A stretch of 37,991 nt of DNA from contig JAFKJU010000042.1 of the NCBI GenBank assembly GCA_017305935.1, positions 1-37,991 of the forward strand, read 5' to 3'. A program made the translations under genes and the position numbers. This stretch comes from Hyphomicrobiales bacterium (GTDB lineage: Bacteria; Pseudomonadota; Alphaproteobacteria; Rhizobiales; Rhizobiaceae). This document shows positions 1 through 37,991 of this stretch, piece by piece (position 1 is the stretch's first letter; every line of letters begins with the position of its first letter). The notes beneath the pieces were generated by a model. The model was not told the DNA's origin. It saw only the letters and a program-made list of their open reading frames with translations, and made no database searches.

Positions 1-554
1 AGCGCCAGCCGGCCGCCCTCGCGGACGGTCGTCGCAAGCCGCAGGACCGGGCTCTCCGCAGCCTGGCGGTGAACCTCGGTCAGCATGTAATCAGGGTCGC
101 GCGCGGTGAAGAAGCCTTCGCCGCCAACCGGCGGGAGCTGGGCAGGATCCCCGAGGACGAGCACCTTCCGACCGAATGAGAGCAGATCGCGGCCCAGCTC
201 CTCGCCGACCATCGACACTTCGTCGATGACGATGAGGTCGGCCGTCTTCGCGTCACTGTCGTGGCGATTAATCTTGAACTTGGTGAGACCTGTATCCGCG
301 TCTTCGTCGGGCTTGTAGATCAGCGAGTGGATCGTCGAAGCGCCGTCGCAGCCCTTACCGCGCAAGACGAGCGCGGCCTTGCCGGTAAATGCAGCAAATA
401 CGACGTTGCCGGCGTCCTCGGCGAGCTTTTTGGCGATCGTGGTCTTGCCGGTGCCAGCATATCCGGCGAGGTAGAAAACCTGCGGGCCGCCGGCGTCGGC
501 AAGCCAAGCATTGACAGCCTGTATCGCGCCGTCCTGTTGAGGAGAAAGAGCCAT
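1..554 (-). CDS. RecD/Dda-like ATP-dependent DNA helicase (3' end off window)
   Basis: Superfamily 1B helicase of the RecD2/Dda/TraA type, expected to unwind duplex DNA 5'-3' during phage replication or recombination. The first 184 residues are present; the C-terminus lies beyond the left edge. Seen: Walker A GYAGTGKTT at residues 31-39, Walker B VIDEVSM near 109-115, motif III GDPAQLPPVGG near 135-145, and LTEVHRQ near 158-164. The ATG is preceded by GAGGTGACCG, a good ribosome-binding site. It is the last gene visible in the leftward operon, 8 bp after the preceding small gene. Family membership is clear; whether it is full length cannot be seen. Confidence 0.9.
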   Translation of the reverse strand, partial: MALSPQQDGAIQAVNAWLADAGGPQVFYLAGYAGTGKTTIAKKLAEDAGNVVFAAFTGKAALVLRGKGCDGASTIHSLIYKPDEDADTGLTKFKINRHDSDAKTADLIVIDEVSMVGEELGRDLLSFGRKVLVLGDPAQLPPVGGEGFFTARDPDYMLTEVHRQAAESPVLRLATTVREGGRLA

Positions 555-562
555 CGGTCACC

Positions 563-796
563 TCAATCGCAAGAGGTTGATCGATGACCGCGCGCGATCC
601 ATCGGCCGTTGCCGAGGTCCGTCGGGGCGAGGTTGCGGTTTCGCGACCCGGGCGGCCAATTGAACCACGTTCCGTACCCGGGTGGCGGATACATACCCAA
701 GACACGCGCAACCTCGGCCTCAACTTCGGCTTCGGTCCCCTCGATCTCGTATTCGACAGTGTGGCCCGACAAGCGGCCTCTATTTTCGACCGCCAT
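563..796 (-). CDS. Small conserved phage protein, unknown function
   Basis: A 77-residue protein I cannot assign. The N-terminal half is acidic, with a repeated glutamate-alanine stretch, followed by MYPPPGYGTWF near residues 35-45, a pattern I recall from small hypothetical proteins of proteobacterial phages. The ATG forms a TGATG junction with the stop of the upstream zinc-ribbon gene, and GGAG lies 9 bases upstream of it. A GTG one codon earlier is an alternative start. Its place between the zinc-ribbon gene and the helicase suggests a role in replication or recombination, but this is only context. Confidence 0.7.
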   Translation of the reverse strand: MAVENRGRLSGHTVEYEIEGTEAEVEAEVARVLGMYPPPGYGTWFNWPPGSRNRNLAPTDLGNGRWIARGHRSTSCD

Positions 797-999
797 CACG
801 CCAACTCCATCAAGACTTCAGCGGCGCCGTACACGGCAAGTTCCCCGCAGACCTCGCACTCGTATTCCCGCGCGTCCGGCTCGCAGCCGTCGGCATCAGC
901 GCCGCAGGCCACGCAAAAACCGGGATTGTCCAAGCTCGACATCCGGCGTTCGACCGCTTGCTCGACGCGGGAGAGGGTTACGGTTGGGTGAATTTTCAT
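796..999 (-). CDS. Small zinc-ribbon protein
   Basis: A 67-residue protein with two cysteine pairs, CVAC near residues 28-31 and CEVC near 49-52, spaced as in a treble-clef or zinc-ribbon fold. A further cysteine (CEPD) lies between them. It probably binds one zinc ion; the partner is unknown. The ATG overlaps the stop of the helix-turn-helix gene as ATGA, showing translational coupling. A longer upstream extension in this frame exists but reads as arginine-rich antisense sequence, so the start at 999 is preferred. Confidence 0.75.
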   Translation of the reverse strand: MKIHPTVTLSRVEQAVERRMSSLDNPGFCVACGADADGCEPDAREYECEVCGELAVYGAAEVLMELA

Positions 1000-1238
1000 C
1001 GCGAGCGCTCTCCGAACTTCTCTTCGTTGGTGATGACGGACGTCGTCACGCCGATCCGCTTCGCTGCGAGCACAAGGTGCGCGGCCGACATCGCAGCTTT
1101 CGCGGCGAGGATGCGATTGATCTGCGAGCGAGAGAGACCAACGGCCTCGGCCAGGTCGCCGGGGTTGATGCTTTTCGATCCGCAAAGGGCGGCAAGCCGG
1201 ATGCTTATCGTCCGGTTGATTTCTTCTTTCGTGTCCAT
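996..1238 (-). CDS. Small helix-turn-helix DNA-binding protein
   Basis: An 80-residue protein with a predicted helix-turn-helix: NPGDLAEAVGLSRSQINRIL near residues 25-44, with the usual pattern of alanine in helix 2, glycine at the turn and serine starting the recognition helix. It resembles minimal Cro/XRE-type domains. The last residues are basic. It may regulate the leftward operon or act as an accessory DNA-binding protein. It overlaps the next gene by 4 bp (ATGA). The ribosome-binding site is weak, so its expression may depend on read-through from the large gene 57 bp upstream. Confidence 0.8.
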   Translation of the reverse strand: MDTKEEINRTISIRLAALCGSKSINPGDLAEAVGLSRSQINRILAAKAAMSAAHLVLAAKRIGVTTSVITNEEKFGERSR

Positions 1239-1264
1239 TGTGAAAGGCCCCGAGATTGGAAACG

Positions 1265-1289
1265 GGGCGCGGGCGACTAACCCGCGCCC
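1265..1289 (-). other. GC-rich intercistronic hairpin
   Basis: GGGCGCGGG at 1265-1273 is perfectly complementary to CCCGCGCCC at 1281-1289, with a 7-base loop. It lies in the 57 bp between the 423-residue gene and the helix-turn-helix gene. There is no U-run after it on the minus strand, so it is more likely an mRNA-processing or stability element, or an attenuator, than a true terminator. Confidence 0.4.
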
Positions 1290-1295
1290 GGCGGA

Positions 1296-2567
1296 TTAGC
1301 CGTCTTGCCAGCCGCGAACCCACGCGTCGGCCAGCGCCTCGAAGCCTTCGCCGCGCCACTCGGGCGGCATCGCCTTCCGTGCGACGCCTTTGCTTTTCGC
1401 GCTCAAGCCCCGCTGGTAGGCCGCCTCGATCTCTTCGTCGGTAAAGACGCGGTCTTCGGTGCTGGCGCCCGCTTCCGCTCCATCGCCGGCGCGGCCGCCG
1501 TCATCTTGTCCGTCATCGCCAGCATTTTCCCGAGCCGAGCCGCTCGCGTCGTCTTCGTCGCCGTTTCGCTCGTCCCGAGGGCCTTCGCCCTGATCACTGC
1601 CGTTCGCAACTTTGCCGCCTGCGCTGCCCGCGTCTCGACCTTCGCCGCCCGCTCCTTCAGTCGCCTTGCCTTGATCCTTGCCTTTCGTGCCTGCACCTTG
1701 CTCATTGGCCTTGGCCCCATTTTTCTGCTGCTGGTTGCCGGTCTCGGCAATCTTGCCGAGCTTGGCGGCCGTGCCCTTGGCGGCGTCGGTCGCCTTCTTC
1801 TGGTCGGTGAAGGCCGGGAAATAGTCCTCGACCTTCTGCTCTCCGGCCTTGATTGCCTTGAACATCGCGGTCAGCGTTCCAAGGTGGTCGAGGCCCAGAT
1901 CGTCGAGGCCGCCGATTTCCAAGGCCGAGAAAAGCTGCTCGGGCTTCACGCCCCAGACCGCAAATGCCTTGATCGCCTCGTCGCGGCGCACGGCGAGCGT
2001 CTTGATGTCGCCGGCGATGACGCCTTCGCAGCGCTCGTAAGCCTTGCGCCAAACGGCCTTCGGAATGCCCTTCAAGATCGCCTCGCGCATGGCGATCGAG
2101 GCGGCAGCGTTGCCGGTGACGGTGATCATGTCGTCGTTGAAGAGACGACCGTCGCGATCGCTGATGCGCCGCCGAATTTGCGCCGTGCGCTTCATCCCGG
2201 TTTCGAGATCCATGAAGACGCCCTCGGCGACGACGACCTTGTCGAACTTATCGACGGCGACGATGCGGGAGCCGGTATGGCAATTGCCCCACTGCGAGGC
2301 GACGATCTCAGCAAAGCGGACGCTTGGGCCTTTGATCGGCTTGCCGCCGCGAGGCAGAGCATAAACGCATTCCTTTGCGCTCTCCTCGTCGAGCGTTGCC
2401 AAGGTCATGATGTTCTCGACCGCGCGTGTGATCGAGCGTGGGAACGATTTGGCGGTCGTCACCGCCTGGTTAAGCTCGGCCTGCTGAAGCTGGACGGCGA
2501 GCGGCTGCTCCGTCATCGTCATGATCTCGCCGGTTGCGGGATCGACCTTCTCAATGTCTTGTGCCAC
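1296..2567 (-). CDS. Phage recombination-module protein, possible annealing protein, with Rmf-like C-terminus
   Basis: A 423-residue protein in three parts. Residues 1 to about 265 form a compact conserved-looking domain with GNAAASIAMREAILKGIPKA near 150-170. Residues about 270-375 are low-complexity and rich in Gly, Ala, Glu, Asp and Gln. The last 40 residues (AYQRGL through AWVRGWQDG) resemble the short ribosome-modulation-factor/CrpP-type motif seen at the ends of some phage proteins. It shares an operon with a YqaJ-type exonuclease and a DUF1351-like protein. Such operons usually carry a single-strand annealing protein, and this is the only candidate here, but no RecT or Erf signature is obvious. 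The GTG start has a textbook AAGGAGG 8 bases upstream. Confidence 0.6.
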   Translation of the reverse strand: MAQDIEKVDPATGEIMTMTEQPLAVQLQQAELNQAVTTAKSFPRSITRAVENIMTLATLDEESAKECVYALPRGGKPIKGPSVRFAEIVASQWGNCHTGSRIVAVDKFDKVVVAEGVFMDLETGMKRTAQIRRRISDRDGRLFNDDMITVTGNAAASIAMREAILKGIPKAVWRKAYERCEGVIAGDIKTLAVRRDEAIKAFAVWGVKPEQLFSALEIGGLDDLGLDHLGTLTAMFKAIKAGEQKVEDYFPAFTDQKKATDAAKGTAAKLGKIAETGNQQQKNGAKANEQGAGTKGKDQGKATEGAGGEGRDAGSAGGKVANGSDQGEGPRDERNGDEDDASGSARENAGDDGQDDGGRAGDGAEAGASTEDRVFTDEEIEAAYQRGLSAKSKGVARKAMPPEWRGEGFEALADAWVRGWQDG

Positions 2568-2630
2568 TGCTGGCCTCCTTACGTGGTGAGGGGTTCGCGC
2601 GCGGCGGCGAGATGCCGCCGGCGGCGTCCG

Positions 2631-3236
2631 TTAGGGACGGTTTTTCGCGTAGTGGACGCGGGGGCGCGGGATCATCCCGAGGCGGTTCAACTCAATCAGG
2701 ATCGCGAGTGCGGCCTCGGCATCGCCCATGGCGTCGTGCCGTTTTTCGTGCGCGATGCCGAAGTGCGCGCAGCAATCGGAGAGTTTCGGGAAGCCGCCGC
2801 CGCCCGATGCCTTCACGACGCCGAGCTTCATCATGGGGCGCATGACGCATACGTTCGGCGTTTGCTCGAAGAGGTCAGGCCGGCTGGCGCGGCGAAACTC
2901 GGCGCGCATCACCTTCGTGTCGAACTGCGCGTTAAAGGCCACGACGGTGTATCCGTCCAAAATTGCCTTCTCGTAGGCGTTCAGCGCCTCGGACACGGGG
3001 ACGCCGTTTTCGCGCAGGAACTCGGTTGTCAGTCCGTTCACAGCGCCAGCGCCCGGGTCCATTTCCCAGCCGTCGGGCTGGATAAGCATGCCGACCCGAT
3101 GCTCCTCGATCTCCTCGCGATCGAGGTCGCAGAAGATCGCGCCGAACTGCGCAAGGCGCGGCTGGCCGATGGCATCGGCAGGTTGCTTGAAGTCAAAGAG
3201 GCCCGATGTCTCGGTATCAATAACGAGAGCCTTCAT
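2631..3236 (-). CDS. DnaQ-like 3'-5' exonuclease (DEDDh family)
   Basis: A 201-residue single-domain exonuclease of the proofreading (DnaQ/RNase T) superfamily, expected to remove nucleotides from 3' ends using two metal ions. Motifs seen: ExoI VIDTET with D7 and E9; ExoII VAFNAQFD with N102 and D106; ExoIII HDAMGDAEA with H167 and D172. All DEDDh catalytic residues are present. It lies 41 bp after a small membrane-protein gene in the recombination operon. The start at 3236 is chosen because the fold begins there; upstream sequence in frame is the antisense of other genes. A second DnaQ-like gene lies at 18475-19215. Confidence 0.9.
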   Translation of the reverse strand: MKALVIDTETSGLFDFKQPADAIGQPRLAQFGAIFCDLDREEIEEHRVGMLIQPDGWEMDPGAGAVNGLTTEFLRENGVPVSEALNAYEKAILDGYTVVAFNAQFDTKVMRAEFRRASRPDLFEQTPNVCVMRPMMKLGVVKASGGGGFPKLSDCCAHFGIAHEKRHDAMGDAEAALAILIELNRLGMIPRPRVHYAKNRP

Positions 3237-3277
3237 AGTCAAATCTCTGTTTTTGGGGTTTGGGGAGGGGCTGGCGC

Positions 3278-3442
3278 CTACCAGGCGTTCAGCAGGCGGC
3301 CGATCAGCCAGAGGGCTACGGCGGCAAAGGCCATCCAGAACAGCCAGAAGATGCCGGCGCCGATCAAGGCGATGCGCGCCCACCGCGTCACAGAGCGGTT
3401 TTGCCGCTCGACCTCTTTCGAGATGCGGTCGAATTCCATCAT
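3278..3442 (-). CDS. Small single-span membrane protein
   Basis: A 54-residue protein with a charged N-terminus (residues 1-25, helical and basic at its end) and one hydrophobic segment, IALIGAGIFWLFWMAFAAVALW, covering roughly residues 27-48. It should sit in the inner membrane with the N-terminus possibly cytoplasmic. The ATG overlaps the stop of the upstream gene (ATGATG); the second ATG or one 8 codons earlier are alternatives. Its function is unknown. A membrane protein inside a recombination operon is odd and may point to superinfection or host interference. Confidence 0.65.
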   Translation of the reverse strand: MMEFDRISKEVERQNRSVTRWARIALIGAGIFWLFWMAFAAVALWLIGRLLNAW

Positions 3443-4206
3443 CGGAAGGCCGCCTTCGTGTCCCATCGGACATCGACCCCCGGCAGGTTCGTGTTCATCT
3501 TCTGGACGCGGACCATCGAGCGGATGGCGGCCTCGACGTGGTCGCGGTTGAAATACGGTCGGAGCTTGTTGAGATCGATCGCGTCATAGTCCGTAATCTC
3601 GAAAGCCAAAGACTGCTTCGCCGTCGCTACTCCGCCACCGGCAACTTTCGTCCGGACAGCATCGGCGGCACTGATGTTGGCCGCGCGCTCGGCCGCGTCC
3701 GCTTGGGCGCCGATTGCCTCGGCGCGGCCTTCAGCACGCGCGGCAGCGCTGCCCGTAGCTGTTTCCGCCTTCTGTCGTTCGGCATCTTCCTTGTCACGGA
3801 GGCGCTTTGCCTCTTCCTCACGAGCGCGCTTTTCCCGGGCGGCCTTTTCGCGGGTGTAATTATCGGCCTCGCGCTGGTGAGGCTGCACGGCTGTCTCAAT
3901 CTTCGCGGCGAGGAGGTCGAAATGCGCCTTGATGTCCTTCTGCGCATTGTAGAGGGGCGTGGTCTCGTCCTTCCGCAGCCCGTCGATGCGCTTCGTCAGC
4001 TTCCCGGCGTCGATTGCCAGCCGGCCGACGGCAGCGAAATCGGTTTCGTCTTTGATCTTCGTCGGGCGAGCCTTGATCTTTGCGACGGCTTCATCGACCT
4101 CCTTTTCGAGGTCGGCGAAGTCGTTCTTCAAAACTTCTTCGAGCGGGGCTTTGTTGTGCCCGAATATCTGCTCGGAAATCGGCTTTCGGTTTTCCAAAGC
4201 GGCCAA
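3439..4206 (-). CDS. DUF1351-like coiled-coil phage protein
   Basis: A 255-residue protein that is charged and mostly helical. Residues about 25-110 have heptad-like patterns, and residues 115-190 are a Lys/Glu/Arg/Ala-rich coiled coil. The last 50 residues (ITDYDAIDLNKLRPYFNRDHVEAAI and onwards) form a small folded tail. Proteins with this layout, often called DUF1351, sit beside exonuclease and annealing genes in many phages, and this gene lies 6 bp after the YqaJ-type exonuclease. A role as a recombination accessory factor is inferred from context only. It overlaps the downstream membrane-protein gene by 4 bp. Confidence 0.7.
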   Translation of the reverse strand: MAALENRKPISEQIFGHNKAPLEEVLKNDFADLEKEVDEAVAKIKARPTKIKDETDFAAVGRLAIDAGKLTKRIDGLRKDETTPLYNAQKDIKAHFDLLAAKIETAVQPHQREADNYTREKAAREKRAREEEAKRLRDKEDAERQKAETATGSAAARAEGRAEAIGAQADAAERAANISAADAVRTKVAGGGVATAKQSLAFEITDYDAIDLNKLRPYFNRDHVEAAIRSMVRVQKMNTNLPGVDVRWDTKAAFR

Positions 4207-4212
4207 TCCTTT

Positions 4213-5145
4213 TCAGGTTGAGGGATAACGGAGCGCGCGCGTGGTCTTAGGCTCGACAAAGAAGCCGGCGCGCGCTTGCGGCCTCCATGTGATTTTGCGG
4301 CCGCCGGCGACATGAGCGACGTGCGCATGGCCCATTTTCGATTTGATCTCGGCGTCGATCTCGTTGATGCGATCTTGCGCGGCGTCGCGTTCGACAATGC
4401 GCTCCCTGCGCTCGGCGATGATCGCCGGGACGCGGTTATCTGCCGTCAGATCAACCTCGTGTGAGGCGTCGCCTTGGCTGTAGAGGCGCTCGATAAGCGC
4501 GGCGTCGCGGGAATAGTCGGGTTCTGGCTCGCAGCCGTCATGTACCATCTGCCAGAATTCGCGAGCCCGCTCCTCCATTGCGGCGACGACCCCAGGCAGC
4601 AGCGGAACATCGACGAGCGGCATGTCGAGGCCATGGCTGACGACCAGCGGAGCGACCGCACCCCACTGGGCGCCAGTCAGGTGCGCCTCAAGCGTGGTCT
4701 GCAGCGCGATCCAAAGCGGGGCCTCGACGTTACCGTCTTCGTCCAGCCATTTCCGGCGAAACGTAGAAGCCTCGACGGACTTGATTTGGACCACCCCCTT
4801 GCCGCGACCAGGCGCATCGACGATGACGTCGGGCGTGGCGCCGAGCCGGTTGACCGGGTCGCGGTAATAAACGTTCTCGGCGGCGTTATGCGCGATCTTC
4901 CATTTCGGAAACTGCTCCCGAAGAAGCTGAACGGCGACGCTTTCCAAGAGGCGCCCACGCTGGATTGCCGGCGTCTCCTCGTCGTCGCGCTGGTCGCGGC
5001 CGGTCTTAAGCGCCCAGAGCTGATAAATCGTGGTGAATTCGTGCTCGCCGAAGAGCGCGCCAATAACCGAAGCGGTCAGATCCCGATTGCGGGCGGCGAG
5101 CCATGCGGCGCGATCCCGAGGGCGGATTACGACAACCTCGCTCAT
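4213..5145 (-). CDS. YqaJ-like viral recombinase exonuclease
   Basis: A 310-residue PD-(D/E)XK nuclease of the YqaJ/lambda Exo family, expected to resect double-stranded ends 5'-3' so an annealing protein can load. Seen: an N-terminal RDRAAWLAARNRDLTAS helix region typical of the family; GRLLES with E69; LGATPDVIVD with D106; and VVQIKSV with K122. The position two before the catalytic lysine is Gln120, where Glu is usual, which may change metal binding. The C-terminal 60 residues are a charged helical extension. The start overlaps the preceding gene by 4 bp (ATGA). Confidence 0.85.
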   Translation of the reverse strand: MSEVVVIRPRDRAAWLAARNRDLTASVIGALFGEHEFTTIYQLWALKTGRDQRDDEETPAIQRGRLLESVAVQLLREQFPKWKIAHNAAENVYYRDPVNRLGATPDVIVDAPGRGKGVVQIKSVEASTFRRKWLDEDGNVEAPLWIALQTTLEAHLTGAQWGAVAPLVVSHGLDMPLVDVPLLPGVVAAMEERAREFWQMVHDGCEPEPDYSRDAALIERLYSQGDASHEVDLTADNRVPAIIAERRERIVERDAAQDRINEIDAEIKSKMGHAHVAHVAGGRKITWRPQARAGFFVEPKTTRALRYPST

Positions 5146-5441
5146 GCGCGATAACCAGCGCGCTCGGCGTCAGCCGCCGGCGAGGACGCGAAGGTGCGGT
5201 CGTCGGGGGTGTGGCGCCGACAGCCGGCCGAGGCCATGACGATCTCGCTCGCCAGCGCACGGGCCTGATCACCAACGTTTGCAATGGAAAGCGATCCGAA
5301 GCCGTGGGCGGTGAGGCGCGCTACGCATGCGTCTTCGTCGCGCAGGTCGGCGACCGACCCCGCGACAAGGACGTCAGCCATCTGGCGAGCGATTACCCTT
5401 GAAATTGCGGTGCTTGCTGAAACGCTTTTGGTGATAATCAT
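5142..5441 (-). CDS. Small protein of unknown function, first gene of the leftward operon
   Basis: A 99-residue protein without a domain I recognise. It is alanine-rich, with an N-terminal MIITKSVSASTAISRVIARQ and a Cys/His pair near the end (CRRHTP). TTGGAG lies about 10 bases upstream of the chosen ATG; the TTG inside that ribosome-binding site would add five residues and is less likely. It is the first gene after the leftward promoter, with a leader of about 200 nt, and overlaps the exonuclease gene by 4 bp. Confidence 0.65.
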   Translation of the reverse strand: MIITKSVSASTAISRVIARQMADVLVAGSVADLRDEDACVARLTAHGFGSLSIANVGDQARALASEIVMASAGCRRHTPDDRTFASSPAADAERAGYRA

Positions 5442-5641
5442 CGCCTGTTTCTCCAATAAAACTCACAACTAACGGGGCGCATTCGTCGGACGGTTTGAGC
5501 CCTTCTGTCGAGGAGCCATGTCAACGAAACTCGCGTCGGAGGCGGTATGGAAGCGATCAATGTGCTGGATTGCAGCGGGATAACCGTCCGCGGATATTTC
5601 CAATCAATCCAACAATCGAAGCGCAGGTTAACGCCTGTGAG

Positions 5642-5656
5642 TTGGATTTAATCCAA
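5642..5656. promoter_or_regulatory. Operator A, repressor-type palindrome
   Basis: TTGGATT-T-AATCCAA, perfect 7-bp arms around one base. It matches the dyads at 6635, 12854 and 23600. It covers the proposed -10 element of the leftward promoter, so occupancy should block transcription of the recombination operon. Confidence 0.7.
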
Positions 5657-5674
5657 ATTTAACGGCGCGGGCAA
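5646..5674 (-). promoter_or_regulatory. Leftward early promoter (PL-like)
   Basis: On the minus strand, TTGCCC (5674-5669) and TTAAAT (5651-5646) are separated by 17 bases. The -10 lies inside operator A. Transcription would start near 5639 and run into the recombination operon at 5441. The hexamers are imperfect; the overlap with the operator is the main support. Confidence 0.5.
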
Positions 5675-5806
5675 GTAGGAAATCCGCACAAACGAATAAT
5701 TAATTTTTGACGCGTGGGCTTGAGATTTGGAGGAAATCGGCTAACGCGTGCGCTCACCTGGGCGCTCTATGCGCGGGCGCATGTGCGTGATCGCGCACGC
5801 GGCGTA

Positions 5807-5855
5807 TAAATAAAAACTACAATAAGGGGGAAAGGGGTTTTATCCCCTTTCCCCC
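5807..5855 (-). terminator. Intrinsic terminator of the repressor gene
   Basis: GGGGGAAAGGGG (5826-5837) and CCCCTTTCCCCC (5844-5855) form a perfect 12-bp stem with a 6-base loop. On the minus strand it is followed by TTATTGTAGTTTTTATTTA, a U-rich tail. It lies 44 bp after the repressor stop and separates repressor transcription from the leftward operon. Confidence 0.85.
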
Positions 5856-5898
5856 GTCCCATGTATAGATTTCTGTTTATTGAATTTTTTTTGTATAA

Positions 5899-6540
5899 TC
5901 AGTGAGCGTCGCCAAAGACGCGAATTGAGCTGATTACCAAGCCGATCACTTCGACTTCCTTAAGCGACAACGCCGGAATGACGATGCCTGATGCCGGGCG
6001 GGCGCTTAGAGCGCCGCCCGACACAACACGGATTGTTGTTTCGAAAGTTCCATTACCAGCGGGCACGCGAACGAGGACGATATCGCGCTCTCGAACTGCT
6101 TTCGTGCTGGTCAGAACGCATACGACTGATCCGTCGGTTATCCCCAGCCTTGCCGCATGATCGCCTCGAACTAGGTACAATTCCAACTCGTCTGGGCTGT
6201 AACGGGGGTCGGGAAGGATAGGTAGCGGAGCATCGGGGACGCTTTCCACTGCAGGATCACGCCAGGCACCGGCCTCGGCGATCCCCGAAAGCCGCATGCC
6301 GTTCTCAATCGCGGCGGCAGTCCGGATCGGTGAATGTGCTGCTCCGGTCAGATACTCGATATCGCATTCCAGCGCGTCCGCTAAAGCTGGTAAGGCTTTT
6401 TCCCGGAACGTCGTCTTCTTTCCGATCAGCAAATCGTTGATATATCCGCGCTTTAGGTGGGCGCGCCGCTCGGCTTCGAAAGGGTTTATTCCGAGCGTTT
6501 CGAGGCGCTCTTGAATGCGTCTGCGAAGATTTTCGCTCAT
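5899..6540 (-). CDS. S24/LexA-like phage repressor lacking the cleavage dyad
   Basis: A 213-residue repressor. Residues 1-65 form a Cro/CI-type helix-turn-helix; residues 85-213 form the S24 dimerisation domain with AGAW (90-93) at the usual cleavage-site position. In active family members GDSM carries the catalytic serine and a later lysine completes the dyad. Here these read GDHA (126-129) and TTIR (168-171), so both residues appear lost. Self-cleavage in the SOS response is therefore unlikely, and induction probably uses another route such as an antirepressor. It should bind the TTGGA-N5-TCCAA operators. The ATG at 6540 is preceded by AAGGA; an upstream TTG is less likely. Confidence 0.85.
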   Translation of the reverse strand: MSENLRRRIQERLETLGINPFEAERRAHLKRGYINDLLIGKKTTFREKALPALADALECDIEYLTGAAHSPIRTAAAIENGMRLSGIAEAGAWRDPAVESVPDAPLPILPDPRYSPDELELYLVRGDHAARLGITDGSVVCVLTSTKAVRERDIVLVRVPAGNGTFETTIRVVSGGALSARPASGIVIPALSLKEVEVIGLVISSIRVFGDAH

Positions 6541-6550
6541 ATGCAATCCT

Positions 6551-6563
6551 TCAATCAATCCAA
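6551..6563 (-). promoter_or_regulatory. GGATTGATTGA leader motif before the repressor start
   Basis: On the minus strand TTGGATTGATTGA runs straight into the AAGGA ribosome-binding site of the repressor. The core GGATTGATTGA recurs just upstream of the start codons at 8554 (8527-8541) and 12957 (12934-12944), and in part at 5601-5612. It may be a translation-enhancing leader or a half-operator; its role is unproven. Confidence 0.35.
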
Positions 6564-6583
6564 TCCGTTATGGATGCTGCAAA

Positions 6584-6600
6584 CTAATATTTCCTATTAG
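6584..6600. promoter_or_regulatory. Second dyad in the repressor/Cro intergenic region
   Basis: CTAATA-TTTCC-TATTAG is a 17-bp palindrome of the same overall size as the main operators but with a different sequence. It lies between the divergent repressor and Cro-like genes. It could be a site for the Cro-like protein or overlap the repressor's own promoter. Confidence 0.4.
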
Positions 6601-6627
6601 GGATTGCTAGTCCTTTTCGAAATCCGC

Positions 6628-6656
6628 TTGAAAGTTGGATAATATCCAATTAATTT
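6628..6656 (+). promoter_or_regulatory. Rightward early promoter (PR-like), probably leaderless
   Basis: TTGAAA (6628-6633) and TAATTT (6651-6656) are separated by 17 bases. Operator B fills this spacer. The expected start of transcription, about 7 bases after the -10, falls at 6663-6664, exactly on the ATG of the Cro-like gene, and no ribosome-binding site is visible before that ATG. Confidence 0.6.
6635..6649. promoter_or_regulatory. Operator B, repressor-type palindrome
   Basis: TTGGATA-A-TATCCAA, perfect 7-bp arms. It sits between the -35 and -10 of the rightward promoter, the classic place for direct repression. Confidence 0.75.
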
Positions 6657-6663
6657 CGGCGTT

Positions 6664-7080
6664 ATGGATAACAACCGATTTTCCAAAAGCAGCCTCGAAA
6701 CCGCTCGCGCTAACCTCCGCGTGCTTTTCGACGCCTATGTCGAAGCCACGGGATTTCCCGTCACGTTTGCATCCGAACTGGTCGCTGACGATCGAGCGTT
6801 CGTCTATCGGTTCAAGCGCACCGGGCTCAATTTCCAGTCGTTTGACCGTGTTGTCGGCCGCTTCTCCTGGCTCTGGCCGAAGGATGCAGCTTGGCCGCAG
6901 GACGTCCCCCGCGTTGCTCCTGTCAAGATCAGCGAGAAAGCGCTGACCAAGCTTCGGGAGCGTGAGCAACAGGCCTCCGCGAATTCCACGCCGAACCTGC
7001 CCGGCGATGCGGAGTGGCCGTCTGACATCCCCAAGCCGGGCGCCAAGCTAACGAAAAAGATGGAGGCCCATCGTGGCTAA
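6664..7080 (+). CDS. Cro-like phage regulator
   Basis: A 138-residue protein divergent from the repressor, the position of Cro. Residues about 28-65 (GFPVTFASELVADDRAFVYR, then a short loop and SFDRVVGRFS) look like a degenerate helix-turn-helix of the kind found in phage Cro-like proteins. The C-terminal half has two related segments, DAAWPQDVP near 75-83 and DAEWPSDIP near 118-126, a small internal repeat. The ATG has no ribosome-binding site and lies at the predicted transcription start, so the mRNA is probably leaderless. The stop overlaps the next gene by 8 bp. Confidence 0.7.
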   Translation: MDNNRFSKSSLETARANLRVLFDAYVEATGFPVTFASELVADDRAFVYRFKRTGLNFQSFDRVVGRFSWLWPKDAAWPQDVPRVAPVKISEKALTKLREREQQASANSTPNLPGDAEWPSDIPKPGAKLTKKMEAHRG

Positions 7081-7483
7081 GAAAATGACCCCCGCCGAGG
7101 CGTCGAAGCCTCGCGGTATCGCGGCGACCGATCTCAAGCGCGTCGTGAAGGAGATCAACCGTCATAAGGAGCAGGCCAGCGAGAACGCTGGCTTGGCCGG
7201 CCAGTCCACGAAGAATGCGGTCGAGCAATATGGGCTCGACCGTAAAGCGCTCGGCGTCGTCGTCGGCCTTTCCAAGAAGGAGCCGGCACAGCAGCAAGCA
7301 ACCCTTCGCGGCGTAATCGACTATGCGGACAAGCTCGGCATGTTCGACAGCATCGACATGTTCGACGATCTCGTTCCGACGCTGAAGCGGATCGTCGATC
7401 GCGCCGAAGCGAGCGAAGGTAAAAAGGCGAAGGCCGACCCGGTCGTTTCCAGCCTGATCGGCGAGCCGGCCGGGGTTCACTGA
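7073..7483 (+). CDS. Early phage protein with weak GapR-like pattern
   Basis: A 136-residue protein. The central part (residues about 20-90) has a lysine-rich helix, EINRHKEQASENAGLAG, followed by YGLDRKALGVVVGLSKKEP and a helix ending in IDYADKLGMFD. This order loosely resembles DUF2312/GapR nucleoid proteins of alphaproteobacteria (a coiled coil, then D-x-K-x-L-x-x-V, then a helix ending in LG), but I would not assign it firmly. The GTG start is preceded by GGAGG and overlaps the Cro-like gene by 8 bp. It is the last gene before a strong terminator, so it belongs to the first transcribed unit. Confidence 0.6.
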   Translation: MAKKMTPAEASKPRGIAATDLKRVVKEINRHKEQASENAGLAGQSTKNAVEQYGLDRKALGVVVGLSKKEPAQQQATLRGVIDYADKLGMFDSIDMFDDLVPTLKRIVDRAEASEGKKAKADPVVSSLIGEPAGVH

Positions 7484-7565
7484 CACGCCCTTGGCGCCGC
7501 TGGATTTTCACCTCCCAAGCCGGCGCCTTCTGCCCCCTGCGATCAGACCCGCAGGGCGCGGCAGC

Positions 7566-7600
7566 GGGGGGATGAGCCGATGCTCATCCCCCTTTGTTTT
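7566..7600 (+). terminator. Strong intrinsic terminator after the first two early genes
   Basis: GGGGGATGAG (7567-7576) pairs perfectly with CTCATCCCCC (7583-7592) around a CCGATG loop, followed by TTTGTTTT. A second dyad, CCCTGCG/CGCAGGG, lies just upstream at 7535-7556. Genes further right must be reached by antitermination or leaky read-through. Confidence 0.85.
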
Positions 7601-7627
7601 GAGCGGATTGCACGGATTAGAGCCCCC

Positions 7628-7879
7628 ATGATCTCCCAAGTCACGATCAAAATTTCGCAGAACGGCGAAAGCCGCGACGTCTGGTTTCTTTTCGCCAGCA
7701 ACCATCCGAACCTCTTCGAGCTTAACGAAGACCTTGTCGCCGATGGCACGGTCTACGGCCATCGGATCGAGACCGAGCACGCCGGCCCCGGTCGCCGCCG
7801 CGAGACGCGCCGGTATGAATGCATCCTGCACCGCGACACGATCGTCAGCGTCATCCCGTCGCAACACGAGCTGGTCTAG
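7628..7879 (+). CDS. Small protein of unknown function
   Basis: An 83-residue protein with alternating hydrophobic residues that suggest a small beta-rich fold (QVTIKISQNGESRDVWFLFA at the start, YECILHRDTIVSVI near the end). The frame is open from inside the terminator at 7580, but a start there would place the coding region in the hairpin, so the ATG at 7628 is preferred. No clear ribosome-binding site precedes it. It is 23 bp upstream of the resolvase gene. I recognise no family. Confidence 0.55.
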   Translation: MISQVTIKISQNGESRDVWFLFASNHPNLFELNEDLVADGTVYGHRIETEHAGPGRRRETRRYECILHRDTIVSVIPSQHELV

Positions 7880-7902
7880 GCAAAGCCGATGAGGGACGTG
7901 CG

Positions 7903-8466
7903 ATGAGCAATCCAGCCAAAACCGTGTTTTTCATGGATATCGCCCGCTTCGCAGGATGGTGCGAAGGTCCGGTCGGCGGCAAGCCGGTATTCGGCTCGGT
8001 GCGCTTGGCGCCGGAAGGTAGCGACAGCCCCGCAGTAGCGTGGGGCCTTTTCAAGTTCGTCGCTACCCGCTTCCAGGCATTCAAGCCGAACGTTTTCGTG
8101 TTCGAGGCGCCGCGCGACCCGCGCCACATGAAGAAGACAAGCGGGCCGGCGATCCGCACCTTGATCGGCCTGCCGATGGTAGCCGAGGCGGCCGCCTACG
8201 GGTGCGGCGTTCTCGATATTCGAGAGGCTGAGGCGTCCTCGATCCGGTCCCATATTCTCCCGCCCCGGCCCAAAGGCGCCGGGCGGCGAGAGAACGGTCA
8301 GCTCAAGCAGGACGTTTTCCGGCAGATCAAGGCGCTAGGCCACGACGTCAAGAACACCGACGAGAGCGACGCTGTCGCGGGCTGGCTCTATGCCTGCTCG
8401 ATTATCGACCAGCGGATTGGCGTCCGCACCACACCGCTTTTCAGCGATTTCGGAGACGACCAGTGA
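7903..8466 (+). CDS. RuvC-like Holliday junction resolvase
   Basis: A 187-residue RNase H-fold nuclease resembling phage RuvC-like resolvases, which cut four-way junctions formed by recombination or replication before packaging. Acidic positions expected of the active site: D11 in FFMDIARFAGWCEG, E64 in VFVFEAPRDP, and the pair in NTDESDAVAGWLYA near residues 156-161. The first motif lacks the usual D-P-G, so the protein is divergent. GAGGGACGTGCG precedes the ATG. It sits directly before the primase-helicase, consistent with a DNA metabolism block. Confidence 0.75.
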   Translation: MSNPAKTVFFMDIARFAGWCEGPVGGKPVFGSVRLAPEGSDSPAVAWGLFKFVATRFQAFKPNVFVFEAPRDPRHMKKTSGPAIRTLIGLPMVAEAAAYGCGVLDIREAEASSIRSHILPPRPKGAGRRENGQLKQDVFRQIKALGHDVKNTDESDAVAGWLYACSIIDQRIGVRTTPLFSDFGDDQ

Positions 8467-8488
8467 GCCGCCGCCGATGACGGCGGCT
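8466..8488 (+). other. Hairpin after the resolvase gene
   Basis: AGCCGCCG (8466-8473) pairs with CGGCGGCT (8481-8488). It begins at the resolvase stop codon and has no following T-run, so it is more likely an mRNA 3'-end stabiliser than a terminator. Confidence 0.35.
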
Positions 8489-8553
8489 GCCTCATGCCAG
8501 CGAGGAAGAGCGCGCAGGTCGCGCCGGGATTGATTGATTGAGGGGCTAAGGAA

Positions 8554-10785
8554 TTGTCGAGCAACGACAGCAAAAGCGACCAATTCGCCCGCCACGCGGC
8601 GGCGGTGGCCCGCGAGTTATTCGGTGAACCTAACAAGCAGCTTTCGAGCAACGACGAGCTACGGTTCGGCTCGCATGGTTCTCTTTCCGTTGACCTGAAA
8701 AAGGGAACGTGGTTCGACCACAGCGAGGGGCAGGGGGGCGGCGTCCTCGCCCTTATCCAGCGCGAGACCGGCCGCGCGAATGGTGAGGCCGTCGAATGGC
8801 TTCGCGAGCACGGCTACTATGTCGAGGATCGCGGCGACGAGTTGGCCACGCGCCAGGCGCGGCCGGGCAGCAACCGGAATGCAGGGCCGAGGCTGGATCG
8901 CCATGGGAATTGGTTGCCGAACCGTGTCCCCGAGCACGGCGAGCTGACCAAGACCTATGACTATTGCGACGAGAACGGGGCGCTCTCCTATCAGGTCGCG
9001 CGCTATGACTGGTCTGTCCCGGTCGAGCAGAACCCTAAGGGACACGAAAAGACATTCGTTCAGCGCAAGCCCGACAGCAGCAAGCGCAATGGCTGGTCAT
9101 ACGAGGTTAAGGGCACGGTCCCGCTCCCGTACCGGCTGCCAGAGCTGCTCGAAGATATATCGGCCGGAGAAGAAATCTTCATCGTCGAAGGCGAGAAGAA
9201 GGTCGATATGCTGCGCGATCTCGGCGTGCCGGCGACCTGCAATACCGGCGGGGCCGGCAAGTTCCCTGAGGACATCGTCAAGTGGTTCACCGGTGCGAAG
9301 GTGACCATCCTTCGTGATAACGACGACGCCGGCGCGAAGCATCGCGATCTCGTCGGGAATAAACTGATCGGCTATGCGCAGCGCATCCGAACTCTGGATC
9401 TGCCCGGCCTGCCGCCGAAGGGCGGCGTAGACGATTGGCTACCCGCCGGCGGCAGCGCCGAGAAGCTTTACGAGGCCGCCCAAGCCGCCAAGCTTTTCGA
9501 GGCGACACCATTCGAGAGCAAGTTCGGCGCCGTGCCCTGGCTGGATTTCGATCTGCCCGGCGTCTCCTACGAGGCCTTGATCAAGGGCGTCCTGACAAAG
9601 GGAGAGCTTTCCCTTCTTCTCGGCGAGAGCCAGTCTGGTAAATCGTTCCTCGCGATCGATATTGCGATGGCGGTGGCGCGGGGCGTGAATTGGTTCGGCA
9701 AGCGCGTTCGGCGCGGCGGGGTCATTTATCAGGCTGGCGAGAGCGCGGTCGGCGTGCGGCGCAAGCGGTTCCCGGCCTACAGGATCCACCACGATTGCGC
9801 GCGCGAGCCGCTGCCCGTCGTTTTGCTGCAGGCGCCGCTTGATCTCTATTCCAGCGACGACCCGACCGAGGCCTTCATCGAAGAATGCAAGCATTGGGCT
9901 CGCACCTTCGACGTGCCGCTCGAACTGCTCGTGATCGACACCTTCAACAAGGCCACGCCGGGCGCCAACGAAAACGACGGGAAGGATATGGGCCTCGTCC
10001 TTGCGCGCTGCGACCGCATCCGTCAAGCGACCGGCGCGCATGTCATGCTCGTCCACCACATGAATGCCGGCGGCACCAAGGCGCGAGGCCATACCTCGCT
10101 TTTCGCCAACGTCGAGAATGTCATCCTTGTTCGGCACGTTCCCGACCATTCTGACAGCGACGGCCGGAAAATCCGCGAGGCCGTGATCGCCAAGCAGAAG
10201 GACGGCGAAGACGGCGTATCCTTCCGGTTTGTACTGCCGCAGGTCGAGATAGGCCATGACGGCGACGGCGATCGGGTCACCTCTTGCGTCGTGGCGCCAC
10301 CGGCCGGCGCCACCGGCGAGACATCGGCCAAGCCCAGCGCGATCCAGCTCGGCGGCGCCAACCAAAAGCTCCTCCGCGCGCTCTATGACATTCTGGACGA
10401 TCCCGTCATCCGCCAGCCCGCGCCGATCGAGGCGAAGCTCGCTGACGGCGCGCGAGCTGTGCCCCGAAAGGAACTGACGAGGCGCTTCTTCACCGTCGAG
10501 AAGAGCGACGACTTCGACGGGCTGCCCGAGGAGGAGAAGAAGAAGAAGGAGGCGGCCGTCCGCCAGGCGCTGCATCGCGCCCGCGAGGCTCTCTACAACA
10601 AGCGGATCATCGGCATGAACGACGAGCTTATCTGGGCGACCGGAAAGGCCGTGCAAGGCTTTGCTCCGCCGCCCGGCATGGCGCCGAAGCGAAAGAGGAA
10701 AGAGGAGGACGATCCGCCGCCAGACGATCGGCCGGCCGACGACCTGCCGTTCCTTGACGAAGAATTTCCAGAGCCCGGATTTTGA
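8554..10785 (+). CDS. Primase-helicase (TOPRIM plus RepA-like ATPase)
   Basis: A 743-residue replication protein. The N-terminal part (about 30-80) has the GTWFDHSEGQGGGVLALIQ segment typical of phage primase proteins. A TOPRIM-like core follows at about 205-265 (IFIVEGEKKVDML, then ILRDNDDAG). A RecA-type ATPase follows: Walker A GESQSGKS near 357-364, VIYQAGES near 390, Walker B LLVIDTF near 459-465, and HVMLVHHMN near 495-503. The C-terminal 60 residues are Lys/Asp/Pro-rich and probably flexible. The TTG start follows a GGATTGATTGA leader and AGGGG. It should prime and unwind at the phage fork. Its size fits similar phage proteins. Confidence 0.88.
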   Translation: MSSNDSKSDQFARHAAAVARELFGEPNKQLSSNDELRFGSHGSLSVDLKKGTWFDHSEGQGGGVLALIQRETGRANGEAVEWLREHGYYVEDRGDELATRQARPGSNRNAGPRLDRHGNWLPNRVPEHGELTKTYDYCDENGALSYQVARYDWSVPVEQNPKGHEKTFVQRKPDSSKRNGWSYEVKGTVPLPYRLPELLEDISAGEEIFIVEGEKKVDMLRDLGVPATCNTGGAGKFPEDIVKWFTGAKVTILRDNDDAGAKHRDLVGNKLIGYAQRIRTLDLPGLPPKGGVDDWLPAGGSAEKLYEAAQAAKLFEATPFESKFGAVPWLDFDLPGVSYEALIKGVLTKGELSLLLGESQSGKSFLAIDIAMAVARGVNWFGKRVRRGGVIYQAGESAVGVRRKRFPAYRIHHDCAREPLPVVLLQAPLDLYSSDDPTEAFIEECKHWARTFDVPLELLVIDTFNKATPGANENDGKDMGLVLARCDRIRQATGAHVMLVHHMNAGGTKARGHTSLFANVENVILVRHVPDHSDSDGRKIREAVIAKQKDGEDGVSFRFVLPQVEIGHDGDGDRVTSCVVAPPAGATGETSAKPSAIQLGGANQKLLRALYDILDDPVIRQPAPIEAKLADGARAVPRKELTRRFFTVEKSDDFDGLPEEEKKKKEAAVRQALHRAREALYNKRIIGMNDELIWATGKAVQGFAPPPGMAPKRKRKEEDDPPPDDRPADDLPFLDEEFPEPGF

Positions 10786-10787
10786 GC

Positions 10788-11261
10788 ATGCACGATCAAG
10801 ACCTTTCCGACGTTTGGACCCCGAAGCTTGTGCGCGAGCGGCTGATCGCGGCCGTCCGCTGGGCTCGATACCATGCAGGCCCAACCGGGCCGGCGCAGGT
10901 CCGGGCGCTATATCCGACTTACGTCCCCAGCCTCGACGATTTCGCCGAGGAGGGCTGGGGCTTCCGCGAGAATGCGGATGACAGCGAGCTTGAGCCGCCG
11001 CCACCGCGCAAGCGCTATAAGCCGAAGGAGGTCAGCGCCATGATCGCGGCGCTCTATTGGCCCGGAAAGTACGCTGTGCCGGGCCATCCGACCTCCGCGC
11101 GCATCCTCAACCTCTGGCTCCGGTGCAAGGTCCACAAGCTGAACTTCGATAAGGCGATCGAGCGCAAAGGCGAGATGAGCCGGGCGAGCGCTTACCGGTT
11201 CCGCGATCGCGCGCTCACTGCGATTGCAACGGGGCTCCACCGTGACGGGGTGCCGCTATGA
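10788..11261 (+). CDS. DUF6362-like phage protein
   Basis: A 157-residue protein. The C-terminus, SRASAYRFRDRALTAIATGL near 130-149, looks like a recognition helix followed by a basic helix, as at the end of DUF6362-type phage proteins, which I recall as sigma-like in this part. The N-terminus (WTPKLVRERLIAAVRWARY) also fits that family. It could bind DNA and regulate transcription. The ATG lies 2 bp after the primase-helicase stop; a TTG overlapping that stop is the alternative. It overlaps the next gene by 4 bp. Confidence 0.6.
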   Translation: MHDQDLSDVWTPKLVRERLIAAVRWARYHAGPTGPAQVRALYPTYVPSLDDFAEEGWGFRENADDSELEPPPPRKRYKPKEVSAMIAALYWPGKYAVPGHPTSARILNLWLRCKVHKLNFDKAIERKGEMSRASAYRFRDRALTAIATGLHRDGVPL

Positions 11262-11461
11262 ACCGCGACCTCAGCAAAGCAGCCGCATCGTTCCTGGCCT
11301 ACCTGTGCTCCCAACGGTTCGCCCGGGTCGATATAGGCTTCATCGACGGTAGCACGCGTTACCTGCAGCCGCTAATCCGACGCGGCTTGGTCAGGATGGA
11401 CGGCTATGTTGTCGTTGTGACTGATGCCGGCAAAAGCGTTGGTTACGGGGAAGCGCTATGA
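11258..11461 (+). CDS. Small winged-helix-like protein
   Basis: A 67-residue protein. The pattern TRYLQPLIRRGLVRMDGYVVVVTDAGKSV (about residues 33-61) matches the end of a winged helix-turn-helix: a recognition helix, then a two-strand wing, then T-x-x-G-K. Such small proteins in phages are often annotated only as hypothetical. It is joined to its neighbours on both sides by 4-bp ATGA overlaps. A DNA-binding role is plausible but unproven. Confidence 0.65.
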   Translation: MNRDLSKAAASFLAYLCSQRFARVDIGFIDGSTRYLQPLIRRGLVRMDGYVVVVTDAGKSVGYGEAL

Positions 11462-12297
11462 CGAGCCCATACCGCATCGAGGGACCGGCGCTCATCTCGT
11501 TTTCTGGCGGTCGGACTTCGGCTTTCATGCTGCACGAGATCATAAAGGCGCACGGCGGGCAGCTTCCCGACGACGTTGTGGTCGCCTTCGCCAATACCGG
11601 TAAAGAGCGCGAAGAAACCCTCCGATTTGTATTCGAGTGCGGGTCGCGTTGGGGAGTTCTGATCCACTGGCTTCAATGGCTCCCCCGCAAGCCCGGCTTT
11701 GAGGAGGTCGGTTACAACAGCGCAGCCAGAAACGGCGAGCCGTTTCGCGACTTGATCGACCGCAAGCAGCGCCCGCCGAACCATATGCAGCGCTATTGTA
11801 CGGAGCATTTGAAGGTGAGAACGCTCATGGCTTTCGCCGCGTCTCTCGGCTGGACGAGCTACCTTGAGGTGATCGGCCTGCGCTACGACGAAGGCCACCG
11901 CATATTGAAGGGCCTCGCCAACGCTGAGAAGCATGGTCGGCGAAATTCGTACCCGCTCTCGAAAGCAAAGGTGCGAAAGGCCGACGTGATGGAATTTTGG
12001 GCGTCTCAGCCGTTCGACCTCGGCCTGAAACCTTGGGAAGGAAATTGCGATCTCTGCTTCCTCAAAGGAAGGCGCATCCGCGAGCGAATTATCCGTGACC
12101 AACCTGACGCGGTAGACTGGTGGATAACGCAAGAGACGACGCCTCGTGGCGGAAAGGGTGTTACGGGCTGGTTCGATAAGGACATCAGCTTTGCGGCCCT
12201 TGCTGATTATGTGCGTCGGTCTCCGCTGCTCTTCGATGAGATCGGCGATGACGAGCACGATGTCGAGTGCGGCCTTCATTGCGGAGGCGGGGAGTGA
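11458..12297 (+). CDS. PAPS-reductase-like protein (adenine nucleotide alpha-hydrolase fold)
   Basis: A 279-residue protein of the PP-loop/PAPS reductase superfamily. The PP-loop SFSGGRTSA lies at residues 14-22. The C-terminus has ECGLHC (270-275), very close to the ECGLH signature whose cysteine is catalytic in PAPS and APS reductases. C113 and the C197-x-x-C200 pair lie 84 residues apart, similar to the iron-sulfur ligand spacing of APS reductases, although only one cysteine is present at the first position. The substrate is unknown. In a phage, sulfur assimilation or nucleic-acid thiolation are both possible. It overlaps both neighbours by 4 bp. Confidence 0.75.
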   Translation: MTSPYRIEGPALISFSGGRTSAFMLHEIIKAHGGQLPDDVVVAFANTGKEREETLRFVFECGSRWGVLIHWLQWLPRKPGFEEVGYNSAARNGEPFRDLIDRKQRPPNHMQRYCTEHLKVRTLMAFAASLGWTSYLEVIGLRYDEGHRILKGLANAEKHGRRNSYPLSKAKVRKADVMEFWASQPFDLGLKPWEGNCDLCFLKGRRIRERIIRDQPDAVDWWITQETTPRGGKGVTGWFDKDISFAALADYVRRSPLLFDEIGDDEHDVECGLHCGGGE

Positions 12298-12620
12298 TTG
12301 ACAAGCTCAAAGACCTCGGCCCCGCACCGATCGACGAGCCCGAGAAGGGTCTCACGCCAAAGCTTCAGCCGGGCGTCAACCAAGCATCGACGAAGCCGGC
12401 GAAGCCGCGCCTTGGACCGAAGCTCGGACTTGAGGGGATGACGCACTTCCTTATGGACATCGTCATTCGCGGCACGATGCACGACGGCACTTTCGCCGGC
12501 GAGCATTGGCTTCGTCTTGAGGCGGCCGATTTGGAAAAAATGCAAGACATTGCGGATACGTTGGATTATTTCCGTATCCAACGCATGCATTCCCGCATTG
12601 ATCAAGGCCGCAGAAGATGA
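12294..12620 (+). CDS. Small protein of unknown function
   Basis: A 108-residue protein starting at a GTG that overlaps the previous stop (GTGA). The N-terminal 45 residues are Pro/Lys-rich and probably disordered. Residues about 50-100 (HFLMDIVIRGTMHDGTFAGE and onwards) look folded, and the end is basic. No family recognised. Two overlapping dyads, GTTGGAT/ATCCAAC and GGATACG/CGTATCC, lie in its 3' part at 12554-12583. It overlaps the next gene by 4 bp. Confidence 0.6.
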   Translation: MIDKLKDLGPAPIDEPEKGLTPKLQPGVNQASTKPAKPRLGPKLGLEGMTHFLMDIVIRGTMHDGTFAGEHWLRLEAADLEKMQDIADTLDYFRIQRMHSRIDQGRRR

Positions 12621-12841
12621 ACGCACGACTTGCCCTGTACGTCACCGGCGCTGCTTATCTCAGCCGCACGATCTACCTTCCGGGCGGCCGACGTGTCGCC
12701 GTTCTCGATCGCACAAAGCGTTGGAAAATGGCGGCTCGCGCGATGCGGGCCGCCGGGCTGCGGGATTACATCATCAGCGCCGGCCTCAGGCGCCAGCGCT
12801 CCACGCTCGATCGAGTTCTCGCCTTCGAGTGGCGCTTCTAA
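12617..12841 (+). CDS. Small basic protein of unknown function
   Basis: A 74-residue protein with net positive charge. It reads as a short beta stretch (YLSRTIYLPGGRRVAVLD) followed by a basic helix (RTKRWKMAARAMRAAGLRDY). It might bind nucleic acid, but no family is recognised. It is the last gene of the chain before a non-coding stretch of about 115 bp with a promoter and operator. Confidence 0.6.
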   Translation: MNARLALYVTGAAYLSRTIYLPGGRRVAVLDRTKRWKMAARAMRAAGLRDYIISAGLRRQRSTLDRVLAFEWRF

Positions 12842-12852
12842 CGAAAAATTAA

Positions 12853-12869
12853 GTTGGATTAAATCCAAC
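12853..12869. promoter_or_regulatory. Operator C, repressor-type palindrome
   Basis: GTTGGATT-A-AATCCAAC, perfect 8-bp arms, the best of the four copies. It lies 7 bases upstream of a -35 element, inside the rightward early region. Confidence 0.75.
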
Positions 12870-12876
12870 AAAACAC

Positions 12877-12905
12877 TTGCGCTGAAATCCGACTTTCCGT
12901 ATTTT
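12877..12905 (+). promoter_or_regulatory. Internal rightward promoter
   Basis: TTGCGC (12877-12882) and TATTTT (12900-12905) with a 17-base spacer, placed just after operator C and about 50 bp before the ATG at 12957. It would drive the genes from 12957 onward, including the sigma-like protein and the methyltransferases. Confidence 0.5.
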
Positions 12906-12956
12906 CTGTCCATGCAAGCGGTTCGCTTGTCACGGATTGATTGATGGAGAGACGCG

Positions 12957-13133
12957 ATGTTCGCGATTGATTTCAAAGGAAGCAAAAACCTTCTTGCGCA
13001 GGAAATACCGTCGGCCGTCGGGCTGCGCGGCTTCCTGATCGCAGGCCTCGGCGAGTTCGATTTCGATAGGGCTCGCGTGATGACGATGCTGCGCGCTGGC
13101 ACGCTCCGCGAGGTATCGACATGGCCTCGCTGA
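12957..13133 (+). CDS. Small protein of unknown function behind operator C
   Basis: A 58-residue protein beginning MFAIDFKGSKN and ending EVSTWPR. The strong ribosome-binding site GATGGAGAG, 6-9 bases upstream and preceded by GGATTGATTGA, supports it. It overlaps the next gene by 13 bp. It may be a small regulator, being the first gene of a repressor-controlled unit, but no fold is recognisable. Confidence 0.65.
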   Translation: MFAIDFKGSKNLLAQEIPSAVGLRGFLIAGLGEFDFDRARVMTMLRAGTLREVSTWPR

Positions 13134-13333
13134 ACATCATGACGCATGAAATCCAGTCTGCCTTTGAGGAAAGCGACGCCTTTTGGCAGCGGACGCTTGA
13201 GCTTGAATTCGGCAACGACGCGGCGCCGTCTCGCTACGAGCCTCGCGGTCGATGCGCCGGCGGCATCTCAATCCGCAAGGCTCACGACGCTCTTGATCTC
13301 GCTCGCGCCGTCTTTGCTTCAGCGGAGTTTTGA
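13121..13333 (+). CDS. Small acidic protein of unknown function
   Basis: A 70-residue protein, acidic in the first half (HEIQSAFEESDAFWQRTLEL) and helical in the second (IRKAHDALDLARAVFASAEF). The start is chosen for GAGG about 8 bases upstream and the overlap with the preceding gene. It lies 4 bp before the sigma-like gene and is probably co-translated with it. No family recognised. Confidence 0.6.
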   Translation: MASLNIMTHEIQSAFEESDAFWQRTLELEFGNDAAPSRYEPRGRCAGGISIRKAHDALDLARAVFASAEF

Positions 13334-13337
13334 GGCG

Positions 13338-13958
13338 GTGAGCGACGTCAACGAATTCGGATACACCCCCGAGGCATGGGCAGCGCTGACAACAATGCAG
13401 CGCTATAGGAAGCGCCACCCAGAGAAAGAGCGCATGGCGAAGATGACGCCAGAGCAGAAGGCCCGCTGCCTGGCTTTGCGAGCCGCCGCGCAAAAGCGCT
13501 ATTTCGCAAACAGGACGCTAGAGCGGCGAGAGGCTGATAGGCAATGGCGATTGGATTACAATCTCCGCCGGCGCGAGGAGCGGGCAGTAGCCAGGGCCGC
13601 GCGTGAAGCCACGAAGGCGGCGCAAGAGGCCGAGCGGAAGGCCAACGCTCCCGCATGGAGCAAGGAAAGTCGCGCTGCCTTTGACGCCGATCCACGCGGA
13701 TTGCAGCGGCGCATTTACAAGGCCGTGCCGCGCCATTGGCCCCAGGACATTCGCGACGATATCGTGATGGACATAACCGTTGCGTTGCTCGACGGCGAGC
13801 TATCGCTTGCCGAAATCGAGACGCGCGCAGGCTTCTACGTGAACAAGCACTTCCGTGGGCGAGACTACGGCCGCACGCTGTCTATCGATTTGCCGATGAT
13901 CGGTTCCGACGATAACCGGCTGATCGACACCCTCACACAAGAAGACGTTTGGAACTGA
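13338..13958 (+). CDS. Sigma-70-like protein with charged N-terminal extension
   Basis: A 206-residue protein in two parts. Residues about 20-105 are a basic, heptad-like helix rich in Arg, Glu and Ala. Residues about 125-200 (AVPRHWPQDIRDDIVMDITV, then LSIDLPMIGSDDNRLIDTL) resemble sigma factor region 2 and the segment after it, where SLD-x-P and a later D-x-L are typical. No region 4 follows, so it could not bind a -35 element in the usual way. It might be a phage-encoded polymerase-binding regulator of middle or late genes. The GTG start has GAGGCG upstream and lies 4 bp after the previous stop. Confidence 0.5.
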   Translation: MSDVNEFGYTPEAWAALTTMQRYRKRHPEKERMAKMTPEQKARCLALRAAAQKRYFANRTLERREADRQWRLDYNLRRREERAVARAAREATKAAQEAERKANAPAWSKESRAAFDADPRGLQRRIYKAVPRHWPQDIRDDIVMDITVALLDGELSLAEIETRAGFYVNKHFRGRDYGRTLSIDLPMIGSDDNRLIDTLTQEDVWN

Positions 13959-14035
13959 CCGACGCCATTCGGCGGCGGGCCTCGGCCCGCGATCGAATTG
14001 CATCCCCAGCGATACCGAGAACGAAAGGCTAGCCA

Positions 14036-14284
14036 ATGTGCGCCATGTGTGAAGCCAACAAACTGTGCGACCGCCTCGAAAAGCAGATCAAGAACATCGA
14101 GGGCGGCGGCTCGATCAGTCCTGAGGTTGTCGCGCAGCTGATGCGCGAGGCCCGGGAGCGTCTTTCGACCGCTGTCCGCGCTAACGTCGTCTCGGCCGCT
14201 CTGCTGCGCGGCGAGGTCGCATTCGATGTTGTCGTCGTCGGCGGCGGTCTCGGAAGCCACGAAGAGCCTGGCGGCCTGCACTAA
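14036..14284 (+). CDS. Small protein with N-terminal cysteine motif
   Basis: An 82-residue protein starting MCAMCEANKLC, three cysteines in the first eleven residues, then a helical stretch to about residue 55 and a glycine-rich end. The cysteines could bind metal. The start has AAAGG about 9 bases upstream; a second ATG two codons in would still keep CEANKLC. The stop overlaps the next start (TAATG). A 77-bp gap before it holds a short GC hairpin (GCGGGC/GCCCGC near 13977) without a T-run. Confidence 0.6.
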   Translation: MCAMCEANKLCDRLEKQIKNIEGGGSISPEVVAQLMREARERLSTAVRANVVSAALLRGEVAFDVVVVGGGLGSHEEPGGLH

Positions 14285-14460
14285 TGGTCGGCGAGCTGAC
14301 CCGGGCCATGGTGGCCGAGAACCCGATAGCTGCGCTGGCGGTTGCCAGAGAGCTTGCCCGCGATGGCGTTGACGCCCGCGAGCTTATGGAGGCGGCCATC
14401 GCCGCCCTATCGCCCAAGCATCCCCGTAACGCCCAGATGGAAGGGAGCCGCGTCGCATGA
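14284..14460 (+). CDS. Small helical protein
   Basis: A 58-residue alanine-rich protein (MVGELTRAMVAENPIAALAV, then AARELMEAAIAALSPKHPRN in essence). It is supported by its exact fit between two neighbours: TAATG at the start and ATGA at the end. It looks helical and soluble. No function can be given. Confidence 0.6.
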   Translation: MVGELTRAMVAENPIAALAVARELARDGVDARELMEAAIAALSPKHPRNAQMEGSRVA

Positions 14461-14978
14461 GCGAGAGCGCTGCTGTCCGCGCGATGACGCGCGAGGAAAT
14501 ATCCGAGATCTTCACTGCCCTCGACCGCTTGGCCGACGACATCGACGGGTTGACCTATAAAGCCGGCCGGGAAGCAAACCTGCGCCTTGAGGATATCAGG
14601 GCGCTCGTTGGGGATTGCCTGCCCGGCGGCTTCTTCGGTCGCTGCGGCGCCTGTCATGGCGTCCTCGGCACCGACGAGGAAGTGACGGCCGACGGCGCAG
14701 GTCACATCTATTGCACGACATGCTCGATCACGGCCGCGCCTTCGACCGTGCCGGTCAGTCATACCGCATGGGCTGGCGGCGACCGACCAGTCTGCGAGGC
14801 GTTTATCGTCAGCGTCGTGCGCCGCGACGGTACTTATGACGTCGGACCTGCCGGAGCGTTTTGGTGGAGCCATACGGGGACGCCTCTCGACATCATGTCT
14901 TATGAAGTCGTCGTGCCGGCTGAGGCGCCGACCGACTGGCCTATCGACGACGTGGGGTCCGGCGATGGCGAACGCTGA
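14457..14978 (+). CDS. Zinc-finger protein of unknown function
   Basis: A 173-residue protein. Residues 1-50 form a helix-rich segment (EEISEIFTALDRLADDIDGL). A zinc-binding knuckle follows: CGACHG near 62-67 and YCTTC near 84-88. The C-terminal half (FIVSVVRRDGTYDVGPAGAFWW and YEVVVPAEAP) looks beta-rich and tryptophan-bearing. No family recognised. It overlaps the upstream gene by 4 bp and the downstream membrane-protein gene by 14 bp. Confidence 0.65.
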   Translation: MSESAAVRAMTREEISEIFTALDRLADDIDGLTYKAGREANLRLEDIRALVGDCLPGGFFGRCGACHGVLGTDEEVTADGAGHIYCTTCSITAAPSTVPVSHTAWAGGDRPVCEAFIVSVVRRDGTYDVGPAGAFWWSHTGTPLDIMSYEVVVPAEAPTDWPIDDVGSGDGER

Positions 14979-15084
14979 CGCATTAGCCTCGGCGGCTGCC
15001 ACCGGCGGCGTAGCGCTGATAAGCGCGGCCGTCTTCTTCTGGCTCACGGTCGAGGCAATCCGCAGGGCTTGGCGTGGTGAATGA
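14965..15084 (+). CDS. Tiny single-span membrane protein
   Basis: A 39-residue protein with one hydrophobic span (GGVALISAAVFFWLTVEAI, about residues 14-32) and a basic C-terminus (RRAWRGE), suggesting the C-terminus stays in the cytoplasm. GTGGGGTCCGGCG precedes the ATG. It overlaps both neighbours. Possible roles include superinfection exclusion, but nothing specific can be seen. Confidence 0.55.
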   Translation: MANADALASAAATGGVALISAAVFFWLTVEAIRRAWRGE

Positions 15085-15388
15085 CGACGCCGTGACAAAT
15101 GACGGCCAGGGCCAGCCGATCGACCGATCATCCCGCCTTCGCAATCTCCATTCCGATCCCGAATTCGCCGCCGCCCGCGACCAGCGGGGGCGAGAACGCT
15201 TCAAAGCCAGGCGCGAGGAATTGCAGCGCCTGAGTAACGCGGCCCGCCGTGGATACGACGTCCCGCCCGAGCTTGAGGCCAAGTGGAAAGCCCTCAAGCG
15301 GAAAAGAACCCTTTCAAACAACGAAATCGCCCGCCTGCTCGGGCTCAAGAAATGGCGAAAGCCAAACGAGAAGAAAGGCCGAAAATGA
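15074..15388 (+). CDS. Small basic protein with C-terminal helix-turn-helix-like segment
   Basis: A 104-residue protein, strongly basic. Residues about 40-60 form a charged helix (RGRERFKARREELQRLSNAA), and the C-terminus has LSNNEIARLLGLKKWRKPN near 80-98, which looks like helix 2, turn and recognition helix. It is probably DNA-binding. GTG starts at 15074 and 15077 are both possible; the true one is not clear. The stop overlaps the next start (ATGA). Confidence 0.6.
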   Translation: MVNDDAVTNDGQGQPIDRSSRLRNLHSDPEFAAARDQRGRERFKARREELQRLSNAARRGYDVPPELEAKWKALKRKRTLSNNEIARLLGLKKWRKPNEKKGRK

Positions 15389-15651
15389 ACACGGACGAAA
15401 AGGCAACGCTCTACAGCGCCGCCGTCATCGAGGCTCTTGCCGTTGCTGGCCGGGAGATCGGCGAGCCGGACATCAACGCGGCGATCGCCGCTCTGACCCA
15501 TGCGCAGGCCTACCTCATCGCGAAGATCACCGACCCCATCGTTAGGCGCTCGGCAGAGAAGGGGGTGATTGAGGGGCTCGGCACGCTTATCGCTGCCGAG
15601 GTCAATGCCCGGGTTGCGCTTGAGATGCGGCGGGGAGGGACGGCGCAATGA
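15385..15651 (+). CDS. Small helical protein of unknown function
   Basis: An 88-residue, mainly helical and alanine-rich protein (ATLYSAAVIEALAVAGREIG at the start, AAEVNARVALEMRRGGTAQ at the end). No motif recognised. It is linked by 4-bp overlaps both to the preceding basic protein gene and to the adenine/cytosine-N methyltransferase, so it is translated with them and may belong to the modification block. Confidence 0.6.
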   Translation: MNTDEKATLYSAAVIEALAVAGREIGEPDINAAIAALTHAQAYLIAKITDPIVRRSAEKGVIEGLGTLIAAEVNARVALEMRRGGTAQ

Positions 15652-16481
15652 CCGAATACGATCCCCGCCGCGATGCCTTCGACAGCTACAACGTTGCAAT
15701 TGCGGCTAATCGCGCGCGTCTTCTGCAGGAGCGTTGCCCGGCGGCGAAGCGCGTCGAGGTCATCGGGCAATGCGAACTGTATCTCGGCGACTGCATGGAA
15801 ATCCTGCCGGCGCTGGGCAAGGTCGATGCCGTCGTCAGCGATCCGCCCTACGGCGCGGACCACCCCGGCGACAGTTCACGTTTCAGTGGCGGCAACGCGC
15901 GGCGCGGGAAAGGTTCGGTTCACGGCAAGATCGCTGGCGATGCCGGTCCCTTCGACCCCCGACCTATGCTTTTGGGGAAGGCGCAAATCCTTTTTGGCGC
16001 GAACTACTTCGGGCATTTGCTGGGACCGGGATCATTCCTCGTCTGGTCTAAGCGCCGCCCGCACGCCTACGGAACCTTCCTGGGCGATGGCGAGGTCGCG
16101 TGGTTCTCCAAGGGGCGCGGGGTTTATCTCTTCGAGAAAATCTTCGCGGGATCGGCCATGGCGCTTGAGCATGGTGGCGACCCTTATGCGCCGAGCGCGC
16201 ATCCTTTCCAGAAGCCGATATCGGTCATGGAATGGTGTTTGGGCCATGTGCCAGACGCGGAAATTATCCTCGACCCGTTCATGGGCAGTGGCACGACGGG
16301 CGTTGCGTGTGTCCGTCAGCGGCGATCCTTCATCGGCATCGAGATTGACCCGGTCTATTTCGCCACGGCTTGCCGGCGCATCCGTCAAGAGCTTCGCCAA
16401 CCGGCAATGCTCGATGCGCCCGCGCCGACCGCCGCCAAGGTGGAACAAATAGGTCTTGATCTCGGGAGGGGTAGTGAATGA
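15648..16481 (+). CDS. DNA N6-adenine/N4-cytosine methyltransferase
   Basis: A 277-residue amino-methyltransferase using S-adenosylmethionine. Motif IV DPPY is at residues 65-68 and motif I FMGSGTTG at 211-218, so IV precedes I (beta-class order). DPPY rather than SPPY favours adenine but does not settle it. GIEIDPVYFATA (230-241) is the motif II region. No restriction enzyme lies beside it, so it is probably an orphan methyltransferase that protects phage DNA or alters regulation. It overlaps the cytosine methyltransferase gene by 4 bp. The target sequence cannot be read from the protein. Confidence 0.9.
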   Translation: MTEYDPRRDAFDSYNVAIAANRARLLQERCPAAKRVEVIGQCELYLGDCMEILPALGKVDAVVSDPPYGADHPGDSSRFSGGNARRGKGSVHGKIAGDAGPFDPRPMLLGKAQILFGANYFGHLLGPGSFLVWSKRRPHAYGTFLGDGEVAWFSKGRGVYLFEKIFAGSAMALEHGGDPYAPSAHPFQKPISVMEWCLGHVPDAEIILDPFMGSGTTGVACVRQRRSFIGIEIDPVYFATACRRIRQELRQPAMLDAPAPTAAKVEQIGLDLGRGSE

Positions 16482-18475
16482 CCGCCTCATACATCGATGT
16501 CGATATCAAGCATTTCCATCTCTTCTGCGGCCTCGGCGGCGGCGCTCGCGGCTTTAATCGTGGCCAAGCGCGGGTTGGCAGCCTGCGGGCAAAGTTCCGC
16601 TGCATCGGGGGCATCGACAGCGATCCCGCGTCGATCCGCGACTTCAGCCGGCGCGCTGGCGCGCCCGGCACAGTCATGGACCTTTTCAGCCGCGAGCAAT
16701 ACTGCGCGTTCCATGGAAAGGAGCCGCCGGCCGGCTGGCGGGAGGCATCGCCTCTTGACGTCTTCCTCGCCGCTGCCGGGGAGTTCCCGAACATCGTGTT
16801 CTTGTCGGCGCCCTGCAAAGGCTTCTCCGGCCTGCTGCCCGAGAAGTCCAGCATCACGGACAAGTACCAGGCGCTCAATGCCCTGACCCTGCGCGGCGTC
16901 TGGCTCATGCTTGAAGCCTTCAAGGACGATCCGCCCGAGCTGATCATCTTCGAAAACGTCCCTCGCATTGCCAAGCGCGGGCGCGGCCTTCTCGACCAGA
17001 TTGTCGCACTCTTGCGCAGCTATGGCTATGCCGTCGCCGAGACGACGCACGATTGCGGGGAGATCGGCGGCCTTGGCCAAAGCCGGAAGCGCTTTCTCCT
17101 GGTCGCGCGGCATCAGAAGAAGGTGCCGCCATTCCTCTACGAGCCAGAGCGTCGCCGGCTGCGGGGCGTCGGTGAAATTCTCGAAGCCTTGCCGCTGCCC
17201 GGCGACTTGGCCGCCGGCCCGATGCATCGCATGCCGTCGCTGCAATGGAAGACATGGGTTCGCTTGGCCTTCGTAGAAGCCGGGTCCGACTGGCGGTCGC
17301 TCAATAAGCTGGCGGTTGAGAACGGGCACCTCCGCGATTTCGGCATCCTGCCGGATGCGCAGTGGCATGGCGGCGTGCTCGGCGTCGTCGGTTGGAGCGA
17401 GACGGCCGGCGTGGTTGCCGGCCGATCGTCGCCGACCAATGGCTCGTTCAGCGTTGCGGATCCTCGCTTCCCGGCCAACGGCAACGAGTATTCGCAATAT
17501 GGTGTCCGCGAGTGGGCCGACACGATGGGCGCCGTGATCAACGTGAAGTCGCCCGGGCAGGGCTCGTTCTCGGTCGCCGACCCGCGCATCGAGGGGAAGC
17601 CGCGCTTCAACAATGTCTTTCGCATCGTCCCGTGGGTCGGCGCGTCGCCGGCGGTTGCAGGACCGGGCGGCCCGGCCGGCGGCTTGGCCGTAGCCGACCC
17701 GCGTCCGTCCGACCTGGCCGATAAGGCCCATGTGAAATATCGGGTGACGGCCTATGGCGAAGCTGCGGGGACGGTGATCGCGGCCTCGACCACCGGCAAC
17801 GGAGCATTCGCGGTGGCCGATCCGCGCACCGGCGGCGAGGAGGCTTCACGCTACAAGCATAGCTACCGCGTTACCGAATGGGGCGGTAGTGCTGGGACGG
17901 TGACGAGCGGACACTCGCCGTCGAACGGGGCTATTTGCGTTGCTGACCCCCGGCCGGTCGGCCTTAATGCCAAGCGTGATCACTATCAAACCGGTGGCCA
18001 TTATGGTGTCGTGACGTGGGACGATACCTCGCGCGCGGTGCCCGGCTTTGCAAAATACGACCGTGGGCCGTTCGCCGTTGCGGACCCTCGCGACGTCGAG
18101 CCCCAGCCGATTGAGGCACTGCCGAAGCCGGAGGATCGCCTCGTCGCCGTGATCCGCGCGCTCGATGGAACTTGGCATCGCCCCTTCACGACGCTTGAGC
18201 TGGCCGCCCTGCAATCGCTCGTCGATCCTGACGAGCTCGCCCCGGACTTCTCGCTCGACGGCGCGTCGGATGCCGCATGGCGAGAGCGCATCGGTAACGC
18301 TGTGCCGCCGGCTGCCGCTGAAGCAATCGCCGGCGTCATGGGAACGACCATCCTCCTCGCCCGCGCCGGCGAGACCTTTGTCCTGTCGAGCCAGCCGATT
18401 TGGGTTCGTCCGCTGGCCGCCGCGCTCGCGATCGACCACTCGCCGAACGACGTCCTTCTTCAGGGAGAATATTGA
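16478..18475 (+). CDS. DNA C5-cytosine methyltransferase with six tandem repeats
   Basis: A 665-residue cytosine-5 methyltransferase, about twice the usual size. Motifs: I HLFCGLGGG (14-22), IV SAPCKGFSG with catalytic C113, VI FENV (158-161), VIII QSRKR (201-205), IX-like FTTLELAALQSLVD (570-583), X RIGNAVPP (604-611). Between VIII and IX, where the target recognition region lies, there are six repeats of about 40 residues (about 296-538). Each reads roughly Y-R-V-x-x-W-x-x-x-A-G-x-V, then a glycine-bearing loop, then F-x-VADPR; the VADPR ends fall at 330, 370, 409, 450, 492 and 538. The unit resembles the segment normally found once before motif IX. It may give extra or altered target recognition. 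Confidence 0.92.
   Translation: MTASYIDVDIKHFHLFCGLGGGARGFNRGQARVGSLRAKFRCIGGIDSDPASIRDFSRRAGAPGTVMDLFSREQYCAFHGKEPPAGWREASPLDVFLAAAGEFPNIVFLSAPCKGFSGLLPEKSSITDKYQALNALTLRGVWLMLEAFKDDPPELIIFENVPRIAKRGRGLLDQIVALLRSYGYAVAETTHDCGEIGGLGQSRKRFLLVARHQKKVPPFLYEPERRRLRGVGEILEALPLPGDLAAGPMHRMPSLQWKTWVRLAFVEAGSDWRSLNKLAVENGHLRDFGILPDAQWHGGVLGVVGWSETAGVVAGRSSPTNGSFSVADPRFPANGNEYSQYGVREWADTMGAVINVKSPGQGSFSVADPRIEGKPRFNNVFRIVPWVGASPAVAGPGGPAGGLAVADPRPSDLADKAHVKYRVTAYGEAAGTVIAASTTGNGAFAVADPRTGGEEASRYKHSYRVTEWGGSAGTVTSGHSPSNGAICVADPRPVGLNAKRDHYQTGGHYGVVTWDDTSRAVPGFAKYDRGPFAVADPRDVEPQPIEALPKPEDRLVAVIRALDGTWHRPFTTLELAALQSLVDPDELAPDFSLDGASDAAWRERIGNAVPPAAAEAIAGVMGTTILLARAGETFVLSSQPIWVRPLAAALAIDHSPNDVLLQGEY
17363..18092 (+). 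repeat. Six coding repeats of about 120 bp in the methyltransferase gene
   Basis: Encodes residues 296-538 of the cytosine methyltransferase. Units are 39-46 residues long and end in VADPR (encoded GT/GC-x GAC/GAT CC-x CG-x). The protein pattern is kept better than the DNA, so the repeats are old and under selection at the protein level. Confidence 0.85.
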
Positions 18476-19215
18476 TGAACGACCTTTTCCCCGCTGACGA
18501 CGCGCCGAAGATCGTCCGCATCTGGGATTGCGAAACCACCGGCGAGGACCCCGAGCAGGGCGCCGAGATCATCGAGCTTGGCCGGATAGACCTCGACCTT
18601 GCCACGGACAAAATCGGCAACGCGTGGACGGCGCTCGCCAAGCCGCGCGGGCCGATCCCGCCCGAGGTCAAGGCCGTCCACCATATTACCGAAGCGCACC
18701 TTGAGGACGCGTCGTCGCTGTCGTCGCTCTGGGGTGATTTCTTCGACGGCTGCGGCGAGCATGATGTGCTCGCCGCGCACAATGCGAAGTTCGAGAAATC
18801 CTTCCACCATGGCAACGGTCGGGAATGGATTTGCACCTACAAGAGCGCGCTCGTCGTCTGGCCGGATGCCCCCAGGCACAATAACCAGGCGCTCCGCTAC
18901 TGGCTCGACATCGACGCCGAGCCCGACTTTGACCCCGCGCTCGCGCAACCGCCGCATAGAGCGCTCCCCGACGCCTACGTCACGGCCCGCATCTTGCGCC
19001 GGCTCCTCCGCGAAAAGACGGTCGCCGAGCTGGTCACCATCTCAAAATATCCGGCGCTCCTGCATCGCATCAACTTCGGCACCAAGGCGAAGGGGCTGCT
19101 CTATTCCGAGGCGCCGGCCGATTACCTCGAATGGATCGCGTTCAAAAGCGACATGAACGAGGACACCAAATTCACCGCAAAATATTGGCTCAAGAAGAGA
19201 GGGCAGGGCAAATGA
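18475..19215 (+). CDS. DnaQ-like 3'-5' exonuclease, second copy
   Basis: A 246-residue exonuclease of the DEDDh type. ExoI WDCETTG has D18 and E20; ExoIII PHRALPDAYVT has H161 and D166. ExoII reads AHNAKFEKSF, so N103 is kept but Glu107 replaces the usual Asp, which may lower activity or shift metal use. The C-terminal 60 residues (ISKYPALLHRINFGTKAKGL and onwards) form a separate tail seen in some phage and bacterial relatives. The start overlaps the methyltransferase stop (TGATG). It differs strongly from the copy at 2631-3236, so the two are not a recent duplication. Confidence 0.88.
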   Translation: MNDLFPADDAPKIVRIWDCETTGEDPEQGAEIIELGRIDLDLATDKIGNAWTALAKPRGPIPPEVKAVHHITEAHLEDASSLSSLWGDFFDGCGEHDVLAAHNAKFEKSFHHGNGREWICTYKSALVVWPDAPRHNNQALRYWLDIDAEPDFDPALAQPPHRALPDAYVTARILRRLLREKTVAELVTISKYPALLHRINFGTKAKGLLYSEAPADYLEWIAFKSDMNEDTKFTAKYWLKKRGQGK

Positions 19216-20087
19216 CCGACCTTGAACATGACGTGCAAACGGCCGTCGCCAAGGCGCGAAGCAGGGGCCATGAGCTCCGCCACGAAGATGTGATGGCACT
19301 CGTCGATTTCGCCGAGCAGGCTGGGGCGGTCGCCAACCGCCGCGTGACGGACCTGCTTGAAGCGAACAACCGATACCTCGAAGACGCGCGCAAGGCGCGG
19401 GCGGTGGCCGCCATGTGGCACCGGACGGCGACCCGGTCGATCGAGGATGCTGGCGAGCAGCGGAGCAAATTGGTTGAGGCGAAGCGCGATCTTGCCGCTG
19501 CGATCGAGCGTATCAACGAATTGACCGACCCGGCGCGCGGCTCCTTCACCTATCACGAGGTTGAGGCGGCTCTCTGCGTCTGGGAATGGATCAACGCAGT
19601 CACCGACCCCAGGCACAAGCCGTCCGCCCATGAGGCTGGCGTCGGTGCCTGGCGCGAGAATGTGGGCACCGTTGAAGCGCGGCACGCGTCGTACGATCTT
19701 GCGCGCTATGTCTTGCGCGTATTCGCAGCTGGCAAGGCCATCAACGGCGAGGAAGCGTGGGGCGGATGGGCTTACGATTGGGAAGTTATCCCGGCCATCA
19801 TCCGCTATGTTTCGTTCGACGCGTCCGGTTACAAATTCGACGGTTGGGCCGCCACGGAGATCGCATTGAATGCGATCTCCGACCTCGATGCGCAATACGC
19901 GGCGCCCGCGCCGGCCGCGCCGACGCAGACTGACGCGCTCCTCGACAAGGCGATCGAGATCGCTGTTTCGCAGGCGCTTCGACCGTTTCTCGGCCAGCGC
20001 AACACCCCGGAATTGAGAATGAGCCTCGCCGGCGCCGTCGGCGGTGCTGTCGCAGGCGCGATCGCCGAAAAGGAGACAGTGCAATGA
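19212..20087 (+). CDS. Phage protein with N-terminal coiled coil, unknown function
   Basis: A 291-residue protein. Residues about 30-110 are a long charged helix (coiled-coil-like). The middle (about 115-220) is aromatic-rich, with ALCVWEWINAV and GGWAYDWEVIPAIIRY. An Ala/Pro linker follows, then a C-terminal helix pair with a glycine/alanine-rich end. No family recognised. It overlaps the exonuclease gene and the next gene by 4 bp each. Confidence 0.6.
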   Translation: MTDLEHDVQTAVAKARSRGHELRHEDVMALVDFAEQAGAVANRRVTDLLEANNRYLEDARKARAVAAMWHRTATRSIEDAGEQRSKLVEAKRDLAAAIERINELTDPARGSFTYHEVEAALCVWEWINAVTDPRHKPSAHEAGVGAWRENVGTVEARHASYDLARYVLRVFAAGKAINGEEAWGGWAYDWEVIPAIIRYVSFDASGYKFDGWAATEIALNAISDLDAQYAAPAPAAPTQTDALLDKAIEIAVSQALRPFLGQRNTPELRMSLAGAVGGAVAGAIAEKETVQ

Positions 20088-21106
20088 AAGTCACTCGCGA
20101 AGTTCTGGAATTCGAGGACGGCCAGCTCGTCAAGATTGGTGGCATGCGCCCGGAGTATATGGATGGGCACCGTCTTATCAAGGCGGTCAGAGACATCGCT
20201 GCCTTGTTGCTTTCGGTAGAGGGCGGCGGGCCGGCTCTTCCCAAGGCCACCGTCAAGCAAGAAGCTGGCGGCCGATGCGACATCTGCAGAGAGCCGATTT
20301 ACCCGAACGACATCTGCTCGATGGATGTAGAAATGGGCGCGTGCCATGCGGCATGCTTGGAGGGCTCGCCTGTCGTGGACCTCGAAACCGGCGAGCCCGT
20401 GGACGGGCCGGCACATACCTTCCGATATGAGGAATGTGAGCCGAATGGCGGCTGGCCCTATCAGAAGACCTTCGACGCCATCTCGGCCGCCACCTCGATC
20501 ACCGGCGGCGGCAAGGTCGAGCACGGCGGCGCGGCGATCGCGATCTCGGTTACGAAATTCGCCGAGGCGTTCGGCCCGATGCCTGTCCTGTCCTCGGTCC
20601 CCGTCGGCTGGAAGATGATGCCGCCGGCTCCTACGGACGAGATGAAGAATGCTGTCCGCAACATCGCCGGCGCCCAGGCTCTGGCGTTCGGCTTGGCGGC
20701 ATACGGGACGTTCTTTGCGACCGCGCCCGCCCCCCAGCCTCCAGCAGAAGGAGGGTGGATGCCCAGCCAAGCCGTGAACGATGTCCTTGCGGAACGTCGT
20801 CGTCAGATCGAAGCCGAAGGCTGGAGCGTCGAGCACGACGACGCGCATGAAGATTACAGCCTTGCCAAGGCAGGGTGCATCTACGCTGTCGGCGCGACCA
20901 TGAACGGCCCGGATCGGGCTGTGATGGATGAGTTTGGGGCATCCGGCACGCCTGCATGGATGAAAGAACTTTGGCCTTGGGACATAAAGTGGTGGAAGCC
21001 GAGTAGCCGCCGGCGCGACCTCGTCAAAGCCGCTGCATTGATCGTTGCTGAGATTGAGCGTTTGGACCGTCTCCCGCTCGCTCCGGCCAATGGAGGCCAT
21101 CAATGA
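20084..21106 (+). CDS. Multidomain phage protein with zinc knuckle
   Basis: A 340-residue protein in three parts. A zinc-binding segment lies at about 63-92 (CDICREPIYPNDICSMD, then CHAAC). The middle holds an Ala/Gly-rich region. The C-terminal 105 residues (NDVLAERRRQIEAEGWSVEH, then WPWDIKWWKP and RRDLVKAAALIVAEIERLDR) form a module I recall as common at the ends of phage early proteins, function unknown. The protein looks modular, as in ea22-type phage proteins that shuffle their ends. It overlaps both neighbours by 4 bp. Confidence 0.65.
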   Translation: MKVTREVLEFEDGQLVKIGGMRPEYMDGHRLIKAVRDIAALLLSVEGGGPALPKATVKQEAGGRCDICREPIYPNDICSMDVEMGACHAACLEGSPVVDLETGEPVDGPAHTFRYEECEPNGGWPYQKTFDAISAATSITGGGKVEHGGAAIAISVTKFAEAFGPMPVLSSVPVGWKMMPPAPTDEMKNAVRNIAGAQALAFGLAAYGTFFATAPAPQPPAEGGWMPSQAVNDVLAERRRQIEAEGWSVEHDDAHEDYSLAKAGCIYAVGATMNGPDRAVMDEFGASGTPAWMKELWPWDIKWWKPSSRRRDLVKAAALIVAEIERLDRLPLAPANGGHQ

Positions 21107-21408
21107 GCGGTGGGTCTCTGAATTACGTCTATGTCCAAGTCAACGATGCTGCGCAGGAGATCCAGCGCCGGGCGGAGACGACGCTTCAGCGAGCTTTCGC
21201 GGCGCACATGATGAAGGTCGCGACGGCTCTCCACGATATCGAATGGCTTTTCTCTTGCGACACTGGTCCGGGCGACGAGGTCGAAGCGATCAAAGCCGTT
21301 CTTGCCGACGATGCCGAAATCAGGACGGCTATAGAGGAGGCCGAGCGCGTCAAAAACGACCTTGAGCGCCTCGTATACGAAGCCCTCGCTGCTTACGAGG
21401 TGCGCTGA
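21103..21408 (+). CDS. Small MSGGSLNY-type protein
   Basis: A 101-residue helical protein starting MSGGSLNYVYVQV, a beginning shared by many small phage and bacterial proteins of unknown function. Two histidines (AAHMMKVATALHDIEWLFSC) and an acidic stretch (CDTGPGDEVEAI) lie in the middle; the C-terminus is a charged helix. It overlaps its upstream neighbour as ATGA and joins the next gene as TGATG. Confidence 0.7.
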   Translation: MSGGSLNYVYVQVNDAAQEIQRRAETTLQRAFAAHMMKVATALHDIEWLFSCDTGPGDEVEAIKAVLADDAEIRTAIEEAERVKNDLERLVYEALAAYEVR

Positions 21409-21719
21409 TGGCGGCCGGCTGGCGCGACAATAGAGGCAGGTTCCACGAAGTGCCCGGCGCGCAGCCGGGCCAGTCATGCCGGGTGGACACGGGCGCGGGC
21501 CTTTGCTTCGTCAAGGTCTGGGATGAGCTTGATCCCGATCACCAGGCGACGCCGCATCTGCGATCGTCAGAATACCGGGAGAGGAGCGACGAGTATGTCG
21601 TGAAATGCTCCTGCGGCTGGTATTCTTTCATCGCGGGATGGGCCTATACGTCCGAGAAGTCGGCGGAAGCTGAAATCCAGCGGCGGTTCGCTGCGCATAT
21701 CGAGGAGATAAGAGGGTGA
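21408..21719 (+). CDS. Small protein of unknown function
   Basis: A 103-residue protein. It has a CSCGWYSF segment near residues 64-71 and a C-terminal helix ending IQRRFAAHIEEIRG, a pattern like small phage zinc proteins that lack a second knuckle. His, Cys and Asp residues are scattered through the first half. No family assigned. Its stop overlaps the GTG of the next gene. Confidence 0.6.
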   Translation: MAAGWRDNRGRFHEVPGAQPGQSCRVDTGAGLCFVKVWDELDPDHQATPHLRSSEYRERSDEYVVKCSCGWYSFIAGWAYTSEKSAEAEIQRRFAAHIEEIRG

Positions 21720-22156
21720 GCGCAATTCTTTCCGCGTGCGGGTTATACCGGTATCGTCTTGAGCGCAGCTTCGCCGCGCCGGCCGACTGGCCAACCTATG
21801 CTTTCTTCGGCGTCAACGGCTCAACGGCCGACGCGACACGCGATGACCACACAGTGAGGAAATGGATCGGATTTTGCCGCACCTTCAAGGCGAAGCGCTT
21901 TGTCGTCGGCAATGCGTTCGCCTTCCGGGCGACCGATGTCCGCGAACTTGCCCTCGCGGCTGACCCCATCGGCCCGGCCAATGACCGCTATCTCGCCGAG
22001 ATCATCGCCGAAGCGATGTCTTCGCCCTACGAGCAAGTCGTGCGGGGCATAACTCAGGTGGGGGTCTCCCTCGCCCAGTTGAACGAAAAGCTTGCTTCTA
22101 TGGTCAGCACCAAGGCCGGCGATGGCCACCATAAGGACGAGCGAAACCCTCCCTGA
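21716..22156 (+). CDS. DUF1643-like protein with replaced C-terminus
   Basis: A 146-residue protein. Residues 1-95 match what I know of DUF1643: LSACGLYRYRLERSF at the start, F-x-x-N-x-STADATRDDHTVRKWIGF, then FVVGNAFAFRATDVREL and DPIGPANDRYL. The usual C-terminal half, with its W-G and P-H-P-L segments, is missing. Instead 45 unrelated residues follow and the last 17 are encoded antisense to the end of the thermonuclease gene. This looks like an old deletion or recombination junction. The GTG start overlaps the previous stop. It is the last gene of the rightward early region. Confidence 0.75.
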   Translation: MSAILSACGLYRYRLERSFAAPADWPTYAFFGVNGSTADATRDDHTVRKWIGFCRTFKAKRFVVGNAFAFRATDVRELALAADPIGPANDRYLAEIIAEAMSSPYEQVVRGITQVGVSLAQLNEKLASMVSTKAGDGHHKDERNPP

Positions 22157-22535
22157 CGAGGATCGCGCCAGCATCGGCGTTGCCGCTGACCAAGCGCCCA
22201 AGCGCACGCCGGTAGCGATCCTTCCCGTCGAGCACAAGCTCCCATTCTCGCGAGTTCAGCAACGCAAGCAGCCGGTCGCGCGCAGCCTCACCGCGCTGCC
22301 GCTCGCTGGCGCATTTCGCGTCGGTGATCTCCGGCGTGTCGATATCCGCGAGCCGGACCTTCATGCGGCCGAGCCAGAACGTATCGCCGTCCACGACGCA
22401 ATCATGGCGGAAACCGCCCTTGCAAATCACATAGCTGGGGCTTGTTGCGGCCGTTGACGATGCACCGGCGGCGCTCCCCATCAGGCCTGCGGCGATCGAG
22501 CCAGCTAACGCGGCAACGTGACATAGGCGTAACAT
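22104..22535 (-). CDS. Secreted thermonuclease-like nuclease (SNase family)
   Basis: A 143-residue staphylococcal-nuclease-fold protein. Residues 1 to about 25 form a signal peptide (MLRLCHVAALAGSIAAGLMG, then SAAGA). The active-site pattern is kept: CVVDGDTFWL (46-55), VRLADIDTPE with R61 and E69, and DRYRRALGRL (106-115). The end GFARPYGGHRRPWC is typical of the family. It would act in the periplasm or outside the cell on DNA or RNA. It is transcribed against its neighbours and overlaps the DUF1643-like gene tail-to-tail by 53 bp. AGGGG precedes the ATG; longer in-frame extensions have no signal-peptide logic. It may be a moron gene useful to the lysogen. Confidence 0.88.
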   Translation of the reverse strand: MLRLCHVAALAGSIAAGLMGSAAGASSTAATSPSYVICKGGFRHDCVVDGDTFWLGRMKVRLADIDTPEITDAKCASERQRGEAARDRLLALLNSREWELVLDGKDRYRRALGRLVSGNADAGAILVREGFARPYGGHRRPWC

Positions 22536-22583
22536 CGCAAAACCCCTGCAAATCAACGCGTTTCGCGTAGATATTCTCATGCA

Positions 22584-22616
22584 GTGACATTTAGTGACAT
22601 AGGCGAAGAATGTCAC
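22584..22616. promoter_or_regulatory. GTGACAT cluster upstream of the thermonuclease
   Basis: GTGACAT at 22584-22590 and 22594-22600 (10 bp apart, one helical turn), with the inverted ATGTCAC at 22610-22616 making a dyad with a 9-base spacer. A fourth copy, GTGACATAGGCG, lies at 22518-22529 inside the signal-peptide region. This is likely a regulator site for the thermonuclease promoter. Confidence 0.45.
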
Positions 22617-22760
22617 ACATTTCCGACCGCGAAGCGGATTATCCAATCGTTTCAACGTCAAGCCGCAACGGCCAAAACGGCCCGTTCCCGCCGCGCATCG
22701 TGAAACTTTCTTGTTTCGCCAGACATTTCAAACCACTTAGCGCATAAAATCCCGCATATT

Positions 22761-22778
22761 TTACACTAGGAAGTGTAA
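22761..22778. promoter_or_regulatory. TTACACT/AGTGTAA dyad
   Basis: Perfect 7-bp arms around AGGA, 18 bp in all, in an AT-rich stretch before the structured element and the minor tail gene. It differs from the main operator and could bind a host or second phage regulator. Confidence 0.4.
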
Positions 22779-22860
22779 CAAGTTGGATTTCTTCAGCTTT
22801 ACAGTTGAGACAAATCGCGGCTTTTCTTCACGCGAACAGCCTACCCGTGCGCGCAGCGAC

Positions 22861-22947
22861 AAGAGAGAGATGCAGCGCAGCGTGAAAGGAGCCGGGGCGA
22901 CAAGCCCCGAGCGGATGTCACGCAAGCGGGCTGCTCCTGCCTCTCTT
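22861..22947 (+). ncRNA. Candidate structured leader RNA
   Basis: Four perfectly paired stems nest inside one another: 22861-22867/22941-22947 (7 bp), 22872-22876/22930-22934 (5 bp), 22880-22885/22918-22923 (6 bp) and a GC hairpin 22893-22898/22904-22909 (6 bp). Together they give 24 pairs in 87 nt. It ends 35 bp before the minor tail gene. It could be an antitermination or translational control element, or a small RNA. It matches no class I know. Confidence 0.35.
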
Positions 22948-22982
22948 CACTCCATACCCCTCTATTATCGGATACACGCGCG

Positions 22983-23552
22983 ATGGCGATCATCATCGTT
23001 CGACCGCTCGACGACGTGATCAAGCGTTTCGGAAACCAGCTCGGCGCGGTCGGCAGCGCAAAGGCCCATAAGGCCCTTGCGCGCGCTGTTAACCGGGTGA
23101 CGAACACGGTCCATGGCCGCGTGATCAAGGCCATCCGAAAGCAGTCTGATATCCCGACCGCGATCGTTCGTCGCCAGGTCAAGAAGCGCCTTGCCTCGAC
23201 AGCAGAAGGCTCGGTGATCGAGGGTGTCGTCTGGGCGACAGGGTCGCCCATCTCCCTCAAGTATTTCCGCCCTCGCCAGATCAAAGCCGGCACGAAGGCG
23301 AAGTATGGAGGAAAGTGGCATCTCCACAAATCTGCCTTCATGGGGCCACGGCCGGGAACGGTATCGAAGAAGCTCGGAGGAAACGTCTTCGTTCGAACAT
23401 CGGGCAACCGCTTCCCCATCGAGAAGCTCTTCGGGCCATCGGTTCCCGAGGAGTTGGTTCGAGGCGAGAGCGAGCGCATCTTCCGTGAGACCGTGGCTGA
23501 CATGCTTCCCGCCCGCGTCGCCCACGAACTTTCTCAGATGCTGAAGGTCTAG
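22983..23552 (+). CDS. Minor tail protein Z-like
   Basis: A 189-residue basic protein resembling the prophage minor tail protein Z family: an N-terminal helix region (LGAVGSAKAHKALARAVNRV), RQVKKRLAS in the first half, then FRPRQIKAGTKAKYGGKWH and FMGPRPGTVSKKLGGNVFVR, typical of the family, and VPEELVRGESE near the end. In lambda, Z acts in finishing the tail tip. Here the gene lies upstream of the terminase genes, far from the baseplate block, and is flanked by non-coding DNA on both sides. It has no strong ribosome-binding site (the start is GCGCGATGG). Confidence 0.75.
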   Translation: MAIIIVRPLDDVIKRFGNQLGAVGSAKAHKALARAVNRVTNTVHGRVIKAIRKQSDIPTAIVRRQVKKRLASTAEGSVIEGVVWATGSPISLKYFRPRQIKAGTKAKYGGKWHLHKSAFMGPRPGTVSKKLGGNVFVRTSGNRFPIEKLFGPSVPEELVRGESERIFRETVADMLPARVAHELSQMLKV

Positions 23553-23596
23553 AGGAATGCGGAATACATCCAACGATCGGCGCAGAAAGTGAAAGA

Positions 23597-23617
23597 AAGT
23601 TGGAAGAAATCCAACTT
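23597..23617. promoter_or_regulatory. Operator D, repressor-type palindrome
   Basis: AAGTTGGA-AGAAA-TCCAACTT, perfect 8-bp arms with the same TTGGA-N5-TCCAA geometry as the other three sites. It lies 5 bases upstream of the -35 of the promoter for the packaging and head genes. Confidence 0.7.
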
Positions 23618-23622
23618 TATTC

Positions 23623-23652
23623 TTGCATGTCTCGGGTGAGGTGTGGTATGAT
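23623..23652 (+). promoter_or_regulatory. Late/structural promoter
   Basis: TTGCAT (23623-23628) and TATGAT (23647-23652) with an 18-base spacer, directly downstream of operator D. The arrangement copies that at 12853-12905. The next start codon is 138 bp downstream; the leader holds a C-rich run (CCCCACCCCCCCC near 23672). Confidence 0.5.
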
Positions 23653-23790
23653 GGGCGACCCCACCATGACCCCACCCCCCCCTCTTAGGGACCGTACCCA
23701 GCCACCGCCTTACGCGGGGCCAGATCCCCCCGAGTTTCGCCAATTTTTATGAAATCTCAAAACCCGGTTTGATTTTGACAGGTGGCCGCC

Positions 23791-23976
23791 ATGTACAACG
23801 TTTTCAAATGCTCGCATGTCACCGTCGATAGCCGCCGCGAGCGACCCGTCGAATATGTCTTTGTCGCTGAGCACGAGAGCGCAAACAGTGGCTTCACGCT
23901 CAATTTGCCGATGGCGGACCTCGACAGCTTTGAACCTGGTAGGAGCTATCGAATTCAACTCGTCCCCCTAAGCTAG
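23791..23976 (+). CDS. Small protein before the terminase genes
   Basis: A 61-residue protein starting MYNVFKCSHVTVDSRRERPV and looking mostly beta-stranded. AGGTGG lies 5 bases before the ATG; a GTG three codons earlier is less likely because it falls within this ribosome-binding site. It is 13 bp upstream of the small terminase gene. No family recognised. It is the first gene of the packaging operon. Confidence 0.6.
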   Translation: MYNVFKCSHVTVDSRRERPVEYVFVAEHESANSGFTLNLPMADLDSFEPGRSYRIQLVPLS

Positions 23977-23989
23977 GAAGGGCGAGCTG

Positions 23990-24484
23990 ATGTCAGGGGA
24001 CGACGAGAAAGACGCCAGCCTCATTTCGATCGATGCGGCGGCGGCGCTGTTAGATGGCCTCAGTGCTGAGCGGGTCCGCCAGCTGATCAAAGAGGGCTGG
24101 ATACCTCGTGAGAAGCGAGGTTGGGTCCGCCTCGACGCTGCCGTAAGCGGATATATCCGGTATCTCAAGGACACCGCAAAGCGCACAACAAAGACGGCTT
24201 CTGATAGCCGCGTTCGCGATGCGCGCGCGGCGGAGATCGAGCAGCGAATGCAGATCAAGAGCCGCGACCTTGTCCCGGCGAAAGAGGCGACGGCTGCAGT
24301 TGATCACGTCATCGCGGCCTGCGCCGAAGCGTTCGCGATGTTGCCAGCGATGATCACGCGCGACGTCGCGGAGCGAAATCGGATTGAGAGACATGTCAAG
24401 AGAGCGCAAGGCGAAGTCGCGAAGCGCCTATCTGAAGCTGCCCGAGTTCTTCGAGAGGGCGGCAGCCTTCCTGACGCCGATTGA
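23990..24484 (+). CDS. Terminase small subunit, Nu1-like
   Basis: A 164-residue protein. The N-terminal 60 residues form a winged helix-turn-helix like lambda Nu1: SIDAAAALLDGLSAERVRQL, then IKEGWIPREKRGWVRLDAAV. The central part (about 75-100) is a charged helix, and the C-terminal half contains AAVDHVIAACAEAFAMLPAM, as in Nu1-type proteins that pair with GpA. It recognises the packaging site on phage DNA. It overlaps the large subunit gene by 92 bp, which is longer than usual. The cos site itself is not recognisable in this window. Confidence 0.85.
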   Translation: MSGDDEKDASLISIDAAAALLDGLSAERVRQLIKEGWIPREKRGWVRLDAAVSGYIRYLKDTAKRTTKTASDSRVRDARAAEIEQRMQIKSRDLVPAKEATAAVDHVIAACAEAFAMLPAMITRDVAERNRIERHVKRAQGEVAKRLSEAARVLREGGSLPDAD

Positions 24485-26498
24485 CGACGTCCCGCCGGAC
24501 GAGTGGGCCGCCGACAATCGGTCGTATTCGTCGAAGACCGGCGAGCCTGGTCCGCGTAACGCGCGCCTGACGCCGTACATGGTGCCGTTTGCGCGCCGCA
24601 TATGGGCGCGGTCGCATGCGAGCGTGATCGCGATCACCTCAGCACAGTCGGGCAAAACGGATACGCTGCTTGACGTGATCGGCCAGCGCCTCGACGTGCG
24701 GCCGGCGCCGATCCTTTATGTCGGCCCGGGCGAGACGTTCGTCGAAACGCAGTTCGAGCCCCGGCTTGAGCACATGCTTCAGCAGGCCAAGCGCCTTTCG
24801 AAGTTCGTGGCGCCGGGGAAGCAGAGCAAGACGCTCGTGAAAAAGGTGCGCGGCGTGCGCGTGCGCCTCGGCTATGCCGGGTCGCCCGCGTCGATGAAAT
24901 CCGACCCTTTCGCGATAGGCATCGTGGACGAGTACGACGAAATGGCTGCGAACATCAAAGGGCAGGGCGACCCGTGGGGACTGGTGGTCGCTCGCGGCGA
25001 CACCTTCGCCGATGCCGTGTCGGTGGCGATCTCGACATGCTCCCAAGGTATCGTCGAAACCGAAAAAGACCCGGTCAATGGCTTGGTATTCTGGGCGATT
25101 GGCGAGAAAGACCAGATTGCGTCGCCGATATGGCGGCTCTTCCAGCAAGGCACGCGCCACCATTGGGCCTGGCCTTGCTTCCACTGCGAAGAATATTTCA
25201 TTCCGATGCGTTCGCATCTGCGGTGGGAGAAGGATGCGGACCCGACGACTGCGGCGCGGACGGCTTTTCTCTGCTGCCCGAATTGCGGCGGGGTTCTCGA
25301 AAACAACGTCGAGCCCGGCGGCACCGACCACAAACCTTGGATGAATGAACGCGGCGTCATGATCGCGCCGCGCCAGACGCTTGAGGATGCGCTCGCGGAC
25401 CGAAACCATCCGGCGAACGACAGTTGGTCGCAGTGGTCGAGCGGGTTGACGTCGCCGTTCGTGACGTGGGGCGCACGCGCGCGGCGCCTGGTTACGGCCC
25501 TGCAAAGCGGTGAAGAGGACAAGATCCAGACCGTTGTTAACGCGGGTTTCGCCGAGCTCTACACGCCCGGCGCCCATGGCGATATGCCGGAATGGCGCGA
25601 GGTTGCAAAGCACCGCCTTCCTTACGGGCGCCTTGAGGTTCCTCTCGGCGTTTTGCGCATCGTCGCCGGCGTGGACGTTCAGAAGCGATCGCTGATCTAT
25701 GTCATTCGAGGCTTCGGATCGCGGGGCACATCATGGCTCCTCGATTATGGAGAATTGCTAGGTGATACGAGCGAGCCGCTCGTATGGAGCGACCTAGCGC
25801 TCAAGCTGATGACGCCGATAGGCGGCCTCATAGTCGAGAAAGTCTTCATCGATAGCGGCTTCCGTCCGAACAAATCGGACGCTGGCGATGAGCACAAGGT
25901 CTACGAGTGGACGCATCGTCACACGTTCCTCGCCATGCCGACGAAAGGGCGGGACACCCTGGGAGGTAAACCGTTCGTTGTCAGCAAAATCGAGGTCAAG
26001 CCGAATGGAAAGCTGTCCCCGTATTCGATCGACCTCGTCCACATCAACACGGACTTTTTCAAGAGCCTTGTTCATTCGCGGCTGCGGACGCCGATGAACG
26101 AGCCCGGGGCGTTCTTCCTGTTTTCTCAGGATGAGCGCGAATACGAGGATTACGCTCGACAGCTTGTTAGCGAAGTCCGCGTTCTTGGGCCAAAGCTCAA
26201 GCCAACTTGGGTTCCGCGACAGAAGGCCAACCACTTCCTTGACGCCGAGGCGTTGGCGGCGGCTGCCGCTTACATGCTCAACGTTCAGGCGATCCCCGAA
26301 GGAGTGGAGCGTCCCGGTCCAGAGGCAGAGCCGCCCGTCGCCGACGACGCCACAGACGATACGGGTGCGGTTTATCAACGGGAGCTCGAAGCGCTCGAAG
26401 CTCCTCCGTCTCCTCGGGAAACAGAAATCGAGAAAGCTGCTGCCGTAAAGGTGGCTTCAATCCGCGACCGCTTCCGAAATATGGGGCGGCGCTTCTAA
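24393..26498 (+). CDS. Terminase large subunit, GpA family
   Basis: A 701-residue packaging ATPase and nuclease of the lambda GpA type. Walker A-like ITSAQSGKTD lies near residues 77-86, and Walker B-like IGIVDEYDE near 173-181. A zinc knuckle follows near 260-305 (CFHCEEYF and CCPNCGG). The C-terminal nuclease half begins about residue 420, with VAGVDVQKRS and FIDSGFRPNK, acidic residues fitting the RNase H-like site. The ATG at 24393 is chosen over a TTG three codons earlier. GpA makes cohesive ends, so this phage probably packages by cos cutting. Followed by the portal gene after 12 bp. Confidence 0.93.
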   Translation: MSRERKAKSRSAYLKLPEFFERAAAFLTPIDDVPPDEWAADNRSYSSKTGEPGPRNARLTPYMVPFARRIWARSHASVIAITSAQSGKTDTLLDVIGQRLDVRPAPILYVGPGETFVETQFEPRLEHMLQQAKRLSKFVAPGKQSKTLVKKVRGVRVRLGYAGSPASMKSDPFAIGIVDEYDEMAANIKGQGDPWGLVVARGDTFADAVSVAISTCSQGIVETEKDPVNGLVFWAIGEKDQIASPIWRLFQQGTRHHWAWPCFHCEEYFIPMRSHLRWEKDADPTTAARTAFLCCPNCGGVLENNVEPGGTDHKPWMNERGVMIAPRQTLEDALADRNHPANDSWSQWSSGLTSPFVTWGARARRLVTALQSGEEDKIQTVVNAGFAELYTPGAHGDMPEWREVAKHRLPYGRLEVPLGVLRIVAGVDVQKRSLIYVIRGFGSRGTSWLLDYGELLGDTSEPLVWSDLALKLMTPIGGLIVEKVFIDSGFRPNKSDAGDEHKVYEWTHRHTFLAMPTKGRDTLGGKPFVVSKIEVKPNGKLSPYSIDLVHINTDFFKSLVHSRLRTPMNEPGAFFLFSQDEREYEDYARQLVSEVRVLGPKLKPTWVPRQKANHFLDAEALAAAAAYMLNVQAIPEGVERPGPEAEPPVADDATDDTGAVYQRELEALEAPPSPRETEIEKAAAVKVASIRDRFRNMGRRF

Positions 26499-26510
26499 GG
26501 AGCATCGCCC

Positions 26511-28136
26511 ATGGGAGTTCTGGCCCGCATCGGGAGCGCTGTCGGCATCGGTCCTGCACCGGTGACGGTTACCCCTTCCGGCCCGCTGGCCCCTCGCGCC
26601 GGATACATGCGCGACGGTCGCGGCACCGTATTTAGCCGTTGGCTGCCGGCATTGCGGTCAAGCCGTGACGACGTCGCCGTCGCATGGACGGCGGCGGCGG
26701 CCCGCACGGTCGAGATGTGGCAGAACAACGGCTGGATCTCGGGCATGATCGACCAGGCGACAGCGAACACGGTCGGCGGTGGCCTGCGGTTGCGCGCTAT
26801 GCCGGAAAACGACCTCTTCGGCATGGACGAGAAGGCGGCGCAGGATTGGCGGAAGCTCGTTGAGGCGAAGTGGGAGCTTTGGTCTAACACGCCGCTTGAA
26901 TGCGACATCGAGGGACGCCTGACCATCCCGCAGATGACCGAGGCGGCCTTCAAAATGTGGGTCGTCTTCGGAGAAATTCTCGCCGAGCTTCCCTATCGTA
27001 TCCGGCGCGGCAGCAAGACGGGCACGAAGGTTCGGCTTCTTTCGCCGACCCGCATCGTCAACCGCTCTGACGCCTTCAGTCGCCTTCACTCGGGTGTCCG
27101 CGTTGATGCCGACGGCATGCCGATGAGCTATGTTGTGAGCCGGGATAACCCGCTGACGGGCACAGAAGAATTCGAGGTTATCGCGCGCGATAGCTATGGG
27201 CGCCCCAAGGTGATCCATGTGTTCTCGGGTCTGCCCGGTCAGACGCGCGGGATTGGGATCCTGGTCGCGATCTTGCGGGTTGCGAAGCAATTCGACCAGC
27301 TTGCCGACGCCACGCTCCTCGCGTCTATTATTCAGACGGTGTTCGCCGCCTCGATTGAAAGCGAGGCTCCAACGGAAGATACGTTGCGGGCTCTTCTAAA
27401 CCCTAAGGAGCAAGCGCTTCTATTGGCGCAGGGTGGAACGCCATTTGACATCTTCATGGCCGCGAAGGACGGCTGGGGCGAGGGGCACCCGATCGACGTC
27501 GGCTTTGCCGGCCGCATCGCGCATATGTTCCCGGGAGAAAAGCTGCAATTCCATTCCCCGGAGCAGCCGGCGACCGCCTACAAGGAATTTTCGCTCCATC
27601 TACTTCGAGAGATGGCCCGGTGCCTGGGGCTCACCTACGAGAGCGCCACCGGGGATTACGAAGGGGCGACCTATTCGAGCGTCAGGATGGCGGTGAACGA
27701 AATTTTCGCCATCACGAAGGCACGGCGCAAGTTCATTCTCTCACCCTTCCTTCAACCGATCTATGAAGCGTGGCTCGAAGAGAAGATCGATGCTGGCGAA
27801 ATCCCGTTCCCCGGCGGCGTCGCCAATTTCATCGCCAACCGCGCGGCAGCGTGCCGATCGAAGTGGACTGGCGATCCGAAGCCGGTCGCCGACGATCTGA
27901 AAGCGGCAAAGACCCACGAGCTTTATAGGAACATGGGGATCATGTCCGACCAAACGATCGCCGACGATCTCGGCCTCGATATCGAGGATGAGTATGCCCA
28001 GCGAGCGCGCGAAAGCGGACTGCGGGAGGAATACGGGCTTCCTGACAATTTCTATCCGCAGTCTTTGACGGCGACTGAGCAAATCGAAAATCAACCGGAC
28101 GAAGGGGCCAACGATGGCGGTAATCCCGACACTTGA
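26511..28136 (+). CDS. Portal protein, lambda GpB family
   Basis: A 541-residue portal, the dodecameric ring through which DNA enters and leaves the capsid. Family features: AAAARTVEMWQNNGWISGMI near 62-81, GEILAELPYR (about 157-166), MARCLGLTYESATGDYEGAT near 368-387, and FANRAAACRSKWTG-like segment near 445. The size matches lambda B (533). AAGGAGCATCGCCC gives a strong ribosome-binding site. The C-terminal 40 residues are acidic and probably flexible. It overlaps the gpW-like gene by 23 bp. Unlike lambda, W comes after B here. Confidence 0.93.
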   Translation: MGVLARIGSAVGIGPAPVTVTPSGPLAPRAGYMRDGRGTVFSRWLPALRSSRDDVAVAWTAAAARTVEMWQNNGWISGMIDQATANTVGGGLRLRAMPENDLFGMDEKAAQDWRKLVEAKWELWSNTPLECDIEGRLTIPQMTEAAFKMWVVFGEILAELPYRIRRGSKTGTKVRLLSPTRIVNRSDAFSRLHSGVRVDADGMPMSYVVSRDNPLTGTEEFEVIARDSYGRPKVIHVFSGLPGQTRGIGILVAILRVAKQFDQLADATLLASIIQTVFAASIESEAPTEDTLRALLNPKEQALLLAQGGTPFDIFMAAKDGWGEGHPIDVGFAGRIAHMFPGEKLQFHSPEQPATAYKEFSLHLLREMARCLGLTYESATGDYEGATYSSVRMAVNEIFAITKARRKFILSPFLQPIYEAWLEEKIDAGEIPFPGGVANFIANRAAACRSKWTGDPKPVADDLKAAKTHELYRNMGIMSDQTIADDLGLDIEDEYAQRARESGLREEYGLPDNFYPQSLTATEQIENQPDEGANDGGNPDT

Positions 28137-28374
28137 GGCTGATCCCTGCGGTCGCCTCGCTGCCCTGCGCGAGGTCCGAGACAGGTGGATGACAGGAGGC
28201 CAGGTCGTAGAGGCTGAATTCGAGCAAGGCAACGGCACCCGACGTCGCGTCAAATATAGCCCGGCCAACATGGACATGCTGAACCGGGCGATCATCGAAG
28301 CCGGAGACGCATGTGCAGGGAAAACCGGCACTGGCCGGCCGAGCCGGTTTGCGATTGGGGGGCGAATGTCATGA
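28114..28374 (+). CDS. Head-tail joining protein, gpW-like
   Basis: An 86-residue protein. LAALREVRDRWMTGGQVVEA followed by RRRVKYSPANMDMLNRAI matches the layout of lambda gpW (a helix with an M-T-G turn, a beta strand, then a helix). gpW plugs the portal after packaging and allows the tail to attach. It is somewhat longer than lambda W (68 residues), with a Gly/Arg-rich tail. It sits between portal and protease, whereas in lambda it lies between terminase and portal. Confidence 0.85.
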   Translation: MAVIPTLEADPCGRLAALREVRDRWMTGGQVVEAEFEQGNGTRRRVKYSPANMDMLNRAIIEAGDACAGKTGTGRPSRFAIGGRMS

Positions 28375-29750
28375 CGGGGAATTTTCTTCCCATGCTTGCC
28401 GATCGCGTCCTCAACCGGCCGCTCTTGATCCATCCCGCCAAGGCGGAAACGATCTATAGCGTCCTTGAAGGCCGCATCAGCCTCGGGGCTTTCGCCGATG
28501 ACGATAAGCCCAAGCCGGATGCGAGCCGGTTCATCGGCTCGCACGATCGAGAGGACGGCCGATCTCGGCGCCGGTTCACCCGCGCCGCCGGCAAGACGGC
28601 GTTGATCACTGTGGATGGCTCACTCGTCAATCGTGGCGCATGGGTCGGAGCAAGCTCCGGCCTTACCTCGTATGAGGGGATTGCCGCCCAGCTCGACGAG
28701 ATTGCGGCCGAGGCCAACGCCGGCGCACTGCAAAACCTCGTCATCGACATGAACAGTTATGGCGGCGAGGCGACCGGAATGGCGGCTCTCGCCACCAAGA
28801 TCCGCAGCCTTCGGAAGAGGATGCATATCGTCGCCGTTGTCAACGATGTCGCCGCGAGTGCGGGTTACGGCATTGCCAGCTCGGCCGATGAAGTCGTCGT
28901 TTCGCCAACGTCTCTCGTCGGTTCGATCGGTGTCGTCATGATGCACCTCGACCGCTCCGGAGAGATGAACGCAAAGGGCATTCGCCCGACGCTCATCCAC
29001 GCCGGGGCAAAGAAGGTTGACGGCAATCCATTCGGGCCTTTGCCCGAAAACGTCCGCGCAGACATGCAGAAGGACGTTATGGCGTTCTACGAGCAGTTCC
29101 TCGGAACCGTAGAGGCCGGGCGCGGCAAGGCGCGATTGAGCGCCAAGAAGGCGCGCGAAACCGAGGCCGACGTTTTCATCGGGCAAGAGGCAATCGACGC
29201 CGGTTTGGCGGATCGAATGGCCTCTCTCGACGAGGTGTTGGCCGAATTATCCCGCCCCGCTCGGGCAGCGGGCAGGTCCACAAACCCCAGGAGTGTGAAA
29301 ATGGATCGTCACGATCTGCCCGCAGCTGACGCGGGCGTAAGCGAAACCGGCCTCAAGGCAGCGCGTATCGAGGGCGAGAATGCCGGGAAAGTTGTCGGAA
29401 AGGCAGAGGGCGAAGCAGAAGGCCGCAAGGCTGGCGCGAAAGACGAGCGCGAGCGCATCGGAGCGATCATGGCATTGCCTGAAGCTGAGAAGCGGCAGGC
29501 GACAGCGCTCAAGCTTGCACTTGATCCCAATGGCTTCTCTTCCGAGACGGTCAAGGGCGTTCTCGCCGGCTTGCCGGAGGACGCACCGCAGGCCGGAACG
29601 GCCGCGAGCATCTCGGCCGCCTCGCAAATCCCGCCACTCGCGCAACGGGCGAACGAAGGGCGCGAGATCGGCCAGAGCGGCAAGCCGGAAGGTGCCGCCC
29701 CGGAGGCCGTCAAAGGCGGCTGGGCAAAGGCGTTCGGCCGGCTCTCGTAA
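28371..29750 (+). CDS. Capsid maturation protease, S49/lambda GpC-like, with scaffold domain
   Basis: A 459-residue protein. Residues about 75-300 are an S49 (SppA/ClpP-fold) protease: LITVDGSLVNRG, VIDMNSYGGEA near 124-134, and VAASAGYGIAS near 163-173, which holds the catalytic serine region. Residues about 310-459 are a charged, Gly/Ala-rich helical scaffold. In lambda the scaffold Nu3 is made from an internal start in gene C, and an internal ATG with AGGAG is present here (29301). The protease trims the scaffold and portal during capsid assembly. The ATG overlaps the gpW-like stop. Confidence 0.9.
   Translation: MTGNFLPMLADRVLNRPLLIHPAKAETIYSVLEGRISLGAFADDDKPKPDASRFIGSHDREDGRSRRRFTRAAGKTALITVDGSLVNRGAWVGASSGLTSYEGIAAQLDEIAAEANAGALQNLVIDMNSYGGEATGMAALATKIRSLRKRMHIVAVVNDVAASAGYGIASSADEVVVSPTSLVGSIGVVMMHLDRSGEMNAKGIRPTLIHAGAKKVDGNPFGPLPENVRADMQKDVMAFYEQFLGTVEAGRGKARLSAKKARETEADVFIGQEAIDAGLADRMASLDEVLAELSRPARAAGRSTNPRSVKMDRHDLPAADAGVSETGLKAARIEGENAGKVVGKAEGEAEGRKAGAKDERERIGAIMALPEAEKRQATALKLALDPNGFSSETVKGVLAGLPEDAPQAGTAASISAASQIPPLAQRANEGREIGQSGKPEGAAPEAVKGGWAKAFGRLS
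29301..29750 (+). CDS. Internal scaffold protein (Nu3-like), in-frame start
   Basis: An in-frame ATG at protease codon 311 is preceded by CCCCAGGAGTGTGAAA, with AGGAG 7 bases upstream. Translation from here would give a 149-residue protein equal to the C-terminal domain: a glycine/lysine/glutamate-rich helix (GENAGKVVGKAEGEAEGRKA), then a small domain near ALPEAEKRQATALKLALDPN, then an Ala/Gly-rich end. This copies the lambda C/Nu3 plan, where the separate C-terminal product is the scaffold. That a ribosome uses this start is inferred, not proven. Confidence 0.6.
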   Translation: MDRHDLPAADAGVSETGLKAARIEGENAGKVVGKAEGEAEGRKAGAKDERERIGAIMALPEAEKRQATALKLALDPNGFSSETVKGVLAGLPEDAPQAGTAASISAASQIPPLAQRANEGREIGQSGKPEGAAPEAVKGGWAKAFGRLS

Positions 29751-29820
29751 CCGGCATTCGGCAGCCAGGATCAACAGGCGCAGCGCGGTCCAGCCCTGCG
29801 CGTAGCAAGGATTTCCGAAC

Positions 29821-30204
29821 ATGACCATTTTCACCGAAGGTCGCCACTCGACCGAAGGGCTTCTCAGCGAGGCGAACTTTCATCGCTCTCGCGACAACAT
29901 CGTCATTGCGGCCGGCGCCGGCCTCATCGTCGCCGGCATGGTTCTCGGGAAGGTCACGGCCTCTGGCAAGTATGTGCCGAGCGCGAACGCCGAGATCACC
30001 GGCGAGGAGGGGGCAGAAGTCGGCGCTGCGATCGCGCTGTACAATTGCGACGCGACCAGCGCTGACCAGAAGGTCGCCGCTATCACGCGCGACGCCGAGT
30101 GGAACGGCAACACATTGTCGTTCGACAGCACCGTGAACGATGCCGGTAAGAAGGCGACGAAGGTCGCCCAGCTCGCGGCCAAGGGCATCATCGCCCGATA
30201 CTGA
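29821..30204 (+). CDS. Head decoration protein, lambda GpD-like
   Basis: A 127-residue protein. FTEGRHSTEGLLSEANFHRS at the start, then VIAAGAGLIVAGMVLGKVTA and VPSANAEITGEEGAEVGAAI, match lambda D-like decoration proteins that trim the capsid shell at three-fold positions after expansion. It lies between protease and major capsid genes, as in lambda. A 70-bp gap precedes it. A GC hairpin at 30206-30229 follows its stop, possibly setting the ratio of D and E mRNA. Confidence 0.88.
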   Translation: MTIFTEGRHSTEGLLSEANFHRSRDNIVIAAGAGLIVAGMVLGKVTASGKYVPSANAEITGEEGAEVGAAIALYNCDATSADQKVAAITRDAEWNGNTLSFDSTVNDAGKKATKVAQLAAKGIIARY

Positions 30205-30205
30205 T

Positions 30206-30229
30206 GGGCCGCCGCGCCAGGCGCGGCCC
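30206..30229 (+). other. Hairpin between decoration and capsid genes
   Basis: GGGCCGC (30206-30212) pairs with GCGGCCC (30223-30229), with an inner GCGCC/GGCGC dyad as an alternative fold. No T-run follows. It may stabilise mRNA or partly attenuate transcription. Confidence 0.35.
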
Positions 30230-30316
30230 CGACCTCCCACAATTGAGAGCAATCCAACCTGCGGCCAGTTGAGGCGCGGGCCGCCGCCGTGCGCGGTACA
30301 GAAGGAGCAATCGTCC

Positions 30317-31348
30317 ATGTTGGACATTTTTAATCAGGATGCGTTCAGCGTCACGTCTCTGACCGATGCGCTGCGCGATGTGAAACCGCGCCCGTCGCGC
30401 CTGAACGACCTCGGGCTGTTTCAGGGAAGCGGCGTAACGACGACATCGATCGGCATCGAGCGCATCGGCGATATTCTGCAGCTTGTCACGCCGACCCCGC
30501 GTGGTGGGCCCGGCGAAACTCGCGATATGCCGAAGCGCTCGATCCAGAGCATTCAGGTTCCGCACTTCCAGCGGGACTGGTCGGTAAACGCCGACGAAGT
30601 TCAAGGCGTCCGCGCGTTCGGTAGCGAAACTGCCCTTGAGACCGTTCAGGGCGTTGTCGCGAGCAAGATCCAAGTCAACATGGACGACCTCGACCTCACC
30701 GACGAATATTCCCGCATCGGTGCGATCCAAGGTATCGTTTCCTACAAGGGCGGCCAGACCCTCGACCTTTTCCAGACGTTCGGCGTTTCTCAGGCCGCCG
30801 AGATCGATTTCGACCTCGACAACACGGCCGCAACCGATGGCGCGCTCCTGAAGAAATGCGTTGCGCTGATCCGTGCGGTCCGCGCCGCCGTCGGTGGTCT
30901 GTCCTTCCGCCGTGTCCATGCCTTCGTGGGCGACAACTTCTTCGATGACCTGCTCACGAACAAGGAAGTCCGCGACACCTACAAGGGCACAAGCGAGGCT
31001 GCCTTCCTCCGCGACAGTTTCGTCGGCGCTGACCGAGGCGAGAACCCGATCTTCCAGTTCGGTGGCATTGTCTGGGAAAACTACGGCGCGATCGAGAGCA
31101 GCGGCGACGGCGCTCTGATGGGCATTCCGACCGACAAGGCGAAATTCATCCCGCTCGGCTTGGGCGGGCTGTTCCGCACGTACTGGGCGCCAGCCGATTA
31201 CGTGGAAACCGTCAACACGCTCGGCCAACGCACCTACGCGAAGCAGTGGCCGATGCAGAACGGCAAGGGCGTGAACGGCGAAACGCAGCGTAACGCCCTG
31301 CATATCTGCACCCGCCCGGGCGCGCTGATGCGCGGCAAGCGGACGTAA
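30317..31348 (+). CDS. Major capsid protein, lambda GpE-like
   Basis: A 343-residue protein of the HK97 fold, lambda E family. Family segments: MLDIFNQDAFSVTSLTDAL at the start, RDMPKRSIQSIQVPHFQRDW near 75-95, VQGVRAFGSET near 100-110, FVGDNFFDDLLTNKEVRDTY near 204-223, and IPTDKAKFIPLGLGGLFRTY near 270-290. The length matches lambda E (341). AAGGAGCAATCGTCC gives a strong ribosome-binding site. A longer frame upstream is arginine-rich and is not coding. Confidence 0.93.
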   Translation: MLDIFNQDAFSVTSLTDALRDVKPRPSRLNDLGLFQGSGVTTTSIGIERIGDILQLVTPTPRGGPGETRDMPKRSIQSIQVPHFQRDWSVNADEVQGVRAFGSETALETVQGVVASKIQVNMDDLDLTDEYSRIGAIQGIVSYKGGQTLDLFQTFGVSQAAEIDFDLDNTAATDGALLKKCVALIRAVRAAVGGLSFRRVHAFVGDNFFDDLLTNKEVRDTYKGTSEAAFLRDSFVGADRGENPIFQFGGIVWENYGAIESSGDGALMGIPTDKAKFIPLGLGGLFRTYWAPADYVETVNTLGQRTYAKQWPMQNGKGVNGETQRNALHICTRPGALMRGKRT

Positions 31349-31364
31349 TCGGAAGGAATAAATC

Positions 31365-31754
31365 ATGCCCTCGCCATTTGACGACATCGATGCGGCCATG
31401 CAGGCCGATATTGATAGGCTCTTCGGCGAGGGCATCAGCATTATTCCCCAGCTTGGGGACGAATACACGAGGATCCCCGACCCGGATCGTCCGGTAAAAA
31501 GCGGCATCCGCGCGACGATCGCTCGCGCCGCCACCGGTGGGGCGACGGATTACCGGGGATCGGCGCGCGACGGCGCAAGCCTTTCCGCCTCGACTGCTGA
31601 GATGTGGATCGATCGAGCGGCTTATGCGGCTCTCGGTTACCGGCTCGTGCGCGGCGACATCGTAGAGCTTTCCGACGAGACGCCACCGCCGCGCTTCGTT
31701 GTTGCTGCCGTCAATGACGGCGACGGCGGTGACGTTCAAGTAATTTTGGGGTGA
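31365..31754 (+). CDS. Head-tail joining protein, FII-like
   Basis: A 129-residue protein placed directly after the major capsid gene. It reads as a small beta-rich domain: PDRPVKSGIRATIARAATGG, then SLSASTAEMWIDRAA, LVRGDIVELSDETPPPRFVV and a glycine/aspartate-rich end (VNDGDGGDVQVILG). This fits the FII-type head completion proteins of lambda (117 residues), where a strand, a LRRGD-like turn and a C-terminal strand are typical. The call rests on pattern and position together. Confidence 0.7.
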   Translation: MPSPFDDIDAAMQADIDRLFGEGISIIPQLGDEYTRIPDPDRPVKSGIRATIARAATGGATDYRGSARDGASLSASTAEMWIDRAAYAALGYRLVRGDIVELSDETPPPRFVVAAVNDGDGGDVQVILG

Positions 31755-31760
31755 ACCCGT

Positions 31761-32579
31761 ATGAGCATGGTAGGCCTCGCGCTGCGGCTGTCGGCCGTGA
31801 TGGCGCTTAAGAATGCGACACTGGCGGGCAAACGCGTTTTTGACAGCGCTATTCTTCCGGTGGACAAGCTCACGACGAAGGCCGGCCCCGAACCCTTCAT
31901 TGCGATCTCGACGGAAGACGAGACCAGCAAGCCGAGCGGCCGTGACCTGCACAATGGTGATCGCACGATCGATCTTGTTATCGAGGTGGCGATTGGGAAG
32001 ACTGTCGCCCTGCCAGGTGACGGCGGGACGGGCGTTCAGGTCGCGGACACGGACGCCAACCTCGAAATGTCGCTCGCGATCGTTATGCGGCAGGTTGAGG
32101 CTTGCCTTTTCGGCGCCGGCGGCGGGCAATGGGGGAAGGTCTTCCGAGCGATAGCGAAAGCGATCGAGGAGACGGTTACCCGGCGAGGGTTGCCCGAAAA
32201 GGAAGGCGAGCGGTTCGCAGCTCGGCAAACTGGATACAGGATAAAGGCATTTGCGGAGCCAGCTTTCGGCCAGCAGCCCGCGCCGGGCAGCCCGTTTGCG
32301 CTATTCCTCGCGGCGCTTGATGCGGAGCCGGGTTATGAGGCGTTCGGCGCGATCGTGCGGCAGGCTATCGAGGGCGTCCCGATCGGATGGCCCGAGGTCT
32401 ACACCGTCGGCGCGATCATGGCTGGTTATACCGAAGAGGAAGCTCAATCGATCGGCATTGCGCCGCTCGGCGGGGCGGATAGCGCCCCCTTGGCAGAGCT
32501 TACGATCCTGCCGGATGGCATGGTGCTCGATGCTGACAGCATCGAGGCGAGCCTGCCGCCAGATGAGGGCGAGACCTGA
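31761..32579 (+). CDS. Phage protein in tail-terminator position, unknown
   Basis: A 272-residue protein. The N-terminal 120 residues (ALRLSAVMALKNATLAGKRV, then PFIAISTEDETSKPSGRDLH and DRTIDLVIEVAIGK) look like a mixed alpha/beta domain that fits the tail completion/terminator group, and it stands between the FII-like gene and the baseplate spike gene, where such a protein is expected. The C-terminal half is rich in Ala and Gly and has an acidic end. No clear family name. GGGG precedes the ATG. The stop overlaps the next start (TGATG). Confidence 0.55.
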   Translation: MSMVGLALRLSAVMALKNATLAGKRVFDSAILPVDKLTTKAGPEPFIAISTEDETSKPSGRDLHNGDRTIDLVIEVAIGKTVALPGDGGTGVQVADTDANLEMSLAIVMRQVEACLFGAGGGQWGKVFRAIAKAIEETVTRRGLPEKEGERFAARQTGYRIKAFAEPAFGQQPAPGSPFALFLAALDAEPGYEAFGAIVRQAIEGVPIGWPEVYTVGAIMAGYTEEEAQSIGIAPLGGADSAPLAELTILPDGMVLDADSIEASLPPDEGET

Positions 32580-33034
32580 TGCCTAACCCATTTCTTGACA
32601 TGCATGCGCGCCTCTCCGCGCTTGAGAAGCGTGTCGCGGGCATGATCCGGCATGCACCAGTTGAGGAGGTAAACCCGGCCGAAGGCTGGGTGCGCTTCGA
32701 TCTCGGCGAAGGTGACAATGGCCCGCTGCTTTCCCCGAAAGTGCTCTATGCCCAGATAGCCGGCGGGCTAAAGGCGCACACGCCCCCGACGAAGGGGCAG
32801 CAAATGACGATTTTTGCTCCGGGCGGCGATATGCGCCAGGCTGTCGCGCTGCCTATGACATGGAGCGATCAGAACAAGTCGCCATCGGACAAGGGCGACG
32901 AGAATGTTCTGACTTTCGGATCGGTCACGGTTGTCCTGAAGGGCGAAAGCGTCAAGGTCACCGTCGGCGGGACGTCCTTTGAGATTTACAGCGACGGCAT
33001 CCGCGCCACCGCTGCGGATTACCAATTCGATTGA
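32579..33034 (+). CDS. Baseplate assembly/spike protein V (P2 gpV / Mu gp45-like)
   Basis: A 151-residue protein with the OB-fold pattern of phage spikes: EEVNPAEGWVRFDLGEGDNG, LSPKVLYAQIAGGLKAHTPP, KGQQMTIFAPGGDMRQAVAL, followed by a strand-rich C-terminus (LTFGSVTVVLKGESVKVTVG) typical of the beta-helical spike. It pierces the outer membrane during infection. It implies a contractile, baseplate-bearing tail (myovirus-like). It is followed by the PAAR tip gene after 11 bp. Confidence 0.88.
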   Translation: MPNPFLDMHARLSALEKRVAGMIRHAPVEEVNPAEGWVRFDLGEGDNGPLLSPKVLYAQIAGGLKAHTPPTKGQQMTIFAPGGDMRQAVALPMTWSDQNKSPSDKGDENVLTFGSVTVVLKGESVKVTVGGTSFEIYSDGIRATAADYQFD

Positions 33035-33045
33035 TGGAGGCTGCA

Positions 33046-33315
33046 ATGCCTGGCGTTGCTTGCGTCGGTATCGATGTCGCCGGCGGCGTTCAGCTCGGCG
33101 CCCAAGCGGCGAAGTTCAAGGTCCGAGGAAACGCGGTCGTCGTCGTCGGCGATGCTGTCGCCTCGCACCCGCCTTTCCCCCCGCATACCGGCGCGCCGAC
33201 CATGGCGGAGGGCACCACGAAATTCCGAGTTGGGGGCATCCCGGTTTGCCGGGAGGGGCACACAGCAACATGCGGCCATCCGACCACCGGGCGGCCGTTC
33301 TTCCGCATCCCGTAG
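33046..33315 (+). CDS. PAAR-motif spike tip protein
   Basis: An 89-residue PAAR-type tip protein: MPGVACVGIDVAGGVQLGAQ, then VVVVGDAVASHPPFPPHTGA, GGIPVCREGHTATCGHPTTG and FFRIP. The conserved histidines and cysteines (H-P, H-T-G, C-R-E-G-H, C-G-H) would bind the metal ion that holds the sharp tip together. It sits on the gpV spike. The ATG at 33046 has GGAGG 6 bases upstream; an earlier TTG frame extension is not used. Confidence 0.85.
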   Translation: MPGVACVGIDVAGGVQLGAQAAKFKVRGNAVVVVGDAVASHPPFPPHTGAPTMAEGTTKFRVGGIPVCREGHTATCGHPTTGRPFFRIP

Positions 33316-33346
33316 ACGCGGGAGCGAAACCCTTAGGAGAAAGTCT

Positions 33347-33976
33347 ATGAAGACCCTGCAAGAAATGCTTCGCGAGCGCGTCGGCGGCGACGGCCGCGCC
33401 GCGACAGCCGTTATCGATGTGCGCCGCGATGAGGTTCGCCTCCTGCTCGGCGCCGTCGGGCAGCATGGCCGGATCATCCTCAGTATCGAAGGCGACGACG
33501 TTCGCGTGATTTATCCCGATCGCTCTGCGCCGAACGAAGAGAACGTCGAGGCCGCCTCCGACGTGGACGTCGAGACCGGCGTTCGGCGGCCAGTTGATAT
33601 CGACGCCGGCGAGTTCGTCGATAGCAACAATCCCCTTCGTCCCGGCGAAAACCCTGCCGACGCCCCGGCGCGCATCGAAGCGGAAGGCTTGAGCGCCAGG
33701 CAACCCGAGGCCGTGAGCACGACGACCGCGCTCGACGGAACAACGGGCACGGCAGTGGACGCGGCGCCCGATAGCACTCCGGCTGCTGCATCCGAGGTGA
33801 AGAACCCTCAGCCGTCGGGCAGCGCTACGGCGACCCTGCCGCCTATCGATCCGGCAAGCCATTCGAAAGAAGAGCTTCTTGAGATCGCCAAGAATGCGGG
33901 CATCGCCATCAACCCGAGCGAGAACAAGGCTGCAATCGCTGCGGCGATTAACGACAAGCGCAGCGCGGCTGTTTGA
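33347..33976 (+). CDS. Baseplate-region protein with SAP/HeH-like C-terminus
   Basis: A 209-residue protein starting MKTLQEMLRERVGGDGRAAT. The first 60 residues look like a folded beta/alpha unit (VIDVRRDEVRLLLGAVGQHG). Residues about 70-165 are Pro/Ala/Thr-rich and acidic, probably disordered. The last 40 (SKEELLEIAKNAGIAINPSE, then NKAAIAAAINDKR) resemble SAP or HeH helix-extended loops, which occur at the ends of some phage structural proteins. It lies between the PAAR and gp25 genes, where P2-like phages have no such gene. AGGAGAAAGTCT precedes the ATG. Confidence 0.65.
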   Translation: MKTLQEMLRERVGGDGRAATAVIDVRRDEVRLLLGAVGQHGRIILSIEGDDVRVIYPDRSAPNEENVEAASDVDVETGVRRPVDIDAGEFVDSNNPLRPGENPADAPARIEAEGLSARQPEAVSTTTALDGTTGTAVDAAPDSTPAAASEVKNPQPSGSATATLPPIDPASHSKEELLEIAKNAGIAINPSENKAAIAAAINDKRSAAV

Positions 33977-33995
33977 TTGACAGGGGAATGACGAA

Positions 33996-34397
33996 ATGGC
34001 CCTCGATCCAAGCATCGACATCGACGCTGTGACGGGGGCCAACGTCGAAGGATGGCCCCATGTCCTGCAGTCCCTACAAGAAATTTTCACGACATCCTTC
34101 GGTGAACGCAGCATGCGCGAGTGGTTTGGCTCGATCGTGCCGCACTTCCTCGGGGAGAACATGAATTCGTCAACGATCTTGGCGTTTTTTTCCGCTGTAG
34201 CCTCCGCGATCGATCAATGGGAGCCCCGCTTTAAAGTGGTCCAGATCATCCCGGTCAGCGTGGGTCGCAACGGAAAATTCCGAGCGGAGATCCAAGGCTA
34301 TTACCGACCCCGAGCATTGCTCGGCGACCTTTCCATCGAAGGCGCGCGACGGGTCACCGTTAACGGCACAGACGAAGGCTTGAGGCTGGCAGCATGA
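33996..34397 (+). CDS. Baseplate protein W (gp25-like)
   Basis: A 133-residue protein of the gpW/gp25 wedge family: DAVTGANVEGWPHVLQSLQE, then FTTSFGERSMREWFGSIVPH, and a strand-rich C-terminus (VVQIIPVSVGRNGKFRAEIQ, then GYYRPRALLGD). The EI-x-T-x-x-GER-R-type signature (EIFTTSFGERSM) is the family mark: the glutamate/arginine pair sits at the sheath-initiation face. It starts sheath and tube growth on the baseplate. It overlaps gpJ by 4 bp. Confidence 0.88.
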   Translation: MALDPSIDIDAVTGANVEGWPHVLQSLQEIFTTSFGERSMREWFGSIVPHFLGENMNSSTILAFFSAVASAIDQWEPRFKVVQIIPVSVGRNGKFRAEIQGYYRPRALLGDLSIEGARRVTVNGTDEGLRLAA

Positions 34398-35296
34398 GCG
34401 TTATCGATTTTTCTGGCTTGCCCTTCCCGAGCGTCATCGAGCCACTCGACTTTGAAGCGAATAGGACCGCGATCGAGAGCGATCTCGTCGCGCGGTTTCC
34501 GGCGGTGGCCCCGGTGCTGCAAATCGAAAGCTCGATCACAAAGAAGCTGGTCGAAGCCGTTGCGACCCGAGAAAACCGTCTTCGCGGCCGCGTCAACGAC
34601 GCGCTCAAGGGCGTGTTGACGCCTTTCGCAAAAGGTTCTGACCTCGATAACGTGGTTGCTCGGCAGGGGATCGAACGTCTGGAAATCCCGTCTCCCGTCG
34701 AGGGGCAGCCAGCGCAGATGGAAAGCGACGCCTCTCTTTTGCGTCGGTATCTCCTTTCCTTCGATATCGCGTCTGCCGGGTCCGCTGACCGCTATCTTTA
34801 TGAGGCGTGGACGACATGGCCTCAAAATGCAGATCGCTCGCTTGGGCTGTGGGATGCGCGCGTCAACGGCTTCGACGTCCACGGTCGGCGCGGCGACACC
34901 GATGTTGTCATCATTGGCCCTTTTGGCCGCTTAGCGACATCTAGCGAAAAGGCAGCGATATCGGCTGCTGTACGCGCCCCTCATGTGAAGCCTGAAGCGG
35001 TCTCGGTCGCCGTGCTCGATGCGGTTCGCGTCGAATATACTGCGAACCTCGCAATTGAGACCCGGCCAGGCCCGAGCCCAGATTTCGTGAAGGCGGACGT
35101 TGTCGCCCGAATTCGCCGGGAGGCCGACAAGAGAATGACGATCGGGGGCGAAATCCCTGCCGGCTTCCTGGCTGGGGTCGCCTACGGCGACAATGTCATC
35201 ACCGTCACCGATCTGGATCCAGTAGCGATCGAACCCGACCCCTATTCGGTGCCTGTCCTAACCGAAATCAACGTCATCGCCGCCGTTCGGCCCTAG
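34394..35296 (+). CDS. Baseplate wedge protein J
   Basis: A 300-residue baseplate J protein (P2 gpJ / Mu gp47 family). Features: VIEPLDFEANRTAIESDLVA near 15-34, RENRLRGRVNDALKGVLTPF near 58-77, FAKGSDLDNVVARQGIERLE, DASLLRRYLLSFDIASAGSA and DRYLYEAWTTWPQNADRSLG, all typical of the family. The C-terminal third (EADKRMTIGGEIPAGFLAGV) also fits. The product forms the baseplate wedge that holds gpI and fibres. It is followed by gpI after 18 bp. Confidence 0.9.
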   Translation: MSVIDFSGLPFPSVIEPLDFEANRTAIESDLVARFPAVAPVLQIESSITKKLVEAVATRENRLRGRVNDALKGVLTPFAKGSDLDNVVARQGIERLEIPSPVEGQPAQMESDASLLRRYLLSFDIASAGSADRYLYEAWTTWPQNADRSLGLWDARVNGFDVHGRRGDTDVVIIGPFGRLATSSEKAAISAAVRAPHVKPEAVSVAVLDAVRVEYTANLAIETRPGPSPDFVKADVVARIRREADKRMTIGGEIPAGFLAGVAYGDNVITVTDLDPVAIEPDPYSVPVLTEINVIAAVRP

Positions 35297-35314
35297 AAAC
35301 CGAGAGCTTGCTCC

Positions 35315-35950
35315 ATGGCCCTTTCCGATATCCTGCCGCCGCGCAATGCGACGGCATTCCAGAGGGCTTTTCTTGATGCTTCCGGGCAGCCCCTCCCTAT
35401 ACCTTTCCGGGAAACCCTCGACCCTCGAACAACCCCGCCCGAATGGCTCAAATGGCTCGCCCAGCACGAAAGCGTTGATCTGTGGGATGATAGCTGGTCA
35501 GTCGAGCGCAAGAGACAAGTGATCGTCGAATGGCCCGAGATCAGCCGGATCAAGGGCACGCACGAGGCGGCCGTCCGCTGCCTCGGGTTCGTCGATGCTG
35601 AGGTTATTGACAGCGTGGCTTACCCGGCCCGCTTTATCGCCGGGCGCTCGGCGCTCGGTATCACCCCTCTCAATCACCCCGCTTTCAAGGCGCGATGGCT
35701 CGTGCAGGTCGCGCTCAAGAAGCCGGTGAACGCCTTCGTGTTGGGTCGCTCGGCTGCCGGCCTCGGTGCCTTGCGCACGATTGACCTAACCCCGATCCAT
35801 CGCGCCAAGGAAGCGCTGCGCGTCGCCAAGGCTCCGGAGACCGAATACCTCGTCTCCTTCGCCTGGCGTCGCCGGGTGACCTTCGGCGACCGCCCCTCCT
35901 TCGGTGACGATCTGCCTTTCAGCGGATTTATCGACCGCGAAACCTTGTGA
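35315..35950 (+). CDS. Tail protein I (P2 gpI-like)
   Basis: A 211-residue protein of the P2 tail protein I family: LPPRNATAFQRAFLDASGQP, TTPPEWLKWLAQHESVDLWD, WSVERKRQVIVEWPEISRIK, GTHEAAVRCLGFVDAEVID. Those first 110 residues carry the family mark (W-L-x-W-L-A, then a W-x-x-x-x-K/R-R helix, and G-T-x-x-A). The second half is less conserved, as expected. It joins the baseplate wedge to tail fibres. It precedes the fibre-like gene by 10 bp. Confidence 0.88.
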   Translation: MALSDILPPRNATAFQRAFLDASGQPLPIPFRETLDPRTTPPEWLKWLAQHESVDLWDDSWSVERKRQVIVEWPEISRIKGTHEAAVRCLGFVDAEVIDSVAYPARFIAGRSALGITPLNHPAFKARWLVQVALKKPVNAFVLGRSAAGLGALRTIDLTPIHRAKEALRVAKAPETEYLVSFAWRRRVTFGDRPSFGDDLPFSGFIDRETL

Positions 35951-35960
35951 GACCAATCCC

Positions 35961-37991
35961 ATGGACGTGATCAATTTTTCTCAGGCGGAGATCATCGCGC
36001 CGGACGATCTGACCGCGATCAGCGTCAGCGCCCGCGATGCCTTCGATGCGCGCGATAGCGGCGCTCTCGGCTGGCCGGCACATTGGGCGCACGTCACCGT
36101 GTCGCAGGCCTCGGCCGACATCGTCAACCTTACCTCCGGCGAATATTATGCCGGCACTGAGGTCTACGGCGCCAAGGAAACGCAGCAGGCCAACCTGCAG
36201 AGTTTCAAGCCTGTTGTCGCTTCCGACGAGCGGTGGGTCGCGCTCATCTTGCGCGGTTCGGAAGACCTCGTCAGCTCGATGCGGCCTTTCGAAACCTCCG
36301 AGGAGCCGTTGACCGAGAGCATTCCGGTCAACCAGAGCACCCCGAAGGCGACGCGGCGGAATATGTCTGTCATCGTGCAGACCGGTTCGATCATGGTGGC
36401 ACCGGCGGCGCGGCCGGCGATCAACGAGAACGACTGCTGTGTCGCCTTCGTGCGGCTGCGCAATACCGGCATTGCTGAGATCGTCCCCAACGAGGCCGCC
36501 CGCGTCAAAACCGTCTATGAGATCGAGCAGCGTCTGACCACGGTCGAGCTGTCGATCGGCGTCGTCGTCGAGTTGACCCAGAGCCTGCAGACCGACGTCG
36601 CCAACCTGGCGGCCAAGTTTGACGAAATCCCCGACGCGCAGCTCTTCCGCCAGATCACGCGCGACGTCTCGATCGCGCGCCAGCTCCTCAACTTTCCTGA
36701 CGAGGCGCGGAACTATTATTACGATAACGGCCTGCTGCGGAATGCCTTCTGGGATTTCACCTATGCGGGGGCGGATTTCCGCATCAACGAGGGCATTCGT
36801 TTTCCCTACCAAATCCAGCAGGAAAACGTGCTGCGCGTCCTCAACCCGGCCGCAACCGATATCAGCTTCTGGGAAAACACGCTGCTGCTGCCGGCCTACA
36901 CCGAACGGCTGCGCATCGAGAACCCGCAAGGCAAGCTGAAGAAGGACATCTCCAACACCGTCCACACGGTCAAGACGGCCGTCCAACACACGGTTTCCAA
37001 CACGCGCCTGCGCTATGGCGAGACGGTTACGGTGTGCGAAAACGCCGCCGGCTGGGGACAGGTCGGATCGCAGAAGGCCAACGAGATTTTCAACACCAAC
37101 GGCGCGACGTGGGTGTCGAAGGGCCAGACCGACAATCCTTGGAACAACGACCCGCGATCGGAGGGCGGCCACAAGGAGTATGCCGTCCAGCGCGTCATCA
37201 AGGACAGCTACACCTCGACCTATACCTCGTATCGCGTCGAGGAATTCGGCCTCTCCGGTGCGGTCTATGCCCAGACCTTCGTCTGCAGCCAGGTCATGGT
37301 TGCGACGTCGATCGAGCTTTACTTCACGCGCGTGGGCTCCGAAGGTGACGTCCTGCTCTGCATTGCCGAGGTCGGCCCGACCGGGGCGCCGACTTTTGAA
37401 AAGGTCATCGTCCAGGTCAACAAGCCGCAAGGCCAGTTGGCCGTCAATCAGTGGAACAAGTTCACCTTCCGCCCAACTTTGCTGGAACAGGGCAAGCGCT
37501 ATGCCTTCTTCACGGTGACCACGGGCAACCATCAGGTGGCCGCATCCGACGACAACGCCTTCCAGGGCGGCACGATGTTCCTTTGCACGGATGGCATCTG
37601 GGCACAGGGCGACGTCAAGCAGGATATTTCCTTCCGCCTGTACGCGGCGCGGTTCGCCGCCTCGCGCACCGTCGTTCCGATGGAAAACCTGCAGCTCACC
37701 GGCGGCATGTCGGAACTGGAAATGATCTACCAAGGCTGGGCGCCGGATTTCACGTCGCTGGTCTGGGAGGTGAAGCCCGAGGGCGCCTCGGATTGGGTGC
37801 CGATGGATGCGCGTGTTCCGAACCCCTTGTCTACCTTGCCAGCGAACGTGCAGCTGCGCGCCGTCTTCCTCGGTACCGAGGACGTCGCGCCGTCAATCAT
37901 CATGAACACGGAAGCGATCACGCGCACCGGACGCATGAAGAACAACCAGAAGGCCATTTCGAAAGCAATGGCGCTGGGCTTCTCCACCGAC
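35961..37991 (+). CDS. Large tail-fibre-like structural protein (3' end off window)
   Basis: At least 677 residues, open to the right edge. It follows gpI, the usual place of tail fibre genes. Residues about 190-260 form a coiled coil (VKTVYEIEQRLTTVELSIGV and following), a typical trimer-forming shaft. A mainly beta C-terminal half includes a jelly-roll-like unit (TFVCSQVMVATSIELYFTRV, DVLLCIAEVGPTGAPTFEKV, WNKFTFRPTLLEQGKRYAFF), resembling carbohydrate-binding modules on phage fibres; it loosely recalls DUF4815-type proteins. It probably binds the host receptor. The ATG lies 10 bp after gpI, without a strong ribosome-binding site. Confidence 0.75.
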   Translation, partial: MDVINFSQAEIIAPDDLTAISVSARDAFDARDSGALGWPAHWAHVTVSQASADIVNLTSGEYYAGTEVYGAKETQQANLQSFKPVVASDERWVALILRGSEDLVSSMRPFETSEEPLTESIPVNQSTPKATRRNMSVIVQTGSIMVAPAARPAINENDCCVAFVRLRNTGIAEIVPNEAARVKTVYEIEQRLTTVELSIGVVVELTQSLQTDVANLAAKFDEIPDAQLFRQITRDVSIARQLLNFPDEARNYYYDNGLLRNAFWDFTYAGADFRINEGIRFPYQIQQENVLRVLNPAATDISFWENTLLLPAYTERLRIENPQGKLKKDISNTVHTVKTAVQHTVSNTRLRYGETVTVCENAAGWGQVGSQKANEIFNTNGATWVSKGQTDNPWNNDPRSEGGHKEYAVQRVIKDSYTSTYTSYRVEEFGLSGAVYAQTFVCSQVMVATSIELYFTRVGSEGDVLLCIAEVGPTGAPTFEKVIVQVNKPQGQLAVNQWNKFTFRPTLLEQGKRYAFFTVTTGNHQVAASDDNAFQGGTMFLCTDGIWAQGDVKQDISFRLYAARFAASRTVVPMENLQLTGGMSELEMIYQGWAPDFTSLVWEVKPEGASDWVPMDARVPNPLSTLPANVQLRAVFLGTEDVAPSIIMNTEAITRTGRMKNNQKAISKAMALGFSTD

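Follow-up and report, generated by a model that had tools for sequence, protein, structure and literature searches.

A prophage-encoded C5 cytosine methyltransferase with six tandem TRD-like units, a candidate multispecific enzyme

There is a single target-recognition segment (TRD) in C5 cytosine methyltransferases of the DNMT1, M.HaeIII and M.HhaI fold (PF00145). Multispecific members from Bacillus phages have about two to five specificities, and their TRDs are about 40 residues long. These include M.SPRI, M.phi3TI, M.rho11I, M.H2I and M.phiBssHII, which are like the enzyme described here in being phage C5 enzymes whose one catalytic domain holds several short TRDs, placed after motif VIII and before motif IX. 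According to the parts of PMC8936443 and PMC5923457 available to us, the tandem TRDs of these Bacillus phage enzymes give multiple targets.

A second group of phage C5 enzymes, from Proteobacteria, includes JCM7686_0772/2655, Pyei1_p05, RR1-A RHXG_00060 and ARM81ld_p31. They also resemble our enzyme in carrying long arrays before motif IX, with units of about 35 residues (P-x-x-T-V/I-T) and 4-9 units per protein in the 10 proteins examined. The available part of PMC3925955 describes enzymes of this group as relaxed in specificity; they protect many cytosine sites in part and give no protection against R.PamI. In E. coli, none of the sites tested was protected by phi2LM21_p23, an enzyme with six units of this kind, according to the part of PMC5537653 available. 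We found no report of arrays of such units in proteobacterial phages among titles and the openings of abstracts, in a collection that did not include core TRD papers.

The window, meaning the whole stretch of 37,991 nucleotides that was analysed (contig JAFKJU010000042.1 of a Hyphomicrobiales bacterium), encodes a predicted member of this broad class (Table 1). Terminase, portal, major head and baseplate genes were recognised around it among the window ORFs searched, and its sequence and setting point to a prophage-encoded C5 cytosine methyltransferase. The gene overlaps that of a neighbouring N6/N4-type methyltransferase by 4 bases. The scan for an endonuclease partner took in 25 distinct window ORFs, a subset of all, and recognised none.

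Table 1. Features of the methyltransferase locus, in window positions.
Feature	Position	Strand	Residues and sequence	Basis
C5 cytosine DNA methyltransferase gene, six TRD-like units	16478..18475	+	665 aa	open reading frame; PF00145 residues 14-216; PHROG_32684 and PHROG_116
Neighbouring N6/N4-type DNA methyltransferase	15648..16481	+		PF01555 E 3e-15; phrog_67 E 8e-41; outside array
Motif I region, presumably SAM binding	16514..16555	+	13-26, FHLFCGLGGGARGF	sequence; conserved in alignment
Motif IV, with presumably catalytic Cys113	16805..16831	+	110-118, SAPCKGFSG	P112, C113 invariant in 58 sequences
Motif VI	16949..16966	+	158-163, FENVPR	E159, N160, V161 invariant
Motif VIII	17078..17104	+	201-209, QSRKRFLLV	Q201, R203, R205 invariant
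Unit 1, type G	17366..17467	+	297-330	VADPR spacing, unit profile, typing
Unit 2, type D	17468..17587	+	331-370	VADPR spacing, unit profile, typing
Unit 3, type I	17588..17704	+	371-409	VADPR spacing, unit profile, typing
Unit 4, type B	17705..17827	+	410-450	VADPR spacing, unit profile, typing
Unit 5, rare type l	17828..17953	+	451-492	VADPR spacing, unit profile, typing
Unit 6, type A	17954..18091	+	493-538	VADPR spacing, unit profile, typing
Motif IX	18176..18217	+	567-580, HRPFTTLELAALQS	H567-T571 invariant
Motif X region	18281..18325	+	602-616, RERIGNAVPPAAAEA	G606, N607, P610 invariant

Membership of PF00145 is well supported (54.3 bits, where the cut-off is 22). Motifs I (FCGLGGG), IV (PC112-113), VI (ENV159-161), VIII (QSRKR201-205, of the QxRxR form), IX (RPFTTLE568-574) and X (GNAVP606-610) are present in order, and the fold matches too. 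Across 58 aligned sequences, the window protein among them, the key residues of these motifs are either invariant or conserved to at least 90%, which bears out an earlier note on this DNA that had called the core catalytic motifs intact. A PDB sequence search with the protein gave no match at E up to 1, and a search with the family profile gave 24 weak matches to C5 enzymes (E 0.03 and up). AlphaFold models the catalytic part well and gives residues 288-565 mostly pLDDT below 50. Because the array thus lacks a confident structure, comparison of the model with the PDB says nothing on the units.

The six VADPR ends that the earlier note had read at residues 330, 370, 409, 450, 492 and 538 are exact in the open reading frame. 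Units 2-6 measure 40, 39, 41, 42 and 46 residues from VADPR to VADPR, and unit 1 spans about 34 residues, measured from where the domain before it ends. A unit profile, whose seeds included the window's own units, matches each of the six with E values from 8e-11 to 4e-17, so the array is not due to chance. The VADPR codons are spelled differently in all six units; the repeat therefore exists at the protein level, and a recombination joint at VADPR in the DNA is unsupported. The note had seen a homogeneous array of one module, a description that does not hold because the units belong to six sequence types (G-D-I-B-l-A). The rare unit 5 finds its closest counterparts in other proteins among type F units, at 61% identity.

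Each unit is equivalent to the single TRD segment of an ordinary enzyme. The unit profile aligns over 31 columns with that segment from 15 ordinary C5 enzymes at an hhalign score of 26.4, where the best of 40 column-shuffled control profiles reached 12.1, and this upholds the earlier suggestion that the units resemble the segment before motif IX. Furthermore, the TRD end of DNMT1-type enzymes, up to HPEQHR and motif IX, can be aligned with this segment taken from an ordinary relative. Loops of the TRD at this place in mouse DNMT1 touch the CpG site, one of them via base-specific hydrogen bonds, according to the available part of PMC6316889. Where a tandem-TRD enzyme is defined by at least two TRD modules in the stretch that separates motif VIII from motif IX, the window protein has six, in comparison to the one of the DNMT1, M.HaeIII and M.HhaI type. 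Searches of phage DNA with an ordinary relative as query gave no matches.

There are 4-9 units per protein among 161 proteins, which supplies the survey of repeat number that the earlier note had proposed. The 621 units of 102 non-redundant proteins fall into 57 types, defined as clusters at the chosen cut, of which 20 contain one unit each, and form 91 arrangements. The same type occurs twice within only 3 of the 102 proteins, or 4 when a catch-all label covering 5 units from 5 clusters is counted. By comparison, 2000 shuffles that kept position gave a repeated type in a mean of 28.6 proteins (minimum 17), a difference that is inflated by shared descent. Near-identical enzymes differ by the gain, loss or replacement of entire units. 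The array, its types, their non-redundancy, the exchange at the level of units and the selection acting on them, described below, are directly observed, as is the equivalence of a unit to one TRD segment. In 96 of the 102 proteins the array opens with a unit of type C, G, O, J or W, and in 99 it closes with one of type A. Such a partly fixed order would not be needed by free cassettes and counts against that view of the units.

Records listed for the gene name it only 'DNA cytosine methyltransferase' or 'hypothetical protein'. A genome search with PF00145 gave, for the window's own genome, only a gene on another contig (C77), and its tallies are lower bounds because the window gene was missed. 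A linkage to PAPS reductase genes looked recurrent in hand-picked records and was dropped, being present at 20 of 160 loci (9 of 101 non-redundant).

Type identity sits mainly in two loops that flank a free-varying strand. Columns 1-8, in loop I, each hold 1.2-2.4 bits of information on type and columns 22-27, in loop II, 1.8-2.7 bits, compared with 0.1-0.9 bits in strand columns 11-19; strand column 10 is also informative (1.72 bits), which counts against treating the units as TRD cassettes. Clusterings by loop I and by loop II agree with each other (AMI 0.67 for 336 units in 20 clusters, a value likewise inflated by shared descent), whereas each loop agrees with the strand at an AMI of only 0.15-0.17. 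Agreement between the loops that bypasses the strand is as would be expected if one DNA target is read by both. The dN/dS ratio is 0.103 for the units and 0.067 for loop II, compared with 0.125 for the N domain, and the strand is under weaker constraint than loop II. In 10 of 13 types, conservation within the type is higher in loop II; types A, G and H show the opposite. The ratio for loop I plus linker, 0.120, is not under that of the catalytic domain, and this, like the three exceptional types, counts against the cassette view.

We consider it probable that the protein is a multispecific anti-restriction C5 methyltransferase, similar to those of Bacillus phages, with more TRD cassettes that are also exchangeable. 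All six cassettes would share a single catalytic domain, made up of residues about 1-296 and about 539-640. Each unit would present two DNA-reading loops on a conserved scaffold that finishes with VADPR; one loop precedes Y-G-V and the other follows the T-V pair. Perhaps the major groove beside the active site receives one unit at a time, and the unit presented directs methylation at its own short target. Because phages and plasmids gain, lose and swap entire units, each enzyme holds a largely non-redundant set from a pool of dozens of types. With six different modules in one enzyme, several DNA sequences may be marked and phage DNA shielded, such that the array could guard the element's DNA against several host restriction enzymes.

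An unlikely alternative is that the units jointly form an extended DNA-binding surface, as in a clamp or a processive enzyme of relaxed specificity or high affinity, which methylates broadly with little choice of sequence. Affinity would be expected to rise with many short DNA-binding units on the same chain, and enzymes of the second array family are described in the available parts of PMC3925955 and PMC6536676 as relaxed, with many sites partially protected. However, such a surface would need neither different, non-redundant units nor type information in two loops that agree across a free-varying strand, and the greater constraint on loop II than on the strand also speaks against it.

Less likely still is an enzyme with one target, in which a single unit reads DNA, probably the last unit A by motif IX, while the rest are structural or regulatory passengers. 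The near-constant place of type A at the end of the array favours this reading, as does its location where ordinary enzymes have their only TRD segment. But purifying selection on the units is about as strong as on the catalytic domain, and the scaffold aspartate is kept in all 621 detected units (profile detection favours intact ones). Passengers should decay, and a relative from Paenibacillus bovis does contain one degenerate-looking stretch, whereas none of the four units detected in P. lautus looks degenerate.

We give very little weight to the idea that a variable array escapes host proteins that bind methyltransferases, or titrates a host factor as a decoy. The turnover of entire units between near-identical enzymes does resemble diversity under antagonism, but variation between types lies mainly in the equivalents of the two DNA-reading loops rather than surface-wide, and loop II is conserved both within most types and in the selection test. 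The earlier note had offered several target sites, a clamp or a decoy; the first is the best supported of the three. The clamp and the decoy are disfavoured because unit types are non-redundant, loop II is under selection and the two loops agree, and neither they nor a homogeneous repeat could be kept as first choice against the non-redundancy, the loop-centred type information and the selection. Equally improbable is base hypermodification, where a non-methyl group is transferred and the array gives broad coverage, as might be modelled on CmoX (a cytosine C5-carboxymethyltransferase in the available part of PMC12783734), since 8yf3 ranks 13th in the PDB comparison of the model, amid many ordinary C5 methyltransferases of similar Z, and none of the 25 window ORFs searched, several of which have no family match, was recognised as a SAM-modifying gene.

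The second array family bears on the preferred, multispecific reading in a further way. Relaxed specificity with partial protection, rather than several discrete targets, would by analogy count against it, as far as the available text of those studies goes, and so would the results with R.PamI and with phi2LM21_p23. The explanation offered for that breadth in the available parts of PMC3925955 and PMC6536676 is relaxed specificity, with arrays unmentioned there. A member of that family (L205) is encoded by the window's own genome on another contig. The window enzyme itself appears to lie outside the sequence family of RR1-A and JCM7686_0772, in a comparison made with the RR1-A and ARM81ld sequences rather than JCM7686_0772's own. 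BLASTP against RR1-A gives E 0.078, RR1-A is absent from the tblastn matches of the window protein, and the window protein is matched by neither phrog_23072 nor phrog_29443, both of which match RR1-A and ARM81ld strongly. PHROG_116 also matches the second family and is the only profile common to both. The match between profiles of the two kinds of unit is weak, at a score of 15.4 where the highest of 40 controls reached 11.1, the second-family profile being built from 39 seed segments of which 3 are out of register.

A stronger proposal, which we make tentatively and hold to be somewhat less probable than its opposite, is that all six TRDs work, each with a different target, and that relatives have up to nine. 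In Proteobacteria and Bacillota, phages and plasmids would then assemble arrays combinatorially from a common pool, and an array would be a record of the restriction specificities that its element has met. Six different targets would be more than in any C5 enzyme known to us. If the multispecific reading is true, this gene, widespread among phages and plasmids, encodes a modular, multi-target device for anti-restriction, and the 'relaxed specificity' of the second array family could be accounted for as well. Natural enzymes that are near-identical except for entire units would make the target of each cassette directly testable, and the units would form a large natural set of C5 TRDs for learning how loop sequence relates to DNA target. 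A structural question is raised as well, namely how as many as nine recognition modules can share a single active site.

By analogy, we propose that the window enzyme may work like those of the Bacillus phages. Sequence similarity between the two is faint: BLASTP of the window protein against phi3T_150 is not significant (E 0.024), Bacillus phages account for none of 36 tblastn records at 1e-5 and for none with the N domain at 0.01, and the unit profile does not match the phi3T enzyme. PHROG_116, a broad profile, matches both proteins. Two short segments with a similar core can be discerned by eye in the phi3T enzyme (SPTLTT... and EPAFTVN...), one of which is found by the ordinary-TRD profile (E 0.006) and the other by the second-family profile at no better than E 2.3. 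The earlier note had set the window array apart from Bacillus phage enzymes as one homogeneous short module in place of distinct target domains. This contrast is not sustained, given the two segments in phi3T with their weak profile signals, the similar length of Bacillus phage TRDs and the mixed types in the window array. What does set the window family apart is that its proteins carry 4-9 units, as opposed to about 2-5 specificities in the Bacillus phage enzymes, and that these units are drawn from a large shared pool, with exchange of entire units.

Many ordinary C5 methyltransferases carry a single unit-like segment directly before motif IX, such as YGRMVWDEPAPTLTTQFYGFGNGRFGHPEQDR in the protein of related locus L163. 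A profile of these segments (15, picked by hand out of 27 extracted proteins) matches the profile of the array units over 31 columns with a score of 26.4, and 40 column-shuffled controls score at most 12.1. The L163 segment aligns with the TRD end of DNMT1-type enzymes in PDB sequences, continuing into HPEQHR and motif IX. The residue numbers of the DNMT1 loops were placed on what we take to be the corresponding aligned letters, and by this mapping both loops would lie within each unit, the Y-G-V strand being preceded by loop I and the T-V pair followed by loop II. In mouse DNMT1, TRD loops 1501-1516 and 1530-1537 contact the CpG site and one of the two makes the base-specific hydrogen bonds, according to PMC6316889, wherein loop numbers are interchanged between text and a figure legend. 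M.MpeI also has two TRD loops, at residues 292-309 and 315-329 (PMC10899764). An ordinary single counterpart of the array units is the TRD segment of a single-TRD C5 methyltransferase from a Microvirga plasmid (L211:1770-4510), which has a gene for very short patch repair and the DISARM gene drmD as neighbours.

The units are diverse. There are 621 of them in 102 proteins that are less than 90% identical, and average-linkage clustering at 55% identity yields 57 clusters, 20 of which are single units. These types form 91 arrangements among the 102 proteins, and that of the window's enzyme, P0001, is G-D-I-B-l-A. The same type is present twice in only three proteins (four if a catch-all label is counted), versus a mean of 28.6 and a minimum of 17 in 2000 shuffles that kept position, an excess that is not a clean probability because shuffling removes shared descent. 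Tandem duplication with homogenisation would predict the opposite of this non-redundancy, and unit identity is no higher within proteins than between them (0.356 vs 0.363). Of the 102 proteins, 96 begin their array with a unit of type C, G, O, J or W and 99 end it with type A. Therefore, the array ends obey a grammar, and the interior is mixed.

Whole units are exchanged between close relatives. The N domains, which precede the array, are 98.6% identical between L018 (CDFBLA) and L124 (CDBLA) and between L032 (CDERBA) and L146 (CDEBA), 98.0% between L007 (GDIBKA) and L087 (GDIBKPA), and 96.5% between L120 (CMEBLA) and L151 (CMFBLA). At the DNA level, all segments of L018 and L124 match at 75-95% identity except unit F (best 55%). 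For L120 and L151, unit E has no counterpart (57%) and unit C is only 62% identical despite being of one type. Unit order, compared over pairs that include redundant proteins, is the same in 75 of 75 pairs at N-domain identity of at least 99%, 586/600 at 95-99%, 102/156 at 90-95%, 19/126 at 85-90% and 13/560 at 80-85%. In L095 (residues ~375-390), two units are separated by a short local stretch of additional VADPR copies, as if slippage or recombination inside the array had removed a unit.

The units are also constrained. For the 17 types with at least 10 members (518 of the 621 units), columns 1-8 each carry 1.2-2.4 bits of type information and columns 22-27 carry 1.8-2.7, compared with 0.1-0.9 for columns 11-19. 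Within types there is free variation at columns 11 and 13-15, and some type information is also present in column 10 (1.72 bits) and columns 20, 29 and 30 (1.46-1.87). Because the types themselves were defined on those columns, loop I (1-8), strand (9-19) and loop II (20-30) were clustered separately. Among the 336 units left after dropping those more than 80% alike, adjusted mutual information between the loops is 0.67, 0.61 and 0.54 (20, 30 and 57 clusters), compared with 0.15-0.20 between either loop and the strand; with alike units kept, the ranges are 0.65-0.74 and 0.21-0.38. This sequence comparison shows paired constraint on loops I and II, but shared descent brings the loops into agreement as well, a signal that erodes in a fast-evolving strand, and thus joint reading is not proven. 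In 10 of the 13 types compared, conservation is higher in the loop; types A, G and H show the opposite. Eight pairs with the same unit order give dN/dS ratios, rough because synonymous differences are ~0.5 per site, of 0.103 across units (loop II 0.067, loop I plus linker 0.120, strand 0.158, VADPR 0.018), compared with 0.125 for the N domain and 0.112 for the C domain.

Scans with P0001 found at least 600 stretches in viral contigs, at least 594 of them relatives, and 292 in genome contigs, 245 of them relatives, with hosts that are mostly alpha-, beta- and gammaproteobacteria by record title. By profile count, the window's enzyme and 160 relatives include proteins with 4 (2), 5 (34), 6 (102), 7 (13), 8 (4) and 9 (6) units, a distribution skewed to six since each scan contributed the 80 relatives most similar to a query that itself has six units. 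Among named phages, the nearest relative is an eight-unit gene from Sinorhizobium phage PBC5, at 65% identity. Nearer relatives in some bacterial genomes include L085 and L162 (68% and 73%), in both of which the sequence no longer follows the family beyond RIGN in motif X and the frame continues into unrelated residues, which is a frameshift or assembly error. The N domain matches 49 phage and 168 plasmid records (E 0.01), with 60-80% identity in 34 and 144 of these, respectively; units were counted in PBC5 and five others. Two Paenibacillus plasmid proteins (N domain 49-53% identical) have four and five units, the latter with an additional degenerate-looking stretch. Three distant matches are of ordinary size (343-363 residues); two each match the unit profile once and weakly (E 0.004 and 0.02), and the third has no match. 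In Phage PA8 (MZ285879.1, 36860-37887), the family match is in two pieces across three hypothetical genes (tblastn, 63% query coverage), and this copy is broken or misannotated.

The window (G000:C76:1-37991, from a 6.5 Mb genome) is phage DNA, with genes for a GpA-type terminase, lambda-type portal, S49 protease, RecE-like exonuclease, repressor, primase/helicase, major head and baseplate. This phage encodes at least two DNA methyltransferases, and its host genome has two array-type C5 methyltransferases on separate contigs (C76 and C77). RR1-A, Flotzy and two Paenibacillus plasmids also have PAPS-reductase-like genes close to an array methyltransferase, but within the flanks examined such genes occur at only 20 of the 160 related loci.

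Further features of the window and its genome
Feature	Location	Strand	Remarks
PAPS-reductase-like gene	window 11458-12297		phrog_424
N6/N4-type methyltransferase gene	window 15648-16481		directly upstream of array gene, 4-base overlap
RR1-A-family array C5 methyltransferase	G000:C77, L205:1087-3111	+	675-residue open frame, six units

Most likely, a single catalytic core works with several TRD cassettes, an arrangement described for Bacillus phages (PMC8936443 and PMC5923457). By this analogy, each unit would direct its own target, units would be engaged one at a time, and the result may be protection from several restriction enzymes. In a structure model of P0001, residues 288-565 mostly have pLDDT below 50.

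A second array family is represented by the C5 enzyme of Rhizobium phage RR1-A, which has nine P-x-x-T-V/I-T units. Paracoccus phage Pyei1 has eight, phi2LM21 six and ARM81ld five, and all ten proteins examined have 4-9, as counted with a profile built from six of them. PMC6536676 places Pyei1_p05 at ~69% identity to JCM7686_0772 and JCM7686_2655, whose behaviour when expressed in E. coli, partial protection of many cytosine sites (PMC3925955), is termed relaxed specificity by the authors. Conversely, phi2LM21_p23 gave no protection in E. coli (PMC5537653), which counts against the multi-target cassette reading.

Our literature search, covering titles and abstract beginnings with key TRD papers outside its coverage, found no description of such arrays. 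Direct BLASTP of P0001 is not significant against RR1-A (E 0.078) or phi3T (E 0.024), and all three match the broad PHROG_116. The match between units of the two array families is weak, scoring 15.4 where the best of 40 controls reached 11.1. Phage C5 enzymes with tandem TRDs are already known. New to us are the array size, the shared pool of exchangeable types, the paired-loop signal and the likely link between these arrays and the 'relaxed specificity' enzymes.
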